In this document: positions 1-64,000 of the stretch, piece after piece
Layout: every line of letters begins with the position of its first letter
How positions within the stretch are numbered: the stretch's first letter is position 1
Origin: Mariniblastus fucicola
Lineage (GTDB): Bacteria > Planctomycetota > Planctomycetia > Pirellulales > Pirellulaceae
Assembly (NCBI RefSeq): GCF_008087665.1
Contig: NZ_CP042912.1
Coordinates: 5,766,001 to 5,830,000 of the forward strand
DNA length: 64,000 bases
Direction of reading: 5' to 3'
Position numbers and translations under genes: made by a program
Notes under the pieces: generated by a model
Told to the model about the DNA's origin: nothing
Database searches by the model: none
Seen by the model: only the letters and a program-made list of their open reading frames with translations

Positions 1-1158
1 CACAAAGCTTAGCCAATCATTGATTCGCATTTGCGGTGCGATGCCCATCGCTTTGTTGAACGAGAACAAAAAGTCCAGCACTGGAGCAAACACAAAGAAG
101 AACGCCAGGCAAACGCCAGCGAAAAACAGCGCCAAACTCACTGGCAGGAAAATGTAGACGTATTTTTGCTCGTGAGGGTAAAGGCCTGCGGCGACAAACG
201 TCCACAGAAACCAGATGATCGCCGGCAACGCGACCAACAAGCCCGTGATCAAACCCGCCTTGAGCCAAATCAGGAAACCGTCGGTCGGCGCCAGAGACTG
301 AGGCTCGTTGTTGAGCGGCACCCACATCGTCAGCTCTCCTAGAGCACGTTTGAGTGGCGGCAACTGGTTTTGAAACAGGCTATGCACGAGTGCCCGATTG
401 AGCTGACGATTGGCAGCTTCGTCTTTCGAGTTCTCCCGCAAGTAAGTCTTCATTCTCGCCAACGGTTTTTCGACAGGCTTGGAGAACATCCGAGCCAGCA
501 ATCCCTGATCCGGTTCCGCCAGCTGTTCCGAAAACGCAGCATCGGAATGCAGATCCTTACCGGCCACAACATTGAATGCGTCGACCAACAGCCCAACGTC
601 CGCGCCGTTGACCTCTGACTTTTTCGCGAGGTCGGCGATCTTGATCTGCGTCGCTTTGGGAATCCGGCTCCAGACTGCCTTAAGCTGCGCCGCGTCACTA
701 TTGGCGTCCGCTGTCTGATTGGCCAAGCGCCCGGACAGCTCCTTCAGCCTCTCGCGGTCAAAGTCGACGGCGGAAAACAGATAGGGATTCAGTTCGACTT
801 TTTCACCGATGTCAGGACTGATCGATTGCAACAGCTTGAGAATCTCAACCGGGTCGACCAAACCTTTTTGCGGCACATATCGGGACTCGTCCATCCACGG
901 AGCAAGATCCGGATCGATGTAGCCCTGCTCACTGACCATCTGGTCTTTGGCTTCGACCAGCTCATAATTGTCCAACGCTTTGCGAAGCGGAACTTTAAGC
1001 TGCTTGACGACGTTTTCGGCAAAATAGAAGCCGATACAGCATCCAATCGCCAGAGCGATAAGGCATTTGACCAACACCCAACGCAGCTCTTCGAGATGCT
1101 GCCCAAAGCTCATCCGGCTTTCTTCAAAAAGGTCGTCGTCGCTGTTGCGGAAACTCAT
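1..1158 (-). CDS. tatC: Sec-independent (Tat) protein translocase subunit TatC, partial (3' end outside window)
   Basis: This is the TatC core of the twin-arginine translocase, the membrane receptor for folded proteins carrying RR signal peptides. The open frame covers 386 codons and leaves the window without a stop. The N-terminus has the TatC HLEELR motif (residues 21-26) followed by TM1 (about 30-48). The second half shows PTDGFLIWLKAGL, a Pro-containing helix, FVAAGLYPHEQK (cf. the family's FxxPGLxxxER) and NDWLSFV near the break. Between TM1 and residue 286 there is an insertion of about 200 mostly hydrophilic residues, where ordinary TatC has a short first periplasmic loop. The start at 1158 lacks a clear ribosome site; Met16 (1113), just before HLEELR, is an alternative. 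Substrates are encoded in this window (DUF1501 protein). The family call is firm. Confidence 0.93.
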   Translation of the reverse strand, partial: MSFRNSDDDLFEESRMSFGQHLEELRWVLVKCLIALAIGCCIGFYFAENVVKQLKVPLRKALDNYELVEAKDQMVSEQGYIDPDLAPWMDESRYVPQKGLVDPVEILKLLQSISPDIGEKVELNPYLFSAVDFDRERLKELSGRLANQTADANSDAAQLKAVWSRIPKATQIKIADLAKKSEVNGADVGLLVDAFNVVAGKDLHSDAAFSEQLAEPDQGLLARMFSKPVEKPLARMKTYLRENSKDEAANRQLNRALVHSLFQNQLPPLKRALGELTMWVPLNNEPQSLAPTDGFLIWLKAGLITGLLVALPAIIWFLWTFVAAGLYPHEQKYVYIFLPVSLALFFAGVCLAFFFVFAPVLDFLFSFNKAMGIAPQMRINDWLSFV

Positions 1159-1294
1159 TCGGGGTCAGACTACTTTTGCTCGTCAACGGAGGCAGTAAAG
1201 TGATAGTGTGTGTTGTGTCTGGGATCGTATCAGAAGCCAACGATTCCCTCAACGAAAGCCCTCAATCGTGATCCCTATTCTATCTGGTGGCAAC

Positions 1295-2284
1295 ATGTAC
1301 CCTCTCCGCTTTGAGCCAATTTTCCGACGATACATCTGGGGTGGGTTCGGGTTACGCGACCAACTGCTCAAAGAAACCGGGGACGAAACCGCGGCTGAGA
1401 GCTGGGAGATCGTGGATCATGGCGAGGACCAGAGCATTGTGATGCATGGCCCGCATAGCGGGAAAAGCCTGCGACAATTGATCGCTGACCATGGCACGGA
1501 ACTTCTGGGGGCCGACCTGGCAAGCCAACTGGTATCGGATTCCATTCCGGTCCAGCTACGAAATCGATTTCCGCTGCTGCTGAAGTTCCTCGACGCGAAC
1601 CGGGACTTGTCCATTCAGGTTCACCCAGACGACGCTTTCGGTTCGACACTCTCGCCACCGGATTTGGGCAAGACCGAAGCCTGGATCGTGATGGATGCAA
1701 AACCCGGCGCGAAAATCTATGCGGGCTTGAAAGAAGGCGTGACCGAAGAGGCCTTTCGGGCCGCTGCCGCCAGCGGCGAAACGCCTTCGATGATGCACAG
1801 CTTTGAGCCGAAAGTCGGCGATTGCGTTTTCATCAAAGCAGGAACCCAGCACGCGATCGGCGCAGGGCTGTTGATCTGTGAGATTCAACAGGCCAGCAAC
1901 ACGACGTTCCGGATTGACGATTGGGGCCGAGTCGATGCCGATGGAAATCCTCGAGATCTGCACATTGAACAGGGGATCGCAGCCACTGATTTTGCACGCG
2001 GCCCCGTGGCTGCTGAAACTCCCGCTGCCGATGGTGAGGGAGTCGAAACGCTGGTCACCTGCGACAAGTTCACCATTTGCCGTCACCGAACAGGCGAATC
2101 GGTGAACGTTGGAGGCGACGGTCGCTTTCGTATTCTGACCGTGATCGATGGGTCAGTTTCAATCGAGAACGATCCCGCCGATAAAGAGCTTGGACGAGGC
2201 GAAACGGTTTTGTTGCCGGCTTGTCTTGGTGCGACGGCGGTTGAGCCAACCGGAGAGTCTGAGTTTTTGGAAATCTGGGCTTAG
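1295..2284 (+). CDS. manA: Mannose-6-phosphate isomerase, class I
   Basis: Interconverts mannose 6-phosphate and fructose 6-phosphate, linking glycolysis to GDP-mannose and glycan synthesis in the cytoplasm. It is a cupin-fold zinc enzyme. Visible family signatures are RYIWGG near the N-terminus, LLLKFLDANRDLSIQVHPDD (metal ligands Gln and His), GKTEAW with its Glu, and AGTQHAIGAGLLICEIQQ with the later His ligand. The 329-residue length fits the short Bacillus-type class. The frame is open upstream to 1208, but the family N-terminus (MYPLRFEPIF) begins at 1295 after a GGTGG-like ribosome site. It is divergent from tatC and convergent with the crotonase gene; a weak hairpin (2372-2384) lies between the two stops. 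Confidence 0.93.
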   Translation: MYPLRFEPIFRRYIWGGFGLRDQLLKETGDETAAESWEIVDHGEDQSIVMHGPHSGKSLRQLIADHGTELLGADLASQLVSDSIPVQLRNRFPLLLKFLDANRDLSIQVHPDDAFGSTLSPPDLGKTEAWIVMDAKPGAKIYAGLKEGVTEEAFRAAAASGETPSMMHSFEPKVGDCVFIKAGTQHAIGAGLLICEIQQASNTTFRIDDWGRVDADGNPRDLHIEQGIAATDFARGPVAAETPAADGEGVETLVTCDKFTICRHRTGESVNVGGDGRFRILTVIDGSVSIENDPADKELGRGETVLLPACLGATAVEPTGESEFLEIWA

Positions 2285-2371
2285 AGTCGACACGTCACAG
2301 AGTCGCAATCGCGAACCTGTTGAAACGATGAAGCCATCGTGCCAGGCACCACATCACAGATCCTGATGGAG

Positions 2372-2388
2372 ACCTGCGACAGGTTTTA
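2372..2388 (+). terminator. Weak hairpin between convergent manA and crotonase genes
   Basis: ACCTG (2372-2376) and CAGGT (2380-2384) form a 5-bp stem with loop CGA, followed by a short T-rich run. It sits between the manA stop and the crotonase stop and could terminate manA. The stem is short, so this is a weak call. Confidence 0.3.
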
Positions 2389-2390
2389 GT

Positions 2391-3197
2391 TTAGAACTCA
2401 GTGGGTTTATCCCAATCGGGATCTCGTTTTTCGAGAAACGCGGCGATGCCCTCTTTCGCCGCCAGCGTCGTTCTGGCCGCAGCCATATTGGCGGCCGCGA
2501 TGCTTAGCTGCATCAACAGCTGTTCGCCAACCGTTTCGGTTAGAAACTGCTTTGTCATCTGATGCGACTCTCGAGCCGTCAGCGCGGTGCGGCTGACGAC
2601 TTCCTGGCTTTTGGCCCAGACAAAATCTTCGCTGACGATTTCATGGAACAGCCCCAACTCTCTTGCCGTGGCGGCATCAATCGTCTGACCGCTGAATAAC
2701 AAACGAGCGGCCAACCCCGTGCCCAATCGATATGAAAGCAGCGGCATCGTCAGCCCGGGACTCAAACCTCGAAGCGATTCCGGAATCGAAATCGTTGCTT
2801 TGTCTGACGCCACAACCAGATCCGAAGCCAGCATCAGCGCGACGCCGCTGCCCACGACTGGCCCGTTGGCCGCGCAAACGATGGGCTTGGGATATCGCAG
2901 CATCAATTCAATCAGCCCGCGAAACTCGTTCGCATCCTGATGCCACTGCTGCATCGCGTCTTTCGCCTCAGCAGTTTCCTGAAGCTGAACCAAATCGGTA
3001 CCCGAACAAAACGTGTCGCCGGCGCCTGTCAAAATCACTCCACGGACATTGCGTTCCTGATGAAAGTCCTGAAACGCTTGGTCAATCATCGAGACAATTT
3101 CGCGCGACAACGCGTTATGTTTGTCCGGGCGATTGATCAAAATGGTCCCGCTCGGCGGATCTTTACGAATTTGTACGTTGTCTGAAATTGCGATCAT
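2391..3197 (-). CDS. Enoyl-CoA hydratase/isomerase (crotonase) family protein
   Basis: Crotonase-superfamily enzyme acting on an acyl-CoA thioester; the exact substrate cannot be told from sequence. The 268-residue length is usual for the family. The N-terminal half shows the strand ILINRPDKHNALS, the first oxyanion-hole segment around FCSGTDL and the second around NGPVVGSGVALMLASDLVVA. The position where hydratases carry a catalytic Glu reads ESLRGLSPGLTMPLLSYRLG, so hydratase activity should not be assumed. The C-terminus has the usual helical trimerisation segment ending in FLEKRDPDW. It is a single gene, divergent from the TIM-barrel gene at 3376. Probable roles are fatty-acid or amino-acid catabolism. 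Confidence 0.88.
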   Translation of the reverse strand: MIAISDNVQIRKDPPSGTILINRPDKHNALSREIVSMIDQAFQDFHQERNVRGVILTGAGDTFCSGTDLVQLQETAEAKDAMQQWHQDANEFRGLIELMLRYPKPIVCAANGPVVGSGVALMLASDLVVASDKATISIPESLRGLSPGLTMPLLSYRLGTGLAARLLFSGQTIDAATARELGLFHEIVSEDFVWAKSQEVVSRTALTARESHQMTKQFLTETVGEQLLMQLSIAAANMAAARTTLAAKEGIAAFLEKRDPDWDKPTEF

Positions 3198-3375
3198 GTC
3201 GTTAACGCGTCAATTCGGACCGCAACCAGGAAAACTCACAGTCGACTGGTCCAATTGGGGAATCTGTTACGCCTGGATTCGCATCGACGAGATTTCGAAT
3301 CCTTGAAAGAGACCCGTTTGGTGGCCACAATAGGCGTTCGATAATTTTAGCAGACTTACCACCAGGCACGACGTT

Positions 3376-4416
3376 ATGGCAAAGCCAATTTTTCACTCGA
3401 GTATCGAAGGAGCGCAGCACGGCGCGAAAACTCTGGACGAATTCCTCGCTTTCGCGAAAGCGTCCGGAGCCGGCGGTGCTCAACCTTCCAACTACATGCT
3501 CCAGGCGTCGGACGACGGCACTTCGTTCAAGTCAGCTGAAGAGATCAAAGACTGTTTCGAAAAGCACGAGCTGCACTTCGATGGAATTTCAGCCCACTGT
3601 CCTTTCTGGGTTCACACAAGTGCCTGGACGGGAACCAAAAGTGGCCACCCATTCATTCACGCCCAGAACCACGACAAGTCACCGTCGGAACTGGAATCGT
3701 TCTACGAGGACTATCTGTTAAAGCTGATGGATCTGTCCGCTGAATGCGGCATCAAGATCATGCCCATGTTTTGGGGCGTGGCTTTCGGTTGGGAAATGGC
3801 GACCGGATACCCCTGGGGGTTCTGGGCGGGTCCCGGTTTCGACCTGCTTGCAGAAGGCAAAGAACGTTTTGCCACAAAGACCGAAAAGCTACGTGCTCAC
3901 GCGAACTCGTTGGGCATTTATCTGGCTCACGAAATTCACCCTGGAACGGCTGCGGTTTGTGCGGATGAATTCCTGATGCTGGTTGATACCTGCGATGGCG
4001 ACAAATGTCTTACAGTCAATGCCGACCCTTCCCATTGCTGGGAAGGCGAAGATTGGGAGACTCGTTTCAACAAAGTTGGCGATCGCGTTTACGGTTGCCA
4101 CGTGAAGAACTTCACGATTCACAAGAACGTGCCGCTTCGCAAGATGGACGGCAATTGGCACAACCGCGCGATGCAGTTTACGGACCTCGCGACAGGCGAC
4201 TTGAACATGACGCGATACGCAGAAGTCATGATGAAGATCGGCTATGCGTCGCGATATTGCGACATCATGGGTAGCGAAACTGCTCCGCTAATTGTGGAAG
4301 CAGAAAGCAACTATCGCGACGGAGATCGCACCAGCGCGGACGGCATCGCATGGGTTCGTGACAACCTGTGCTTCGACGTTCAGGAAGGCTCGTTTGAGGA
4401 CGCGATGGGAGCGTAG
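3376..4416 (+). CDS. Sugar phosphate isomerase/epimerase family protein (xylose isomerase-like TIM barrel)
   Basis: A 346-residue protein with the AP-endonuclease-2 / xylose isomerase-like TIM-barrel layout. Visible metal-site candidates are the Glu-His pair in LAHEIHPGT, Asp and His in NADPSHCWEGED, the His of CHVKNF, and a late Glu in PLIVEAES. Such proteins isomerise, epimerise or dehydrate sugars and inositols and are abundant in planctomycetes; the substrate here is unknown. Conserved aromatic stretches (GYPWGFWAGPGFD) suggest a defined orthologous group rather than a generic barrel. It is monocistronic, starts with ATG close to a divergent crotonase gene, and ends at a strong bidirectional terminator (4480-4517). 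Confidence 0.85.
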   Translation: MAKPIFHSSIEGAQHGAKTLDEFLAFAKASGAGGAQPSNYMLQASDDGTSFKSAEEIKDCFEKHELHFDGISAHCPFWVHTSAWTGTKSGHPFIHAQNHDKSPSELESFYEDYLLKLMDLSAECGIKIMPMFWGVAFGWEMATGYPWGFWAGPGFDLLAEGKERFATKTEKLRAHANSLGIYLAHEIHPGTAAVCADEFLMLVDTCDGDKCLTVNADPSHCWEGEDWETRFNKVGDRVYGCHVKNFTIHKNVPLRKMDGNWHNRAMQFTDLATGDLNMTRYAEVMMKIGYASRYCDIMGSETAPLIVEAESNYRDGDRTSADGIAWVRDNLCFDVQEGSFEDAMGA

Positions 4417-4479
4417 CAGAAAAAAGCTGAAGCCAACGCAACGTTCCGTGGGCTTTAAGTTTCAATGCTTTCAGATTTC

Positions 4480-4517
4480 AAAGGGCTCGGTGTTCACATG
4501 TGAATGCTGAGCCCTTT
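4480..4517. terminator. Bidirectional hairpin terminator between convergent genes
   Basis: AAAGGGCTC (4480-4488) pairs perfectly with GAGCCCTTT (4509-4517). The loop contains a second palindrome, TTCACATGTGAA. The A-run and T-run at the two feet allow termination from both sides, matching its position between the convergent genes ending at 4416 (+) and 4542 (-). Confidence 0.75.
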
Positions 4518-4541
4518 CTTCATTTATCCGCAAGACACACT

Positions 4542-5141
4542 CTAACGCCGCTTATGGAACAGCAAGGCAAACGCGTAGACCAACATGGTATATCCGCCCA
4601 ATACAATATTCAAAAATACGCCCTGAACCAGCGTGGTAAAGTAGAACCAAACCAACATGTACGGCCATGCGACGATTTCCGTCTCTTCATATCTGGTTTC
4701 AAGACCAAAACCATAGCCAAACAACTCGGACACAAGCCCCACTGAGAACATTCCGCAGATCATGTCCAGAATCATCGCGACAGGGTAAATCACGGAAATC
4801 ACAATCCGTGAGATGTAGCCAATGTTGACGGCCAGTCTTATCGATCGATTGGTAAGCTTTCGCCGCGTCCATTCTCTCGATTCAATAAAAACATACAGGG
4901 CCACAAAAGTCAGAATCCCCAACAGCATCGCAACTGACTGGATCGCATAGTCATCGGCCAACGCCATCCCCCAAAAGAAACTTGGCGCGGCGCTCACAAT
5001 GCAAATCACCAACCACCTCACAAGCGACTTGCCCAAATGGAATTCGCGAATCTCGGTGTCAGGATCGAAATCCGGAATGGCAGTCGCGACCGCAACCTCG
5101 GGAGACGCGAACGGGTTTGGCGGTTGCGGTTCTTCGTTCAT
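4542..5141 (-). CDS. Planctomycete membrane protein with N-terminal NPFASP motif, unknown function
   Basis: A 199-residue protein of unknown function. The N-terminus (MNEEPQPPNPFASPEV) carries the Pro-rich NP-[YF]-x-x-P type motif common at the start of small planctomycete membrane proteins. It is followed by a short cytoplasmic segment and about five hydrophobic segments, including LVRWLVICIVSAAPSFFWG, a central IVISVIYPVAMILDMICGMF and a C-terminal LVYAFALLFH ending in HKRR. The frame stays open upstream to 5192, but the Met at 5141 gives the motif at the true N-terminus and has an AGAAGAT purine run before it. It lies just downstream of epmA on the same strand (78-nt gap), so co-transcription is possible. 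No catalytic motif is visible. Confidence 0.7.
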   Translation of the reverse strand: MNEEPQPPNPFASPEVAVATAIPDFDPDTEIREFHLGKSLVRWLVICIVSAAPSFFWGMALADDYAIQSVAMLLGILTFVALYVFIESREWTRRKLTNRSIRLAVNIGYISRIVISVIYPVAMILDMICGMFSVGLVSELFGYGFGLETRYEETEIVAWPYMLVWFYFTTLVQGVFLNIVLGGYTMLVYAFALLFHKRR

Positions 5142-5219
5142 CTGAATCTTCTGAGAATGTTTATCGCTATCTGTTCGAATCGGACTCAGCAACGCGCGCG
5201 TCTTTGAAGCACTGTCACC

Positions 5220-6224
5220 CTAAGCCCGATCGATCGGAAACGCAATCACGTCACCAATCGACTCTTTCTTCAACAACACCATCAGCAACCGGTCGATTCC
5301 CAACGCCACGCCGCTGCAGGCTGGCAAACCGTGTCGCATTGCTTCAAGCAACTGACTCTCGAGCGGCAACGCGGCAATTCCGTCAGCCAACCGTTGCTGG
5401 TTCACCCATTCGTTTCGGTCCAACAACTCAACCGGGTCGAGCAATTCGTGATAGCCGTTTGCCAGTTCGACTCCGTTCACATACAGCTCAAACCTCTCAG
5501 CGTAAACGTGATCGTCGCAGCGAATTTTCGCCAACGCTGCCTGGCTGGTCGGCCAGTCAAAAACGATCACCGGGTGCTTAACTCCCAACTTGGGCTCAAC
5601 GATTTCCGACATGATCAAGTTCAGCCAGGAGTCTCGATCCTGATCATCGACGAAGGAAGTCGTATCGACGCCATTGAATTCGCAAGCGGCAGCAAATTGT
5701 TCAATCGACGCAGAGAATGGATCGATGCCTACGACAGCAACAAACGCATCGCGGTAAGTGATGGTAGCAACCTGATTCACATCGAAAACAAACTTTGCAA
5801 ACTGGGCTAACAGATCGATGCCTTTAAGAAGATCGTCTCCCACCCGATACCACTCCAGCATTGTGAATTCCGGATTGTGTCGGCGACCCGATTCCCCTTT
5901 TCGGAATGCTTTGCAAATCTGAAAGATGGAGGTGGCTCCAGACGCCAGCAACCGTTTCATGGCGAACTCGGGCGAGGTCTGCAAGAAGAAGTTTGCGTCG
6001 CCGTGGCCTGGATCCTGGCTTCCGCCCGCGATCACATTTGACTCGCTGACCCGAACCGGATCGATGTAGCGATCCACGACCGTATCGCGAGAAAGCAGTG
6101 GCGTTTCGACGTGCAGGAAGTCGCGATCTTCGAAAAAAGCACGTATCTTTCGCAGCAGGAGGCTACGCTGACGAAGAACAGCCAAACTGGCCGTGGGCTG
6201 GAATCGAAATTCTTCGGATGACAT
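5220..6224 (-). CDS. epmA: Elongation factor P beta-lysine ligase (EpmA/PoxA/GenX type)
   Basis: A paralogue of the lysyl-tRNA synthetase catalytic core that adenylates (R)-beta-lysine and attaches it to a lysine of elongation factor P, which helps ribosomes pass polyproline stretches. It is a class II synthetase: motif 1 around VETPLLS, motif 2 with FLQTSPEFAMKRLLASG and FQICKAFRKGESGRRHNPEFTMLEWYR, and motif 3 in SGVALGIDRLLMVLL. There is no N-terminal OB-fold anticodon domain, and the 334-residue length fits EpmA, which separates it from lysS. Neither efp nor epmB is within the window. It is divergent from the LOG-family gene, with about 105 bp between starts. Confidence 0.92.
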   Translation of the reverse strand: MSSEEFRFQPTASLAVLRQRSLLLRKIRAFFEDRDFLHVETPLLSRDTVVDRYIDPVRVSESNVIAGGSQDPGHGDANFFLQTSPEFAMKRLLASGATSIFQICKAFRKGESGRRHNPEFTMLEWYRVGDDLLKGIDLLAQFAKFVFDVNQVATITYRDAFVAVVGIDPFSASIEQFAAACEFNGVDTTSFVDDQDRDSWLNLIMSEIVEPKLGVKHPVIVFDWPTSQAALAKIRCDDHVYAERFELYVNGVELANGYHELLDPVELLDRNEWVNQQRLADGIAALPLESQLLEAMRHGLPACSGVALGIDRLLMVLLKKESIGDVIAFPIDRA

Positions 6225-6330
6225 GGGGCGGACCGTTAAACCGGTCTTTCAAAAACAACGGCGGGGAATTAGGCTTTTCGCTCATCAAAAAACAAGAAAA
6301 CGAATAGAAAACCACGCACAGGATAACATC

Positions 6331-7179
6331 GTGAGCGAAGACAAAGAAGTAAACGATCGCCTCGACGCGATCATGAATCACCACAGCTATCGTCTGGCCT
6401 ATCTGGACGAAATCTTCATCCGCCGCGAAGACCTGCGACCGCTGCGTCTGGAACTTGAGCTGCTCAAGCCAGAAATGCTGATGGAAGAAGCCGGCATCAA
6501 GTCAACTGTCGTCGTGTTTGGCGGAACTCAGATCGCGCCCAAAGACGTTGCAGAAGCACGCTTGGCCGCAGCCAACGAAGGCATTCGAAAGCTTCCCGAT
6601 GACCCGGCAGCGAAACGCGAACTGTTTCTCGCAGAGCGCGTAATGTCCAAGTCTCGCTACTACGAAGAGTGCCGGGAGTTTTCACGGATCGTCACCGAGT
6701 ACAACCTCAGCGATGGTCATCACGGTGAGTTCATCATCAAAACGGGTGGCGGGCCAGGCATCATGGAAGCCGGCAACCGGGGAGCCTACGATGCGGATGG
6801 CCAATCGATGGCGCTCAACATCACGTTGCCGTTCGAGCAAACGCCGAACTCTTACATTACGCCAGGACTGTGTTTCCAGTTCAACTACTTTGCCATCCGC
6901 AAGATGCATTTTTTGTTGCGAGCCAAAGCACTGGTTTGCTTTCCGGGCGGATTCGGAACACTGGACGAACTGTTCACAACGTTGACTTTGCGACAAACCG
7001 GTCGGATGCAAAACATTCCGATCATTCTCTACAGCAAAGAATACTGGGACGGAATTATTAACTTCCAGTTCCTGGCAGACGAAGGCGTCATTCAGGATTC
7101 GCACATGGAGCTGTTCCAGTACGCTGAATCGCCTGAAGAAACGTGGAAGATCATCAAAGATTTCCACGGCGTCAGCTAG
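6331..7179 (+). CDS. LOG-family protein (TIGR00730-type Rossmann fold)
   Basis: Lysine-decarboxylase-like (LOG) Rossmann-fold protein of 282 residues. Characterised family members release cytokinin bases from their ribotides or act as nucleotide phosphoribohydrolases; the bacterial role is often unknown. Both signature loops are present: GGGPGIMEAGNRGAYDADG and the PGGxGTxxE loop as FPGGFGTLDELF. A GTG start at 6331 is chosen because an AGGA ribosome site lies 6 nt upstream; a longer frame to 6193 would overlap the 5' end of divergent epmA. It is followed by a cluster of short palindromic repeats (7189-7301). Confidence 0.87.
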   Translation: MSEDKEVNDRLDAIMNHHSYRLAYLDEIFIRREDLRPLRLELELLKPEMLMEEAGIKSTVVVFGGTQIAPKDVAEARLAAANEGIRKLPDDPAAKRELFLAERVMSKSRYYEECREFSRIVTEYNLSDGHHGEFIIKTGGGPGIMEAGNRGAYDADGQSMALNITLPFEQTPNSYITPGLCFQFNYFAIRKMHFLLRAKALVCFPGGFGTLDELFTTLTLRQTGRMQNIPIILYSKEYWDGIINFQFLADEGVIQDSHMELFQYAESPEETWKIIKDFHGVS

Positions 7180-7188
7180 AGCACTCGA

Positions 7189-7301
7189 ATAGGTGAGTCT
7201 GTCGCAGGCTGATGCGCAATAAGGCGTACAGTAGGTGAGCCTGTCCCAGACTCATGCGGCAATAGCGAACATGTTGTGAGTCTGGGACAGACTCACCTAC
7301 T
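7189..7301. repeat. Three copies of a ~24-bp REP-like palindromic unit
   Basis: The unit centres on TGAGTCTGTCCCAGACTCA, itself an 8-bp inverted repeat with a 3-nt loop. Copies lie at 7189-7212 (diverged), 7230-7254 (direct) and 7277-7301 (inverted). The last two are inverse copies differing at one position and could also form a large hairpin with a 22-nt loop. It lies between the LOG gene and recJ. Function unknown; it could terminate the LOG gene or be a dispersed REP-type element. Confidence 0.75.
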
Positions 7302-7408
7302 GCCAGCGTCCTGCACAAGCTTGATCGCCATGGCTTCGAGAGACTTGCCTAGTTTGCTCACGTTTTTTAACATATCGGTTTCAAATCAAACTGTGTGTTG
7401 GAGAATCG

Positions 7409-9205
7409 ATGAGCCTGAAATGGAATTTGCGTGCGCACGATGCGCAACTGGTTCAGTCGATTGAACGCGAATCCGGCGTGTCTCCAGTCATTGCACAACT
7501 GCTCGCGCTGCGCGGCATCACGCAACCCGAACACGTCAGCAGTTTTCTGGATCTGAAAATGACCGGACTGCGTAAGCCCAGCGAACTTCCCGGCGTGGAC
7601 GCTGCGGTGGACGCGATCTTCGAATCGATCGAAGCCAATGAACGAATCTGGGTGTACGGCGACTACGATGCCGACGGGATGACCTCGACTGCGATTCTAT
7701 ATCGTTGCTTGAAAAAGCTCGGCGCGGATGTGGGTTACTTCGTACCCAATCGGCTGCACGATGGCTACGGCGTGAGCAATGAAAGCCTCAAGAAGATCCG
7801 CGAGAGGGACGCCAGCCTCGTCATCACGGTCGACTGCGGAATCAACAGTGTTAAAGAAGTTGAATACGCAAAATCGATTGGCTTGCGGATGGTCATCACC
7901 GACCATCATCGAGTTGGCAATGAACTTCCGAACGCAGCAGCGATTGTCCATCCAGGATTGCCAGGCGACCCGTATCCGTTTCCGGGATTGTGCGGCGCGG
8001 GCGTGGCTTTCAAACTCGCATGGGCCATGTGTCAACGCCGTGCCGGCAGCGAAAAGCTTCCTGAATCAATGCGGAACTTTTTGTTCTCTGCGGTCTCACT
8101 TGCAGCGATCGGCACGGTCTGCGACGTCGTTCCCCTGTTGGATGAGAATCGGATCATCGTGCATCACGGGCTTAAGTGCATGCAGTCGTATGCGAACCAG
8201 GGCTTGCGGGCGCTGATCAAGATCGCGGAATGTGACAAAAAGCCAAAGCTTGAATCCGAAGACCTTGGGTTCCGTATCGGCCCAAGGCTCAACGCGGCCG
8301 GGCGTTTGGGGCAGGCTCAACTGGGAGTCGAACTGCTGACTTGCGATTCGCCAGAACGGGCTCAACATTTGGCAACTTACATCAACGAGCTGAACAAGAA
8401 TCGCGACTCGCTGGATCGCAAAATTTTGAAAGCCGCCAACGAAGCGATCAAGAAACACCACGATCCGGAAAACGAACCCGCAATCGTGCTGGCTCAACCA
8501 GACTGGCACCTGGGAGTCATCGGAATCGCGGCCGGCAGGATTGCTGAACAGTACCATCGCCCAACCGTTTTGATTTCACTCGATCCGCTTGGGCAACGCG
8601 CCGGTGTAGGCTCCTGCCGATCTGCTTGCGGCGTCAACCTTTACGATGCTCTGGCTGGAAGCGCCCATCACTTGATCAAGTTCGGAGGTCACTCAGCGGC
8701 TGCTGGATTGAGCATTGATGCCGACAAAGTGGATGCTTTTCGAGAGGAGTTTTGCGAACAGATCATCGATCAGGTGAGCGTGGAAGCACTGATTCCGGAT
8801 TTGGATATCGATGCCGAAGCACTACTCGGCCATTTGACGTTTTCGATGATGAACGATCTGGAGCGACTGGCTCCATTCGGGCAAAAGAATCCTCGCCCGT
8901 TGATGTGTGCGACTGAAGTCCGGCTTGCAGAACCTCCCAAAACGATGGGCTCCGACGGCCGACATCTTTCGCTTCGTCTGCAACAACACGGATCATCAAT
9001 TCGGGCCGTCGCGTTTGGCAAAGCCGAATGGGCCAAGGAACTGGAAAAGCCTGACGCCTGTTTTGATTTCGCGTTTCGTCCTCAGATCAACGAGTTCCGC
9101 GGCTATCGCAGCGTCCAATTGCATCTGGTCGATTTTCGTCCTTCGGAGAACGGCAATGCCGTTGCCAGTGACGTCAGTGGCGATGTTGCGATCCAAACTC
9201 AATGA
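7409..9205 (+). CDS. recJ: Single-stranded-DNA-specific exonuclease RecJ
   Basis: A 5'-3' exonuclease on single-stranded DNA, acting in RecFOR recombination, mismatch repair and base-excision repair. DHH-family motifs are clear: motif I YGDYDADGMTS (about residues 83-93), ITVDCGI, the DHH signature in VITDHHR and GPRLNAAGRL. The DHHA1 part carries a Gly-rich motif (KFGGHSAAAGLSI), and an OB-like C-terminal domain starts near PFGQKNPRP. The 598-residue length fits the E. coli-type core. The stop codon overlaps the ung start (ATGA at 9202-9205), so the two repair genes are probably translationally coupled. Confidence 0.96.
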   Translation: MSLKWNLRAHDAQLVQSIERESGVSPVIAQLLALRGITQPEHVSSFLDLKMTGLRKPSELPGVDAAVDAIFESIEANERIWVYGDYDADGMTSTAILYRCLKKLGADVGYFVPNRLHDGYGVSNESLKKIRERDASLVITVDCGINSVKEVEYAKSIGLRMVITDHHRVGNELPNAAAIVHPGLPGDPYPFPGLCGAGVAFKLAWAMCQRRAGSEKLPESMRNFLFSAVSLAAIGTVCDVVPLLDENRIIVHHGLKCMQSYANQGLRALIKIAECDKKPKLESEDLGFRIGPRLNAAGRLGQAQLGVELLTCDSPERAQHLATYINELNKNRDSLDRKILKAANEAIKKHHDPENEPAIVLAQPDWHLGVIGIAAGRIAEQYHRPTVLISLDPLGQRAGVGSCRSACGVNLYDALAGSAHHLIKFGGHSAAAGLSIDADKVDAFREEFCEQIIDQVSVEALIPDLDIDAEALLGHLTFSMMNDLERLAPFGQKNPRPLMCATEVRLAEPPKTMGSDGRHLSLRLQQHGSSIRAVAFGKAEWAKELEKPDACFDFAFRPQINEFRGYRSVQLHLVDFRPSENGNAVASDVSGDVAIQTQ

Positions 9206-9903
9206 GCCACTTTCCTGATCACTGGCCCACCGAATCTGATTGGTCCGAAACGCTCGTGACCCAATTCGAATCCGACTGGTTTCAGGAGCTGAATCGGTTC
9301 GTCCGTCAGCAGCGAAACGATGCAACAGTCTATCCTCCGGCAGAGGACACTTTCAACGCATTTCGATTCACGACGTTGGCCGAAACGCGTGTCGTGATCC
9401 TTGGGCAGGACCCCTATCACGGTCCGGGACAGGCTCACGGGATTTGCTTTTCAGTTTCTGAAACCGTCAGCAAACTGCCTCCTTCGCTGAAAAACATTTA
9501 CAAGGAAATGGCAGCAGATTTGGAATGTGAAATTCCGCAGTCCGGAAACCTTGAGTCGTGGGCGCGACAGGGCGTTTTGCTGCTCAACACCGTGCTGACG
9601 GTTCGAGAGTCCGAAGCCAACTCGCATCGTAAAAAAGGCTGGGAAAAATTTACTGATGCTGTCATTCGCAGCGTCGGCGAAAGAGAACTGCCGTGCGTTT
9701 TTATTTTGTGGGGAAAGCCAGCAGAGAAAAAACTATCGATAATTGGCGAACAGCACACAACCATTGTATCGCCCCACCCTTCCCCGTTATCTGCTCATCG
9801 CGGATTCTTCGGAAGCCGGCCTTTTTCGCGAACCAACGAAGCACTGGATTCGTTTGGCCAGAAGAAAATCGAGTGGACTTCGGTGTCCCGCGCGTCCGGT
9901 TGA
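9202..9903 (+). CDS. ung: Uracil-DNA glycosylase
   Basis: Removes uracil from DNA as the first step of base-excision repair. Family 1 signatures are present: the water-activating loop GQDPYHG and the Leu-intercalation loop HPSPLSAHRGFFG, with VLLLNTVLTV between them. The length of 233 residues is standard. The start overlaps the recJ stop by 4 nt, so the genes form a repair operon in which Ung creates abasic sites and RecJ can process single-stranded intermediates. The C-terminal tail after the catalytic core is short and unremarkable. Confidence 0.96.
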   Translation: MSHFPDHWPTESDWSETLVTQFESDWFQELNRFVRQQRNDATVYPPAEDTFNAFRFTTLAETRVVILGQDPYHGPGQAHGICFSVSETVSKLPPSLKNIYKEMAADLECEIPQSGNLESWARQGVLLLNTVLTVRESEANSHRKKGWEKFTDAVIRSVGERELPCVFILWGKPAEKKLSIIGEQHTTIVSPHPSPLSAHRGFFGSRPFSRTNEALDSFGQKKIEWTSVSRASG

Positions 9904-10009
9904 CGGCAGCGGAATGACATTGGCGACGATGCTGAAAATCGGTACCGTTTGTCGTCCCGCACGAGCGGAATCCAGCACGACATAACCGACTCCGCTTCGT
10001 AGCGGAAAC

Positions 10010-10834
10010 ATGAACACGAATGCGATGAGTATCCAGCTTCAACAACCGGAACGGAAGAAACCGGGATCGGTACTCGAAGTCCTCGATGCGAAAACGCAAC
10101 CGGTCAAGAAGAAAGCCGTGCGGTACGACTATTGGTTGGAGACGCACAATCCACTCGCATGCCTGGCCTTCATGTTGCCATTGCTGATCTGGTACGAAGT
10201 CAGCATGGCGTTAGAGTTTGAGGCCGTTCGCAGCGGAATCGACCGAATTGTTCAGATGGTTTTTTCACCGCTTGGACAGGCCAGTATCGTAATACTTCCT
10301 CTGGTGTCCGTTGGGCTGTTTTTATTTTTACATCATCGCCAGAAGCAACCCGGACAGTTTCATCTTCGGACTGTTTTCTGGATGGCGATTGAGTCCATTG
10401 CCCTGGCGACGATACTGTTTTTAGCCTGTGACATTCTGTTGCTGTACCTCGACAATCAACGTCCCCAACCGCTGGCGGGATTGGCGACTGTTTTCTCGGA
10501 CTCGAAGCAGTACGGACGTTTGCTGATGTGTCTGGGAACGGGAATCCACGAAGAACTCGTTTTCCGATTGTTGATCTTCGCGCCGCTTTTTTGTTGGCTG
10601 TGTCGCGTGACACAAAGAGAGAACGTGGCCCTGTTTTTAGCGGCGATTCTGGTCAGCTGTCTGTTCGCGGTCGCACACTGCGACGCGTTCAACCCCGAAG
10701 GCTCTCCGTTTCAAATGTCCACGTTCCTGTTTCGTTTTTTGGCTTCAGTCTTTTTGTGCGTCCTGTTTCGTTTTCGCGGAATTGCGATTGCGATTGGTGT
10801 GCATGCGGTGTTTGATATTTTGGCGATTAGCTGA
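10010..10834 (+). CDS. CPBP-family intramembrane metalloprotease
   Basis: A 274-residue integral membrane protein with the CPBP (CAAX protease / bacteriocin-processing) motifs: GIHEELVFRLLIF (EExxxR-type glutamates), CLFAVAHCDAF (FxxxH) and the last HAVFDI (HxxxD). The Glu and His residues bind zinc inside the membrane. The N-terminal ~45 residues are polar and cytoplasmic, followed by about seven hydrophobic helices. Bacterial members cleave signal peptides or regulatory membrane proteins or protect against bacteriocins; the substrate here is unknown. It lies 106 bp after ung on the same strand and may have its own promoter. Confidence 0.85.
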   Translation: MNTNAMSIQLQQPERKKPGSVLEVLDAKTQPVKKKAVRYDYWLETHNPLACLAFMLPLLIWYEVSMALEFEAVRSGIDRIVQMVFSPLGQASIVILPLVSVGLFLFLHHRQKQPGQFHLRTVFWMAIESIALATILFLACDILLLYLDNQRPQPLAGLATVFSDSKQYGRLLMCLGTGIHEELVFRLLIFAPLFCWLCRVTQRENVALFLAAILVSCLFAVAHCDAFNPEGSPFQMSTFLFRFLASVFLCVLFRFRGIAIAIGVHAVFDILAIS

Positions 10835-11039
10835 TGCGTTTCAGTTTCAATCTTCAAAATGCCGATCTGTTCTGCAGGGATTGTCAACAACAGAAAATCC
10901 AATTTCCCATGAAAAGAATTTGTCGTTGGTTCACGAGTTTTGGAAGCGTATAATTTCTGTCCGCGTTCAAAAGACCTTTTTCCCAAATTTGCTTTTTTGC
11001 AGTCGCAATTGTCTCTGAGCAGGGACTACATTTAGAAAC

Positions 11040-11064
11040 GGCAGAGACCTCTGCCCCGATTTTT
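11040..11064 (+). terminator. Hairpin followed by T-run in the 10835-11121 intergenic region
   Basis: GGCAGAG (11040-11046) pairs with CTCTGCC (11049-11055), followed by CCGATTTTT. It is about 200 bp downstream of the CPBP gene and about 60 bp before the next start, so it could end the CPBP transcript or act as a leader attenuator. The tight 2-4-nt loop makes it uncertain. I see nothing else in this intergenic stretch. Confidence 0.35.
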
Positions 11065-11121
11065 CAGGCCCAATTCAAGTTGAAAAAATTCGTGTTATCC
11101 GCTCGACCAAAAGTCACCGAG

Positions 11122-11640
11122 ATGAACTTTCATCTTTTCGCCAAACCGGTTCACCCGGAACTGGTGGAGGTGTGCGGTTCGCGCCACGTCGAACGTGATA
11201 ACTATCGGTTGCAGTTAAATATCACGACCGATGGTCACTTGATCACGTTTCAACACAACGACCTGGTTTTCTGCGAGGTTGCAGCCGCTGCAAGCCACGA
11301 ACTTCCAAAGCAGCAGCGACTGGTTTCGCACGCTGTCGGTGGTTCCATGACGAACGGTCCTTCTGTCTACGAGCAGATTATCGGGTACCAATCGAACGTT
11401 TCGATGGACTCTGTTGATCCAAAAATCTTCGTCACCATCCAGCAACAGCTGGACAAGCGAGTGGAAACGGACGGCCTGGTTCATCGGTTCCAGTCCAACG
11501 GACGGCTGAACTTCGGAGCAATCAGCTACATGCACGCCCAGTCTTTCATCAGCCACATTCGCGTTCGGGCTTTCCACACGTTTCCTGAAACCTGTGCGGT
11601 CCTGAAAACCGACACCGTGTTCCGGGTCGGCAAAGAGTAA
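11122..11640 (+). CDS. DUF2617-like protein of unknown function
   Basis: A 172-residue soluble protein. The sequence resembles my recollection of DUF2617, a family without assigned function: an N-terminal HPELVE block, a central ITFQHNDLVFCEV, and a C-terminal FHTFPETCAVLKTDTVFRV that is the most family-like part. There is no signal peptide, membrane segment or recognisable active site. The start is placed at the ATG at 11122, because the frame open to 11080 begins with a non-typical codon; the ribosome site is weak. It is convergent with the prenyltransferase-repeat gene. The family assignment is from memory of the pattern and is moderate only. Confidence 0.6.
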   Translation: MNFHLFAKPVHPELVEVCGSRHVERDNYRLQLNITTDGHLITFQHNDLVFCEVAAAASHELPKQQRLVSHAVGGSMTNGPSVYEQIIGYQSNVSMDSVDPKIFVTIQQQLDKRVETDGLVHRFQSNGRLNFGAISYMHAQSFISHIRVRAFHTFPETCAVLKTDTVFRVGKE

Positions 11641-11765
11641 CCCGGCACGACGTTCGCTGTTGAAAGCTCGCCACAAGAAGTTCACAAGCTCGTACGCGGC
11701 AGTGTGGATCTTTCTTTTTAACAGCACAGGTCGACGGCATCATCTCAGGGCGATGGTTCGAAAAT

Positions 11766-13295
11766 TTAATCCAGCCTGAAGCTGTCCGAAACGCTTTCGT
11801 CACCGTAGATCGGCAGATAGCGGTAATAGACCTCCAGCGTCATACAAGCCAACGCCGTCGTGTAGAGGCGACCGCCTTTTGGGCTGGACGTTCCCATCGG
11901 ATCCTCGAAGTACCAGCTCCCCGCTGAATTGCCTTCTTTGCTTTGCGTTTCAACAAGGTGGTCACGAAGAGTATCGTTCCACTTGTCCCACATCGGCCCG
12001 CCGTACTGCTTCATCACCTGTGTCGCATAGTAGTTGTAGTAAATGTCGCTGGTATCATCGCCACCTTCGTATAAATCGGGTCCTTCCTCACTGAGCGACT
12101 CAACACCTTTACGCATTCCAGGATGATCCTTGTCGCGACCGGTGTACATCCTGCACAGCAATCCAATCGCGGTCATACCTTTACGAGAGTTCTTGTTCGC
12201 AGGTCGGTAGCGATATGCAGAACCATCGACATCCGAAACGCTGTTCAAAAACTTGTCCAACAACGCCCACGTTTGCGGATTGACACTCAGCCCCGAAAGC
12301 TTGGCACTTTTGAGAGCCATCACCTGCCAGCTGGCAACCGACATTGTGGGTGCGCGAACGTATCGCCAGCCACCGCTCTGTCGGTCCTGAAAGTCCTCTG
12401 AGAACCAAATCACGCCCTGCGCAAACGGAGCCAATCGTGGATCTCTCGTCATCCCGTAGGCTTCGCAAATTGCAATCGAGCACAGCCCGTGCGAATAAGT
12501 TGAACCACCTTTTTCCATAAAGGAAATGCCGCGGCCGTCCCTCTTGGCCGCAGCCATCAGATACTCAAGCCCTCCGCGGACGTTTTCCTTGTACTTGCCA
12601 ACTTTATGCGTGTTGCCGCTTCCCAGTAGCGGCAGCAACGCCAACGCGGTCGCTGCGTTTCGCGCCTCGCTGAGCGTGCCCGCGTTCGGACTGTCTCGAT
12701 GGTCTCCGGGCCCCATTCGGTGATCGAGATTCCAGCCTCCATCGGGAAGCTGATGTTTGACGATCCATTGCAGCGCCAGTTCCACGGCCTCTTCCGAAGC
12801 GTCGGTGCCACCGTACTTTTTCAGCGCCGAACTTTTGCTCGCCCCGGTCCGACCTCCGATTTCGCTACCGTCGCCGCTGGAAGTTCCGATTTCACCAAAC
12901 GTGCCTTCATCGAACAGCATCTCCTCGGCGCCCACGAACTCCGAAGACTCGAGCGATTCCATTGAATCAAGCGACTCCAGATCCGACTCGACTTCGACCG
13001 GCATTACGTCATCGAATTCAACTTCGCTGAATTCTTCTTCGGTAGCATCGTCGAAATCAGCCATATCGAGATCAATCGTTTCCAGCGTTTCGCCAGGCGT
13101 GGCGGAAGCTTCGATCGCGGTGGTGATCTCTTCCTTCTTGGGCATCACCAGAAAGGCCAGCAGCACGATCAGAGCAACGTGTCCGATGAAACTGATCATC
13201 CAGCTGGGGATGACGCTGAACATCAGCATCCGTTGGCCAGTTTCGACTACTTCGTCTTCAAAGTTTTCCTGAGACGCGTTTTCTGCAGAGGTCAT
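11766..13295 (-). CDS. Membrane-anchored prenyltransferase/squalene-cyclase repeat protein
   Basis: A 509-residue protein with one N-terminal membrane helix (MISFIGHVALIVLLAFLVM), a long Asp/Glu/Ser-rich linker, and a C-terminal alpha/alpha-toroid of the squalene-cyclase / prenyltransferase-repeat type. Toroid signatures are ALQWIVKHQLPDGGWN, YSHGLCSIAICEAYG, ASWQVMALKSA, YRYRPANKNSRKGMTAIG and YYNYYATQVMKQYGG. No catalytic DxDD of hopene cyclases is visible, so it is more likely a binding or scaffold toroid facing the periplasm. Two starts are possible: 13370 (only 21 bp from divergent panC) and 13295, preferred because it leaves room for promoters. Such anchored toroid proteins recur in planctomycetes; function unknown. 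Confidence 0.75.
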   Translation of the reverse strand: MTSAENASQENFEDEVVETGQRMLMFSVIPSWMISFIGHVALIVLLAFLVMPKKEEITTAIEASATPGETLETIDLDMADFDDATEEEFSEVEFDDVMPVEVESDLESLDSMESLESSEFVGAEEMLFDEGTFGEIGTSSGDGSEIGGRTGASKSSALKKYGGTDASEEAVELALQWIVKHQLPDGGWNLDHRMGPGDHRDSPNAGTLSEARNAATALALLPLLGSGNTHKVGKYKENVRGGLEYLMAAAKRDGRGISFMEKGGSTYSHGLCSIAICEAYGMTRDPRLAPFAQGVIWFSEDFQDRQSGGWRYVRAPTMSVASWQVMALKSAKLSGLSVNPQTWALLDKFLNSVSDVDGSAYRYRPANKNSRKGMTAIGLLCRMYTGRDKDHPGMRKGVESLSEEGPDLYEGGDDTSDIYYNYYATQVMKQYGGPMWDKWNDTLRDHLVETQSKEGNSAGSWYFEDPMGTSSPKGGRLYTTALACMTLEVYYRYLPIYGDESVSDSFRLD

Positions 13296-13391
13296 CGGAC
13301 TGGAAGGGCTGGATAGAGGAATTGCGGGGGTGGTATTGTACACAATTGGAGTCAAAATTTCGGCATTCAAAATTTATGAGAAAGCTGAACT

Positions 13392-14249
13392 GTGCCTAAG
13401 ACCCCCACGATAATTCACGACCCTGTTGAAATGAGATTTCTAAGCGACCGACTCCGACGTGATGGAAAATCTGTCGGTTGCGTGCCAACGATGGGTGCTT
13501 TGCATGAAGGACATTTGAGTCTCGCGCGGGCCTCTGTTGCCGAGAGCGATGTCACGGTAGTGACGATTTTCGTCAACCCCACACAGTTTGCTCCGGGCGA
13601 AGACCTGGACAAGTATCCCCGACGGCTTGAAGAAGATGTCAAACTGTTGGGCGAAGTCGGGGTCGACCATGTGTTTTGCCCCGAAGCAGAAACGATGTAC
13701 GCGCCCGGAAGCTCTACTTCGGTCTCGCCGCCGAAGATTTCGCGAAAACTGGAAGGAGAGTTTCGCCCGACGCACTTTGGTGGCGTGGCGACGATCGTGC
13801 TGAAGCTGTTCAACATCGTTGCGCCCGACGTAGCGTACTTTGGGCAGAAAGACTACCAGCAGGTGGTGGTAGTGAAGCAGATGGTGCGTGACCTGAATGT
13901 GCCAGTCGAAGTTCGGACTTGTCCGATCGTTCGGGACAACGACGGGCTGGCGCTGAGTTCGCGAAATATCTATCTTAGCCCGGAAGAAAGAGAAGTTGCA
14001 CTCACAATCAACCGCACGCTATCCCACGTGCGGCAGCAGATTCTCGACGGACAGCGGGACGGTTTTGAGGTGCTTACCGAGATGCGTCAGATGCTGATCG
14101 ATGGTGGCGTGACCTCGATCGATTACGCCGCAGTTGTGAATCCGGACACTCTCGAATCGGCCGATCCGATACAACTGCCGGTGGCCCTGCTGATCGCGGT
14201 CTATGTCGGAAAGACGCGTCTGATTGACAATTGCCTTGTGACGGCCTGA
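13392..14249 (+). CDS. panC: Pantoate--beta-alanine ligase
   Basis: Condenses D-pantoate with beta-alanine using ATP, the last step of pantothenate (vitamin B5, CoA precursor) synthesis. PanC motifs are clear: VPTMGALHEGHLSL with the HxGH nucleotide-binding signature, VTIFVNPTQF, HFGGVATIVLKLFNI, YFGQKDYQQ and LALSSRNIYLS (KMSKS-equivalent region). The 285-residue length is standard. A GTG start at 13392 fits the family N-terminus. It is divergent from the prenyltransferase-repeat gene and about 86 bp upstream of lgt. No panB or panD is nearby. Confidence 0.96.
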   Translation: MPKTPTIIHDPVEMRFLSDRLRRDGKSVGCVPTMGALHEGHLSLARASVAESDVTVVTIFVNPTQFAPGEDLDKYPRRLEEDVKLLGEVGVDHVFCPEAETMYAPGSSTSVSPPKISRKLEGEFRPTHFGGVATIVLKLFNIVAPDVAYFGQKDYQQVVVVKQMVRDLNVPVEVRTCPIVRDNDGLALSSRNIYLSPEEREVALTINRTLSHVRQQILDGQRDGFEVLTEMRQMLIDGGVTSIDYAAVVNPDTLESADPIQLPVALLIAVYVGKTRLIDNCLVTA

Positions 14250-14335
14250 AGGGCTTGGGCCGCCAACAACACTGCCATGGGCTCCGCGCACACACTCGGC
14301 TGGCTAGGTCTGGTGCAATCACGTAACATTCCGAC

Positions 14336-15640
14336 ATGCTCCAAACACTTTTTTACATCCCTCCAAGCTGGTTCGGCGTCCCCGGTGCAATCGGCTGGGT
14401 GCTGCTCTGCGGACTGTGGCTTGGCATCGTTGCGATTCGCGACCGTGCCAATCTTAAGGCCGAGTTCACGGCAACGCTCCCGATCATTGTCGTCGGCTGC
14501 ATTGCGATGATGTTCCTGCTGCCCAAGCTTGCGAAAGACGGAATCGACCCTGCCGATCCGCTTGGCGACCCGATCAATCGTGGCCTGGCGATTCGGGGGT
14601 ACGGCATGATGCTTATGCTGGCCGTGCTGTCGGGAATGAGCATCGTTTTCTATCGCTGTCGCAAGATCGGATACCCGACGGAGCATATCTTTCGCCTGGC
14701 TGTTGCCATGATCCTGTGCGGCATGTTGGGGGCTCGACTGTTTTTCGTAATTCAAAATCATGATCATTTCTTCAAACCAGAAGCCAGCCTGATTGAAACA
14801 GTCAGTGGAATCTTCGACATGGTCGGAGGCGGACTGGTGGTTTACGGCAGCATGATAGGAGCCCTGCTGGCTTCGGCATTAGTCGTTTGGAAATGGAAAT
14901 TGCCGGTTTGGATGACGGCTGATCTGATCGCTCCAGGAATGGCTCTGGGATTGGCAATCGGCCGAATCGGATGTTTGCTCAACGGATGTTGCTGGGGAGG
15001 CGTCTGCGATGTGCAACTGCCCGCGATCGAGTTTCCGGCTGGTTCGCCAGCCTACATGCAGCAGCTTTATTCCGGCGAATTGCTGGGGATAGAAACAGAG
15101 GCGATTGCCAACGAACCGGGCTTCTTTCGCGTAACCGATCCGGGCAATGGAGTGGGCAAAGAAATTGGACTGACCGAAGGCGAAACGATTTCTGTTTACA
15201 CGGGCCTCGATGCTGACCGGGTGCGCTATCTCATCGGGACTCCGAAAGCCGGTTTTGCGACGATGGAAGTCGTCGGCGACCGAATCGGAAGATCCAAAGT
15301 TCCGATGACGAAACTGCGGCAACGTTCCAACGGCGTGCACCCGACTCAAATCTATAGCTCGGTCAATGCATTTGTGCTGTGTCTATTTCTGTGGTTCTAT
15401 TGGCATGTAAGACGGAACGACGGCGAGGTCATGGGATTGATGTTGATCCTCTATCCCATTTCGCGATTCGTGCTGGAGCTTATTCGAAATGACGAGTCCG
15501 GCCAGTTCGGTACGGAGCTGACGATTTCACAATGGGTCAGTTTGCTGACGATCGCCTGTGGCGTCGGGCTGTTTGCTTACGCTCGCATGTTTGGAAGTCG
15601 CGCGGAGGTTCCAAAGCTGGTCACGCAACAGGACGCGTGA
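14336..15640 (+). CDS. lgt: Prolipoprotein diacylglyceryl transferase with enlarged loop
   Basis: Transfers diacylglycerol from phosphatidylglycerol to the lipobox cysteine of prolipoproteins, at the inner membrane. The Lgt signature GRIGCLLNGCCWGG and the later HPTQIYSSVNAF with its essential His region are present, as are LRGYG-like IRGYGMMLML and the C-terminal ISRFVLELIRND. At 434 residues it is much longer than E. coli Lgt (291): there is an extra N-terminal membrane segment and about 100 hydrophilic residues inserted between the signature and HPTQIY, probably on the periplasmic side. The catalytic motifs are intact, so activity is expected. Confidence 0.93.
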   Translation: MLQTLFYIPPSWFGVPGAIGWVLLCGLWLGIVAIRDRANLKAEFTATLPIIVVGCIAMMFLLPKLAKDGIDPADPLGDPINRGLAIRGYGMMLMLAVLSGMSIVFYRCRKIGYPTEHIFRLAVAMILCGMLGARLFFVIQNHDHFFKPEASLIETVSGIFDMVGGGLVVYGSMIGALLASALVVWKWKLPVWMTADLIAPGMALGLAIGRIGCLLNGCCWGGVCDVQLPAIEFPAGSPAYMQQLYSGELLGIETEAIANEPGFFRVTDPGNGVGKEIGLTEGETISVYTGLDADRVRYLIGTPKAGFATMEVVGDRIGRSKVPMTKLRQRSNGVHPTQIYSSVNAFVLCLFLWFYWHVRRNDGEVMGLMLILYPISRFVLELIRNDESGQFGTELTISQWVSLLTIACGVGLFAYARMFGSRAEVPKLVTQQDA

Positions 15641-15853
15641 GCGGCGGCTGGCCAAGGTTTCCAGCCTTGTCTGGTGCCCCAACGCACAAACCGTCATCCT
15701 CGCAACGGATTCCCACGGCTCGTGAAAATTCGATAAAATCGGCAAAGGCACTCGCTTAGGGTCGCAAATGGCCCGGATTTGAACGCATTTGGGGAATTCG
15801 CGTACAAAAACCAGCCTCTCAGGAACTTTCCCGGACTCAAGTCGTCTCAATAA

Positions 15854-16438
15854 ATGAACCTTCCGCTCGACAATCTGAACGACGATCAACTGATCGCCCA
15901 AACGATCGCTGGCGAGCAGGAAGCGTTCGGACAGCTGATCCGCAAATATCAGCCTCGGCTTTACAACGCGATGGTGCATTTTTTGCGCAATCCAGCCGAA
16001 GCCGAGGATGTGGTTCAGGACGCGTTTGTGCTGGCGTTAACCAAGCTTGAATCATTCAAGGGAAACAGTCAGTTTTATACCTGGTTGTATCGCATTGCTC
16101 ATAACGCGGCGATTTCGAAACTGAGGAAGAAACGACCGACGATGTCGCTGGATTATGGAACCGGCGAGGAACAGTCGCCAGGATTTGCGATTCCGGATGA
16201 CGGAGAGCGGCCTGGCGAGAGAATGGAAAAGGACGAGCAGATTCAGTGTCTGATGGATGCAATGGAGCGTCTGTCGGATGAGCATCGGAGCATTCTGATT
16301 CTGCGAGAAATGGAAGGCATGGATTACGAGGCCATCGCAGGCGTTTTGCAACTGCCTGTGGGAACCGTTCGCAGCCGACTGCATCGCGCGAGAAGTTGCT
16401 TGCGCGAGATGATGGAAACGATAGAGAACGCTTCGTAG
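15854..16438 (+). CDS. ECF-family RNA polymerase sigma factor
   Basis: A 194-residue sigma-70 factor with regions 2 and 4 only. Region 2 includes FGQLIRKYQPRLYNAM, EDVVQDAFVLAL and FYTWLYRIAHNAA; region 4 has LSDEHRSILILREMEGMDYEAIA, the helix-turn-helix VLQLPVGTVRSRLHRAR and a C-terminal LREMM. It redirects RNA polymerase to a small regulon, normally held inactive by a membrane anti-sigma factor. The next gene (52 bp downstream, same strand) is that partner. The target promoter and signal are unknown. A region-2/4 linker with acidic residues is typical for the class. Confidence 0.93.
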   Translation: MNLPLDNLNDDQLIAQTIAGEQEAFGQLIRKYQPRLYNAMVHFLRNPAEAEDVVQDAFVLALTKLESFKGNSQFYTWLYRIAHNAAISKLRKKRPTMSLDYGTGEEQSPGFAIPDDGERPGERMEKDEQIQCLMDAMERLSDEHRSILILREMEGMDYEAIAGVLQLPVGTVRSRLHRARSCLREMMETIENAS

Positions 16439-16490
16439 CAACTGCGACGGAACAGGCATACCAGGACACTTCCAACAACTTCACGACACA

Positions 16491-17981
16491 ATGTCAAAAG
16501 ACCTTTCACAATCAGACTTGATCCTTGCCGGTCGCTTTGTCGATGGCGATTTGCCTGCGCACGAAAATGCCGCAGCCGAATTGCGCTGCGGTTCGGATTC
16601 TGAATTCGCTGCTGCTGTTGAGCAAATTCGCAGCCAAAGCAACCTGCTGAAACGACTCCCGAAATTCCAGCCTGCCGATGATCTTGCGGATCGCACGTTG
16701 CAAGCTTCGATGGATCAGGTCAAAGCCATCATGGGCGCGTGGCCTGTCGAAAGCGAAGTCGAAGAAACTGCTCCGGCCGCTAACGTTGCTGGAAAAGCCT
16801 TCGAATGGAAATCGACCGTCGCTCTGATCGCCTCGCTTGCCGGCGTCGTCATGGTTGGTGCCATGCTGTGGCAAAACAATCAAGGATCAGAGTCCAACAT
16901 CGCAATGAGCGAACCTAAAACTTCGTCGGTCGCAGACGCTGATACAGCAGCGATGCGCAAGCAGTCGGTTGACTTTGCAGCCGAGCGCGATGATTCATTT
17001 TTGCAATCGATCGCTGAAAATGAGGCACCAAAGACCGCCGCTCCGCTGTCCAAGGGCAGTACCTCGTATGCAGAAAGTCTGCCTGGCGATATGGCTACGA
17101 GGAATCAGACACCGGACGTCGCGCTCTCCGGAACCCCGATGAAACAGGGGCCTCAGCAGTCATCCGTCAACTCCGATTTGGCGATCGGCCAATGCGCTAC
17201 CGTTGGACAAATTTGGTGCGTCAATCAGGACAGCTCTGTCGCAAAGTCGAAAGTAAGCGATATCCTGCAGTCGAATCGAATTGAGGTTAAACGTGAGCCC
17301 CAGCAAAACATTCTGCCGCCATCTCCTGATGCCGTAGAGGCGTTTTATGTTGCGGCGACACCGAAGCAAATGAAGCTGGCGATGTCGCAGATTGCAAACA
17401 ATGCTGACATCGAGATGATTCAGCTTCCTGGCAGTACGGATTCGCCGATCGCAGATGCGATTCAGCAACAGTTTGTGCAAGGCAATTTCCAAACTCAGGA
17501 AACGTCAGAAGAATCAGCCGATGCCACCGATTTGCCGCCCAGCTTCGAGGCTCCTTCTCAGGCGTTGGCTCAGCATCTGTTGACCAATGCGTTGCCGCGA
17601 AGCACTCCGCGTACTGGAACTCCACTTGGCCCGGTTCCTCCGATTCTGAAGTCAGGTTCGCCGATCGACGGGCTGGGTCAGGCTTCCCGAGGGATGGCAG
17701 ATTTGGCGATGAAGTCAGAAGTTCGACCAGTGGCCCCGCCTGCGCCTAACAAAAAAGACAGCAATGCCAGTGATGCTGGTGCCGGATTCGGCGGTCGTGC
17801 CGACAACGTCGAAGTCGCGCCTTCCACTGCAGCAGCCGGCATCCCTGCTCAGACTGCTGCCCGTCAACCAGTTGCGATTCCGAAGTCGCAGCAAGCAGAA
17901 CTGGACAAGTTCCTCGACGATTCAGATCAGCAGCTTCGCCAGTACTTGATCCTTGTTCGCGGCGGCGAAGCGAAACGATAA
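16491..17981 (+). CDS. Probable anti-sigma factor, single-pass membrane protein
   Basis: A 496-residue protein directly downstream of the ECF sigma gene. Residues 1-85 are cytoplasmic and resemble the short anti-sigma head (LILAGRFVDGDLPAHE, with a polar helical continuation) but lack a Cys/His zinc motif. A single membrane helix follows (about 109-127), then about 370 residues outside the cytoplasm, rich in Ser, Ala, Pro and Gln. Within these, a compact ~70-residue domain (about 275-330, including EAFYVAATPKQMKLAM) appears folded. The layout fits an envelope-sensing anti-sigma factor, but the role is inferred mainly from position. It converges on the RING gene with only 20 bp between stops. 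Confidence 0.7.
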   Translation: MSKDLSQSDLILAGRFVDGDLPAHENAAAELRCGSDSEFAAAVEQIRSQSNLLKRLPKFQPADDLADRTLQASMDQVKAIMGAWPVESEVEETAPAANVAGKAFEWKSTVALIASLAGVVMVGAMLWQNNQGSESNIAMSEPKTSSVADADTAAMRKQSVDFAAERDDSFLQSIAENEAPKTAAPLSKGSTSYAESLPGDMATRNQTPDVALSGTPMKQGPQQSSVNSDLAIGQCATVGQIWCVNQDSSVAKSKVSDILQSNRIEVKREPQQNILPPSPDAVEAFYVAATPKQMKLAMSQIANNADIEMIQLPGSTDSPIADAIQQQFVQGNFQTQETSEESADATDLPPSFEAPSQALAQHLLTNALPRSTPRTGTPLGPVPPILKSGSPIDGLGQASRGMADLAMKSEVRPVAPPAPNKKDSNASDAGAGFGGRADNVEVAPSTAAAGIPAQTAARQPVAIPKSQQAELDKFLDDSDQQLRQYLILVRGGEAKR

Positions 17982-18001
17982 TTTGGGCCTGACAGGTCTG
18001 G

Positions 18002-18850
18002 CTAGAGTTCGTGCTCTTGAACGCGAATGCAGCGTTCTTCCATGCAAGCGAACGTCGCACACTTTCCGTTGTACTCCCAGCATTCGGCGCAGTGCGGTGT
18101 TTTGCATCGCTTGCAAACGACCATGTCGTGCATCACGTCATCGCTGCATATCGGGCAGCGAAAATCCTCGATCACCGCGGCCTGGTTCTCGCGCAGAAAT
18201 TCCAACCCGTCGGCTTTGTGCAGCATCAGCTGGTCGAACAATTCGAGGCCTCCCTGAACGAAATCCAGCAGGTCCCGACCATGGCGGAACCACTGCTTTG
18301 AAATCGTCCGCAGTCGATCGTTTTCAAACTCGAATCGGATCTCAGCGGGATGCAAACCCTTCAGTTCGATCATTTTCCATTTGACGGCGTCAGTTAAGAG
18401 TTGTTTTGCGAAAACCGGATCGCTGGCGTGTACGCAAAACTGCCGATCAAAGTCCGCGTCTCCCGTTTCGAAATTTTCGACAGCCGCATCGGAATCCAGA
18501 CTACGACTTTCGACACTCAGCGTCTGTCCGACAGGCAGCTCAAAATCAACTTCCAGGATTGTTTTTCTGGCGGCGTTTCCCCACGGCGTGCCAAAATGCT
18601 TCAGCCTCGCCATCGTGCGGCCATAGTCGAAAAGCAAAGCTGGTCGAAACACGTTTACTTCACCAAGCCTGTTGGGGCGAAGGTTCTCGGCGCCAAAGCG
18701 ACTTCGTATCGGAGCGAGAATGGCATTTTTGGATTGACGCCGTTTTCTCCGCGACCTTCCGGTGCCGGTCAGCAGATTCACCATCCCGAAAACGATGGCG
18801 AACGCCCCAAGCAGAAAAACGACAAACAAAAGAATCGCTACACCAGCCAT
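18002..18850 (-). CDS. Membrane-anchored prokaryotic RING-finger protein, candidate E3 of the Ubl operon
   Basis: A 282-residue protein with an N-terminal membrane helix (residues 4-28), a basic patch (RSRRKRRQSK), a middle region of unknown fold (about 55-225) and a C-terminal binuclear treble-clef zinc finger. The finger reads C232-x2-C235, C246-x2-C249, H253-C254-x2-C257, C264 and C269/C274, in the stretches CPICSDDV, VVCKRCKTPHCAECWEYNGK and CATFACMEERC. This resembles the Prok-RING_1 type. RING domains usually recruit E2 enzymes. As last gene of an Ubl-E2-E1-JAMM-RING operon it is the natural E3-ligase candidate, with the finger in the cytoplasm next to the membrane. Its ribosome site (AGGAGG) is embedded in the last codons of the JAMM gene, implying coupled translation. 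E3 activity is inferred. Confidence 0.82.
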   Translation of the reverse strand: MAGVAILLFVVFLLGAFAIVFGMVNLLTGTGRSRRKRRQSKNAILAPIRSRFGAENLRPNRLGEVNVFRPALLFDYGRTMARLKHFGTPWGNAARKTILEVDFELPVGQTLSVESRSLDSDAAVENFETGDADFDRQFCVHASDPVFAKQLLTDAVKWKMIELKGLHPAEIRFEFENDRLRTISKQWFRHGRDLLDFVQGGLELFDQLMLHKADGLEFLRENQAAVIEDFRCPICSDDVMHDMVVCKRCKTPHCAECWEYNGKCATFACMEERCIRVQEHEL

Positions 18851-18852
18851 CT

Positions 18853-20163
18853 TTAGCCTCCTGTGTCAGACGATACGGCCTCGAACTTCATTTCGGATGC
18901 CTCCTGTTCCACCGCGACATCATCGTCGGTTTCGCGTCGCACAAGGAACATCCCTCCTCCACCAAGCAACAGACTTACCAACGCAGTTCCGACAAGCGCG
19001 CCCCAACCAAACGTCGTCGACTCGTCCGATTCGCCTTCGGCACTGGCGTCCTCAGCTTTCTCCGCCATCGTCGAAATCGTGGATTGCAGCGACGTCACCT
19101 GCTCGGACAACTCGTGAACCTGACGGTCGCGCACGTCGTATTCCGCAATCAATCGCTCCCGCTCCTGCTGCAGCAATTCGACGCGAGCCATCTGTCCATC
19201 CAGACCAGCCGCGAGTTGCTGCCGATCGGTCTCCATCTCCAACATCTGTTCAGCAAGTTGGTCTTTTCCCTGCGCGTTGGCCAGCGTCGACAGCGCCATC
19301 TTCAGCGATCGGTTTTCCAGCAACGGATCGTCTTCGGCAACCGCAGCGGCGTCTATGTCAGCCGGTGTTGCACTTTCGCCAGCGCCGCCCAGCTTCATCA
19401 CCATAAATCCCATGAAGAACAACTGCGTCAACAGCATGGAAACCATCAACAGATCAAACCACGGTTTGCGAGTGTCCATAGCGGCACCTTGGGTTGTAGA
19501 ACCGGGAATCGAATAGCCTGAATATCGTGGATCAGCATTCATGGGCGGCTCGTGATTATAAAGACTGGCAAAATGATTCAATTCGTCTTCGCGATAACGA
19601 ATCGACGTCAGATAAAATCCGCCGGTTCGCTGAGTCTGATGGCTGTCGTCCCACTGGAACCAGCCACGGTCGTCGTTGCAAGGATCGATCACCAGTGCAA
19701 CATCCAACGTTCGATTGAAAAAGTTGTTGCAGATGAACAAGTCCATCGGAGAAAGAAAAACAGTCCATCCAGGATGGGTGTGGTACCAGCCCACCATTTC
19801 CAGTTCGGGATGAAACTGATTTCGCTCGCCAGTAATCTGGCTCCACGTTTCGTGCGTGAATTTGAAACTGCCACGCGTCGCCTCGTAGTGACGTGCTCGC
19901 AACGAGTCAGTCACGACGACGAACGGCTTTCCGTCCGCGTCAATGCACTGCTTTCCCAACATCACGCCACCAAGTTCCACATTCGTGTTGGTGTGAGCGT
20001 GGGCTTCCATGTCACGCATCACATCAAGGTCGACGTAAATCGGCAAGTTGTCCGGATCGATTTCGCCAACCGCGGCGATACAGTAGTGCGCATCCCGATC
20101 CGGCCGAACTGCTTTCTGCGGTTCGTTCTGCTCGACATCGCCAAACTGAATCTCGGAACTCAT
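18853..20163 (-). CDS. Membrane-anchored JAMM/MPN metalloprotease, candidate Ubl deconjugase
   Basis: A 436-residue protein. The N-terminal domain (about 25-200) has a full JAMM zinc site: Glu63 (VELGGVMLG), His128 and His130 (GWYHTHPGW), Ser138 and Asp141 (SPMD). Family members cleave isopeptide bonds or trim Ubl precursors, as in deubiquitinases. After a linker come TM1 (about 235-257), a charged heptad-like coiled coil (about 284-365), TM2 (about 386-408) and an acidic cytoplasmic tail. If the protease is cytoplasmic, the coiled coil lies outside the cytoplasmic membrane. It is the fourth gene of the Ubl operon, 87 bp after E1. The C-terminal Thr-Gly-Gly is explained by the ribosome site of the next gene. 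Membrane-tethered removal of the Ubl is the likely role. Confidence 0.86.
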   Translation of the reverse strand: MSSEIQFGDVEQNEPQKAVRPDRDAHYCIAAVGEIDPDNLPIYVDLDVMRDMEAHAHTNTNVELGGVMLGKQCIDADGKPFVVVTDSLRARHYEATRGSFKFTHETWSQITGERNQFHPELEMVGWYHTHPGWTVFLSPMDLFICNNFFNRTLDVALVIDPCNDDRGWFQWDDSHQTQRTGGFYLTSIRYREDELNHFASLYNHEPPMNADPRYSGYSIPGSTTQGAAMDTRKPWFDLLMVSMLLTQLFFMGFMVMKLGGAGESATPADIDAAAVAEDDPLLENRSLKMALSTLANAQGKDQLAEQMLEMETDRQQLAAGLDGQMARVELLQQERERLIAEYDVRDRQVHELSEQVTSLQSTISTMAEKAEDASAEGESDESTTFGWGALVGTALVSLLLGGGGMFLVRRETDDDVAVEQEASEMKFEAVSSDTGG

Positions 20164-20250
20164 GTGTTTACTTGAACGTGTTTCTTAACGCCTGAAGTGC
20201 AAAGGCTTCAGGAAATAAATTGTTACCCGATCGCACGGTGACATCCTCTG

Positions 20251-21408
20251 CTAGCCGGCCTTGTTGAGGAGAACAAAACGCGTCTCTGATGGCGTGCGAA
20301 TTTTGATGACGTCCCAATCCGGAATACCAAGCGACGCAAGCGAACGGTTTGCAAACTCGCCATTGAGGGAAACCTCGCTGACTGTTTCTGGCTGCAAAGG
20401 TTGTTGGCAGGAATCGCATACTCCTTCGGACGAACCAACCAAACACAGTGGACGATCGATCTGCTTGTGAGACTCGCACGTTCTACAGTTTAGTCGAACC
20501 AGAAAGTCCCGATCGAGAATCAGCGTCGCCTCTTCAAGCTCTAAAAACTGACAGACCTCCTGCAAAGTCGACTCATGCGTCAGTTCCGACTCGATCACGT
20601 CTTCATACGTTTCGTGCGAAAGACAATCTTCCTTCGGTGTGAACTTTGTCTTGTAGAACTGATTCGCGGCACCATTGAAAACCATCGCCGAACCATCGTC
20701 GGTTGGCAGGTCGTGCAACAACTTGAGCGCCTCCTGGACTTGCATGCCGCCGATGATCGATGCAATCGTGGGAGCCGTCGGAACTTTCCCCTGTTGAATG
20801 TCCTCCTGTCGCAGCAAAGGGCAACTGTAGCGAAGCGAAATCAAGCGATAGTCGTTTTCCGTCATCCCACACTCGTAACATGGGCCATCGCCAGGAACGA
20901 AAACTTTGGTGACGCCGTTGATCTCCTGAATACCTCCGTCGATCCACGGAGTGTTTGCTTTCCATGACATTCGATTGACCCACAGTCGGGCTTCGCGATT
21001 GTCGAGGCAGCCGATAACCACATCCATGTCGCGAATCAAACCGATCCCAATGTCGGTCAGCACATTGCCCTCGATCGGAATCAGCGTGCAGTCAGGATTC
21101 AGGTCCGAGGCCATCTCCGTGATGACCGAGGCTTTGGGCTGGCCTTCGTGACGAGACCGAAACAGGACGCTTCGAGTCAGATTTGATTCCTGAACGACGT
21201 CAAAATCGATGATATAGATCGTGCCCACGCCCAACAGGCAGAGATTTTTAAGCACTTCGTTTCCAAGAGCACCGGCACCAACGACCAGGATTTTTGCGGC
21301 CGCGATTCTTTCCTGCTCCCACCAGCCGATCAGCTTCAGACGAGAATAGCGATCGTTTTCGTCGATGACGAAAGTCTCTTGGTCGCTTTTGTTGGGTTCA
21401 GGATTCAT
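20251..21408 (-). CDS. ThiF/E1-like ubiquitin-activating enzyme
   Basis: A 385-residue E1-superfamily protein that should adenylate the C-terminal glycine of the operon's Ubl and form a thioester. The adenylation domain has VGAGALGNEVLKNL (GxGxxG, residues 44-49), IDFD (67-70), SNLTRS (Arg79), Lys92 in GQPKAS, and CLDN (Asp136). Cys177 and Cys180 (GPCYEC) may bind zinc; Cys196 (RYSCPLL), 16 residues on, is the best catalytic-cysteine candidate. The C-terminal part (281-385) has CxxC pairs at 308/311 and 331/334, then a segment (SLASLGIPDWDVIKI) resembling the end of YukD-like beta-grasp domains. It ends in Ala-Gly. A ribosome site AAGG precedes the ATG. MoeB/ThiF functions in cofactor sulfuration are less likely next to an E2. 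Confidence 0.88.
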   Translation of the reverse strand: MNPEPNKSDQETFVIDENDRYSRLKLIGWWEQERIAAAKILVVGAGALGNEVLKNLCLLGVGTIYIIDFDVVQESNLTRSVLFRSRHEGQPKASVITEMASDLNPDCTLIPIEGNVLTDIGIGLIRDMDVVIGCLDNREARLWVNRMSWKANTPWIDGGIQEINGVTKVFVPGDGPCYECGMTENDYRLISLRYSCPLLRQEDIQQGKVPTAPTIASIIGGMQVQEALKLLHDLPTDDGSAMVFNGAANQFYKTKFTPKEDCLSHETYEDVIESELTHESTLQEVCQFLELEEATLILDRDFLVRLNCRTCESHKQIDRPLCLVGSSEGVCDSCQQPLQPETVSEVSLNGEFANRSLASLGIPDWDVIKIRTPSETRFVLLNKAG

Positions 21409-21535
21409 TCGAGCCTTGGGTTGCGATTCAATTTGAAAGTGATCAGGAGAGCGAGTTTCCGGACTGCAATCACCGCGAGCGGGAGTGGCAAGTTCGACCT
21501 GCGGAGCAATATACTCACCGCGTTGTCGAGGTTAT

Positions 21536-22504
21536 CTAATCCAGAAACACGATACCAGTATTTTTCAATTCATTCGCTACATCGGGCTGGATATTGTCTT
21601 CCGGGTCAATAAAAGAAATGCCGTCTTCGATGATTTCGATTTCGGACGCATCCACAAAAGCCGACTCTTCGGCTGGACTTTCGTTTTCACTCGACGACGA
21701 TTCGGATGAAAGCAACTCCGAGGGTTCGACTTCGACGGAAATCACTTCATCAGAAACAACTTCAACATCAGACTCGTCGAGCCGAATGACTTCGCTTTCC
21801 GAGCCAACCGAATCATCAAACTCGCCAGAACTCGATTCCACCGCAATTGGTTCTGCCGAAGATGTCACATCGATCACCTCAGACTCGGACCGGTTAACTC
21901 GATCCCGAAACCGATTCGCCAACGCTCCCAACACACCAAAAACAGACTTTCCGTCTTGAGCCTTCGATTCGGAGATCCGCTCGACGGAACTTTGCGACTG
22001 GTGAAGCGACTCCTTGGGCTTGTTTACCAAATCGCGGATGTCGCGATTGTCCAAGGGAAATGAAAACTGTCTTTGATCTCTCGCCCAACTCGCGGCGTCG
22101 CGATTGTACGGACTTTGAATATCGAAGTTCTTGTAGCGAATCATGTCCCACAACATCGTGCTCATTTCGTCCAAGGTCAGGCTGGGCACCCAATGCGTCC
22201 CGTAACCTCCAAGGCAAACGACTCCATTGTTGGAAATGTTTGGATGAAAGACTGGCGTCTGCCAGAGCAAGTTTGGCACCATCCGTGGGTAGGACGCGCC
22301 AAGTTCGACGATGACTTCATGGGTATCAACAATCTTGACTTTTCCACGCGAGTCTCGACAAAGCCCCGGACCGACGAACTGCAAACGATATCGTGATGGC
22401 GGACTTCCACTGGCTTGAAAGCTGAAGATCGAACTTTCTGCATCCAGTTCTTCCACCGAGCGAAAGTCGGCTTCGAGTCGTCTTTGCCGTGGAGATTTTC
22501 GCAT
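21536..22504 (-). CDS. Ubiquitin-conjugating (UBC-fold) E2 enzyme with acidic tail
   Basis: A 322-residue protein. Residues 1-160 are a strikingly eukaryote-like E2: RQRRLEADF at helix 1, YPRMVPNLLW, HPN at 87-89 (FHPNISNNGVVCLGG), catalytic Cys97, Trp105 (HWVPSLTLDEM) and SPYNRDAASW. The HPN-to-Cys and Cys-to-Trp spacings (8 and 8) equal those I recall for human UBE2D enzymes. Residues 165-322 are Ser/Glu/Asp-rich and probably disordered, with repeated short hydrophobic cores such as SEVIDV, EVIRLDES, VEVVSDE, IEIIEDG and a terminal GIVFLD. The start at 22504 is chosen because the E2 fold begins there; an open frame to 22633 adds 43 unconvincing residues. It should take the Ubl from the E1 and pass it to lysines. 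Confidence 0.92.
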   Translation of the reverse strand: MRKSPRQRRLEADFRSVEELDAESSIFSFQASGSPPSRYRLQFVGPGLCRDSRGKVKIVDTHEVIVELGASYPRMVPNLLWQTPVFHPNISNNGVVCLGGYGTHWVPSLTLDEMSTMLWDMIRYKNFDIQSPYNRDAASWARDQRQFSFPLDNRDIRDLVNKPKESLHQSQSSVERISESKAQDGKSVFGVLGALANRFRDRVNRSESEVIDVTSSAEPIAVESSSGEFDDSVGSESEVIRLDESDVEVVSDEVISVEVEPSELLSSESSSSENESPAEESAFVDASEIEIIEDGISFIDPEDNIQPDVANELKNTGIVFLD

Positions 22505-22674
22505 GAAAGATTTTGACCCTCTGTGGTTACTTACAAAATTTGCCGGCTCGTAAAAAGCGATCCTGCTGGAAAATGGGGCGACCTTTCGGCAATCACCAAT
22601 GCAGCGATTGGCCACACCACTGGTCGCCCACAATCACAACCGGTCAACACAACGAATCCAGGTTCCGCAGCGAC

Positions 22675-22962
22675 CTAGCCAGCAACGATTTCCGGATACA
22701 CGATCAGGTGGTCGCCATCGTTCACGCTGGAACCGACCAGAGTTTGATCCTCATGAAGCCGTCGGCCACCTTCTTTGTGATCGAGGCTGTAGCTCATCGG
22801 CTGCCCGTCAGGTCCGATCACCGGCAGATTCATCTTGGTGATGATGCTGGGAAGAATCTTGCGAACCGTGACCGTGTCTGAAACGACCGCTTCGACGCTT
22901 TTCGCTCCCGTTTGATCAAGAAAGGTAACTTTTGTGCCTTCACGTTGAGCCGTTTCTGTCAT
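22675..22962 (-). CDS. Ubiquitin-like beta-grasp modifier (YukD/EsaB-like) with C-terminal glycine
   Basis: A 95-residue protein, first gene of the conjugation operon. The pattern fits a beta-grasp Ubl: strand TKVTFLDQ, helix VRKILPSIITKM, a central GRRLHEDQTLVGSSV resembling the ubiquitin/YukD L-x-x-x-x-T-L turn, then NDGDHLIVYPEIVAG. The chain ends in a flexible Ile-Val-Ala-Gly with no extension after the glycine, so it could be activated without prior trimming. No membrane segment or signal peptide is present. It is followed by E2 (170 bp), E1, JAMM and RING genes on the same strand. A TGAGGA ribosome site lies a short distance upstream. Conjugation is inferred from fold, tail and neighbours; it is not demonstrated. 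Confidence 0.85.
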   Translation of the reverse strand: MTETAQREGTKVTFLDQTGAKSVEAVVSDTVTVRKILPSIITKMNLPVIGPDGQPMSYSLDHKEGGRRLHEDQTLVGSSVNDGDHLIVYPEIVAG

Positions 22963-23141
22963 GTGCCTGGTCCTCAGTAAATGTGTTGGGGAATGTCATT
23001 CTAAAATTCGCGAAACCTGTCGTGGAGGAATTCGTACGGACTGGACCAATATTGGGAATAATTTCCAGCTCTATTTTCCCGCCCAGTGGCTGAATGAGCA
23101 GGCTGAACAGACCGCCATGGAGCAAAATTGTGAAAACAGGG

Positions 23142-23711
23142 CTAAGTTCTCGCGTTCCACGCCGTTCTCAACAGCCCAAACACCCTCACATCACAATATT
23201 CATCTGTCTCATTTTTTCGAAAATGGTTCTCGAAATAGCCTTCCTGCCGCATCTGAACTTTCTCCAGCACCCGTGCCGACGCCGGATTCCTGACCAGGCA
23301 TTCCGCGGTGACTTTATTGAGTCCCAGCTGGCTGAAAGCGAAATCAAGCATTGAAAGACAGGCCTCTGTGGCAATCCCCTGCCCCCAATAATCACGGCCA
23401 ACCCAATAGCCCAGCTCGCCTCGATTGCTCTGACGATCGAGCACGATTCCGATGGCGCCGACCAGTTTGGCGGGGCCGGAGTCGGCTGGCCGCAAGCAGA
23501 CGCCAAACACGACGGACTTTCCCTGATCCCATTCGGATGACAATTCGCTGATCCAGTTCCGGGCGTCTTCAACATCGTACGGATAGCTAAAGCTTCTCAA
23601 GTTTCGAGCAAGCTGTTCGTCGTTGGCGAGCAGGGCGACGCGTTGCTCATCGGCAGGACAAAACTGCCTCAATTCGAGCCGGGAAGTTCTCAAAGTAGGT
23701 TGAGGGATCAT
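23142..23711 (-). CDS. GNAT-family N-acetyltransferase (RimJ/RimL type)
   Basis: A 189-residue acetyl-CoA-dependent transferase. The opening TLRTSRLELRQFCPADEQ, central GELGYWVGRDYWGQGIATEA (acetyl-CoA P-loop, Q-G-I-A type) and NPASARVLEKVQMRQEG are standard for the RimJ/RimL subfamily, whose members acetylate N-termini of ribosomal proteins or small molecules. The substrate is unknown. The Met at 23711 gives the family N-terminus; the frame is open to 23768. The gene lies 179 bp upstream of the Ubl gene on the same strand. It could be co-transcribed, but the spacing is wide and the association may be accidental. Confidence 0.85.
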   Translation of the reverse strand: MIPQPTLRTSRLELRQFCPADEQRVALLANDEQLARNLRSFSYPYDVEDARNWISELSSEWDQGKSVVFGVCLRPADSGPAKLVGAIGIVLDRQSNRGELGYWVGRDYWGQGIATEACLSMLDFAFSQLGLNKVTAECLVRNPASARVLEKVQMRQEGYFENHFRKNETDEYCDVRVFGLLRTAWNART

Positions 23712-23941
23712 GAATGGCCCAAGCAACTGCGAGATTTGTAAAAGTGTCTTGTCAGAGCACCAGGGCAAACGCCAGGTGATTCGGGTTTTGAGGATTATAC
23801 AGCCAGAAAGTTCATTGAAAAAAAGGGACTAGGTCAACCTTTCCGGATGGGGATTAAGGGCGACCTAGAGTTCGTTGACGGCTCAACCGTCCGCTGCGAG
23901 TGAGTGAGCGGAGTCCGTCCAACCATGACCCGAGGTTTGCG

Positions 23942-24763
23942 ATGAGTTTTTTGGAACAGTTTTTCGAAGACAATTTTAATTTGCCGCCGAAGCCACCTGG
24001 AAATAACGGCCAGAGTGATTCGTCAGCATCGGTGCCCCATGGGGGCAAAAGTAACAGCTTCAAGCAGGTGACTGACTCCGAGTTGGCCGCCCATCTTGAG
24101 ATCAACAAATATGACCAGTTTCAACTGACCGACGCCGTTCGGCCTGCTTTGGATCTGAAGATCAAGCCGACCGAGGGCTATCGCCATGAAAACTATCAGG
24201 ATGACGAGTCAGGTACTTCGATTCCTGTTGTGATGGCAGCGGCTTCGAAAGAAAAGCTGTTCCCTCTGTTCATGGAACTGATCGAGAAACTCGGCCCCGT
24301 CGTCGACGTTGTTCTTGAATCAAGCCATGAAGGAGATTCCAACGGCCATCGCGATTTCTATCGCGACAATATCGACATGGCGGTTCTACAGAGCGTGCTC
24401 TTTGACTACGAAGATCTGCTGCTCAATGACGGGTGTACCGGAATCGCCGTATTGAATCCTGCCAAACCTCAGGAAGTTCAATTCGAAGAACACAAGCTGT
24501 TGATCATCTACGGCAGTCCACTTGAGCATTTTGAGTTCACGCTCGAGAAAGCAGGCGTTAGCGAGTCTCAGGCGATGCAGTTCATCACCGAAGCGGAACA
24601 TGTTCACAGTTCATCAGAAAAGTACCTGAAACGATTCGAGGAACTTCGCTGTGCCCTTGGCCTTGACGGGTCGCAAACGGAACCGAGCGAAGGCTACCTG
24701 GATGATTACTACAACGATGGCGAAAACTGGTCCGACGGCGACATGAGCGGCGGACTTGCGTAG
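23942..24763 (+). CDS. Acidic soluble protein of unknown function
   Basis: A 273-residue protein with no family I recognise. Residues 1-50 are Pro/Ser/Gly-rich and probably disordered (MSFLEQFFEDNFNLPPKPPG). The middle is folded alpha/beta with blocks SIPVVMAAASKEKLFPLFMELI, LGPVVDVVLESSHEG and LLNDGCTGIAVLNP. The C-terminal ~40 residues are very acidic with Tyr/Asp/Gly runs. There is no signal peptide, membrane helix or metal motif. The start at 23942 is preferred over the frame opening at 23900 because it gives a compact hydrophobic N-terminus. The upstream 230 bp contain a 7-bp inverted repeat (CTAGGTC/GACCTAG, about 23829-23872) of unknown meaning. Convergent with the DUF502 gene. Confidence 0.65.
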   Translation: MSFLEQFFEDNFNLPPKPPGNNGQSDSSASVPHGGKSNSFKQVTDSELAAHLEINKYDQFQLTDAVRPALDLKIKPTEGYRHENYQDDESGTSIPVVMAAASKEKLFPLFMELIEKLGPVVDVVLESSHEGDSNGHRDFYRDNIDMAVLQSVLFDYEDLLLNDGCTGIAVLNPAKPQEVQFEEHKLLIIYGSPLEHFEFTLEKAGVSESQAMQFITEAEHVHSSSEKYLKRFEELRCALGLDGSQTEPSEGYLDDYYNDGENWSDGDMSGGLA

Positions 24764-24828
24764 CGACATGCCTGAATGAGTTTGAGCGCATCAAGTTTTT
24801 GGAGTTCCGAGTTCCGGATCTTCAAATC

Positions 24829-25530
24829 TCACGCCCAGCGGACTTCCTTTGGGACCGTAATCCCGCCTGAGACCACCGCCTGGAGGGTCTCTTCGAGGTT
24901 CCAGTCTAACTTTACAACTTTCTCTTCCGGCACCAGCAGCATGTATCCGGATGTCGGCACGGGGGTTGTCGGGACATAGACGCACAAAATCGTCGCGCCA
25001 GTGCTGGTATCGGTGCACTCGGATGTTACAAAAGCCGGTGCTTTGATCCCCGGATGGGGAAATTCGATCAACACCACCCGCTTGAAATCCGGAGTTTCCG
25101 TCGATTTCGAGAGCGCTTCGAAGACGTTGCTGACCACTCGATAGATCGTGTTGACACCTGGGACTTTGTGCAGGAACCAGTTGGTGACTGACAGCAAACG
25201 CGATTTGGCAAAAACGCCGGCGATCATCAGAATCGACAGCACTACGAACATTGCCAGAACGACGGACAGCGCGTAAAGGATATAGCCAGGAATGGCGGCT
25301 TCCTTGAACGTGTACTCGCGAATAAACGACGCGATGGGCCCAATCGCGTAGTCGTAGAGGGTCACGTACAGCCACTTGACGATGGCGTAGGTGATGTAGA
25401 TCGGCAGCAAAACGAACAAACCGGCGATAATCCGGTTTCTCAGCCGTCTCCACTCGCTTTGCTTTGGGTCCAGAGGATTTTCTGGCTTCGAATCCTTTGG
25501 CAGCGTTTTCAATGAAGTGTCTCTTGTCAT
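24829..25530 (-). CDS. DUF502-family membrane protein
   Basis: A 233-residue protein of the DUF502 family, widespread in bacteria and without established function. After a polar ~28-residue N-terminus there are two membrane helices (IIAGLFVLLPIYITYAIVKW and YALSVVLAMFVVLSILMIAG). The conserved block VPGVNTIYRVVSNVFEAL is followed by a soluble beta-rich domain with VLIEFPHPGI and the family's VYVPTTPVPTSGYMLLVP signature. The layout places the C-terminal domain in the cytoplasm or at the membrane surface. It is a single gene, convergent with the gene ending at 24763 and divergent from the secreted Cys-rich gene. Confidence 0.88.
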   Translation of the reverse strand: MTRDTSLKTLPKDSKPENPLDPKQSEWRRLRNRIIAGLFVLLPIYITYAIVKWLYVTLYDYAIGPIASFIREYTFKEAAIPGYILYALSVVLAMFVVLSILMIAGVFAKSRLLSVTNWFLHKVPGVNTIYRVVSNVFEALSKSTETPDFKRVVLIEFPHPGIKAPAFVTSECTDTSTGATILCVYVPTTPVPTSGYMLLVPEEKVVKLDWNLEETLQAVVSGGITVPKEVRWA

Positions 25531-25775
25531 GCTGTCATCGTATCTGAAAGGTCGAGGATGGCCTAATGCAGTTTCTGCGGACTTTGTCCAGAATTTGCCG
25601 GCATTTTGGGCCTAAACGTGGACTGCATCACACTGGAAAATCTTCCCCGGAATCTATTGAACATCTGCACAATTTTTCCGTAAGATGTAACCGATTGGTA
25701 ACTCACATCAAGCAGTCACCAATTCCAATTGGCAACTTTAACCGGTTACAAGTTCCTATAAATCTGGAGATCCAA

Positions 25776-26531
25776 ATGAAGAACGTTTTAACTTTTTCCC
25801 TTCTGGCAGTGGCGACATTGTTCGTTAGCTCAGTCGGTGCTCAAGAAGAAGCGAAGAAGTGCGAAAAGTGCACCGCGAACGCTACCTCAACAGTTGCGAC
25901 GACTGCTCCCGCAACACAGTGCTCTGGCGAAGAATGCGCCAAAGGTTGCTGCAACGGCTGCCCGGTCACTGCAGCAATGGCAAAATTGCCAAAGATGACT
26001 TACCGAGTTGGCACCGAAGATCTTGGTTGCGCTGAGTCTGCTGCGAAGCTGGCTAAAGAGAAGGAAGCCAAGCTTCACTTCGTCGTTGGCAAAGAAGTTT
26101 TCGAAGACAAAACAGAAGCTTACACTTCGCTCGTTGAGCAAACAGAATCGATGGTTAACGAATTCGTTACTCCAAAGACATGCAGCGTAAGCGGAACTCA
26201 CACTGTTGCTGGCAAGTCATGCAAGTGCCCGGTTGAAGCTGGCAAAACTGCTGAACTGGTCAAGACTGCAATCAAAGACGTCAAAATGACTTACGCAGTT
26301 GGCGAGAAAACTTGCAGCTGCCCGAACGAAGCTGGCTCAATCGCCAAAACAACTGGCAAAGAAATGACTTACGTCATCGGCGAAGAAAAAACCAGCTGCA
26401 ACATGACAGCTCGTTTGACTTTGGCCAAAGCCAAATACAAGGCTGCTGTTACAGCGATGGTTGCTGCTGAAAAAGCAACAGCTGAAGCTTCAAAGACAGC
26501 TGCACCTGCTAAAGAAGAAGCTGGAACCTAG
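25776..26531 (+). CDS. Secreted Cys-rich protein with degenerate ~25-residue repeats
   Basis: A 251-residue exported protein. A signal peptide (KNVLTFSLLAVATLFVSSVGAQ) is followed by a Cys-rich stretch (C29, C32, C49, C54, C58, C59, C62) and then about five degenerate repeats of the form MTYxVGxxx..C..A..A: cores at 74-79 (MTYRVG), 101-105 (HFVVG), about 143-151, 171-176 (MTYAVG) and 197-202 (MTYVIG). Several carry Cys pairs. The C-terminus is an Ala/Lys/Glu helix. The repeats suggest a metal-binding or redox envelope protein, but no known domain was recognised. Monotonous codon use, a GGAG ribosome site and a strong terminator suggest high expression. The start is at 25776; the upstream frame to 25566 lacks protein-like composition. 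Confidence 0.75.
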   Translation: MKNVLTFSLLAVATLFVSSVGAQEEAKKCEKCTANATSTVATTAPATQCSGEECAKGCCNGCPVTAAMAKLPKMTYRVGTEDLGCAESAAKLAKEKEAKLHFVVGKEVFEDKTEAYTSLVEQTESMVNEFVTPKTCSVSGTHTVAGKSCKCPVEAGKTAELVKTAIKDVKMTYAVGEKTCSCPNEAGSIAKTTGKEMTYVIGEEKTSCNMTARLTLAKAKYKAAVTAMVAAEKATAEASKTAAPAKEEAGT

Positions 26532-26566
26532 TTCCAACATTGATCGAGCACGTTTCAATCGAAGAA

Positions 26567-26596
26567 GCCCGGCGGTTTTTCCCGCCGGGCTTTTTT
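26567..26596 (+). terminator. Rho-independent terminator of the Cys-rich protein gene
   Basis: GCCCGGCGG (26567-26575) and CCGCCGGGC (26582-26590) form a perfect 9-bp GC-rich stem with a 6-nt loop, followed by six T (26591-26596). It lies 35 bp after the stop at 26531 and ahead of the convergent gene ending at 26624. Confidence 0.9.
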
Positions 26597-26623
26597 CATG
26601 TGTCGTCTGGCTTTCCGTTGACT

Positions 26624-28159
26624 CTATTTCGAGACATCCGAGTTGCTGACGAAAGCAACTTTCTTCCCGTCCGGAGACCACGACGGAACGTTGATCGTTC
26701 CCTGACCGCCGTAGAGATACGCTACCACGGTCGGCTTGCCGCCTTCGATCGGCATCTTGCGAAGATAGACGTGTTTGTAGAACGGATGGTCCGCTGCTTC
26801 GACTTCTTTCGAATAGGAAATGAACAGAATCGTCTTTCCGTCAGGCGAAACGTGCGGGAACCAGTTGTTATATTCGTCGTCCGTCAACTGAGTTTGCCCG
26901 GATCCGTCGGCGTTCATTCGCCATAGTTCCATGGTGCCAGTTCGCGTCGAGTTGAAGTAAATTTTCCCGTCAGGACCGAATTCTGAGCCATCGTTGAGCC
27001 CGGAGTCTTTCGTGAGTTGAACTTCATCGCCGCCGTCGGATGGGATTTTGTAGATATCGTATTTGTCGTCCCGACCGCCGGTGTAAATCAAAAACTTGCC
27101 GTCAGGCGACCATCCGTGCAGATACGACGGCCCCAGTTTTGTGACCAGCTTCGGTGTGCCTCCCGTTGCCGGCATCGTGTAGATCATCGATTTTCCGTCG
27201 TGGTCGGCGCTGTGGTGGCTGATAGCCAGTTGCTTGCCGTCGAACGACAGAACGTGATCGTTGTTGTTCTTGATCGCGAAGTCCGTATTGAGCTGCGACA
27301 CTTCGCTGTTGGCCAAATCGAAGTTGTAGAGTTTGCCGTTGCGATTGTAGATCAGCGTTTTGCCATCGACCGTCCAGTTCGGCGCCTGCATTGAATCTTC
27401 TGTCGTGTGAATGATCTTTCGATGCCCGGTCTCAACATCCATGACCTCAAGCCGACTGCCGAAGTAGTCGCGATAAGGTTGATAGTCGTCAGGAACAGGA
27501 ACGACAATTCTGACGTTGGAGAACTTTCCTTTTTCAACGACGTCCTTGTTGTGCGAGCACACAAAAATTCCAACGTAGACTTCGTCGCCCAAATCAAGGC
27601 CGGCCAATTCTTCTTGCGAGAACGTATCGCCAAACTTTGCAACCGACATGATGAATTTGCCATCCTTACGTTCCAGTTGCATTACATCTGGACCCATCAG
27701 TTTCGATTCGACCTGCAGCGTATCGGCTCCTTTGGTCAAACGATACTGCATTGAAGTCAGCCCGTCTCCGTGCACCGCAATGTCAACGTAGGGAGCGTCT
27801 GCGTCGAGAAATTTTCGGAACATCACGCCCAGCTTTCGATGCGGATCCACGCCTTCGCCCAGCAGTTCCGCATGCGCACGAACCAGAAAATCACCTTTCA
27901 TTTTTCGCCAAACGAATTGACATTGATCGTCACCGAACCACATGTTCAGTCCCGAACCGGCAACCACGTACGACTTCTCCTCCGCGTTGTAGACCACGCT
28001 GCCTTTGTTTTCGACTGCGCCGACGTCGCCTGAATCTGAGAACCATCCAAGCTTCGATTCGGGGTTCGATTCTGGCACTTGGGCGATAGTGGATAGTGGT
28101 AACAAGAGAGCGAGTGACAGGATCGTCACCACGCTTCCGATAGCGGGAGCAAGAGACAT
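26624..28159 (-). CDS. Secreted TolB-like beta-propeller protein
   Basis: A 511-residue exported protein: signal peptide (VVTILSLALLLPLSTIAQ), an N-terminal beta-sandwich-like domain (about 35-220, including WFGDDQCQFVWRKMKGDFLVRA, of the DUF1349/concanavalin-like type), then a PD40/TolB-type propeller with repeated NWTVDGKTLIYN, HGWSPDGKFLIYTGG, SEFGPDGKIYFNS, PHVSPDGKTILFIS and PSWSPDGKKVAFVS blades. Such proteins bind polymers or partner proteins in the envelope; no catalytic residues are apparent. It is the last gene of the minus-strand series starting with the DUF1501 gene at 34870, separated by 150 bp from the preceding gene, so co-transcription is only possible. Confidence 0.82.
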   Translation of the reverse strand: MSLAPAIGSVVTILSLALLLPLSTIAQVPESNPESKLGWFSDSGDVGAVENKGSVVYNAEEKSYVVAGSGLNMWFGDDQCQFVWRKMKGDFLVRAHAELLGEGVDPHRKLGVMFRKFLDADAPYVDIAVHGDGLTSMQYRLTKGADTLQVESKLMGPDVMQLERKDGKFIMSVAKFGDTFSQEELAGLDLGDEVYVGIFVCSHNKDVVEKGKFSNVRIVVPVPDDYQPYRDYFGSRLEVMDVETGHRKIIHTTEDSMQAPNWTVDGKTLIYNRNGKLYNFDLANSEVSQLNTDFAIKNNNDHVLSFDGKQLAISHHSADHDGKSMIYTMPATGGTPKLVTKLGPSYLHGWSPDGKFLIYTGGRDDKYDIYKIPSDGGDEVQLTKDSGLNDGSEFGPDGKIYFNSTRTGTMELWRMNADGSGQTQLTDDEYNNWFPHVSPDGKTILFISYSKEVEAADHPFYKHVYLRKMPIEGGKPTVVAYLYGGQGTINVPSWSPDGKKVAFVSNSDVSK

Positions 28160-28309
28160 CGTGGTCTTTCAATGGAATGGTGGTCTACAGAGACCTGCAT
28201 TATCAACGCTGCGCATGCCCCAAGCAAGCTTTGGCATTGCAGCCAAATGAGTGGCTTTGATGTCCGCCGCGCCAGCATCCCATCGCGGTTCGATTCCATC
28301 GCGGTCCGA

Positions 28310-31099
28310 TCACTCCGCGGGTAAAACTTTCAGGATCACCGGCGGACAAACGAGCTTGTTGACGTTGTCCACTTTCAAGTGAAACATCCGCGTCTGTGGC
28401 TCAACGAACGATTCGGCTTTAATGAAAAAGCGCTGCCGGTTTTGGCCTTTGGGGATCATCAGGCCATTGAGCCCGAGATCATCGACCCGAACTCCGTGTG
28501 GCAGGTTTCGGCCTGAGCCCTCATTGCCGAACTTGATTGGACCGTCGTGGCCATTTCGTTTGGCGACCACGTGAGCCTGAATGCTTTGGCCAGCACGGAT
28601 CTCGAAGACCAGCGGATGATCGAAGTCCCGTTCCGCAGGCATCGAGTCATCCTTGTCGCGAACGATCTGGCACACGACTTTCGGTTCGGCTTCCTCCAGT
28701 TTCATTTCGCCAACGCCGTGAAACGTTTTTGACAGAACTTCACCAGCGATCTCTACGGTGGCGTGAAACGAAATGGCGTCGGCCTGCTCTTTCGTAATAC
28801 CTTTCGCAGTCCCACCAGCACCTTCGAGAGTATCCAGAGCATGAATCGCTCCGATCACCTCGACGTGATTGGCTTCAATCCTCAACGGCGATGTCACGTA
28901 GAAACCTGGAGGCACATTCTTGACTTCGATTTGAATCTCGCCTTCAAATCCATCTTTCCGTTTCGCGACCAGCCTGAACTCACTGCCACTTCCTGCAAAG
29001 ATGCTTTTCTCGCCGTGGAATTTGATTTCAAAATCCGGATTGGTTTCACGAACGGTCAGCTGATACTTGAAATCTTCTCCGCCGAATCCTCGCACGTCGG
29101 TTACCCGAACCAGAAAGTCACCATCATTCGGTGCAACAAATTTCAGCCTCGAATCTTTGCCGAGTTCACGCCGCGAGTCGTCATCGTTTTCGTAGTTCAA
29201 CTCGAAAACTGGCAATCCGTTTGGCAAAAACGTGGTCCCTGGCGGCCAGGCCTCCACAACGTAGCAGGGCTCCTGCAACGCGTGCGACATCGCCGTCGTG
29301 CCGAAGTAACCGAACCGTTTTCCTGTTCCCGGAAAGACACGAAATCCGGAGTCCGGGCCGCGCGGATGCAAAAACAAACGGTTCACTTCTCCGTTGGCAT
29401 ACAGATATTCGTTGAGCTGCATTTCCTGCCAGTTGTGCACGCGAAAATCGTCACTCGTGTCGGAATCCTTGCCGCGAAACGTGAAATAGGAATCGCGTAC
29501 GGCCCGCAAAACGACTTGTGAAACCGGCGTCCCATCGGTGTGCAGCACTTCGATGCGAGTATCGACTGGTGACTTGTCCCTCGCCGCTTTGGTTTCCAAC
29601 ATCAGCGACTGGCCGGCCTTCGCACGAAAGCGAAACAAGTCCGCGTCAGCGCCGTTTTTCGATTCACGAATCGTCCCTGAGACCGTGACAGGAATGGAGA
29701 CTTGCTGCGCGTCCGCAAACGCATCGTTGGGTTCGGCCTCATCGACGGCCACCGGTTTGGCGGGCTCTTTTTTATAAGTCTCTTTCGCCACGACGGATTT
29801 CGCAGAAGCAACTGCTCCCTCTTCGGCCGGCACATCGACGACCTCCATTGAACCGTCCAGCCGTCCCAGAAAGATCCGTTTTGCGTCCGGCGAAATAGCG
29901 ATCGCACTGCAAATCTCATCCTGTTGCTCCAGCGTTCCAACTTGCAGGAACGAATCGGTCTCCCAGACTTTGATCATTTTGTCCTCGGCCGACGTGAGCA
30001 ATCGTGACCCATCCGAAGAAAACTCCATTCGCACGATGGCGGCTTCGTGAGCAAACCGGGAAAACAGAATCGGATTGATCGCCGGAGCATCGGTGGACGC
30101 CAACTTCCAGACGCGTAGCCGATTGTCTCGCCCACCGCCGACGACCAGAGAACCATTGGGACTGATGCCGACGGTAAACTGTTCCGCCAACGGCTGGCCC
30201 AACGTATCGAGCCGCTGACCGCTGGCGACGTTCCAAACTTTGATCGTTTGGTCGCCGCTGGCACTGAGCAAGTTTTTCGAATCGGGGCTGAACTCAAGAT
30301 CGTAGACAGCGCTGTTGTGGCCCTTGAGTTTGCGAAGCTGTTCTCCGGTCGCGGCATCCCACAGCAAAATCGTTTTGTCGTAAGCACTCGTCGCAATCGT
30401 TTTGCCGTCTGGGCTGACTACGGCATCGTAGAGCACGTCGTTGTGTCCGTCGATTTGAAGTCGCTTTTCATGCGAAACCGTTTCCCAAACGAGGGCTCGG
30501 CCACCCACGCCAGCAATCCCCGTCGCCGCGATCAGTGACTTGCCATCCGCAGAAAACTGCACCGAATTGACTTTGCCAGGCAGCGAATCAAAGCGATGTT
30601 TCGGCCGCAGCGTTTCCGCATCGAACAACTCGACGGATCCAAATCGAGCCACCGCGATCGTGCCACCATCGGGCGACCAGTCAGCAGCGAGAATCGAAGG
30701 CTGGCTCTCTGTTTTCGCGTCCCAGTTGGGCGAAGCGATTGCCAGCTTTGGCTTCTTCGAAGCGTTTTCCGTCGGCTTGGCGCCTTCCTTGATCCAGCGT
30801 TCCACGATTGCGATCTGCTGCTCTGGAACGCGATCGAAATCGTCTTCTGGTGGCATCGCCGGCTCTTCACTTCCGCGCATCAATTTGACAATGTGACGAT
30901 CCGCGCTTCCAGCGACGATGCTTTCGAAAGAATCGACACTGAAGTCGCCTTCTGCCGTGTCTTCATTGTGGCAACCGGCACAGTGTTTCGTCAAAATCGG
31001 CGCGACTTGCGACTCAAAGTCGATCGAATTGTCCGCGTCCTGTGCCTGCGACACGGATGCCGCAAAGAACCAGAAGGCGATGATCAGAAAGGATTTCAT
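28310..31099 (-). CDS. Secreted planctomycete cytochrome c / WD40 / PPC-domain protein
   Basis: A 929-residue exported protein. After the signal peptide (SFLIIAFWFFAASVSQAQ) comes a planctomycete-type cytochrome c domain with one CxxCH heme site (CAGCH) and a distal candidate ligand around PAMPPEDD. Next is a seven-bladed WD40 propeller (repeats such as VVSPDGKTIATSAYDKTILLWDA), then a bacterial pre-peptidase (PPC) domain beginning DEAEPNDAFADA, then Ig-like regions to the C-terminus. The ATG at 31099 is preferred over an upstream TTG at 31108. It lies 5 bp after the stop of the DUF1549/DUF1553 gene, so the two form an operon. Secreted heme proteins of this kind are linked by context to polysaccharide or sulfated-glycan breakdown in planctomycetes, though their reaction is unproven. 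Confidence 0.88.
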   Translation of the reverse strand: MKSFLIIAFWFFAASVSQAQDADNSIDFESQVAPILTKHCAGCHNEDTAEGDFSVDSFESIVAGSADRHIVKLMRGSEEPAMPPEDDFDRVPEQQIAIVERWIKEGAKPTENASKKPKLAIASPNWDAKTESQPSILAADWSPDGGTIAVARFGSVELFDAETLRPKHRFDSLPGKVNSVQFSADGKSLIAATGIAGVGGRALVWETVSHEKRLQIDGHNDVLYDAVVSPDGKTIATSAYDKTILLWDAATGEQLRKLKGHNSAVYDLEFSPDSKNLLSASGDQTIKVWNVASGQRLDTLGQPLAEQFTVGISPNGSLVVGGGRDNRLRVWKLASTDAPAINPILFSRFAHEAAIVRMEFSSDGSRLLTSAEDKMIKVWETDSFLQVGTLEQQDEICSAIAISPDAKRIFLGRLDGSMEVVDVPAEEGAVASAKSVVAKETYKKEPAKPVAVDEAEPNDAFADAQQVSIPVTVSGTIRESKNGADADLFRFRAKAGQSLMLETKAARDKSPVDTRIEVLHTDGTPVSQVVLRAVRDSYFTFRGKDSDTSDDFRVHNWQEMQLNEYLYANGEVNRLFLHPRGPDSGFRVFPGTGKRFGYFGTTAMSHALQEPCYVVEAWPPGTTFLPNGLPVFELNYENDDDSRRELGKDSRLKFVAPNDGDFLVRVTDVRGFGGEDFKYQLTVRETNPDFEIKFHGEKSIFAGSGSEFRLVAKRKDGFEGEIQIEVKNVPPGFYVTSPLRIEANHVEVIGAIHALDTLEGAGGTAKGITKEQADAISFHATVEIAGEVLSKTFHGVGEMKLEEAEPKVVCQIVRDKDDSMPAERDFDHPLVFEIRAGQSIQAHVVAKRNGHDGPIKFGNEGSGRNLPHGVRVDDLGLNGLMIPKGQNRQRFFIKAESFVEPQTRMFHLKVDNVNKLVCPPVILKVLPAE

Positions 31100-31104
31100 A
31101 TCGT

Positions 31105-33342
31105 TCAATGGTTAAACAAAAATTCGCGACTGCTCATCAGACTCCAGAACAGATCTTCGACCAGCTCGCGGCGATTGGAGCCGCCTGCCGTTTCGGTTGC
31201 ACTCGACATCGCGGCCAGCAGCGCCGCCGATTCTTCTTCCGTCGGTTCGCGAACCAAGGTCAGCAGATAGGCCTGCCGAATCAGTTCCCGATCGTCATCG
31301 AACTCGGCCATCAGTTTGTCGACGCGATTGTCTTTCGATTCCAGTTTTTCGTTGAGCGTGTCGCCGTTGGCGATGTGCAGCACTTGCACCATGCTCGGTT
31401 CGTCCGTGCGTTGGCACTCGCAAGTAATCTCGCGATCGTTGCGACCAAACGTTTTCAAAAAACGCGACTTCACCGCCGAGTCGTACAACTGGATCGCGCG
31501 AGTACCTTTCGGGTAAGGCGTTTCAATTTTCTTGACACCCTGCCCCGGCAGCAAAATTTCCTTGAACTCGGTCGGCACATCCGTCGCATCGGACACGGCG
31601 TCGAGTAAAACTTCCGCCATCAAACGGCGCGGGTAGTATCGCGAATAGAAACGGCTTTCGGTTCCGTTACCCGGCGCCGTTTCGCTGCTGCGTTGGTAAG
31701 TCGCCGAGTTCAGAATCGCTCGCATCAGCTCTTTCAGATCAAAGTCTTTCTCGATCAAATAGCTGGCGGTGGCGGAGAGCAGTTTTTCGTTGCTGGCCGG
31801 ATTGGAAACTCGTAAATCATCGACGTCTTCGACCAGGCCGACCGCGAAGAATCGCGACCAAACCCGATTCGTAATCGAACGTGCGAAATAAGGGTTCTCC
31901 GGAGAAGTCATCCAGTCCGCCAGCGGCTCGCGGCGATCGCGGACGTCATCGAACTCCAGCGGTTCGCCATCAAGCGGCGCAGGAGGCTGAGCCTTTCCAG
32001 TGATCGGCTGGATCAGTTCGCCGGTGCTGGTCAGGAACAGCGTGCGGACACCGTCTCCGTTTCGGGCATCGCCGCCCCAGCCTTTGGCACGAACTCGCGA
32101 GAACATATTCGCGAACGCGTAATACTGATCATTGGTCCATTTTTCGAGCGGATGGTTGTGGCATTTCGCACACGCGATCGATAGCCCCAGGAATGCCTGG
32201 CTTGCGTTCTCCGCCATGTTTTCAGGATCCTGGTGCAACGCATAGAAGTTGGTCGCGCCGTTCTCGACGCTGCTGCCTTTGGCGGTCAAAATCTCGCGGA
32301 CAAACTGATCCCACGGCGTGTTGGCCTCAACGTTTTTCCGAATCCATTCGTAGAACGCTTCGACGGCTTTGGGACGCAACTTCGTGCCGTTAACCAATAA
32401 CAAATCGGACCACTGATAGGTCCAATAGTCGACGAACTCGGGACGTTGCAGCAGTTCGTCGATCAGTTTCGATTTCTTGTCGGCGTCATCGCTGCTGAGA
32501 AATTCGTCGCGTTCAGCCGGAGTCGGAAGTTTGCCGATCGTGTCGAGGAAAACTCTTCGCAGAAAGACCTCATCCGACGCCGGCGGAGAGGGTGGCAAGT
32601 TCAATCGTTGCAACTGTTCGAGTACAAGTTCGTCGATAAAGTTCACTTTCGGAGACGACGCGAACAGTTCACCGTCGACCTGATTTGGAAACGGCGAAGT
32701 CACACGCGCGATGCCAATTTTGCTGGAGTACCAGGCCGTAACAGCGCTTTCTCCGTGGCCGATAACGGATACTCTTCCGGCTTGATCGACTTCGGTGACC
32801 GCGCCGTTCGCAGACGTGAACTTGGCCCACGGCGTGACGTCTCGATCGGTTCCGTCAGAGAAATGTGCGACGACGCGAAGGTTCTCGGCGTCTCCTTTTT
32901 TAATCGTGGAAGCGTCAGGCTTGATCTCGACGCGTAAAACTTCAGGATCCGCAGGCGTCGGTGCGCTGTTTCCGCTCGCGATCCAGGCTTGCAAAATTCG
33001 ATACGCGTCGGAGTCTTCTAAAAATCGAACGCCGCCTTTGTGAGGCACCACTCCGGTCGGTTTGGTGAGCAGCAGACTGCGTCCGGGGTCGGAGGGTTCG
33101 AGACGTCGTCCGCGGGCTTCGCGAGTAATGTTGAAGTGATCGGACTTGGGATCGTAGCCGTGAAGCGAAAGTCGAAATCCGCCCTTGCCGGCAAGTGCTC
33201 CATGGCAGGCGCCCGAGTTGCAGCCCATTTTTGACAGAACTGGCAAGACGTCATTGCGAAAGGTCACAAAGTCCGCGGCCTGGTCTTGTGCAAAGCAAAC
33301 GTTTGCGAGCAACAAAAGCAGAATGGTGATTGGATGTTTCAT
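31105..33342 (-). CDS. Secreted DUF1549/DUF1553 protein with two cytochrome-like heme motifs
   Basis: A 745-residue exported protein. Order: signal peptide (HPITILLLLLANVCFAQ); a cytochrome-like domain with the unusual CNSGACH (Cys-x4-Cys-His); a bacterial Ig-like (BIG2-type) domain around residues 145-220; DUF1549, which includes FLDTIGKLPTPAERDEFL and a second, canonical heme site CAKCH; and DUF1553, which includes PYFARSITNRVWSRFFAVGLVE and PRRLMAEVLLDAVSDAT. The domains are planctomycete/verrucomicrobial hallmarks of unknown biochemical role. The gene sits between the DUF1501 gene (133 bp upstream) and the cytochrome/WD40 gene (5 bp downstream), the usual company of these families. Confidence 0.92.
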   Translation of the reverse strand: MKHPITILLLLLANVCFAQDQAADFVTFRNDVLPVLSKMGCNSGACHGALAGKGGFRLSLHGYDPKSDHFNITREARGRRLEPSDPGRSLLLTKPTGVVPHKGGVRFLEDSDAYRILQAWIASGNSAPTPADPEVLRVEIKPDASTIKKGDAENLRVVAHFSDGTDRDVTPWAKFTSANGAVTEVDQAGRVSVIGHGESAVTAWYSSKIGIARVTSPFPNQVDGELFASSPKVNFIDELVLEQLQRLNLPPSPPASDEVFLRRVFLDTIGKLPTPAERDEFLSSDDADKKSKLIDELLQRPEFVDYWTYQWSDLLLVNGTKLRPKAVEAFYEWIRKNVEANTPWDQFVREILTAKGSSVENGATNFYALHQDPENMAENASQAFLGLSIACAKCHNHPLEKWTNDQYYAFANMFSRVRAKGWGGDARNGDGVRTLFLTSTGELIQPITGKAQPPAPLDGEPLEFDDVRDRREPLADWMTSPENPYFARSITNRVWSRFFAVGLVEDVDDLRVSNPASNEKLLSATASYLIEKDFDLKELMRAILNSATYQRSSETAPGNGTESRFYSRYYPRRLMAEVLLDAVSDATDVPTEFKEILLPGQGVKKIETPYPKGTRAIQLYDSAVKSRFLKTFGRNDREITCECQRTDEPSMVQVLHIANGDTLNEKLESKDNRVDKLMAEFDDDRELIRQAYLLTLVREPTEEESAALLAAMSSATETAGGSNRRELVEDLFWSLMSSREFLFNH

Positions 33343-33475
33343 ATTTTTTGTGTTGTGCGAGCACGATGCGTTCGTTAGCGATGTGCAACTGAGTGGACTG
33401 GATTGGCAGCGGCAAAGAACTCAGGCGGGCACGAAACGCGAAGACTCGATCCCGCCGTGCCTGTATTGATTGACG

Positions 33476-34870
33476 TTAGAACAACCCCTTGATGGCTTTC
33501 GCTCCGTAATCCACGATCGGAAAAGGACGCCCACCAGGGCCAGGCAATTCGGTTTCCAACTCCAACCCCAAGCTCTTGAAAATCGTGGCGACGATGTCCT
33601 TTGGTTGATACGGATCCTCCGCGGGAACGGCTCCGATTGGATCGCTGCTGCCGATCACGCGACCGCCCTGCACTCCTCCGCCTGCGAAATAAACACTAAA
33701 ACACTGCGGCCAGTGATCGCGACCACCGGCAGGATTGACTCGAGGCGTGCGACCGAATTCAGCCAGATTGCAGACCAGCGTTTTGTCCAGCAAGCCGCGT
33801 TCATCAAGATCAGTAATCAAGGCCGCGTAGGCTTTGTCGTACATCGGACAAACGTCTTTCTTCATGCCCTCGATCGAAGTGAACGGTTTCGAGCCGTGGA
33901 TGTCCCAGGTGATTTCGTCGAACACGGTCAGGAAAGTGTTGATCGTCACAAAGCGAACGCCGGCTTCGATCAAACGACGGGCCAGCAAACAACATTGGCC
34001 AAAACGATTCATCCCGTACCTCTCACGAACCTTGTCCGATTCCTGGCCCAGGTCGAAGGCTTCGCGAGCCTGTTTGCTGGTCATCAAACGATACGCCGCG
34101 TGAAAGTTCTCTTCCATCATGCGAGCGTTTTCGCTGGCTTCGAAATCACGCACTGTTTGGTCAACGATGTCTCGCATCTTGCGGCGGCGGTGTAGCCTGG
34201 CGGTTCCGATCTGTTCTGGCGGCAACAGGTCGGGCACCTTGAAATTTTTCTTTGACGGATCAGCCGAAAGCTCAAACGGATCGAACTTCTTTCCCAGAAA
34301 ACCACCGGCTTGTCCGTTAGGCATATTGCCGCCGCCGCGTCCCATCTTTTGCGGAAGCAGCACGTGTGCCGGAAGGTCCGATTTCCGGCCTCGCAAATAT
34401 TCCAGCACCGAACCGGCATGCGGAGTTTCGACTCCGCCCTGAAAAACGCGGCCCGTTTGCATGACTTGCCAACCCGCATCATGCACCGCGGCGCCCAGAT
34501 GATGACAGGATCTGACCAACGAAAATTTGTCCGCGATCTTAGCGTGTTCAGGCAGCAGTTCCGAAACCTGAAACGTGTCGTTGTTGGTCGTAATCGGCTT
34601 GAAGGGGCCGCGGATCTCGCGCGGTGCATTGGGCTTCATGTCCCACAGGTCGATATTGCTGGGCGCGCCGAGGTTGAAGATCATGATCGCCGATCGATCA
34701 TCGTGCGGATCTCCTTTCGCATCGGCCGCGGACATATGCGCAGCGGCTTCGGCGGCCATCAATTGCGGCAACGACAGGCCGATCGCGCCCAATGTGCCGA
34801 CTTGCAGAAAGTCGCGGCGCGTGGTGCCGTTGCAGTTGTGGGATTTACCTTTCCCGATGAACTCCAGCAT
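33476..34870 (-). CDS. DUF1501 protein with Tat signal peptide
   Basis: A 464-residue protein of the DUF1501 family (sulfatase/alkaline phosphatase-like fold). A twin-arginine signal (TTRRDFLQVGTLGAIGLSLP) directs export of the folded protein through the Tat system, whose TatC is encoded at the left edge of this window. Family blocks include IMIFNLGAPSNIDLWDMKP, LVRSCHHLGAAVHDAG, GVRFVTINTF, NLAEFGRTPRVNPAGGRDHWP and YQPKDIVATIFKSLG. The histidines and aspartates suggest a metal site. Met at 34870 is preferred over 34876. DUF1501 proteins accompany DUF1549/DUF1553 partners in planctomycetes; here the DUF1501 gene comes first in the transcription unit. Confidence 0.92.
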   Translation of the reverse strand: MLEFIGKGKSHNCNGTTRRDFLQVGTLGAIGLSLPQLMAAEAAAHMSAADAKGDPHDDRSAIMIFNLGAPSNIDLWDMKPNAPREIRGPFKPITTNNDTFQVSELLPEHAKIADKFSLVRSCHHLGAAVHDAGWQVMQTGRVFQGGVETPHAGSVLEYLRGRKSDLPAHVLLPQKMGRGGGNMPNGQAGGFLGKKFDPFELSADPSKKNFKVPDLLPPEQIGTARLHRRRKMRDIVDQTVRDFEASENARMMEENFHAAYRLMTSKQAREAFDLGQESDKVRERYGMNRFGQCCLLARRLIEAGVRFVTINTFLTVFDEITWDIHGSKPFTSIEGMKKDVCPMYDKAYAALITDLDERGLLDKTLVCNLAEFGRTPRVNPAGGRDHWPQCFSVYFAGGGVQGGRVIGSSDPIGAVPAEDPYQPKDIVATIFKSLGLELETELPGPGGRPFPIVDYGAKAIKGLF

Positions 34871-35034
34871 GGTCAATGGCTCCAGTCTTCGGATTTGTGG
34901 ACGCCATCATTATAGCCCAAACCGACGATTCGCCCGCAAAGTGCCAGTGCAACGAAGCGATTTAATTGTTGTTTGAGCTGATCAACAAGTTGTATAATCA
35001 GGCCTCAACTTCCAACCTTCCTGAGGATCCTGCC

Positions 35035-35721
35035 ATGAATCAACGTCGTCTTTTTCTTTCCGGCTGTGTCGCGATCGGAGCCCTGCCTTCGGTTTCAATT
35101 TTGTCCTCTCAGGACGACGACTCGAAGCGGTTGGACCAGGAAATGGTCAACATCTTCGTTGCCAAATCACATGGCGACATCGAAACGATCAAGAGCCTGC
35201 TCAAGAAAGAACCGGCGCTCGTCAACTGTGCCCGCGATTGGGGAAGCGGCGACTGGGAAACCGGTTTGGGAGCCGCCTCTCATGTTGGCCGTCGTGAAAT
35301 CGCGACGCTGTTGCTGGACCACGGTGCCAGACTGGATGCGTTCGCCGCGGTAATGCTGGGGATGAAAGACGTCGTTGCTGAAATGCTGAAAGTTCGCAAA
35401 GACTTGCACACGATGCCAGGAGCACACGACATTCCTATGCTGTGCCACGCGATTTTTGGCAAGTCCGAGGCGGAGGAAGTGTTCGAGCTGCTGCTGGAAA
35501 GTGGAGCCGATGTGAACGCGGAATCCAAAATGCGAATGACGCCACTGAGTGCTGCGGTGAGCGTCGGCAGTGCTCAACAGGTGGAAGAACTTTTACGCCG
35601 CGGCGCTGACCCAAAGGCGAAAAACAGTAGAGATGAATCCATTCTGGATTTCGCAATGAAACGCGACGACGCGAAAGTCACCGCGCTGATCAAGGACGCG
35701 ATCGCTGGCCAGAAAAAGTAG
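35035..35721 (+). CDS. Exported ankyrin-repeat protein
   Basis: A 228-residue protein with an RR-type N-terminus (NQRRLFLSGCVAIGALPSV), probably a Tat signal, followed by five or six ankyrin repeats. Clear repeat cores are SHVGRREIATLLLDHGARLD, VFELLLESGADVNAESK, MTPLSAAVSVGSAQQVEELL and GADPKAKNSRDESILDFA. Ankyrin repeats mediate protein binding and no catalytic domain is present. The Cys in LSGC resembles a lipobox but lies too close to the arginines. The ATG at 35035 follows a GAGG ribosome site; the frame opening at 34966 is not coding-like. It is divergent from the DUF1501 gene. Confidence 0.8.
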   Translation: MNQRRLFLSGCVAIGALPSVSILSSQDDDSKRLDQEMVNIFVAKSHGDIETIKSLLKKEPALVNCARDWGSGDWETGLGAASHVGRREIATLLLDHGARLDAFAAVMLGMKDVVAEMLKVRKDLHTMPGAHDIPMLCHAIFGKSEAEEVFELLLESGADVNAESKMRMTPLSAAVSVGSAQQVEELLRRGADPKAKNSRDESILDFAMKRDDAKVTALIKDAIAGQKK

Positions 35722-35827
35722 CGGTTCAGTCAGGTGCTGAACTGATACTGACGAACATGGAATCGATAGCATCCCGCGTGGCGGAGGACCAAAACGCAAC
35801 GCGGAATGCCGTCGACAGTAGTTCCCT

Positions 35828-36835
35828 TTATCGCTGCCACTGAGGAGCAGACTGATACTCGTTGTCGTTGAAGTACTGATTCTTTTGCCGCGAAGGCATC
35901 GGCTCAAGTGGCTGACGGCGAGGCTGCAACGGTTGGTTGTAGGCGGCTCGTTCGACTCGATTCGTCTTGTGACTGTCGAGGGCTTCAAGCTGCATTTGCA
36001 GTCGTGAAACTTGATCGGCCAGCCCTTCGAATCGCCACTGGCCTTCACTTCGTGCCTGATTCTGATTTTGTTCCGGCGGCGTAGTCAGCTGGATACGTTG
36101 TCGGTTGTTGCGAGCGAGGCGACTGTTGTTTTCGAGGCCCTGATAGCCGAGCTGTGCAAGTGCCTGGGCGAGTTGCTGGTTGCCAAGATTCATCGCCACT
36201 GCCTGCTGATAATTCTTTTGCAGCATTTGGTTCAGCGGACCTGCAACCTGATTGATCTGCTCCGCAGCGTTGCTCATCGAACGCATCTGACTCATCTGGC
36301 CCTGCATCCGTGCCATCTCAAGAGCATGCTCTGCCTTGAGTTTGGTGATTTTAGCTTCTGCTTTGAGAGCCACGTTTTGAGCAACCATCTTCAGCGCGGT
36401 CTCGATCATTCGCTTTTTGGCATCGAGACTGATTTCGCTTTCAAGATTGCCCGCGATCATTTCTGTCAGTTCGCGGCAACAGTCGTCGATAGACTCAACT
36501 TTTTCCGAGTCATCAACATCGGACGGTGAACGCTTCTCAAACTTGACTTTCTCTTCTGCCGAAGTTGGTTGAGTTTCCTCGAGAAGAGGATGGGCCGCGA
36601 ATGGTGGCACGAGATCTCCAGACATCGTGGAGATCGAAAATGGAACGGGCTGGTTCGATGTCGTCGGCGTCACGATGACGGGGCCCCGGTAGACTTCACC
36701 AAGCAGTGCGAGGCGATCAACCGGGGGCGTCGGTTTCTCCGCGAGCTCCTGTTGAGCCTGCGTCGTGATCGACGTGAATAAGATTGAAGCAGGAATTACG
36801 ATAGAAACGCACGCGATTCGAAACATCCTTGTCAT
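35828..36835 (-). CDS. Secreted Gln/Asn/Met-rich helical protein, unknown function
   Basis: A 335-residue exported protein not assigned to a family. It has a signal peptide (FRIACVSIVIPASILFTSITTQAQ), a Pro-rich segment, and then a long helical, coiled-coil-like region (about 120-225) with ALKMVAQNVALKAEAKITKL and HALEMARMQGQMSQMRSMSN. The C-terminus is rich in Gln, Asn and Arg and probably disordered (NYQQAVAMNLGNQQLAQALAQ). One Cys pair (DDCCREL) occurs. The start at 36835 is chosen because the upstream extension to 36874 precedes the signal peptide without adding coherent sequence. It is divergent from the Trm112-like gene. A structural envelope role is only a guess. Confidence 0.62.
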   Translation of the reverse strand: MTRMFRIACVSIVIPASILFTSITTQAQQELAEKPTPPVDRLALLGEVYRGPVIVTPTTSNQPVPFSISTMSGDLVPPFAAHPLLEETQPTSAEEKVKFEKRSPSDVDDSEKVESIDDCCRELTEMIAGNLESEISLDAKKRMIETALKMVAQNVALKAEAKITKLKAEHALEMARMQGQMSQMRSMSNAAEQINQVAGPLNQMLQKNYQQAVAMNLGNQQLAQALAQLGYQGLENNSRLARNNRQRIQLTTPPEQNQNQARSEGQWRFEGLADQVSRLQMQLEALDSHKTNRVERAAYNQPLQPRRQPLEPMPSRQKNQYFNDNEYQSAPQWQR

Positions 36836-37023
36836 TTCAGACTCCTTAGCTCTGCGAACTGCCTGTGCCATCATGGCATTGCCATTTGCATGGCGGCAGC
36901 CATTTGAATACAGACTTCGTTTTTCACCAATACGAATTTGCCGCCCGGCGATGTCAGAATTTCACCAAAGTGCTATCATCTGGATTCAAAGTCGGTCAGA
37001 CCACTTCCGCCTCAGGTTTCTCC

Positions 37024-37287
37024 ATGAATGAACTCTCTCCTTCGGTCATCGAGCTACTCCGCTGCCCGGTCACTCATTCCGAGTTGAGTCGTCTTGACGA
37101 AGCGGCAATCGAAAAAGTCAACGATCAGATTCGTCGCGATGCAATGGTCGACCGGAAAGGCCGCAGGGTCTCCGAGGAGTTTTCAGCGGGACTGATCAAC
37201 TCTGACAACAGCCTCGCGTACTCCGTCCGGGGCGGTATCATTCAGCTAATCGCAGACGAAGCAGTCGTGCTCAACGGCCTTTTTTAG
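37024..37287 (+). CDS. Trm112-like (UPF0434/YcaR-type) small protein
   Basis: An 87-residue protein with the Trm112/YcaR opening LLRCPVTHSEL and closing YSVRGGIIQLIADEAVVL, which resembles the family's Y-P-[IV]-x-[DG]-G-I-P-x-[ML]-L end. It shows only one clear Cys of the usual zinc set, so zinc binding may be lost. Homologues activate methyltransferases or have unknown roles. The start at 37024 gives the family N-terminus; the longer upstream frame is unconvincing. The HIT gene begins 12 bp downstream, so the two genes probably form an operon. Confidence 0.75.
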   Translation: MNELSPSVIELLRCPVTHSELSRLDEAAIEKVNDQIRRDAMVDRKGRRVSEEFSAGLINSDNSLAYSVRGGIIQLIADEAVVLNGLF

Positions 37288-37299
37288 ACAGGACACGTC

Positions 37300-37641
37300 A
37301 TGCCAGACACCATCTTCAAGAAGATCATCAACAAGGAAATTCCGGCCAACATCGCCTACGAAGACGACCTGTGCATCGCCTTTCATGATGTCCAGCCCAA
37401 GGCCCCGGTGCATGTGCTGTTGATTCCAAAGCAGGAGATTGAGAACGTTGCGGCGTTGACCGAAAATGATCGCGATGTCGCTGGTCATCTTCTGGTGAAA
37501 GTCCACGAGGTCGCCGAGTTGCTCGATCTGGAAAACGGCTATCGGATCGTTGCCAACTGCGGCGCCGACGGAGGTCAATCCGTTGACCATCTGCACTTTC
37601 ACATTCTCGGTGGTCGAGCTTTGGGCTGGCCGCCGGGATAG
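37300..37641 (+). CDS. HIT-family (HinT-like) nucleotide hydrolase
   Basis: A 113-residue histidine-triad protein that hydrolyses adenosine phosphoramidates and acyl-adenylates. The triad HLHFHILGG is near the C-terminus, preceded by ANCGADGGQSVDHLHFH. The N-terminus DTIFKKIINKEIPANIAYED is typical of HinT, as is VQPKAPVHVLLIPKQ. Length and motif order match the family fully. The 12-bp spacing from the Trm112-like gene suggests co-transcription. Nothing unusual. Confidence 0.95.
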   Translation: MPDTIFKKIINKEIPANIAYEDDLCIAFHDVQPKAPVHVLLIPKQEIENVAALTENDRDVAGHLLVKVHEVAELLDLENGYRIVANCGADGGQSVDHLHFHILGGRALGWPPG

Positions 37642-37746
37642 CCGCTGCCAATTCTCGACAATCGTGCCGATCGGGATTGTTGAGGTCGATTGAATGCTTT
37701 CTGATGGTCAAATGCAGGGATTGCCCCTGCGGCATTCCATCTCCAA

Positions 37747-40700
37747 GTGTTTGACGAGACAGGTTCCTTGAGCCACTACACCCTTGAGAAAAGTTCACGA
37801 TTCTGCGTTTGGATACTGTGTGTCATTGCGTTTTCGAACGGACTGAACGCAGAGCAACAACCGGAAGCTGATCAGCGTTCGCAGCTTAAACGCGAAACAT
37901 CGCAACTCGCCGAAGCCATCGCGCTTTTACCGGCTGAAACGGCGGACAAGTCGCAGCTCGAACAGCGAGTCAGCGCGATCGATGCGGCCATCACTCAGTC
38001 AGCCGAAACTGCGGGCGAGATTGCGAGACTTCAGGAAAAAATTAGCAACGCGGACGCAAGAAGCAAGCAGCTTGCAGCCGAGATTGCAGAGCTCAAATCT
38101 GCCGACCCAAAAGCACAGCAGGATCTGGCGAAGTCCGACCTGGCTGAACTGAAGGCCAAACAGGCTGAAGTACAAGCCGAGCTCAGTCGCTTGCGCACAG
38201 AGAGCACGCAGCTTGATACCGCGATGGCCAACGTCGTCCAATCGCGACAAAAGATCGAGCAGGAATTGACCAACATCGATGCCAGAAAAGAACAGGCGAC
38301 CGAAACCACGACTCCGGTCGGTGATTCGATTCCCGAGCGGCTGGCGAAACTGGAAAATAGCGTCGCCTTGTATCGACTGTCATTGCTACGGCAAAAACTG
38401 CAGCTGCAAAATCAATGGTCGGTCGTGAATGAACAGCTGGACATTGATCAACAGCGAAGCGAATTGGTCGGGCTGCAGATCAAACAGCTGGAAGCATCCA
38501 ACACAACGCTGACGGATGCGATCGCAACACTGCGTCAAAAGGAAGCTCGGGACATGGCCACACAGGCTTCCGAGAAAGCTTCTCAAATCCGCGAAAACTA
38601 TCCACTGCTGGCTTCGAGCGAAGATCTCAACGTGGAAATTGCGGACAAGAATCAAAAACGCGAAAAAGAGTTTGCTGACGCGGCTCAGCAGAACAGGAGT
38701 CTGTTGGAGCAATTGGTCGATGTGCGGGACAAGTATCGAGACACGCAGGCCCGAATCAGCGCGATAGGACGATCCAACACCGTTGGGGCGATGCTGCGAA
38801 AACGCAAATCCGAACTGCCGAGCATGCAGAAACGCCAACAGCAGGTCAGCTTGAATCGGGACAAGATTGAAGAGATTCAGTTCGATCGTTTTCAAATTTC
38901 AGAGCAGCTGGCCGAGCTTTCCATGGAAACCATTCGCAAGGAAACGGAAGTCGCCGCAGGCAGGGAAATTGCCCTCAAAGATTGGGAAAAGCTTGAAAAA
39001 CCGGTGGAACAGCTGATCGAGAGAAGAAAAGAATCGCTTCGTTCGCTGGACAAAATTCTGGATCGACTGTTCCTCAGCTACCTTGATATCGAAACCAACA
39101 ACAGCCGATTGTCCGATGTTGTCTCAAGGTTCAACGACTACATCAATGAACGAATTTTGTGGCTGCGATCCAACAAACTTCTGTTCAGCGAACTGAAAAT
39201 CGACGAGGCCGACAAGGTTTTACTTTCGCCAAAAGACTGGGTTCAGAATCACCAACTGACTCTGCATTCTTTCCGGTCACGATCGTGGCTGTTCGGTCCG
39301 GGAGCGATTTTGATCATCGCGCTGTTGGTGCTGCGTTCTCGCATGCGACGGCGAGTCGATGCGTTTGGAGTGACGGCAAGCCGTGGATCTTGCGCGACGT
39401 TCTGGCCGACCGGGAGAGCTGCGATTCTTACGCTGTTGATCTCGGTAACGATTCCGCTGATTGCCGTAGGAGCCGGTTTGGGTTTTCGGCAAACAATGCA
39501 CTCGGGAAGCGTGCTTTTTGAAGGCCTCGCGAACGCGCTGGTCACCGCGGGTTTGTTTGCGCTGCCGCTTGAAGTCCTGCGCCGCGTTTGCAGAAAAAAT
39601 GGACTGGCTCCCAAGCATTTTGATTGGCCCGATGAAGCCGTCGGCAAGCTGAAACGACACCTGTCCTGGTACGTACTGCCGGCATCGATGCTCGTGTTTG
39701 CCGTTAGCCTCTTGATTCAACTGGACACCGCTCATCGAGTCGACTTGCCCGAGCGAATTTTGTTCGTGATTGCAATGCTGCTAACAACGTTGCTGGTTCA
39801 TCGAATCTTTTCGCCAGCGACTGGAATCTTCAGCCAGTATTTGAAACGGCGAGAAAACTCGTGGGCCAACCAGACTTCTGCAACCTGGTTCACATTGATC
39901 TTGCTGGTTCCAGTTTCGATGGCGCTGCTGGCGATCGTTGGCTATTACTACACCGCGATCAATCTGACGCGATGCCTGTGTTTTACGTTTGCCTTCGGGG
40001 TTTCAGTTGAGCTGATCCGTGCGTTGATCCGTCGATTCGTTTTGGTTCGACGCAGGGCGGCACATATTGAAAGTGCAAGGCGAAAACGGGCTGCTGAAAT
40101 CGAAGCCGAAAAAGAAGCTCGCAAAAAAGCAGCGGCTGAGCGGAAGCGACGAATCGAAGCCGGCGAAGAAGTTGAAGATATGAATCCGGTGATGTCGTCG
40201 GAGTCACTGGCCGATTTGCAGTTCGAAAAAGTTGACATCGCGGAGAACGCCGGACAAGCCAATCAGCTGATACGATTGCTTGGCTGGACAGCGTGGCTGA
40301 TTGGACTTTGGCTGGTATGGAGCGACGTCTTGCCGGCGTTAAAAGCGCTCGACGAGTACAAGCTGTGGGAAACGACACAGACAGCGTCGGCAGAAACTGA
40401 CGCTTCCGGGTTATCCGCTCTGATGCCGCAACCTGCTGAAAGCTCTTCGGCTCAATCTGGAACCGACGAGAAAACACAACCTTCAGCGCCATCGGATCCG
40501 CTGGACGATGGCGGCTCAACGACGGAAACGACCAAAGCAAAAACTTCGGCGCCCATGATTTTGCTCGACCCGCCCGAGAACGACGGTGTCTCCTTGCGGG
40601 ATTTCCTCGTGTTCATTGTCATCTCGCTACTGACGTTCTTTGCAGCACGAAATCTACCCAATGCGTTCGAGATGCTGTTTCTGGACGAGTTGCCGGTGGA

Positions 40701-41484
40701 TCGGTCCGCGCGTTTCGCCTCCAAGGCCCTGTTCAGCTACGCCATCGTTATCATCGGCACCGCGTTAGCGTTAAAGACACTGTCCATTAACTGGACCAGC
40801 ATTCAGTGGCTGGTGACGGCACTGACGTTTGGCCTGGCCTTCGGACTACAGGAGATCTTTGCGAATTTCGTCGCAGGAATCATCTTGATGTTTGAGCGCC
40901 CGATGCGTATCGGCGACCTGATCACGGTGGATGAATTCACGGGTGTGGTGTCGCGGATTCGCACCCGAGCAACCACGATCGTCAACTGGGATCGCAAGGA
41001 GTACGTGATCCCCAACAAGGACTTCATTACAGGACGCTTGATCAACTGGACGTTAAGCGACGCCATCAACCGGATTCAGCTTACCGTTGGTATCGCTTAC
41101 GGTTCAGACGTCGCGAAAGCAAAACGCATTATCTTCGACATTTGCAAAGAGCATCGCAGTATTGTGGAAGAACCGGCGACCAGCATTACGTTTGAAGAGT
41201 TCGCTGACAGTTCATTGAACCTCGTTGTTCGCACATTCCTCGGAGACATCGATAGTCGCCTGTCGACCGTTGACTCGCTCCACATGCGAATCAACACGGC
41301 GTTCGCCGAAAACGGAATTGAGATCTCGTTCCCTCAGCGTGACCTCAACTTACGCTCCATCGACGACGACGTCGCCCGGTACTTTCCCGGCCCAACAGGT
41401 TTGCCGGGCGACGCACCACGCACAGCCGGGCAATCAGCGTCTGCGAAAGGGAACAGCGCCGCTCATGGAATGGATTCGAAATGA
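37747..41484 (+). CDS. Large MscS-family mechanosensitive channel (MscK/KefA-like)
   Basis: A 1245-residue membrane protein. The first ~35 residues are a signal or leader segment, followed by a ~470-residue periplasmic region that is mostly long coiled coil (Gln/Glu/Arg-rich heptads). Next come several membrane helices from about residue 515, a cytoplasmic basic region (RKRAAEIEAEKEARKKAAAE) and an acidic insert. The C-terminal MscS core starts near 950, with ALTFGLAFGLQEIFANFVAG (pore-lining helix) and FERPMRIGDLITVDEFTG. The family opens under membrane tension to release osmolytes. A GTG start at 37747 is listed; a TTG at 37768 with an AGG ribosome site just upstream is a reasonable alternative. 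The stop overlaps the corA start by 4 nt. Confidence 0.88.
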   Translation: MFDETGSLSHYTLEKSSRFCVWILCVIAFSNGLNAEQQPEADQRSQLKRETSQLAEAIALLPAETADKSQLEQRVSAIDAAITQSAETAGEIARLQEKISNADARSKQLAAEIAELKSADPKAQQDLAKSDLAELKAKQAEVQAELSRLRTESTQLDTAMANVVQSRQKIEQELTNIDARKEQATETTTPVGDSIPERLAKLENSVALYRLSLLRQKLQLQNQWSVVNEQLDIDQQRSELVGLQIKQLEASNTTLTDAIATLRQKEARDMATQASEKASQIRENYPLLASSEDLNVEIADKNQKREKEFADAAQQNRSLLEQLVDVRDKYRDTQARISAIGRSNTVGAMLRKRKSELPSMQKRQQQVSLNRDKIEEIQFDRFQISEQLAELSMETIRKETEVAAGREIALKDWEKLEKPVEQLIERRKESLRSLDKILDRLFLSYLDIETNNSRLSDVVSRFNDYINERILWLRSNKLLFSELKIDEADKVLLSPKDWVQNHQLTLHSFRSRSWLFGPGAILIIALLVLRSRMRRRVDAFGVTASRGSCATFWPTGRAAILTLLISVTIPLIAVGAGLGFRQTMHSGSVLFEGLANALVTAGLFALPLEVLRRVCRKNGLAPKHFDWPDEAVGKLKRHLSWYVLPASMLVFAVSLLIQLDTAHRVDLPERILFVIAMLLTTLLVHRIFSPATGIFSQYLKRRENSWANQTSATWFTLILLVPVSMALLAIVGYYYTAINLTRCLCFTFAFGVSVELIRALIRRFVLVRRRAAHIESARRKRAAEIEAEKEARKKAAAERKRRIEAGEEVEDMNPVMSSESLADLQFEKVDIAENAGQANQLIRLLGWTAWLIGLWLVWSDVLPALKALDEYKLWETTQTASAETDASGLSALMPQPAESSSAQSGTDEKTQPSAPSDPLDDGGSTTETTKAKTSAPMILLDPPENDGVSLRDFLVFIVISLLTFFAARNLPNAFEMLFLDELPVDRSARFASKALFSYAIVIIGTALALKTLSINWTSIQWLVTALTFGLAFGLQEIFANFVAGIILMFERPMRIGDLITVDEFTGVVSRIRTRATTIVNWDRKEYVIPNKDFITGRLINWTLSDAINRIQLTVGIAYGSDVAKAKRIIFDICKEHRSIVEEPATSITFEEFADSSLNLVVRTFLGDIDSRLSTVDSLHMRINTAFAENGIEISFPQRDLNLRSIDDDVARYFPGPTGLPGDAPRTAGQSASAKGNSAAHGMDSK

Positions 41485-42563
41485 GACGAAAAGCAGTAAC
41501 TCGTTCCCGAAAACGTGCTCCTCACCGATCACAACCGGGAGCACCTCCAGGCACGCTGGTATCGCACCACGAAGGCGAAACTTCGGTTGAGGTGATTGCC
41601 TATTCGAGCAGCCGCTTTGAAGTCTGGGAAGAAACAGAAATCGAGCGTCTGGTGGCCAAGTGCGATGCTTTCGATGTCGTCTGGATAAACGTGATCGGAC
41701 TGGCGGACCTTGATTTGATCAGGCTCATCGGGAAGACGTTCAACATTCACCAACTGACGCTGGAAGACATCAACAATATCCATCAGCGAGCCAAGTACGA
41801 GAATTTTGAAGAGTACGATTACTTTATTACGAGGATGGCTCGCTTCGATGCAGATATTGAAAATCGAATTGAAACGGAACAGCTCAGCATCATTCTGATG
41901 GACAAATTCGTGCTCACGTTTCAGCTAATCGAAGTCGACTGCCTTGACCCGGTCCGTCGCCGGCTGAAGGAGAAGTCGGGTCTGATTCGCGAGCGTGGCA
42001 ATGACTATTTGGTCTATGCGTTGATCGACAGCGTGATCGACCATTACTTTCCGATCGTGGATCAGCTTGGCGATCGAGTCACAGATTTTGATGACGCGTT
42101 ACAGAAAGATGAAACCACGGTCTCGGCAATTGAAGTTCACCAAGTCCGCCGCGAACTGCTAAGCCTGGCACGGCTCATCCGGCCTCATCGTGAGATGTTG
42201 AGTCGGATTCTTCGTGAGCCTTCGCGATTCTCTGCGCAAACGCGACTGTTCCTGAATGACTGCATGGATCACGCTTTGCAATTGGGCGAAACGATTGAGA
42301 CCAATCGTGAAATTTGCTCGGACTTGCGTTCTTACCATTTGGCCCTGATTGGAAACCGGACGAACGATGTGATGAAGACGCTGACGATCGTGTCCACCAT
42401 TTTTATCCCGCTCAGCTTCATCGCCGGACTGTACGGGATGAACTTCGAGTACATGCCTGAGCTGAAATGGAAGCTTGGATACTTCGCGGCGTTGGGCGCG
42501 ATGGCCGCGGTCGCAGTTTCTCTGCTTGCGTGGTTTCGGTCTCGAGGCTGGTTCGGTACATAG
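41481..42563 (+). CDS. corA: CorA-family magnesium/cobalt transporter
   Basis: A 360-residue CorA-type channel for Mg2+ (and Co2+/Ni2+). The N-terminal cytoplasmic alpha/beta domain ends in a long helix, then two C-terminal membrane helices. The first helix, STIFIPLSFIAGLYGMNF, carries the diagnostic YGMNF motif; the loop EYMPELK precedes the second helix. The first ~25 residues are basic (RRKAVTRSRKRAPHRS). ATG at 41481 overlaps the MscS stop (ATGA), implying translational coupling of an osmotic channel with a cation transporter. It converges with the ExoD gene 40 bp away. Confidence 0.93.
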   Translation: MRRKAVTRSRKRAPHRSQPGAPPGTLVSHHEGETSVEVIAYSSSRFEVWEETEIERLVAKCDAFDVVWINVIGLADLDLIRLIGKTFNIHQLTLEDINNIHQRAKYENFEEYDYFITRMARFDADIENRIETEQLSIILMDKFVLTFQLIEVDCLDPVRRRLKEKSGLIRERGNDYLVYALIDSVIDHYFPIVDQLGDRVTDFDDALQKDETTVSAIEVHQVRRELLSLARLIRPHREMLSRILREPSRFSAQTRLFLNDCMDHALQLGETIETNREICSDLRSYHLALIGNRTNDVMKTLTIVSTIFIPLSFIAGLYGMNFEYMPELKWKLGYFAALGAMAAVAVSLLAWFRSRGWFGT

Positions 42564-42603
42564 CCCTCAGCCTCCAGTCCGCCACCGTTTCAACTGAATT
42601 GAA

Positions 42604-43230
42604 TCAAAACGGCCACGCAAACCAGACCATCCCAATCGCCACTGCGGTCAAGACAAAGCCGAACGCCACGAGCAGACCATCGCGAGCGGTCAGCCCCAAG
42701 GCAAACATGGTGATCGCGAATCCCGGCGCGAAAACGCCAAGAGGTACGAACGCCAGCGGATAAAACGACAGTGCCAACAGAATTGAGATGATGGCGATCG
42801 GATAGATCACTGCACCGCCGGCCAGAAACTCAAACCGGTTGTAGACGACTTTCTCGAACATCTTCACCCAAGGCTTTGTTTTCTCGACGCCCGACGTCAG
42901 CTTCTCGCGTGAAAACTCGAAGTCCTCAAGCTTGTCCGGAATCCATGGCTTTCCGGAAAAGAACATCATCTGCCCCGCGATCAGAATGATCAACGTCCCG
43001 GTAATGACGCTCATCCCGGGCACCATCCCAATCGGCGAGATGGCGATGATCGCCGGAAACAACAACATCGGCCCGTGGCTTCGGCTGTCGAGCGAATCCA
43101 AAAGGTGGACGATTTTTACTTTGTCCTGCCCTTCAGTCGTATCGACAAAGTGTGTCAGCAGTCCGGACAAACTGTCCGGAGCAGAATCGGAACTGTCATT
43201 ATTTTTGTCTGGCAAGTTTGGCTTATTCAT
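42604..43230 (-). CDS. ExoD-family membrane protein
   Basis: A 208-residue membrane protein of the ExoD family, named for a Rhizobium exopolysaccharide/alkali-tolerance gene; the biochemical role is unclear. A polar N-terminus is followed by LSGLLTHFVDTTEGQDKVKI, then SRSHGPMLLFPAIIAISPIG (the family's most conserved block: G-P-x-x-L-F-x-A-I-x-x-x-x-P-x-G-x-x-P-G), TLIILIAGQMMF and C-terminal helices ending MVWFAWPF. The Met at 43230 is chosen over 43251 because it lies at the overlap with the preceding FNT gene (stop at 43223, 8-nt overlap), which implies co-transcription. Confidence 0.87.
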   Translation of the reverse strand: MNKPNLPDKNNDSSDSAPDSLSGLLTHFVDTTEGQDKVKIVHLLDSLDSRSHGPMLLFPAIIAISPIGMVPGMSVITGTLIILIAGQMMFFSGKPWIPDKLEDFEFSREKLTSGVEKTKPWVKMFEKVVYNRFEFLAGGAVIYPIAIISILLALSFYPLAFVPLGVFAPGFAITMFALGLTARDGLLVAFGFVLTAVAIGMVWFAWPF

Positions 43231-44260
43231 TGGTCCGCCGAATGTGAGCATAGTTTAAAAGGGCAACAAAACAGGATCCACCGACCAGGTTTCCGACAAG
43301 GGCCGTGCTGATGAAACGAGCCGACATTAAAGGCGTGAATTCAGAACTCAAGAACATCGCCGCAAACATCTCCACCGATCCAGCAATCGAATGGTGAAGG
43401 CCCCCAATTCCAATCAAAAACGTGACGATATAGATCGCCGCAATCTGAGCGATTGTCCGTGGACTCGATCCAACCAACCAGGCTCCCAGAGCCATCAACC
43501 ACCCGGCCAGAACCGCGCTTACAAACAGCGACCCGGTAGAGAACTCTGTCAGATGATGTCCGATTTCCAAGTAGCCGGCCTTGGCGTGCACGACGTCCGC
43601 GGCAAGAAAGTGCAGCCCGCCACAGGCCAGCGCGCCGATCAGATTCCCGACGATCACGATCACCCACAAACGCATCAACGAAGACACGTTCGATTTTCGA
43701 TCGAGTACAGGATAGAGTGCGGTCGCGGTGTGTTCAGTGAAAAGCTGTGCTCCGCTGAGAATACAAACCACGAAACCCAGCGGATAGACGAACGCGGTCG
43801 CGATTCGACTGACAACTGGAGAAGCATTCAACTCCGTCGTCGCGGTCAAAACAACCGCCACTGCCATCGCTGAGAATCCAACGATCAACCCCGCGGCAAC
43901 CGCGGACAGTAACAAGGACAACGTCGGTCGGCCCATTTGTTCCAGACCTTCTTCGATCGCATATTCCAACGCATCATCCGGATGACGACGCCTTTCGTCA
44001 GTGCGTTTGATGATGACGGGAACGAAGTCCTGATCTTCCGATTGCCGTTCTTCTTTCCGTTGATTTTCAGGCACTGGAGTGCTGATGATCTCGCCGCCGG
44101 GCAATAAAATGCCTTCGTTGTCGGGTCCACCGTCTTGGGCGGAAGGCTTTTCTTCTGACGTGTTCAAAGTGGACTCAGTTGCTTGCGTAATCGAATATCG
44201 TTGTGTCCGCGAAACTGGACTCTCGCAGACCAATCTTCGATAAAGCGAAGCGTGTGCCAA
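43223..44260 (-). CDS. Formate/nitrite transporter (FNT) family protein
   Basis: A 345-residue protein. The first ~115 residues are polar and cytoplasmic and include a basic/acidic stretch (IKRTDERRRHPDDALEYAI). They are followed by six membrane helices of the FNT channel fold, with GAQLFTEHTATALYPVLDRK, LWVIVIVGNLIGALACGGLHFL and GIGGLHHSIAGSVEMFAAM, the last carrying the central conserved His region. FNT channels pass small monovalent anions such as formate, nitrite or hydrosulfide; this one belongs to the long-N-terminus branch whose substrate is unsettled. The ATG at 44260 is used, though a TTG at 44164 is also possible. The stop overlaps the ExoD start by 8 nt. Confidence 0.87.
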   Translation of the reverse strand: MAHASLYRRLVCESPVSRTQRYSITQATESTLNTSEEKPSAQDGGPDNEGILLPGGEIISTPVPENQRKEERQSEDQDFVPVIIKRTDERRRHPDDALEYAIEEGLEQMGRPTLSLLLSAVAAGLIVGFSAMAVAVVLTATTELNASPVVSRIATAFVYPLGFVVCILSGAQLFTEHTATALYPVLDRKSNVSSLMRLWVIVIVGNLIGALACGGLHFLAADVVHAKAGYLEIGHHLTEFSTGSLFVSAVLAGWLMALGAWLVGSSPRTIAQIAAIYIVTFLIGIGGLHHSIAGSVEMFAAMFLSSEFTPLMSARFISTALVGNLVGGSCFVALLNYAHIRRTNE

Positions 44261-44400
44261 AAGTATTTTTGAGCAGCGATTGGTGAAAAACCCCGCAAAT
44301 CAGCGGCATCCCACCGGTTCAATGATGAAATCTGGTCGTCGAACAATCAAGTTGGTCGACTTCGCATTATCACAAAAAGCCCAAACTGGCGCAAGCGCGT

Positions 44401-45885
44401 TCACGCTGCCTTGGCTGAGTCAACACGCTCGGCATGTCCAACGGCTGCCTTGCAAATGTTCCGCAGCATGCCGCGAAACACAAACTCATGAAGCGGGAAT
44501 AGCGAGTACCAATAGAGGATCCCGAACAATCCAACAGGGTCAAAGATTGCGGTTTGTCGAACCGTTGTTTTGCCTTCCTCTTCGGTAACTTCGAACTCCA
44601 GCCACGCTCGTCCCGGAACTCGCATCTCTGCCGCGAGCCGGAGCAATTTATCGGGCACGACTTCTTCGACTCGCCAAAAATCCAGCGTGTCACCTGACCG
44701 AACGTTCTCTGGATCTCGACGTCCTCGACGGACTCCAACGCCACCAACCAGCAAGTCCATAAAGCCTCGAATCTTCCATAACCAGTCTCCGTAGTACCAA
44801 CCGGTCGATCCACCGATTCTGCGGATGGGTGCGAATGCTTCTGCAGCAGTCAGCGGCACTTCACGACACCTCGAATCAACCAATCGCGATCCGAACCGAA
44901 CTCCGCCCCAACTTTTCTGCTCGCCGCCGGACGAGAAAGCGTCCGACCATCTGGTTTCTGCAAACTCGGAATCTTCGTTGACCAACGCGCGAGAAATTGC
45001 CTCGTCGACTGAGCGTGGGACAACCGAAAATTCATGTGCAGCCGAATCATCGGTGACCAGCGTTTCGTTTCGCAGGCTGTCAATTAATTTCCGCCCGACG
45101 CGAGAATACAGGGGCGTCACCAGCCCTAGCCACAGACTCGAAAGATAGGGCGTCAAGAAAGGCACCGGAATCATGTAACGGGTCAGTCTGCGTTGATCAG
45201 CGTATCGCTGCATGATGTCACCATATGAAACCGCATCCGGGCCGCCGATCTCGTAGATTCTCGAATCGCTGACGGGTTTATCAAGGACTTCCACGAGATA
45301 GGCCAATACGTCTTCGATCGCTATCGGTTGAGCCAAAACGCGAACCCATTTGGGACAAATCATTACGGGCAAACGTTCCACCAACGCCCGAATCATTTCG
45401 AACGAGAGACTCCCGGAACCGATAATGATCGAAGCCTGAAACTCGACGACCTGAGCCGTCGACGTTCGCAGCACGTCTCCAATTTCCTGACGACTACGTA
45501 GATGCTTTGACAGATCATCAGCTTCATTTCCAAGCCCGCCAAGGTATACGATTCGCTTGACGTTTTGCCGAGAACAGGCCTCCGCGAAGTTTTCGGCAGC
45601 CTTGCGGTCGGTCTTCTCAAAGTCTTCACTGTCTCCCATCGAATGAATGAAATAGTACGCCGTATGGATTCCTTCCAGCGTCTGCAAGAGAGAGTCCATG
45701 TTCAGCACGTTCCCAACAGAGACTTCAACCTCATCCAGATTAAAGTTTTCTCGACCAGATTCGCGACGTGTCAGACAACGAACATCATGCCCCCTCGAAA
45801 CCAATCGCGGCAGCAATCGCCCGCCGACATAGCCCGTTGCTCCTGTCAGCAGAATTTTCCTGCTCGTGTTTGTCTGGGAATTCAT
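44401..45885 (-). CDS. NAD(P)-binding SDR-family protein with DUF2867 domain
   Basis: A 494-residue two-domain protein. Residues about 10-300 form an atypical SDR (NmrA/complex-I-subunit-like) Rossmann domain: LLTGATGYVGGRLLPRLVSRG (GxxGxxG), HDVRCLTRR, AYYFIHSMGDS and RIVYLGGLGNE. Residues about 320-480 form a DUF2867 domain containing GWYYGDWLWKIRGFMDLLVG, FWRVEEVVPDKLLRL and YWYSLFPLHEFVF. Similar fusions are common in bacteria and their substrate is unknown. The Met at 45885 precedes the Rossmann strand; the open frame to 45969 adds unrelated residues. It lies downstream of the hybrid kinase on the same strand with a 153-bp gap. Confidence 0.85.
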   Translation of the reverse strand: MNSQTNTSRKILLTGATGYVGGRLLPRLVSRGHDVRCLTRRESGRENFNLDEVEVSVGNVLNMDSLLQTLEGIHTAYYFIHSMGDSEDFEKTDRKAAENFAEACSRQNVKRIVYLGGLGNEADDLSKHLRSRQEIGDVLRTSTAQVVEFQASIIIGSGSLSFEMIRALVERLPVMICPKWVRVLAQPIAIEDVLAYLVEVLDKPVSDSRIYEIGGPDAVSYGDIMQRYADQRRLTRYMIPVPFLTPYLSSLWLGLVTPLYSRVGRKLIDSLRNETLVTDDSAAHEFSVVPRSVDEAISRALVNEDSEFAETRWSDAFSSGGEQKSWGGVRFGSRLVDSRCREVPLTAAEAFAPIRRIGGSTGWYYGDWLWKIRGFMDLLVGGVGVRRGRRDPENVRSGDTLDFWRVEEVVPDKLLRLAAEMRVPGRAWLEFEVTEEEGKTTVRQTAIFDPVGLFGILYWYSLFPLHEFVFRGMLRNICKAAVGHAERVDSAKAA

Positions 45886-46038
45886 GGAAGGTACTGGTTT
45901 GGGAAAACGCCAGGAATGAAGACTTGCTGGCAAAGTAAATCGCTCGGGATGAATCCAAGAAATCAACAAAGCGAATGAACGAATTTGCGAGAACGGTCCG
46001 GAAGTCGCATTTCAATGACCGTTCTCAGCGGCGACCCG

Positions 46039-48894
46039 TTAACTCCAATTGCCCAGCTCGTCGCAAAGCTGACCGTACAGACTTTTGAGCTGTGCTTTCG
46101 ACTGGGCAACTGACGCGACTTCCTGATTCCGTCCGGCCCGCTCAAACTGCAATGCCAAATCGCAACAAGGCTTTGCACCAAAGTTCAGCATCAGCCCTTT
46201 TAAAGCATGAGCTGATTTTTCGAGCTCTGCATGGTCATTGTCCGAAACCGCCTGCATGACTTCTTCAAGGATCGCCGGCGAGTCGTCGAGGAAAATTCGC
46301 ACGAACTCCTTAAACAACATTTCATCTCCGCCTAACCGTTTGAGCGACGTTTCATAGTCCACCAACGTTGGTACGGATTCGCGTTGTTCATCATCGTTTG
46401 CCCCCACAGAATTCTGGACATGTTTCGCGTGATTTACATCGTTCTTTTTTTGCCCGCCAAAACGATCTGACGCAAGATTGTTTTCGGACGCTTCCGGTTT
46501 TGATGCAATTGATTCCACGAGCTCAACCAGTTTTTTGGCATTGAGCGGCTTCGAAATGTACGCGTCCATCCCCGCCGCAAGACAGGTTTCGCGATCTCCC
46601 TGCATCGCATGCGCGGTCATCGCGATAACTGGTGTTTCCGCGATGGCTGGATCGGAGTGAGCGCGAATCGCGGCCGTTGCCTGGAATCCGTCCATGACTG
46701 GCATTTGCACATCCATCAGCACGACGTCGAACTGGATTTCGTTCGACTGAATCTGGTCGATTGCAACGCGGCCGTTGGATGCGGCAAGAACCTGATGCCC
46801 CCGTTTGCCGAGGATCGCCTGAGCCACCTTTTGGTTGGCTTCGAGGTCCTCGACCAACAGGATTTTCAGTGGCAAGATTGGGCGGTTCGTCTCAACGCCG
46901 GCAGATTTCAAACCGACCGTCAGCGATGTTCCGGAGTATAGATCAAGTGTGTCCACGACGGCGTTGAGCAGTTCTGACTGTGAGACTGGCTTTGTAAGGT
47001 AATGTGCGACAGGAGCATCCGTCTTTCGATCCGAATACATCCCCATGTCAGCGGCTGACTGCATCATCACGATCGGCGGACAATCCTCGCCTTTCTTTTC
47101 GACCACTTGTTCCGCCAAGTCGTATCCGTCAGTCTGCGGCATTAACGAATCGATGAATGCCATCGAGATCTTCTGGCCTTGCGATTCCAGTTCTTCAAGA
47201 ATCCGTAGTGCCTGGTCGGCGCTTGTCGAAACAAAAGGTTGCATCGACCAACTGACAAAGATCGTTTCGAGAATTCGAAGATTCGTCGGGTTGTCGTCGA
47301 CGATCAGAACTTTCATGTCTTCAACGAGTTCTGTCGGAAGTTGATCGGCCGGTTTAGTCTCGTCCTCAACGGGTAGAGAAAGATAGAAGTAAAAATTGCT
47401 GCCTTCGCCAAGCTTACTCTTCATTCTCAGCCGGCCTCCCATCAAGGCCACCAACTCTCGGCAGATCGAAAGACCGAGCCCCGTACCGTGATGCTTTCGC
47501 GTCGAGGACATGTCTGCCTGCTGGAACGGTAGCAGGACGTTTGTTTGATCCTCAGGCGAAATTCCAACACCGGTATCCGACACGGAAAATCGCAGACGGA
47601 CTTCCGACGGTAGTTCGCGTGAGAGATCGACACGAACGACGATTTCACCGCGTTCTGTGAACTTGACCGCGTTGCTGAGCAGATTCGTCAGGACCTGCTG
47701 AATCCGTCGACCGTCTCCGATAAGACGACTCGGGACATTGCTATCGACCTCGCAAAGCACCTCAAGGCCCTTTTCGCTCGCCCTGCCAGAGACAACCTTT
47801 GCGGGTACGTTGACGATTTCTCGAATGTCGAACGGCTCGTTAGAGATCTCGAATTTCCCTGACTCAATCTTCGTGAAATCGAGCAGTTCGTTCACCAATT
47901 CCAACAGCGAATCTGCCGAAGTTTTCGCCACACCAAGGTAATCCGCAACGATCGGATCGAGCGATTCTTCGAGTGACAGGTTTAGCATGCCGAGGATTGC
48001 ATTCATCGGCGTTCGCAGCTCGTGGCTCACATTGGCGAGAAACTCGGTGCGCGATTTGTTGGCCCGGTTCGCCATCTCCTCGGCTTTTTCAGCCGTCGTC
48101 ATCGCCCGCAAAATCGCGTCCTGAGACTGACGCCGTTCCGTAATGTCGCGTTCGATGCTGGAGCAACCCACCAGTTCCCCATCGGCATCATAGAGCGGAG
48201 ACACCGTGATCGACATGTCGCAGATCTGTCCGTTTTTTCGCTGTCGTTTAACCTCGAACTGAAGCAGCTCGACACCATCGCGAAGTGCGTCCCGGACTTC
48301 GCGCTCTTCCTCGTCAACGCCGCGAGGAAGGATCATCGTCCCGGGTCGGCCGATGACTTCTTCCGCATCGTAGCCATAGATTTCTTTCGCACCCTGATTC
48401 CAACTGGAAATCACTCCAGACATGTTCTTGCTGATAATCGCATCACGTGAAGTTTCAACCAACAAGGCCAACTGATTTCGATGGGCGGCTTCGGTGCGTT
48501 TCAGCGTGATGTCGACAAAGCTGACCACCGCGCCAGTGATTCGGTCGCCTTCCCGAATTGGATAGCTCCAATACTCCACATCCAGACGCGTCTTGTCCTT
48601 TCGCCAGAACACTTCGTCATCAACATGTACATTTTGGTTGTTGGTGAACGATTTATAGATATTGCAATCTTGAACCGCATACGGGCTGCCATCGCGATGT
48701 GCGAAATGGATCAGCTCATGCACCGCCTGGTTGAGCATTTCGTCTTTCGAGTCAAAGCCCAACAGTTCGACACAGCGCGCATTGCAGTAGGTACAACGGC
48801 CATCCAAATCGATGCAGTAAATACCCGCCGCGATCGAATCCAGCATGTTGGTGAGCTGGCCATGGGAGTCCTTGAAAGAAGAGTCTTCGACCAT
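46039..48894 (-). CDS. Hybrid sensor histidine kinase (PAS-PAS-HisKA-HATPase-REC-REC-HPt)
   Basis: A 951-residue soluble hybrid kinase. Domains in order: PAS (about 10-130), PAS/PAC (about 142-255, ending SSIERDITERR), HisKA with phospho-acceptor His291 (FLANVSHELRTPMNAILG), HATPase_c (about 395-515, with GTGLGLSICRELVALMGG), REC1 from 527 (MKVLIVDDNPTNLRIL; acceptor in FIDSLMPQTDG), REC2 from about 675 (LLVEDLEANQ; acceptor in LMDVQMPVMDG), and a C-terminal HPt domain with HALKGLMLNFGA. No membrane helix is present, so it senses a cytoplasmic signal, probably through PAS cofactors. It is a BarA/ArcB-like phosphorelay without DNA-binding output; the sigma-54 response regulator at 54996 is a candidate partner by proximity only. 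Confidence 0.93.
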   Translation of the reverse strand: MVEDSSFKDSHGQLTNMLDSIAAGIYCIDLDGRCTYCNARCVELLGFDSKDEMLNQAVHELIHFAHRDGSPYAVQDCNIYKSFTNNQNVHVDDEVFWRKDKTRLDVEYWSYPIREGDRITGAVVSFVDITLKRTEAAHRNQLALLVETSRDAIISKNMSGVISSWNQGAKEIYGYDAEEVIGRPGTMILPRGVDEEEREVRDALRDGVELLQFEVKRQRKNGQICDMSITVSPLYDADGELVGCSSIERDITERRQSQDAILRAMTTAEKAEEMANRANKSRTEFLANVSHELRTPMNAILGMLNLSLEESLDPIVADYLGVAKTSADSLLELVNELLDFTKIESGKFEISNEPFDIREIVNVPAKVVSGRASEKGLEVLCEVDSNVPSRLIGDGRRIQQVLTNLLSNAVKFTERGEIVVRVDLSRELPSEVRLRFSVSDTGVGISPEDQTNVLLPFQQADMSSTRKHHGTGLGLSICRELVALMGGRLRMKSKLGEGSNFYFYLSLPVEDETKPADQLPTELVEDMKVLIVDDNPTNLRILETIFVSWSMQPFVSTSADQALRILEELESQGQKISMAFIDSLMPQTDGYDLAEQVVEKKGEDCPPIVMMQSAADMGMYSDRKTDAPVAHYLTKPVSQSELLNAVVDTLDLYSGTSLTVGLKSAGVETNRPILPLKILLVEDLEANQKVAQAILGKRGHQVLAASNGRVAIDQIQSNEIQFDVVLMDVQMPVMDGFQATAAIRAHSDPAIAETPVIAMTAHAMQGDRETCLAAGMDAYISKPLNAKKLVELVESIASKPEASENNLASDRFGGQKKNDVNHAKHVQNSVGANDDEQRESVPTLVDYETSLKRLGGDEMLFKEFVRIFLDDSPAILEEVMQAVSDNDHAELEKSAHALKGLMLNFGAKPCCDLALQFERAGRNQEVASVAQSKAQLKSLYGQLCDELGNWS

Positions 48895-48991
48895 GAAGGA
48901 AAGTCCAACGATTCATTTCGGATAGCAAAATGGCGAAAGCAGAAACCACATGATAACAATGGCTGCTCGCCGCGAAGACACGAGTGCGAGT

Positions 48992-49022
48992 AAAAAAAGC
49001 TTGCCCGCAAACCCGAGCAAGC
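48992..49022 (-). terminator. Rho-independent terminator of the DUF1328 gene
   Basis: Read on the minus strand, GCTTGC and GCAAGC (49017-49022 and 48999-49004) form a stem extended by three further pairs around a GGTTTG loop, followed by seven T (48998-48992). It begins 9 bp past the DUF1328 stop and isolates this short gene from the hybrid kinase gene. Confidence 0.8.
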
Positions 49023-49030
49023 CGGCAGCA

Positions 49031-49207
49031 CTAGACGACAGGAGATTTCCCTTTGAGGACCCCGGCGATCGCTGCAATAACGAACAGTACGATGAAAACG
49101 TAGAAGAGCAGTTTCGCGGCGCCGGCGAAACTCGCTGCGATACCCGAAAATCCGAAGATGGCGAACAGCAGTGAAAGGACGAGCAGTGCGATGGCCAGGC
49201 GTAACAT
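49031..49207 (-). CDS. DUF1328-family small membrane protein
   Basis: A 58-residue protein with the DUF1328 pattern: MLRLAIALLVLSLLFAIFGF, then GIAASFAGAAKLLFYVF and a second helix IVLFVIAAIAGVLKGK. Two membrane helices and no other domain. The family is common in bacteria and often stress-induced in gammaproteobacteria (YtjA type); the role is unknown. The Met at 49207 gives the family start, with a GGAAAT purine run upstream. A -24/-12 sigma-54 promoter lies at 49254-49267 and a terminator follows directly, so this is a monocistronic, probably stress-regulated transcript. Confidence 0.9.
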   Translation of the reverse strand: MLRLAIALLVLSLLFAIFGFSGIAASFAGAAKLLFYVFIVLFVIAAIAGVLKGKSPVV

Positions 49208-49253
49208 AGTATTTCCTTTGATTCGTTTTGAAGTTTGATCTGATCTCCGTAAA

Positions 49254-49267
49254 GCATCCGGCATGCC
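49254..49267 (-). promoter_or_regulatory. Predicted sigma-54 promoter for the DUF1328 gene
   Basis: On the minus strand the sequence TGGCATGCCGGATGCT has the obligatory GG (49267-49266) and GC (49255-49254) separated by 10 nt, the -24/-12 spacing. The predicted transcription start is near 49242, about 35 nt before the ATG at 49207. Confidence 0.72.
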
Positions 49268-49343
49268 AAACCGGACCGTGACGGCAAGTTTTCACCAGAG
49301 CACTTTCGACTTCGAGAATACGTGTTCGGGCTGGAGCGAGGCG

Positions 49344-49371
49344 GTTGCAAACTCATATGCAACTGGTTGCA
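49344..49371 (+). promoter_or_regulatory. Candidate upstream activator site: GTTGCA/TGCAAC half-site cluster
   Basis: Three half-sites (GTTGCA 49344-49349, TGCAAC 49358-49363, GTTGCA 49366-49371) form two inverted repeats, including the palindrome TGCAACTGGTTGCA. The cluster lies between the divergent DUF1328 and Pmp3 sigma-54 promoters, about 95-120 nt upstream of the Pmp3 -24 box, the usual position for an enhancer-binding protein. The binding protein is not identified. The rest of the 49208-49546 gap shows only the two promoters and the Pmp3 ribosome site. Confidence 0.35.
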
Positions 49372-49466
49372 GAACGACCATAACGTCCCATAAGCGACCA
49401 TTGAAATCGCCATTTTGTCGATTTTCCCCGTTCGAAAGAGGGTACCTTGCTGCGATTTCGCCTTTT

Positions 49467-49480
49467 GGCATGCTGCGTGC
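49467..49480 (+). promoter_or_regulatory. Predicted sigma-54 promoter for the Pmp3-PRC operon
   Basis: TGGCATGCTGCGTGCA carries GG (49467-49468) and GC (49479-49480) with exactly 10 nt between. The predicted start near 49492 lies about 55 nt before the Pmp3 ATG at 49547. The core closely resembles the DUF1328 promoter core (TGGCATGC shared). Confidence 0.75.
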
Positions 49481-49546
49481 AACCGCTTGTCTTTCGCACA
49501 AAGCATCGCACTATTCATTTTAAATCAAATCCGAGGAGCTCAAATC

Positions 49547-49726
49547 ATGGCTGATTTCATTCGCATCGCACTCTCTGTACTCGTTCCACCTGTCGGCGTT
49601 TTTCTTAAAGTCGGATTCGGAGGACAGTTCTGGCTCAACCTGCTGCTGACGCTGCTGTTCTACATTCCCGGCCTCTGCCACGCTGTTTACGTAATCGCCA
49701 GTGAACCCGATAAAGCAATCGCGTAA
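49547..49726 (+). CDS. Pmp3/YqaE-family small membrane proteolipid
   Basis: A 59-residue two-helix membrane protein. ALSVLVPPVGVFLKVGFGGQ and WLNLLLTLLFYIPGLCHAVYVI match the Pmp3/YqaE/stress-induced hydrophobic peptide family, which affects membrane potential and salt tolerance in yeast, plants and bacteria. The ATG at 49547 follows a strong GAGGAG ribosome site. It is transcribed from the sigma-54 promoter at 49467-49480 and lies 31 bp upstream of the PRC-barrel gene, so the two are co-transcribed. Confidence 0.93.
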   Translation: MADFIRIALSVLVPPVGVFLKVGFGGQFWLNLLLTLLFYIPGLCHAVYVIASEPDKAIA

Positions 49727-49757
49727 ATCCACCAGACCACCAGGAGGCACAAAAGTC

Positions 49758-50489
49758 ATGCAACAGCGATTTTCAGACATCAAGAATTGCAAACTATTTA
49801 CTACTGACGGGGTCATCGGCAAAGTTACAGATCTACTTGTCGAAGATGACGAGTGGATCGTTCGATACCTCGTCGTTGACATCCAGAGCCCGATTTCATC
49901 AAGACGAATACTGATCGCACCCGCGGCCATCGAAGGCGTCAATATTGAGAACAACATGATCGCTACGATCTTGAGTGCTCAACAGGTGATGCAGAGCCCT
50001 TTGCTCGACGACGATCAACCCGCTTGTCGACGCTACGAAGAAGCGCTTGTCGAATACTACGGATGGCCGGTTTACTGGCTCGGCCGAGCAGTGTTGCCTG
50101 CGCGGAGTATGGACAAGTTGGCTAACGACGAAGCGACGTCTTTTGTCGACGAGAACGGCAGCACGAATCTGAGGAGCGCGAAAGAGATCTGTGGCTACCG
50201 CATCAAATCTGGCGACGATTCGGTTGGCTCAATCCAGGACTTGGTTGTCAAAATGAACTCCTGGATTGTCAGTTTTGCGATGGCCGATCCGCGGACATGG
50301 TCGCAGGACCAACCCTCCATGTTCTCCACTTCGCAAATCGAATCAGTGCATTGGTCGAACCGTGAAGTCGTCGTAAAACTTGCGAAAGATGTACGCTTGC
50401 CAAACGCTCCCACATCGAACGGCAGCGCGAACATGATCTCCAGCCAGTCCATGCCGACAATGCAACATACATCTCCGGATCGTTCCTGA
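49758..50489 (+). CDS. PRC-barrel domain protein (two barrels)
   Basis: A 243-residue protein with two PRC-barrel units. The first (about 1-90) contains FTTDGVIGKVTDLLVEDDEWIVRYLVVD; the second (about 130-220) contains AKEICGYRIKSGDDSVGSIQDLVV and SWIVSFAMADP. PRC barrels occur in photosynthetic reaction centres and RimM, and free-standing copies are common in stress clusters. No catalytic residues are known. The ATG at 49758 follows an excellent CAGGAGG ribosome site; the frame open to 49701 overlaps the Pmp3 gene. A Ser/Thr/Asn-rich tail ends the protein. Confidence 0.88.
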   Translation: MQQRFSDIKNCKLFTTDGVIGKVTDLLVEDDEWIVRYLVVDIQSPISSRRILIAPAAIEGVNIENNMIATILSAQQVMQSPLLDDDQPACRRYEEALVEYYGWPVYWLGRAVLPARSMDKLANDEATSFVDENGSTNLRSAKEICGYRIKSGDDSVGSIQDLVVKMNSWIVSFAMADPRTWSQDQPSMFSTSQIESVHWSNREVVVKLAKDVRLPNAPTSNGSANMISSQSMPTMQHTSPDRS

Positions 50490-50586
50490 GTTTGCCCTTG
50501 GCCCGACGCCCACAGCCAATTTTCCAACCCGCTGTTCAATGCACAGCTCTTGGTGACCTTTAAATCACCGACAAATTTTGAGGTAC

Positions 50587-51552
50587 ATGATGTCCATTAA
50601 TATTGACTGTTTCGGCAAATCGGATCTCGGCCAGATACGCCCGGTAAATGAGGACCAATTTCTTATCGCTGACCTGAACAAGTCGATGCGAGTACATCAG
50701 ACAAGTCTCGGCCTCAGCCGACAGACGCGTCTTTTCGGCGGCTCGCAGGGGAAATTACTCCTCGTTGCGGACGGTTTGGGAGGGCATGAATCTGGAGAGC
50801 GCGCCAGTACTCTGGCCGTCGATGGTGTTGCGAGCTATGTGTTAAATTCGATGGACTGGCTATTCCGCATTGGTGAAGAGGACGAGGAGTCGCTGGAAGC
50901 GGAACTCAAACAGGCTTTCCAGTACAGTCAAACAGCAATCGCCGCTGAGGCCGAAGCGATTCCGGATCGCCGTGGTATGGCAACCACGCTAACGATGGCT
51001 TACATCAGTTGGCCGAAGCTATACGTTGTGCACGTTGGCGACACCCGTTGTTATCACGTCCGCGGCAGTTCGATCAGTCAACTGACAACCGATCACACGA
51101 TGGCACAGCTCGCCCGATCCGTTCCTGGTGATCAGGATGATGAGTTGAAGGTGCAAAATGTCGGCAGCGTGAACCCGACTGAGTCACGAAATCCGATGGA
51201 GAATGTTCTCTGGAACGTCGTTGGTGGAACGAGCGCATCGCTTGAGCCCCAGATCAGAAAGTCCGAACTGGCAATCGGTGATACACTGTTGCTGTGCTCG
51301 GATGGACTTACGCGTCACATCCAGGACAACGAACTGCTCGAAATGACCAAGCTGGATCGTCCGTCGAGTGAGATCTGTGATCAGCTTGTCGAAGTGGCTA
51401 ACGCTCGTGGCGGCGAGGACAACATTACTGCCGTCCTTGCCAGATTCCGAGAGCCGCGAGTAGAAAGTAGTGAACTCGCCGACGCCAGCCGAACCGCCGC
51501 TGCTATTGCCACCCCTGAGACTGCCAAAACGAATGTACACCCGCGTCCTTAA
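50587..51552 (+). CDS. PP2C-type Ser/Thr protein phosphatase
   Basis: A ~321-residue PPM/PP2C phosphatase, cytoplasmic, removing phosphate from Ser/Thr residues. Metal-binding and catalytic motifs are intact: IRPVNEDQF, LVADGLGGHESGERAS, VHVGDTRCYHV, LLLCSDGLTRHI and GGEDNITAVLA. In planctomycetes such enzymes balance abundant Ser/Thr kinases, but no kinase is adjacent. A GAGG ribosome site lies before two consecutive Met codons (50587 and 50590). The gene overlaps the start of the DUF2254 gene by 20 nt, so the two are probably translated together. Confidence 0.92.
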   Translation: MMSINIDCFGKSDLGQIRPVNEDQFLIADLNKSMRVHQTSLGLSRQTRLFGGSQGKLLLVADGLGGHESGERASTLAVDGVASYVLNSMDWLFRIGEEDEESLEAELKQAFQYSQTAIAAEAEAIPDRRGMATTLTMAYISWPKLYVVHVGDTRCYHVRGSSISQLTTDHTMAQLARSVPGDQDDELKVQNVGSVNPTESRNPMENVLWNVVGGTSASLEPQIRKSELAIGDTLLLCSDGLTRHIQDNELLEMTKLDRPSSEICDQLVEVANARGGEDNITAVLARFREPRVESSELADASRTAAAIATPETAKTNVHPRP

Positions 51553-52753
51553 CACATGGTCCAAGTTCCGCTCAAGCTTTTGGTTCGTGCCTACGCTACT
51601 GATGGTGTTAGCCACCGGTGCTGCCTTTGGCATGATCTATTTGGATGAGACATACGGCAAACGATTCGTCAACACTTTCCCGGTTCTTGAGCTATCACCA
51701 GGAGCAGCCCGTTCTATTTTGTCGACGATCGTCGGAGCGATGGTATCAACGACTGGCGTCGTATTTTCGATCACGATCGTGGCGTTGTCGCTTGCTTCTT
51801 CTCAGTTCGGCTCGCGGTTGATTCGTACCTATCGAAACCGGCCTACAACGCATTTCACGCTTGGCATTTTCGTCTCAACCAGTTTGTTTTGCATACTCGT
51901 GTTGGCATCGATTCGCGAGATCGACGGACAGGCTTTCGTTCCCGCCGCATCGGTGGTGGTTGGAATTATGCTGACCGTGGTGTGTCTCGCTACGCTGGTT
52001 TACTACATCCATGACATGTCGCTCGCGATTCAAGCGCCTAACGTTATCCAGCATTCCGCGGATGATCTCGACGAAGCGATCGAACGCCTTTTCCCTGCCG
52101 GAATCGGCGAACATGCCGAGGAAAACGACGCCGGACAGTTCGACGAATCAGCACTGGAATCGGCCGAAGAAAAGCTGGGGGAATGCCTGCTATTGATCAA
52201 TTGCGGAAAAGTCGGATACCTACAGGCGATGGAAGACGAAACGATCATGAACCTCGCCAATCAGGAAAGTCTGACGATTCGGTTTCTCGCCAGGCCCGGA
52301 GACTTTCTGTTTAACGAACGTCCTCTGGTGGAGATTTGGCGGCATGAAATCGATCCAGAACGATCGACGGAGGAGTTCAGAGAAGACATCTCGAAGTCGA
52401 TTCAGGACAGTTTGATTGTCGGCCCCGAACGAACTCATTTGCAGGACATCCGGCATGCGTTCAACGAGCTGGTCGATATCGCCGTCCGGGCACTTTCACC
52501 GGGCGTTAACGATCCGTTTACGGCCGTCAATTGCGTTGACCGAATTCACGCTGCATTGATGACGTTCAAAAAGAGAGAACTTCCCAGCAAATACCGATTG
52601 TCGGAAGACGGTAAGCTCAGAGTCATCGCGTTGCCGGTTTCTTTTGAAGAATGCGTCGCCGTTTCGCTGGATGTGATCCTGCAGTACGCAAGCGACGACT
52701 CAATGGTTTCCAATCGAATCGCTGTTGCCAAAGATTGGCTTAGCGCACAATAA
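51533..52753 (+). CDS. DUF2254-family membrane protein
   Basis: A 406-residue protein with four N-terminal membrane helices, including SFWFVPTLLMVLATGAAFGM and FTLGIFVSTSLFCILVLASI, and a soluble C-terminal half with ALSPGVNDPFTAVNCVDRIH, the DUF2254 hallmark. Function unknown; the family often occurs with stress and envelope genes. The Met at 51533 overlaps the PP2C gene by 20 nt and is preferred; a GTG at 51470 would add a Pro-rich segment and overlap by 83 nt. A strong hairpin terminator follows at 52754-52785. Confidence 0.88.
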   Translation: MYTRVLNTWSKFRSSFWFVPTLLMVLATGAAFGMIYLDETYGKRFVNTFPVLELSPGAARSILSTIVGAMVSTTGVVFSITIVALSLASSQFGSRLIRTYRNRPTTHFTLGIFVSTSLFCILVLASIREIDGQAFVPAASVVVGIMLTVVCLATLVYYIHDMSLAIQAPNVIQHSADDLDEAIERLFPAGIGEHAEENDAGQFDESALESAEEKLGECLLLINCGKVGYLQAMEDETIMNLANQESLTIRFLARPGDFLFNERPLVEIWRHEIDPERSTEEFREDISKSIQDSLIVGPERTHLQDIRHAFNELVDIAVRALSPGVNDPFTAVNCVDRIHAALMTFKKRELPSKYRLSEDGKLRVIALPVSFEECVAVSLDVILQYASDDSMVSNRIAVAKDWLSAQ

Positions 52754-52785
52754 AACCATGCGGTAATTCGCATGGTTAAATTTTT
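52754..52785. terminator. Hairpin terminator after the DUF2254 gene
   Basis: AACCATGCG (52754-52762) pairs perfectly with CGCATGGTT (52769-52777) around a GTAATT loop, followed by AAATTTTT. It begins 1 nt after the DUF2254 stop and separates it from the convergent gene ending at 52814. It may work in both directions. Confidence 0.85.
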
Positions 52786-52813
52786 ATGTGCTGAATGTCG
52801 ATGCAGCCAATGA

Positions 52814-53362
52814 TCAATCAGTAGACCGAATCGCGTGTGCGATCGGTGGATGTTGATGTACGTCTTCAGCGCCAAGTTCCACCATCTGCATGCCGCATTT
52901 CGATCGCGCTTTTTCATCGCCCGCGACAACTACGAATGACTTGCCTTGAGCCAGCATTTTCCGATAGTCGATCTGATTCGGGAGCTCGATACCGCGACTG
53001 GCTTCGTCAATTCCGGCCACGCTTCCGATCCAGGCACCGGCCAAGGCACCGGCGATTGGTGCTGCCACATTCAAACCGGGAATGGCGAACAGCAGCAAGC
53101 CTGAACCTGCGCCGATGGCTCCACCGATCATCGCGCCGTTGGCGATTTCGTTCGAGCTGACTTCTTCGATATCGTCATACACAATCTCCGGCATTTCGTT
53201 CGGAGCCGTCGGATCAGTGCGAGATACCCGCTGAACTTTCAGGTCGGGATCACGAACCGAAGCAGCCGCACGGCTTGCCTGTTCGTGGCTGTTGAAGACT
53301 CCGACGACGACTTCGAGGGCATCTTCGCCGGGTTCAGGTTCGATGTTGGTTTTCGGTTGCAT
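52814..53362 (-). CDS. YflT-like general stress protein with glycine-zipper segment
   Basis: A 182-residue protein. Residues 18-50 (VVVGVFNSHEQASRAAASVRD) look like the ferredoxin-like YflT/GSP17M stress domain that handles a sensed small effector. A glycine-rich hydrophobic stretch (GAMIGGAIGAGSGLLLF and APIAGALAGAWIGSVAG, about 78-115) follows; glycine zippers of this type insert in membranes or oligomerise. The C-terminal part ends in a folded segment (SFVVVAGDEKARSK). Function unknown; the composition fits envelope stress. No sigma-54 box was found upstream. It is the upstream neighbour of nothing obvious and converges with DUF2254. Confidence 0.72.
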   Translation of the reverse strand: MQPKTNIEPEPGEDALEVVVGVFNSHEQASRAAASVRDPDLKVQRVSRTDPTAPNEMPEIVYDDIEEVSSNEIANGAMIGGAIGAGSGLLLFAIPGLNVAAPIAGALAGAWIGSVAGIDEASRGIELPNQIDYRKMLAQGKSFVVVAGDEKARSKCGMQMVELGAEDVHQHPPIAHAIRSTD

Positions 53363-53452
53363 GGGAAGCTTTCACTAAGTGTTGCTGGTAAAAAATCAGC
53401 CGCGAACGGCATTGTCGGCAAATTGGCAAAATCACTCGGTTCGTGTTGCGGA

Positions 53453-53935
53453 TTAACGCACTTCCTGAGCTTGAACCATCCATAGATGCTTTTCCAGCGG
53501 TGCACTGATTCCGATAAGCAAATCTTCGCTGACGGGATCCAGTTCACCGACTTTGGAAATTCCCGTACGAAGCAGGTCTACGGTGCACTTCATACGGTCA
53601 GCGACAGCCGAAATCGTTTCGTCGACTTTCAGGAACCCGTCTTCGAACAAAGGAAGTTCGGATCCTGCAGCAACGGTCGCCGCGCGGCCATCCGGGGAAT
53701 GTCCAATCGTGACAATTCGTTCAGCAATTTCGTCGGTTGCCTCTCGGACCGTGATGATAATTTCGTCTAACTGCAGATGAACGCTACGAAAGTTGGGACC
53801 AACGACGTTCCAGTGAGCCTGTTTGAGCGAGAGAGCCAAATCGATCAACGTCTCAAGGCTGCTTTGAAGGATGGCTTTTACTTCGTCCGTTGAACTGTCG
53901 TCACCAAGAACGTTGCGTTTAAACTTAGTAGTCAT
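53453..53935 (-). CDS. dps: Dps-family ferroxidase (DNA-protecting starvation protein)
   Basis: A 160-residue ferritin-like protein that oxidises and stores iron and shields DNA from peroxide in stress. The ferroxidase region is clear: QAHWNVVGPNFRSVHLQLDEI and ATDEIAERIVTIGHSPDG, which give the His/Asp/Glu ligands placed as in Dps dodecamers. The family length and start are standard with the Met at 53935. A textbook sigma-54 promoter lies at 54011-54024, with a 5'-untranslated hairpin (53976-53995) and a 15-bp palindrome over the predicted start site. It shares its upstream region with the DUF2383 gene. Confidence 0.93.
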   Translation of the reverse strand: MTTKFKRNVLGDDSSTDEVKAILQSSLETLIDLALSLKQAHWNVVGPNFRSVHLQLDEIIITVREATDEIAERIVTIGHSPDGRAATVAAGSELPLFEDGFLKVDETISAVADRMKCTVDLLRTGISKVGELDPVSEDLLIGISAPLEKHLWMVQAQEVR

Positions 53936-53975
53936 GTCGTGTCCAAAATTAGGTGGGTTTGTTTTGAGTTGATTT

Positions 53976-54011
53976 CGCCCAAACAATTTCGGGCGTCACT
54001 GATGATCAGTG
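53976..54011 (-). promoter_or_regulatory. dps leader: hairpin and 15-bp palindrome at the predicted start site
   Basis: CACTGATGATCAGTG (53997-54011) is a perfect 7+1+7 palindrome reaching the -12 box of the dps promoter and covering the predicted transcription start. Downstream in the leader, CGCCC and GGGCG (53976-53995) form a short hairpin. The palindrome could be a repressor operator; no protein can be named. Confidence 0.4.
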
Positions 54012-54024
54012 CAAACAGGGTGCC
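54011..54024 (-). promoter_or_regulatory. Predicted sigma-54 promoter for dps
   Basis: Read on the minus strand, TTGGCACCCTGTTTGCA matches the sigma-54 consensus TGGCAC-N5-TTGCA exactly, with GG at 54024-54023 and GC at 54012-54011. The predicted start near 54000 leaves a leader of about 65 nt to the ATG at 53935. Confidence 0.85.
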
Positions 54025-54157
54025 AACCCATAAAGCGCTCATGCACCTTGAATCGGGCTCGTCAAACTGGCCTCCGTGCGACCAAGCTGGACTGACCCAA
54101 ACCATCCGAACCGGCGAAATGGCTGTTTTGTGGCTGGAATTCCATTGATTGGCCGTT

Positions 54158-54171
54158 GGCACGCCAGATGC
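54158..54171 (+). promoter_or_regulatory. Predicted sigma-54 promoter for the DUF2383 gene
   Basis: TTGGCACGCCAGATGCGA has GG (54158-54159) and GC (54170-54171) separated by 10 nt. The predicted start near 54184 is about 36 nt before the ATG at 54220. It is divergent from the dps promoter, with about 130 bp between the two -24 boxes. Confidence 0.78.
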
Positions 54172-54219
54172 GACTGTGCCCTCCTGTTGAAACAAATTAT
54201 TCATTTGGAGGATTTAAAC

Positions 54220-54699
54220 ATGACAGACCGAGTTGCAACATCAGCCCAAAACATGAAACAGGAAACCGTTGATTCACTACAGGAATTGATGTACGCACTA
54301 ACCGACAGCGTTAAGTATCTCGGCGAGGCGTCTGATTCGATTGAAGATGATCACGTCAAGAATGTCTTCCGCAAAATCGCGGACGATCGCAAGAACATTG
54401 ACGACACCATCGGTGGCTTCATCACGCTTGCCGATGAGCGGCCCGAAGAAGAGGGCACGTGGTTGGGGTCATTGAGAACCTGCTGGACAAACTTCCGTGC
54501 CGGATTGAATTCCGGAGATCCAACAGTTGTTTTGATCGAAGCTGAACGAGCGGAAGATTCGCTGAAGGCCAAGTTTGAGAGTGTTCTGCCAGAAGTTGCA
54601 GGCAATCCGATCAACGACAAGCTGCTTGGATATTACAAAACCGTAAAGTCTGGCCACGACCAAATTCTGGCTCTGCGAAACGCTTACCAGAACGCTTAA
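54220..54699 (+). CDS. DUF2383 (ferritin-like four-helix) stress protein
   Basis: A 159-residue all-helical protein of the DUF2383 type, related in fold to ferritins. Helical blocks are DSLQELMYALTDSVKYLGEA, VFRKIADDRKNIDDTIGGFI, DPTVVLIEAERAEDSLKAKF and LLGYYKTVKSGHDQILALR. Acidic residues within the helices could bind iron, but no experimental function is established. The ATG at 54220 follows a strong TTGGAGGA ribosome site; an open frame to 54076 covers the promoter region and is rejected. It is transcribed from the divergent sigma-54 promoter next to dps and ends at a terminator (54770-54794). Confidence 0.87.
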   Translation: MTDRVATSAQNMKQETVDSLQELMYALTDSVKYLGEASDSIEDDHVKNVFRKIADDRKNIDDTIGGFITLADERPEEEGTWLGSLRTCWTNFRAGLNSGDPTVVLIEAERAEDSLKAKFESVLPEVAGNPINDKLLGYYKTVKSGHDQILALRNAYQNA

Positions 54700-54769
54700 T
54701 CTGCGCAACGACCGGCCGGAATCCCGCGATCGCGGGCCGTTCTGGCAATGGCTTGCCGAAATCGGCAAT

Positions 54770-54794
54770 AAGCCGTCCGGTGGGCGGCTTTTTT
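54770..54794 (+). terminator. Rho-independent terminator after the DUF2383 gene
   Basis: AAGCCGTCC (54770-54778) pairs with GGGCGGCTT (54782-54790), with one G-U wobble and a GGT loop, and is followed by a run of T to 54794. A separate palindrome CCCGCGATCGCGGG (54723-54736) lies upstream of it. Together they separate the DUF2383 gene from the sigma-54 regulator gene. Confidence 0.85.
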
Positions 54795-54995
54795 CGCGCA
54801 GCGACTTGGCGATTATCTACCCCGTCAAGCTCGTTACGGGAGGCTTCGTTTCTCCTTGCAAATTTCTCGTGGTATAAGATCGAAGTGTGGACGATGGATA
54901 CGAAACTGGCGACAGAAAGTAATCCCCGAAATTGCACATTTGGCGACAGGCAAAAGACGCCGTTTGCTGATAATATATTTGTGAAAGGGGGCGGT

Positions 54996-56447
54996 ATGCC
55001 AAAAATTTTAGCCATCGATGACGATCGGACAGTGCTCCGGTTGATCGAGAAAGCGTTCGAGGACGCTGACGTAAATCTGACGACAGTTTCAACTGCTGAA
55101 GAAGGACTTTCGATCCTGCTTGAGGGCGATATCGACGTCTGTCTGCTCGACATCATGTTGCCGGAAATGAACGGCCTTGAGTTGGCGAAGAAGATCCGCG
55201 CGATCGATGCACGAATGCCCGTCATTTTTATCACCTCGATGGACGACAGTGATACAGCGATCGAGGCAATGAAGCTTGGCGCCTACGAGTTCTGCACCAA
55301 ACCTCTCGACATTACGCAGGTCCAGGATTTCGTCGAGCGTGCGTTCAACACGCGGCGGCTGATGCGGGCTCCCGTCACAATCCAGGAATCGAGCGAGATC
55401 TCGGTTGGAGAAGGTGACCAGCTGGTCGGCAAAAGCCCGCAGATGGTTGAAGTCTACAAACAGATTGGTCGCGTGGCGGCTCAGATGGTTCCTGTCCTGA
55501 TCCGCGGCGAAAGCGGTACAGGTAAAGAACTGATTGCTCGTGCAATTTACCAACACAGCCAACGTAACGAGGAATGTTACCTCGCGGTGAACTGTGCGGC
55601 GTTGTCAGAAACGTTGCTTGAAAGCGAATTGTTCGGCCACGAAAAAGGTGCTTTCACCGGCGCGGAGCGACGACACGTCGGAAAGTTTGAACAATGTAAC
55701 AATGGCTCAATCTTCCTGGACGAAATCGGCGACATGTCACCGTTGCTTCAAAGTAAGGTCTTGCGCCTGCTTCAGGAGCAGAAATTCGAACGAGTCGGCG
55801 GAACGAAAACAATTGAAACCGACGCCAGGATTATTTCTGCGACGAATCGTGACCTTGAGGCGATGATTCAGGAAAACGAATTCCGACTGGATCTCTATCA
55901 CCGAATCAACGCGTTTGAAATTCATCTTCCTCCGCTGCGTGAACGCGGCGAAGATATTGATCTGCTGATCGGATTTTTCATTCGTCGATTGTCGAAACAA
56001 TTGGGTAAGAACGTCGAAGGCATTTCCCCCGACGCAATGGAGTTGCTGCGTGGCTATCAGTGGCCCGGAAACGTACGTGAGCTTCAGGGTGTAATCCGTC
56101 ATGCATTGTTGATGGCAACCGGACCGGTGATCGTGCCAGAGAACCTGCGAGGTGAACTTCAGCGAGGCAGCGACAGCACCGCCGCGTCGGTTTCTTTCAC
56201 TCCAGCAGCGTCAGAAAAATCGGATGGCGTCGAGGATTTCGTTCAGGCTCGAATCGACGAAGGCTCAAGCGAGATCTACGCAGAGACGCTGGAGATGATG
56301 GAACGTAAACTGATCACGAAGATCCTGAGCGAAACGTCCGGCAATCAATCGCAAGCTGCAGAGATGCTGGGCATCACGCGTGGAAGTTTGAGGAACAAAA
56401 TTCGCTCTCTGGGCATCGTTATCGAACAGGTCGTCTCTGTCGACTAG
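54996..56447 (+). CDS. Sigma-54-dependent response regulator (NtrC family)
   Basis: A 483-residue enhancer-binding protein. Residues 1-120 form a receiver with Asp8-Asp9-Asp10, phospho-acceptor Asp52 (LLDIMLPEMNG) and Lys102 (CTKPLD). Residues about 143-375 form the AAA+ domain with Walker A GESGTGKE (171-178), the sigma-54 contact loop GAFTGA (218-223), FLDEIGDMSPLLQSKVLRLL and NVRELQGVIRHALL. The Fis-type helix-turn-helix NQSQAAEMLGITRGSLRNKI is at the end. It activates RNA polymerase-sigma-54 after phosphorylation. The ATG at 54996 follows AAGGGGG and gives the receiver start. No kinase is adjacent; four sigma-54 promoters lie in the preceding 6 kb, so it probably controls this island. Confidence 0.94.
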   Translation: MPKILAIDDDRTVLRLIEKAFEDADVNLTTVSTAEEGLSILLEGDIDVCLLDIMLPEMNGLELAKKIRAIDARMPVIFITSMDDSDTAIEAMKLGAYEFCTKPLDITQVQDFVERAFNTRRLMRAPVTIQESSEISVGEGDQLVGKSPQMVEVYKQIGRVAAQMVPVLIRGESGTGKELIARAIYQHSQRNEECYLAVNCAALSETLLESELFGHEKGAFTGAERRHVGKFEQCNNGSIFLDEIGDMSPLLQSKVLRLLQEQKFERVGGTKTIETDARIISATNRDLEAMIQENEFRLDLYHRINAFEIHLPPLRERGEDIDLLIGFFIRRLSKQLGKNVEGISPDAMELLRGYQWPGNVRELQGVIRHALLMATGPVIVPENLRGELQRGSDSTAASVSFTPAASEKSDGVEDFVQARIDEGSSEIYAETLEMMERKLITKILSETSGNQSQAAEMLGITRGSLRNKIRSLGIVIEQVVSVD

Positions 56448-56489
56448 GCTTCGTCAATTCCGTCTCAGTGCCCCAGTCCCGGGTTTTCC

Positions 56490-57656
56490 GTGGCCATCAC
56501 GACCAAGACGCTGCACATTGCACTCATCGTTGAAACGTCCATGGAGTCCGGGCGCCAAATCTTGGGCGGCATCTCGAAATACGCGATGGAGAACGGGCCT
56601 TGGTCAATTTTTCACCAACCGGCGCATCTGGACCAGTCTCTACCGGAGTGGATTGATGACTGGCGCGGCGATGGAATCATTGCCAGAATTCGAAGCCGAG
56701 ATACAGCTCAAGCCATCATCAACACTGGCATCCCTGCGATCGATGTATTGGGGGAGATCGAAGATTCCGGCGTTCCGCTCGTTCACGTTGACGACCGAGC
56801 CATCGCGACAGCAGCGTTCACGCATTTACAGGAACGCAGTTTCCGGCATTACGCGTTCGTCGGCATCAAAGGCCCAAACTGGTCTCGTAATCGGCTCCAT
56901 ACCTTCAGATCACTGGTCGCGGATTCCGGATCTCAATTCGGCCAGCTTTCTTTAGAACTCAATCCGACAATCACGCCATGGGAGCAGGAGCAGGAGCTAC
57001 TTTCCAAGTGGCTTGCCTCGCTAGCCAAACCTTGTGCTGTCATGACCTGTAATGACTACGCCGGGCAACGGGTGCTCGATGCCTGTCGTCGTGCATCGAT
57101 TTTGGTCCCGGAAGAGCTGGCGATCGTTGGAGTCGACAACGACGAGGTGATCTGCACGCTTTCGACGCCAACTCTATCCAGCGTCAACGCCGGCCATTTC
57201 GAAGTCGGCTACGAATCGGCCCGCAGCTTGGTCGAACTGATAGACGGAAAGCCGATCGCGCCGCAATTCTTCGTTCAAAATTACAACTGTGTCAGCCGCG
57301 AATCTACCGACGCGACAGCCGTCAACAACCCGACCCTGGCGGCTGCACTTTCGTTCATCCGAAACAACGCCTGTCAGGACATCGTTTCTCGCGATGTTGC
57401 CCGGCACGTCGGAGTAAGCCTCAGTTCATTGAAACGGCTGTTCGCAAGCGAGCACAAGCATCCAATCAATCGCTGCATCATTCGAGCACGGATCGACCGA
57501 GCGAAAATTTTGCTCCGCGACACTGACCTTTCTGTCGAACAGATTGCGGCTCGGATCGGCTACAGCCACGCTCACTATTTTTCACTGGCCTTCAAACGCG
57601 AAACAGAACTTTCACCGACCACGTATCGCAAGCAACAGTCTCGGAACACGCGATAG
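56490..57656 (+). CDS. XylR-type AraC-family transcriptional regulator
   Basis: A 388-residue regulator joining a periplasmic-binding-protein (LacI/GalR-like) sensor to a C-terminal AraC DNA-binding domain, as in E. coli XylR. The sensor part (about 8-275) shows VETSMESGRQILGGISKYA, DGIIARIR, PAIDVLGE, VHVDDRAIATAAFTHL and VMTCNDYAGQRVLDACR, suggesting a sugar ligand. The AraC part has two helix-turn-helices ending RIGYSHAHYFSLAFKRETELSPTTYRKQ. The GTG at 56490 is the start that keeps the sensor strand intact. It is 42 bp after the sigma-54 regulator on the same strand and not followed by sugar genes, so its targets are unknown. Confidence 0.9.
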   Translation: MAITTKTLHIALIVETSMESGRQILGGISKYAMENGPWSIFHQPAHLDQSLPEWIDDWRGDGIIARIRSRDTAQAIINTGIPAIDVLGEIEDSGVPLVHVDDRAIATAAFTHLQERSFRHYAFVGIKGPNWSRNRLHTFRSLVADSGSQFGQLSLELNPTITPWEQEQELLSKWLASLAKPCAVMTCNDYAGQRVLDACRRASILVPEELAIVGVDNDEVICTLSTPTLSSVNAGHFEVGYESARSLVELIDGKPIAPQFFVQNYNCVSRESTDATAVNNPTLAAALSFIRNNACQDIVSRDVARHVGVSLSSLKRLFASEHKHPINRCIIRARIDRAKILLRDTDLSVEQIAARIGYSHAHYFSLAFKRETELSPTTYRKQQSRNTR

Positions 57657-57699
57657 GCTGGCTGGTGAACGATCAGACGCGAACTCGACCGCGACCGAT

Positions 57700-58395
57700 C
57701 TACGCCGCGCCGACGGTTTGAATCGAAGCTCGATCATCCACAATCTTGCCATCACGAAGCTTCAACACACGCTTGGCCCGTTCGGCAGTTTCCGGATTGT
57801 GTGTAACCATCACAATCGTGCGACCTTCGCGGTTGAACTCCTCGAAAAAGCCAATGATCTGCTCGCTGGTTTCCGGATCAAGGTTTCCCGTTGGCTCGTC
57901 TGCCAGAATCACCGCTGGGTCGTTGGCCAACATGCGCGCCAACGCAACCCGCTGCTGTTGCCCAACACTCAGTTCTGCTGGCTTGTGATACAACCGATCT
58001 CCCAAACCGACGCGATCAAGCAACTCGGCCGCCCGCTGTTCCTGATCGTTGGATTCGGTGCCGGAAAGATAAAGCGGAACCTGCACGTTCTCGCTGGCAG
58101 TCAGATACGGGATCAGATTGAACGTTTGAAACACAAACCCTACTTTGGACTTTCGCAGCCTGGCTCGAGCATCGACGTCCAGGTCGTACACTGACTCCCC
58201 GTCCAACAACACGCGGCCAGAAGTCGGCGATAACATTCCGCCCAGCATCACCAAAAGCGTGCTTTTGCCAGATCCACTTGGGCCGACAAGTGAAATGAAA
58301 TCGCCCGCCGGAATGCTCAGGTCCGCTTCAGTCAGCGCGGCGACGGTCTGACGACGCATCTCGTAAGTCTTGGTTACGTTCTCCATACACAACAT
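57700..58395 (-). CDS. ABC transporter ATP-binding protein (MacB/LolD type)
   Basis: A 231-residue ATPase. Walker A is GPSGSGKST, Walker B VILADEPTGNLDPE, with a Q-loop and H-loop in normal place (VMVTHNPE). The signature motif reads LSVGQQQR instead of LSGGQ, a tolerated variation. The class drives MacB/LolCDE/FtsX-like exporters that work with periplasmic partners rather than importing solutes. It lies 2 bp after the permease stop, so the two are one unit. The start Met at 58395 is directly downstream of the permease; Met4 (58386) is an alternative. Confidence 0.94.
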   Translation of the reverse strand: MLCMENVTKTYEMRRQTVAALTEADLSIPAGDFISLVGPSGSGKSTLLVMLGGMLSPTSGRVLLDGESVYDLDVDARARLRKSKVGFVFQTFNLIPYLTASENVQVPLYLSGTESNDQEQRAAELLDRVGLGDRLYHKPAELSVGQQQRVALARMLANDPAVILADEPTGNLDPETSEQIIGFFEEFNREGRTIVMVTHNPETAERAKRVLKLRDGKIVDDRASIQTVGAA

Positions 58396-58397
58396 GA

Positions 58398-59615
58398 CTA
58401 AACCTCCCGAAAGGATGTAACTGGATCAATTCGTGCCGCATTTCGAGCGGGAAAGTAGCTGGCAAGCAGCGTGATGCCAACGGAAATTCCGATCGCCCAG
58501 AACGCCAGAACCGGCATCGGCAAAACGGTGACTCCGGCGAGGCGTGGCCCCAGCGTGACCGCCATCAATGTTCCAATCAAATAGCCGCCCACACCCCCGG
58601 CCACTCCCAGCAGCAACGCCTTGAGCAAAAAGATCCTCAGGATCAAACTTGATTCGGCGCCCAATGACATCAACGTTCCAATTTCACGGCGTCGTTCGTA
58701 GACGTTGGCAAACATGTAGTTCGCGATTCCTGCACCACCGACGACCACGATGATGGCCACAAAGATCAGCGAGAGATTTTCCATCATACTGTTGACCCTG
58801 GCTTGAGTTGCGACGACTTGAGTCACCGTGACAACCTTGGCTTCCGGCAGCAGATCATTCACCTTCCCGACCAGGCCGGCGGAGATTTCTTTGCAGCAAC
58901 CGACGATCTCAATGCAGCTCACGACCGCATCCTTGCCAGACATTTCCTGCACCGTGTGCAAATGAGCGAAGATTCTCGAGTCATCCACAGTGCCCGTTTC
59001 CGGAAGTACGGCGACGACAGAAAAGTCCTTGCCCATCAAGCTCATGGTTTCGCCTTCGTTGATGCCGAGGATCGCAGCGGTATCCGCACCGACAAGGGCT
59101 TCGTCTTTTTCCAAATCGTCGATGACCCGTTTCCGGACCAGCGTTTTTTTGTCTTCGGGTTTCGGTGTGGTGCCCATGTCGACGACTCCGCAACCGATCG
59201 GCCGAGAGAAAACTCCGGCTCCTGCCCAGGCTGCCTTTGCCTGAAACTCGCTCTTGGGAAGAATGCCGGTCAGCGTAAAATCACGGCCTTCCAACTCGAC
59301 CGGGACGCAAAGTTTTGGCGAGAGATTGTCGACGCCTTCAAGGTTCGACATTGTCAGCCGTAAAGCGTACTCTTCCGGAATCGTCTCGCTGTGCATGTCC
59401 GCCGAGTAATAGTCCTGAAGCGTCACGGACTTGGGCAGCACCAGGACGTTCGCGCCAAGGCTATCGAGTTCCTGAGCCACTGCCATTTCGGAATAATGAG
59501 TAATGTTCTTGATCGCAACAACCGTGGTGATCCCCAGCAGGATCCCGAAGAAGATCGTGATCATCTGGCTCTTCCGCTCGAAGAGCTCACGCCAAACCAG
59601 CTTTTTCAAATTCAT
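58398..59615 (-). CDS. MacB/FtsX-like ABC transporter permease
   Basis: A 405-residue permease with the MacB/LolC layout: one N-terminal membrane helix (TIFFGILLGITTVVAIKNI), a large periplasmic domain (about 45-270) with several Cys (IGCGVVDMG and VSCIEIVGCCKE), and three C-terminal helices (LIFVAIIVVVGGAGIANYMF and following). The typical coupling segment NVYERRREIGTLMSLGA and the closing YFPARNAARIDPVTSFRE are present. These transporters move lipoproteins, peptides or toxins using mechanotransmission. The nearby secreted Cys-rich protein gene ends 54 bp upstream of it and is a plausible partner. Confidence 0.92.
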   Translation of the reverse strand: MNLKKLVWRELFERKSQMITIFFGILLGITTVVAIKNITHYSEMAVAQELDSLGANVLVLPKSVTLQDYYSADMHSETIPEEYALRLTMSNLEGVDNLSPKLCVPVELEGRDFTLTGILPKSEFQAKAAWAGAGVFSRPIGCGVVDMGTTPKPEDKKTLVRKRVIDDLEKDEALVGADTAAILGINEGETMSLMGKDFSVVAVLPETGTVDDSRIFAHLHTVQEMSGKDAVVSCIEIVGCCKEISAGLVGKVNDLLPEAKVVTVTQVVATQARVNSMMENLSLIFVAIIVVVGGAGIANYMFANVYERRREIGTLMSLGAESSLILRIFLLKALLLGVAGGVGGYLIGTLMAVTLGPRLAGVTVLPMPVLAFWAIGISVGITLLASYFPARNAARIDPVTSFREV

Positions 59616-59669
59616 CTAAAGGCCTCTTCATCGAACCGGTGTTCTGATTGCAAACTTCCGTATACACGA

Positions 59670-60533
59670 CTACTTTTTCACAGGTGCACAGGATCCGCCC
59701 GGGCAGCATGTTCCGTCCGGGCTACACTGCGATCCGGGAGCACATTGCCCGTCGGGACAGCATGAAGAAGTCATCGATGTCAACTTCTCGACGATCTGCT
59801 CTTTGGTAACGTCTTCGGCGAACGTAGCCACCGGTTGGCCGGGAGGCGTCAGTACAACGGTGACGCCTTTGCCCGAGGCAGGATCAACCTTCAACGACTG
59901 CAGGAACGCGTGCTCCGATTTGTCGCCCGGGTCGATGGAAACGATCTGCGACGCCTTGGCAAATCGTTCGTCCTGCACGAAGTCACGAACTCCGGCAAAA
60001 GCGTTGGCGTCAGATTCGTGTTTTACGTTTAGCAAAACCAGCTTCTGTTCCTGAAGCGATTTCAGACAATCCGCAGCACCACGACTGACGATCGAGGCTC
60101 GCAACTGTTGTTCGTCAAACTTTACCGGCAGGCCTCCGGTAATGGCTCCGTTAGGGGCAATTGCCAGCACCAGCGGCATCGGAGCACGGCTGACGTCAAA
60201 ATGCGAAACAGTCACCGAGTTTTCAGGATCGGTGATTTGCAAACTGACGACTTCCGCCGTGTCTGACATTTTCCCGACAGTGCTCTGCAACACGTTTTGC
60301 ATGGCCTGGGTTTGTTGATCATCCTGTTTCCAAAAATACATGAACAGGTACTTGCCGTCCCTGGCCGCGGCTTGCATTGCTGCCATTCCTGAGTCAGTAG
60401 CGGTCTCAGCTTCGACGGAAACCGCCGACGGTGTCAAAGATTGCTGAGCTTGAATCGCGGGCGTGAAAGCCAGAGAAATTGCCACGAAAATTGCAGCTGC
60501 CATACTCTGCAGCAGGGAATCAAAACGTCTCAT
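59670..60533 (-). CDS. Secreted thioredoxin-like protein with Cys-rich tail
   Basis: A 287-residue exported protein with a signal peptide (MAAAIFVAISLAFTPAIQAQ). The middle resembles thioredoxin-fold halves (KYLFMYFWKQDDQQTQAMQN and VSHFDVSRAPMPLVLAIAPNG) but no CxxC active site is visible in the folded part. The C-terminal ~30 residues hold eight Cys in CCPDGQCAPGSQCSP and GTCCPGGSCAP, ending in KK: a small Cys/Gly/Pro-rich tail that could bind metal or form disulfides. It is the first gene of a probable operon with the MacB-like permease and ATPase. A promoter-like TTGACG-N17-TATCGT lies at 60666-60694. Confidence 0.75.
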   Translation of the reverse strand: MRRFDSLLQSMAAAIFVAISLAFTPAIQAQQSLTPSAVSVEAETATDSGMAAMQAAARDGKYLFMYFWKQDDQQTQAMQNVLQSTVGKMSDTAEVVSLQITDPENSVTVSHFDVSRAPMPLVLAIAPNGAITGGLPVKFDEQQLRASIVSRGAADCLKSLQEQKLVLLNVKHESDANAFAGVRDFVQDERFAKASQIVSIDPGDKSEHAFLQSLKVDPASGKGVTVVLTPPGQPVATFAEDVTKEQIVEKLTSMTSSCCPDGQCAPGSQCSPDGTCCPGGSCAPVKK

Positions 60534-60665
60534 TTCAAATCCTTCAAAATTGAGTTAACTCGTGTTTCTATTTTTTGTTTTTGGCGAAGTGCCGCCTTGA
60601 GTGAAGTCGAACCATTGCCAAGTTCAGCACGAACAAACGCCGGACATATCGTCTATCGTCGATTT

Positions 60666-60694
60666 ACGATACGAAGTTGAGAACAACCCGTCAA
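60666..60694 (-). promoter_or_regulatory. Candidate sigma-70-type promoter upstream of the 60533 gene
   Basis: On the minus strand, TTGACG (60694-60689) and TATCGT (60671-60666) are separated by 17 nt. A palindromic segment (ATCGT...ACGAT) overlaps the -10 area. Housekeeping promoters in this phylum are poorly defined, so this is tentative. I see nothing else in the 60534-60740 gap. Confidence 0.3.
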
Positions 60695-60740
60695 CATGGG
60701 ATTGAAACGATCTTGTACTTCGGCGACTGTGTGCCAGCTA

Positions 60741-63700
60741 TCAATCCTGCGCAACGGGTTCGCGTCCGTGCTGGTGGTCGTCGCGTTTGATCAGCCCCAA
60801 ATCGCACAGGGCGACGTAGACGCATGGGATGACAATCAGTACCAAAATGGTGGAACTCAACAACCCGAACACGATTGAAACCGCTGTCGGAACCAGCACT
60901 TGTGCTTGCGTACTTTTCTCCAAAGTCAATGGCAGCAAGCCGGCCATCGTCGTGATGCTGGTCAGCATGATTGCGCGAAATCGAAGCCGACTGGCGCTGC
61001 GGGCCGATTCTTCGTACGGCTTGCCTTCGGCACGTGCTTTCTTCAGAAACAGCACCAATAAAATCGAGTCATTGACGACGATGCCGGCCAGCGAAACGAA
61101 GCCGATCAAGCTGGGCATCGAAACGTCCATCCCCATCAACATGTGCCCGAAGATCATTCCGATCAGCGACATTGGAATCGCGGCCATCACAATCAGCGGC
61201 TCCAACCAGCTTTCGAACTGGAAGCAAAGAATCGCGTAAACGCCAAACATTCCCAGCAAAAACAGTGACACCATCGATGATCCCGTTTCGCTCGAACGTT
61301 CTGCTTCGCCGCCAAGCGAAACCGTCAGACCGCTGTATTTCGAGTTCAGTTCCGGCACGAATTCCGCTTTGTAGGCATTCATCAGTTTGGTCGTGTTGAC
61401 CAGATCAGTGTCCGTGTCGGCAATCAACGTCACCGTCCGCCAGCCGTCGACGCGAGAGATCTTGGACCATCCATACGTGAGTTCAACGTCGGCAACGGAC
61501 TGCAATGGAATCCGATCACCGTCAGCGAGGATGAACTGAAAATCGTAGAACGACTGCAGCGTGTCGCGACTTTCGGGCGCAAACTGGACATTGATTTCGT
61601 ACTGGTCGACGCCAGCCTGAATGTCGCTGATCTTCGACCCCTGAAAGGCTGTGCTCAGTTGACTGGCCATCGCCTGAACATTCAGGCCCAAGGCGACCGC
61701 GTCGGGTTTCAGATGCAAACGAATCTCCTGCTTCCCCGGTCGCAAGTCGGTGTTGAAGTTGTAGACTCCTGCATATTCGCTGAGCCATTGTTCCGAATCG
61801 ATCGCAGCGGCGCGAGCCTCTTCGAGGTTATCGCTCTTGAACAGAACCTCCACTGCGCGGCCCGCCGGTCCCAAAGTGGATTCAGCTATCGTGACTGAGA
61901 TCGCATTTGGGACCTGGCCAACTTCCTCCCGCAATGCCCGAATGAATTCCGCCGTGGAAGTCACTCGCTCGTCCGGTTGAAGCATGCGAATCGAAACCGT
62001 CGCGACATGAGGCCCGGACTCACCAGCGTCGGAATTCTCATTGAATTTGGACATCACCGTTTGCACCAACGGCCTGCCATCGGGCTGATCGGGGAACTGA
62101 GTATTCACCTCCGCCGCAGCCTTGTTGATGTGTCGCACGATCGCTTCTGTTTTCGCCAGCGGCGTTCCCTGCGGCATCAGGATTCTGGCTTGAACCATGT
62201 CACCTTCGAGATTGGGGAACGGAATGAAGTTCACCAATCCACCCGCGACCACGGCCAAGGCGAGAATGAAGGTTGCGATGGACAATCCGATCGAGAGAAA
62301 ACGCCACTCGATCGCCCAGTCGATCAGCCGGCCAAACACGCTTTCGCGAACCCAATCAACCGCACGGTCGATCCTCGCGCGAAAGCCTTCTTTCTTTTCA
62401 ACGTCGTTGTCGTTCAGCGAATGCCCAAGGTGAGCGGGCAGAATCAGAAACGCTTCGACCAGGCTGATGACCAACGTCGTCAACAGGACGATCGGGATCA
62501 GCCGCAGTACTTTTCCGATTTGGCCTTCGAGCGCAAACAGCGGGCCAAGCACGCAGCAGGTTGTCAGGAAAGACGAAACCACGCCGCCAGCAACTTCGGT
62601 GACTCCATCGACGGCCGCGCGCATCGAGTTCTTGCCAAGCGAAACATGTCGAGCAATGTTTTCCGCGATCACGATTCCGTCGTCCATCAAGATTCCGGTC
62701 GCCATCAGAATCGCGACCGAGGACATCATGTTGAGGCTTTGGCCCAACAGCGGCAGCATGAAAAACGCGCCCATGAACGAGACGGGTAAGCTCATCACGA
62801 CCCAGAACGACAGCCGTACGTTGAAGAAAATCCACATCACCAGGAAAACCAAAACGATGCCTTGCCACGCGTTCTTGGCCAGCAAAGTCAATCGCTGCAT
62901 GATCAGATCGGAGAAATCGTCGGTGATCGCGATGCGCAGCTTTGGCTGACGTTGGCGTTCGGCTTCCACGAATTCGCGAACCACTTCAGCGATCGTTGTC
63001 GTGTCTTGGGAGCGAGTTTTGTTGACCTGAATGATTCCGGCTCGCTTGCCATCGAGCCACGCTTGCTGCTCCGCATCCGCGAAACCGTCGACCACGCGAC
63101 CGATGTCACGAACGCGAATTTCAGCAAGGCCCGCCACGCCGTGAATCACAATGTCTTCAATGTCTTGCGGACTCTGTTTCTGCTCGACCAACCGCAACAG
63201 CAAATCTTCCTCTCGCGATTCGATCATGCCGACCGGAACATCCAGGTTCTGGCTTCTTACGGATTCCGCGACCATCTGGGCAGACAGACCAAGACGCTGC
63301 AGCGCATCGACATCCAACTCCAAACGAAGTTGACGATCCGAAAAGCCCTGAATCTCAACCAGCGAAACGCCCGGCAGTCTTTGAAGCCGCTGTTTGAACG
63401 TTTCGCAATAGTCTTTCAACGAGTCCTCATCGATGGGCCCGGTTACCGCGATCGTCATCACCGCATCGGCGCGATTTAACTCGGAAACGATCAGGTCTTC
63501 GGCTCCGGCGGGAAAGTCAGAAATCGATTCAACTTCCGTTTCGATGTCGCTAATCGCGGTGGCAACATCGGCACCTTCTTCGATCTCGACCACGACCGAT
63601 GCCATGCCTTCCTGAGCCGTCGAGGTGACTTTCTTGACGTTCTGAACACCATCGATTGCGTCTTCGATCAGCAAGCAGATGCCTTGTTCGACGTCTTCGG

Positions 63701-63860
63701 CAGAAGCGCCGCGATACGTCATCGAGACCTGAACTTCTGAGCTATCGAATCGCGGAAAGGTTTCTTTTTGCAGCCGCGGGATCGCGTAAATGCCCAAACC
63801 GATGAAGGTCAGCATCAGCACGTTGGCCAGCGTTCGGTGGTTTACAAATCTGTCAAGCAC
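60741..63860 (-). CDS. RND-family efflux transporter permease (HAE1/AcrB-like)
   Basis: A 1039-residue inner-membrane RND pump that exports hydrophobic drugs, detergents or metabolites using proton motive force, together with a periplasmic adaptor and an outer-membrane channel. It has the duplicated RND fold with 12 membrane helices. The proton-relay region is GILMDDGIVIAENIARH (the Asp pair at helix 4), and LSLVEAFLILPAHLGH-like and GFVSLAGIVVNDSILLVLF match family blocks, placing it in the HAE group rather than heavy-metal CusA. The upstream gene (partial at 63918-64000) is very probably the adaptor. It is 207 bp ahead of the secreted Cys-rich gene. Confidence 0.94.
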   Translation of the reverse strand: MLDRFVNHRTLANVLMLTFIGLGIYAIPRLQKETFPRFDSSEVQVSMTYRGASAEDVEQGICLLIEDAIDGVQNVKKVTSTAQEGMASVVVEIEEGADVATAISDIETEVESISDFPAGAEDLIVSELNRADAVMTIAVTGPIDEDSLKDYCETFKQRLQRLPGVSLVEIQGFSDRQLRLELDVDALQRLGLSAQMVAESVRSQNLDVPVGMIESREEDLLLRLVEQKQSPQDIEDIVIHGVAGLAEIRVRDIGRVVDGFADAEQQAWLDGKRAGIIQVNKTRSQDTTTIAEVVREFVEAERQRQPKLRIAITDDFSDLIMQRLTLLAKNAWQGIVLVFLVMWIFFNVRLSFWVVMSLPVSFMGAFFMLPLLGQSLNMMSSVAILMATGILMDDGIVIAENIARHVSLGKNSMRAAVDGVTEVAGGVVSSFLTTCCVLGPLFALEGQIGKVLRLIPIVLLTTLVISLVEAFLILPAHLGHSLNDNDVEKKEGFRARIDRAVDWVRESVFGRLIDWAIEWRFLSIGLSIATFILALAVVAGGLVNFIPFPNLEGDMVQARILMPQGTPLAKTEAIVRHINKAAAEVNTQFPDQPDGRPLVQTVMSKFNENSDAGESGPHVATVSIRMLQPDERVTSTAEFIRALREEVGQVPNAISVTIAESTLGPAGRAVEVLFKSDNLEEARAAAIDSEQWLSEYAGVYNFNTDLRPGKQEIRLHLKPDAVALGLNVQAMASQLSTAFQGSKISDIQAGVDQYEINVQFAPESRDTLQSFYDFQFILADGDRIPLQSVADVELTYGWSKISRVDGWRTVTLIADTDTDLVNTTKLMNAYKAEFVPELNSKYSGLTVSLGGEAERSSETGSSMVSLFLLGMFGVYAILCFQFESWLEPLIVMAAIPMSLIGMIFGHMLMGMDVSMPSLIGFVSLAGIVVNDSILLVLFLKKARAEGKPYEESARSASRLRFRAIMLTSITTMAGLLPLTLEKSTQAQVLVPTAVSIVFGLLSSTILVLIVIPCVYVALCDLGLIKRDDHQHGREPVAQD

Positions 63861-63917
63861 AACCAGTTTCCCAATGATGGAGTTGTCTTCGCGATCGGCT
63901 GCAGCGAAGAAAAAAGA

Positions 63918-64000
63918 CTATTCCTGAGCCGCGGCCTGAGTTGCATTCCGCGTATCGCCAGCCACGTCGGCTTGTGATTCATCCTGATTCGGATTCGCCA
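63918..64000 (-). CDS. Partial CDS upstream of the RND pump, probable membrane-fusion adaptor
   Basis: Only the last 26 codons and the stop are in the window: a Gln/Ala/Asp/Asn-rich tail ending in NATQAAAQE. The frame enters from beyond 64000. The 57-bp gap to the RND pump on the same strand and the usual adaptor-pump gene order make a periplasmic membrane-fusion protein the best guess, but the visible tail alone cannot show it. Confidence 0.5.
   Translation of the reverse strand, partial: ANPNQDESQADVAGDTRNATQAAAQE

Follow-up and report, generated by a model that had tools for sequence, protein, structure and literature searches.

A cluster of five genes on the minus strand of Mariniblastus fucicola (positions 18002-22962 of the analysed window, a DNA stretch of 64,000 nucleotides) encodes, in transcription order, a ubiquitin-like protein (Ubl), an E2, an E1, a JAMM protease and a RING protein. 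Judging from sequence and its conservation, we consider it highly probable that this cassette is a self-contained pathway of Ubl conjugation and deconjugation, resident in Planctomycetota. Its most likely cellular use would be to regulate membrane-associated proteins or to control their quality. The initial annotation had proposed this gene order and strand, and all five open reading frames were found accordingly; in profile searches (YukD, UQ_con, ThiF, JAB and Prok-RING_1) every cassette protein scored above the Pfam gathering score (Table 1).

Table 1. The cassette genes, selected sites within them and the adjacent genes (window positions)
Feature	Position	Strand	Match or basis
RING protein: N-terminal hydrophobic segment, DUF3137-like middle, C-terminal RING	18002..18850	-	PF14446 E 8.8e-8, PF11335 E 1.3e-6
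JAMM/JAB metalloprotease, ELGG...HTHP...S..D	18853..20163	-	PF01398 (JAB) E 3.7e-9
E1, ThiF/MoeB-type adenylation domain and C-terminal domain, invariant Cys196	20251..21408	-	PF00899 E 2.2e-53
E1 UFD-like domain (predicted), residues about 270-385, CxxC...CxxC stretch	20254..20601	-	fold alignment
E2, UBC fold, HPN...Cys site, long acidic tail	21536..22504	-	PF00179 (UQ_con) E 3.2e-12
E2 C-terminal motif GIVFLD	21539..21556	-	conserved acidic-hydrophobic pattern
Predicted E2 catalytic Cys codon, Cys97 counted from ATG, in HPNISNNGVVCLGGYG	22214..22216	-	
Ubl modifier, YukD-like, 95 aa, C-terminus ...YPEIVAG	22675..22962	-	PF08817 E 4.5e-14
GNAT acetyltransferase, upstream neighbour, outside cassette proper	23142..23768	-	PF13302 E 1.7e-31
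Divergent neighbour marking the locus	23900..24763	+	no Pfam match at E 0.01

The complete five-gene set is present in 56 of the 80 loci retrieved with the window Ubl and in 19 of the 27 extended RING loci, so the cassette is not a chance grouping. In distant relatives the gene order is altered and the unit is kept; Tautonia sociabilis GM2012 and Planctomycetales bacterium 10988 also possess it. The Ubl is the best conserved component, its mean pairwise identity being 0.80 versus 0.50-0.59 for the other four proteins over trimmed regions. In scans for promoters and terminators, sites were fewer than in shuffles.

The Ubl had been described as a beta-grasp protein with a terminal glycine, which agrees with its family assignment and with the C-terminal VAG found in 75 of 76 complete Ubls (mean column identity is 86% in the 15-row alignment A1). 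The VAG is the very end of 48 Ubls and is followed by variable tails in 27, while the only Ubl devoid of this glycine is an orphan, the genome of which gave no E2 and no RING match. The Ubl family together with a conserved C-terminal Gly points to a modifier, although the single Gly, instead of GlyGly, is evidence against a conjugation pathway. A search of the Ubl profile against solved structures gave no real relative (one match, E 0.042). The second JAMM of some loci (JAB2) was considered as a maturase of the tailed Ubls and rejected: in a comparison of 65 loci it occurred in 10 of 20 tailed versus 14 of 45 untailed ones, which is not convincing.

For the E1, annotated from the outset as a ThiF/E1-type adenylating enzyme, the profile match leaves this identity standing. 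Cys196 and four zinc-ligand-like residues are invariant in 32 of 32 sequences (alignment A3), and Cys196 is probably the thioester-accepting residue. The AF2 model is of good quality (pLDDT 85.8) except for residues 188-199 (below 50), so the Cys196 region is poorly modelled. Fold alignment of this model suggests a C-terminal UFD with a putative E2-docking function: 14 of the 50 VIA matches listed (UBA1, UBA3, UBA6, UBA7 and SUMO E1) extend to model residue 381-385; those to MoeB and ThiF stop at residues 258-267. Many SUMO and NEDD8 E1 alignments stop short of the UFD, and rmsd is 4.5-7.5 in the long ones. The highest VIA Z-scores belong to MoeB and ThiF (31.3-31.9), with lower values for SUMO and NEDD8 E1s (about 29); Foldseek ranks UBA3 first (E 1.5e-22, among 50 matches listed). 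Among the listed matches of the E1 profile to solved structures were UBA7 (2.5e-46) and UBA1 (7.5e-40), each in two stretches, UBA2 (7.3e-35) and UBA3 (9.4e-35), each in one, ThiF (6.2e-32) and MoeB (9.5e-31). No Bil or Cap2 chains were seen among the E1 matches listed (60 of 80 by sequence, 50 in each fold list), which is no evidence of their absence.

The listed E2 reading frame (21536-22633) opens with TTG at 22633; since most relatives begin with M-x-x-SPR (alignment read by eye), the likely start is ATG at 22504. The codon of Cys97 was located by hand from the translation. This Cys is invariant in the 17-row alignment A2, and HPN with Cys, named for this UBC-fold protein in the initial annotation, is found in 75 of 77 E2s; no HPN was recognised in the other two, one of which is truncated by a contig end. 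UBE2D proteins are the closest solved relatives by profile (E about 1e-10). A search of the same genome with Prok-E2_B (PF14461) gave no match and is uninformative, as the controls were unmatched too.

The linker of the E2 is variable and its tail motif is retained. We take the terminal GIVFLD to resemble a SUMO-interacting motif, a type of motif that binds SUMO. A strict acidic-hydrophobic pattern, set only after the tails had been inspected, was present at the C-terminus of 66 of 76 E2s, 14 of 23 second E2-like proteins and none of 582 control genes. The tail end probably binds a cassette partner non-covalently, which may be the Ubl itself, the E1 or the RING protein. The second E2-like protein is an addition seen in 21 of the 56 complete loci and mostly lacks the Cys: 20 of 23 such proteins have HPN but no nearby Cys, and 3 have no recognised HPN.

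The last two proteins had been predicted to be membrane-anchored, and hydropathy gives hydrophobic segments in most homologues of both. The JAMM of the window has two (aa 238-256 and 390-408), flanking a coiled-coil-like region, and the zinc site ascribed to it is intact, with E, HxH, S and D in place (ELGG...HTHPGW.VFLS..D, aligned by eye). Its homologues have two segments after the motif in 48 of 59 cases, one in 9 and none in 2. The RING protein combines a hydrophobic segment (aa 6-24) with a RING at aa 232-269; one segment precedes the RING in 58 of 67 homologues, two in 3 and none in 6. The zinc finger itself was recognised correctly: in addition to the Prok-RING_1 match, seven Cys are invariant in 52 sequences, plus a C/H position. 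H253, kept in at least 90% of these sequences, or the next C/H is the candidate eighth ligand, which would complete the set expected of a two-zinc RING. In the AF2 model (pLDDT 88.7), the middle domain is similar to mycobacterial TtfA (6t84, E 5.6e-4), and fold matches of the RING are weak (Rad18, E 0.38; BIRC7, E 1.1). Prokaryotic RINGs are not all known to act in ubiquitin-type pathways.

We suggest that the E1 would activate the Ubl by adenylating its C-terminal Gly and then hold it as a thioester, probably on Cys196; the E2, docked by the UFD, would next receive the Ubl on its own Cys. In most cases anchored by one N-terminal membrane segment, the RING protein may take the charged E2 to substrates at the membrane or close to it, and the membrane JAMM protease may detach the Ubl and, in relatives with tailed Ubls, trim the precursor. 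The protein-tagging pathway read from this operon by the initial annotation is therefore upheld in part: the complete set and the hydrophobic segments on its last two proteins are backed by sequence and conservation, with predicted folds as further support for E1 and RING, while tagging remains the predicted function.

A conjugation pathway could also operate with the RING protein as a membrane scaffold or adaptor rather than an E3, the E2 and its tail motif picking the substrates. This would suit the weak RING fold matches despite conserved zinc sites, the TtfA-like middle domain and the retention of the tail motif although the linker varies. However, extra RING genes occur in 10 of the 21 loci with a second E2-like protein and in none of the 35 without it (related, not independent loci), which fits RINGs working with E2s, and we regard the scaffold function as unlikely. 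A different possibility, that the Ubl carries sulfur or serves, without being conjugated, as an assembly factor of the YukD type, next to proteins with unrelated roles, appears very improbable. Type VII secretion YukD shares the family PF08817, and Bacillus YukD is reported not to be conjugated (PMC1779556); the E1 also matches ThiF and MoeB models, below their cut-offs (ThiF 136.3 of 275.25 bits), and its fold puts these enzymes first by Z. Yet the Ubl here is encoded together with an E1 and an E2, the E2 site is nearly universal, the E1 has the UFD-like domain, and JAMM and RING belong to one conserved unit. Moreover, the EccD model reached only 16.3 of 94.95 bits. Scanned with two libraries, the nine flanking genes included no WXG100 or EssC/EccC.

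An antiviral system like Bil, Bub or CBASS, which would attach the Ubl to phage or immune proteins on infection, is rather unlikely in our opinion, though it has several points in its favour. Bil and Bub operons with Ubl, E1, E2 and protease seem mainly defensive (PMC12687455). Among PADLOC models, those for E1-E2 match a portion of the E1 (at best 57.5 bits), and those for JAB match the JAMM (at best 25.6 bits). The cassette is dispensable, since Ubl, E2 and RING searches gave no match in 6 of the 28 genomes of the genus (87-97% complete). A contig of 77.7 kb, predicted to be viral, encodes a Ubl 71% identical to the query and ending in PEIVAG plus three residues; no E2 or ThiF match was obtained in its record, and a role in conflict therefore retains some probability, as such a Ubl might serve a virus as a decoy or as a means of hijacking the pathway. 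On the other hand, PADLOC gave no match for Ubl, E2, RING or the nine flanking genes, and the window Ubl was unmatched at E 1e-5 in 72,556 plasmid and 50,697 phage records. The neighbours are shared: the cluster of the divergent gene occurs in 42 of 100 clustered loci and the GNAT cluster in 23, and all 14 relatives searched have a homologue of the divergent gene, whether or not they carry the cassette. Two clean empty sites lack the cassette in relatives, and E1 and E2 distances track those of three neighbouring genes (Spearman correlations 0.39-0.68, Mantel p of 0.002 or lower in six tests), a vertical signal. Shared synteny and the empty sites favour a resident role and, with the PADLOC result for flanking genes and the lack of plasmid and phage matches to the window Ubl, lend some support to the housekeeping setting noted earlier. 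A lipoprotein with a transglutaminase core, encoded upstream in 22 of the 100 clustered loci, was considered as a cassette member and is taken as a locus neighbour, because members of its BLAST cluster (27-40% identity) occupy its slot in three family genomes (L194-L196) where the stretch that was read contains no cassette. The M. fucicola genome gave one proteasome-family match.

Bacterial Ubl operons studied so far appear mainly phage-defensive, with Ubl, E1, E2 and protease named and no RING in the accessible text (PMC12687455). If the resident, membrane-anchored, RING-containing pathway preferred here is real, ubiquitin-type regulation would be part of normal bacterial cell biology, and the cassette would serve as an outgroup in tracing how eukaryotic ubiquitination arose, because its E1 has a UFD-like domain and its E2 is closest, by profile, to UBE2D among solved structures. 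A wider scheme, offered tentatively and in its entirety doubtful, would give Planctomycetota a resident, vertically inherited, membrane-anchored ubiquitin system of eukaryote-like logic. It would comprise a UFD-bearing E1 and an E2 whose SIM-like motif at the C-terminus recognises another cassette member, perhaps the modifier itself; certain genera would add an active/Cys-less E2 pair with several RINGs and two JAMMs, and at least one virus would possess a modifier copy to exploit or block the pathway.

Such a pair would resemble the eukaryotic Ubc13/Mms2 (UEV) pairs; in relatives the active E2 adjoins a mostly Cys-less UBC-type protein, and this putative pairing is absent from the window's own cassette. 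Burroughs, Iyer and Aravind (2011, Mol BioSyst) reportedly predicted the same set for prokaryotic gene neighbourhoods, with YukD-like Ubls, UFD E1, E2, JAB and RING; that account is not known to include the membrane hairpin of the JAMM, the motif ending the E2 or the expansion with second E2-like, JAMM and RING genes. Bacterial operons of this kind were predicted or noted earlier also in PMC4571572 and PMC5654768, so the cassette is not wholly new in kind. In the largely open-access literature searched, we recognised no experimental study of the planctomycete cassette.

Bil and Bub operons resemble the cassette in uniting Ubl, E1, E2 and a specific protease, whereas the RING present here is not named in the accessible text (PMC12687455, PMC11354881). 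BilA contains two Ubl domains, and BilD pairs an inactive with an active adenylation domain (PMC11354881); the M. fucicola proteins have one 95-aa Ubl and one ThiF domain, and the E1 matched PADLOC BilD with 28.6 bits over 116 residues, Ubl and E2 being unmatched. E1 and E2 are separate genes, with no fusion as in Cap2 of CBASS type II. The operon of Caldiarchaeum subterraneum, which works in vitro, comprises ubiquitin, E1-like, E2-like and small RING proteins with a nearby Rpn11/JAMM that trims the pro-ubiquitin tail, and a figure legend assigns a C-terminal UBL domain to its E1-like protein (PMC5654768). Its ubiquitin has a di-glycine, whereas the YukD-like Ubl described here has a single Gly; its RING protein is small, while here both JAMM and RING proteins bear hydrophobic segments.

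Five consecutive open reading frames fill the cassette in the ORF listing of the window, and profile searches bear out the initial annotation, which had claimed a row of ubiquitin-like modifier (Ubl), E2, E1, JAMM and RING genes: all five Pfam families are found above their curated cut-offs. In transcription order the intergenic gaps, taken from ORF coordinates, are about 170, 127, 87 and 2 bases, the first assuming that the E2 gene starts at the ATG at 22504. The Mariniblastus fucicola genome (6.57 Mb, a single contig) contains one UQ_con and one Prok-RING_1 protein according to profile searches.

Cassette genes and the neighbouring marker gene in the window, with Pfam matches (all above curated cut-offs)
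Feature	Position	Strand	Family match (E-value)
Five-gene cassette	18002-22962	minus	
Ubl		minus	YukD (4.5e-14)
E2		minus	UQ_con (3.2e-12)
E1		minus	ThiF (2.2e-53)
JAMM protein		minus	JAB (3.7e-9)
RING protein		minus	Prok-RING_1 (8.8e-8) and DUF3137 (1.3e-6)
Locus marker gene	23900-24763		no Pfam or NCBIfam match

Judged from gene neighbourhoods, the cassette is a conserved unit. A scan of named genomes with the Ubl brought up 107 relatives, from which 80 loci were kept, and the check for a conserved neighbourhood across planctomycetes found the five parts together in 56 of them, many of the others being cut by contig ends. Nearly all taxon labels of these loci are planctomycetes (Pirellulaceae, Planctomycetaceae, Mariniblastus, Isosphaeraceae and others), the remainder being MAGs called Riflebacteria, Wallbacteria and Abditibacteriales and two called only “bacterium”. 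In distant members the gene order shifts (RING-Ubl-E2-E1-JAMM or E1-Ubl-E2-JAMM) and the set is still clustered. Across the phylum, 31 of 392 genomes, own genome counted, had a match to the Ubl profile at E <= 0.001, eight of them with E <= 1.2e-37. Prok-RING_1 is present in 26 of 60 genomes, own genome again included; of the 27 extended RING loci, 19 carry the complete set, one at a contig edge is without the Ubl, and seven, several at contig ends, have RING alone. Prok-RING_1 proteins without other cassette genes in the stretch read were also seen at the loci L032, L034, L037 and L043, some near contig ends.

Shared locus neighbours, empty sites and correlated distances speak for a mostly vertical descent of the cassette, with losses. 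The cluster of the marker gene occurs in 42 of 100 clustered loci, a homologue was found in 14 of 14 relatives searched, and the protein is conserved at the locus across the family. On the opposite flank many relatives have NUDIX, cobalamin adenosyltransferase, PII and GlnD genes (named by eye, from clusters), and the window's own flank differs there (sigma factor, lgt, panC). Within the genus, the Ubl occurs in 21 of 28 genomes, and in 6 of 28 the Ubl, E2 and RING were all not found. Among the cassette-less genomes, the flanks adjoin with the cassette missing in G002 and G005, different genes stand at the site in G009 and G021, and the contig stops before the site can be read in G006 and G010. 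The E1 and E2 distances correlate with the distances measured for three neighbouring genes (Spearman 0.39-0.68, Mantel p <= 0.002, six tests). This lends some support to the housekeeping setting proposed initially; a housekeeping role is not proved by it.

A gene for a transglutaminase-core lipoprotein lies upstream of the Ubl at one relative's locus (L092:7942-9684) and at 21 others, and same-cluster proteins occupy this slot in cassette-less genomes too.

Over trimmed regions of the 56 complete loci, the Ubl has the highest mean pairwise identity of the five parts (0.80, against 0.57 for E1, 0.54 for E2, 0.59 for the JAMM domain and 0.50 for the RING domain). VAG is present in 75 of the 76 Ubls whose 3' end is complete, and VAR in the remaining one; after the Gly, 48 end and 27 extend by 1 to 17 residues (one by 68), with tails that are variable across the set and similar in a few relatives. 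A processed, activated modifier would show such a pattern, an invariant Gly with either no residues after it or a tail that varies. The VAR protein, in which Arg replaces the terminal Gly and an otherwise invariant Asp is also altered, is an orphan (L134/L197) and a single case from an incomplete genome (G004, 80% complete), in which searches found no E2 and no RING and the 16 kb read around the gene held no other cassette gene.

A stand-alone Ubl, 71% identical to the query, is encoded on a predicted viral contig of 77.7 kb from IMG/VR (L200:9965-10261, also L199). It ends in PEIVAGVVI, that is, PEIVAG with a three-residue tail, and no match to E2 or ThiF turned up in the contig record. The viral nature is indicated by the IMG/VR label, collagen-like tail-fibre matches, glycosyltransferases and an HNH gene; the lack of a match to one terminase family, and PHROG matches in only 8 of 19 contig proteins scanned, count against this nature or leave it doubtful. 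A repeat scan with the viral Ubl as query returned the same contig and nothing else, and the window Ubl had no match among 50,697 phage or 72,556 plasmid records (E 1e-5).

Against solved structures, the E2 profile matched UBE2D best among the matches listed (E about 1e-10), spanning the active-site region, and 75 of 77 E2s have HPN and Cys. The tail is variable in length and sequence, and 66 of 76 E2s are closed by a strict motif, acidic/small-[IVL]-x-[FY]-[ILV]-acidic; the other ten, judged by eye, carry a close variant at or near the C-terminus. It was found in none of 582 control genes (neighbouring predicted genes encoding 150 aa or more), and a looser form in 67 of 76 E2s versus 15 of 582 controls; the pattern was written after the tails were seen, and the loci are mutually related. 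The end motif looks like a SUMO-interacting motif. A docking site for E1 or RING, comparable to the acidic tail of Cdc34, is equally possible.

From its fold matches, the E1 model (pLDDT 85.8; residues 188-199, including Cys196, below 50) can be read as two parts, an adenylation domain of the type shared by ThiF, MoeB and E1 enzymes and, behind it, a ubiquitin-fold domain. In the best 50 VIA rows, MoeB and ThiF lead (Z 31.3-31.9) with alignments stopping at residue 258-267, and SUMO and NEDD8 E1s follow (Z about 29); 14 rows (UBA1, UBA3, UBA6, UBA7 and SUMO E1) extend to residue 381-385, aligning 279-304 residues at rmsd 4.5-7.5, and the remaining SUMO and NEDD8 E1 rows stop at 267-343. Foldseek placed NEDD8 E1 UBA3 (E 1.5e-22) before ThiF (1.1e-21) among the matches listed. 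Among those listed for the E1 profile against solved structures, UBA7 (2.5e-46) and UBA1 (7.5e-40), each in two stretches, are on top, and the one-stretch matches UBA2 (7.3e-35) and UBA3 (9.4e-35) have a modest lead over ThiF (6.2e-32) and MoeB (9.5e-31). Cys196, presumably equivalent to the active-site Cys of MOCS3-type E1s, is invariant in the alignment of 32 E1 sequences together with the Cys-x-x-Cys and Cys-x-x-His set.

Alignment shows the JAMM motif intact. By hydropathy, 48 of 59 JAMM proteins have two hydrophobic segments after this motif, 9 have one and 2 have none. A single N-terminal segment is seen in 58 of 67 RING proteins, two segments in 3 and none in 6; both sets of counts were made on open frames with inexact protein starts. 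Seven Cys of the RING domain are invariant in 52 sequences; the RING protein model (pLDDT 88.7) matches mycobacterial TtfA (E 5.6e-4, rmsd 5.5), with weak matches to RING domains.

The cassette is enlarged by a second E2-like protein at 21 of the 56 complete loci, accompanied by a second JAMM in 20 of the 21 and by two or three RING genes in 10; the 35 other complete loci have none of these additions. Exceptions occur outside the complete loci; at L137, for example, the second JAMM was found and a second E2 was not. Among the 23 second E2-like proteins, HPN lacks a nearby Cys in 20 and is not recognised in 3; 14 of the 23 carry the strict end motif. Among the more divergent planctomycete cassettes, groups assigned by eye carry their own Ubl types. 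In a second group (L168-L178), a Ubl ending PEITAG occurs alongside E1 and JAMM and, at most loci, RING and E2. A membrane protein cluster is common to seven of these loci, and the FHA domain in both members scanned hints at a tie to Ser/Thr phosphorylation. The third group (L179-L183) has E1, a Ubl ending FVAG and an E2 with HPNIRGQAVCHSQQW, and JAMM in four of five.

In the accessible literature we met no earlier description of the E2 end motif, of the added E2-like protein and the extra JAMM and RING genes that come with it, of the orphan Ubl that lost its Gly, or of the viral Ubl. Burroughs and colleagues reportedly predicted RING-containing systems with YukD-like Ubls in 2011, which may leave less new than these variant features. 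Given that account and those of Iyer, Koonin and Hennell James, this kind of bacterial operon is already known in print, and the cassette appears to be a variant of it. Grau-Bove (2014; PMC4327156) reports no complete toolkit among the bacterial genomes analysed. Iyer (2006; PMC1779556) describes bacterial Ubl/E1/E2/JAB neighbourhoods and cites Bacillus YukD as not conjugated, Koonin (2015; PMC4571572) notes similarly organised operons in several bacteria, and Hennell James (2017; PMC5654768) mentions some complete bacterial operons.
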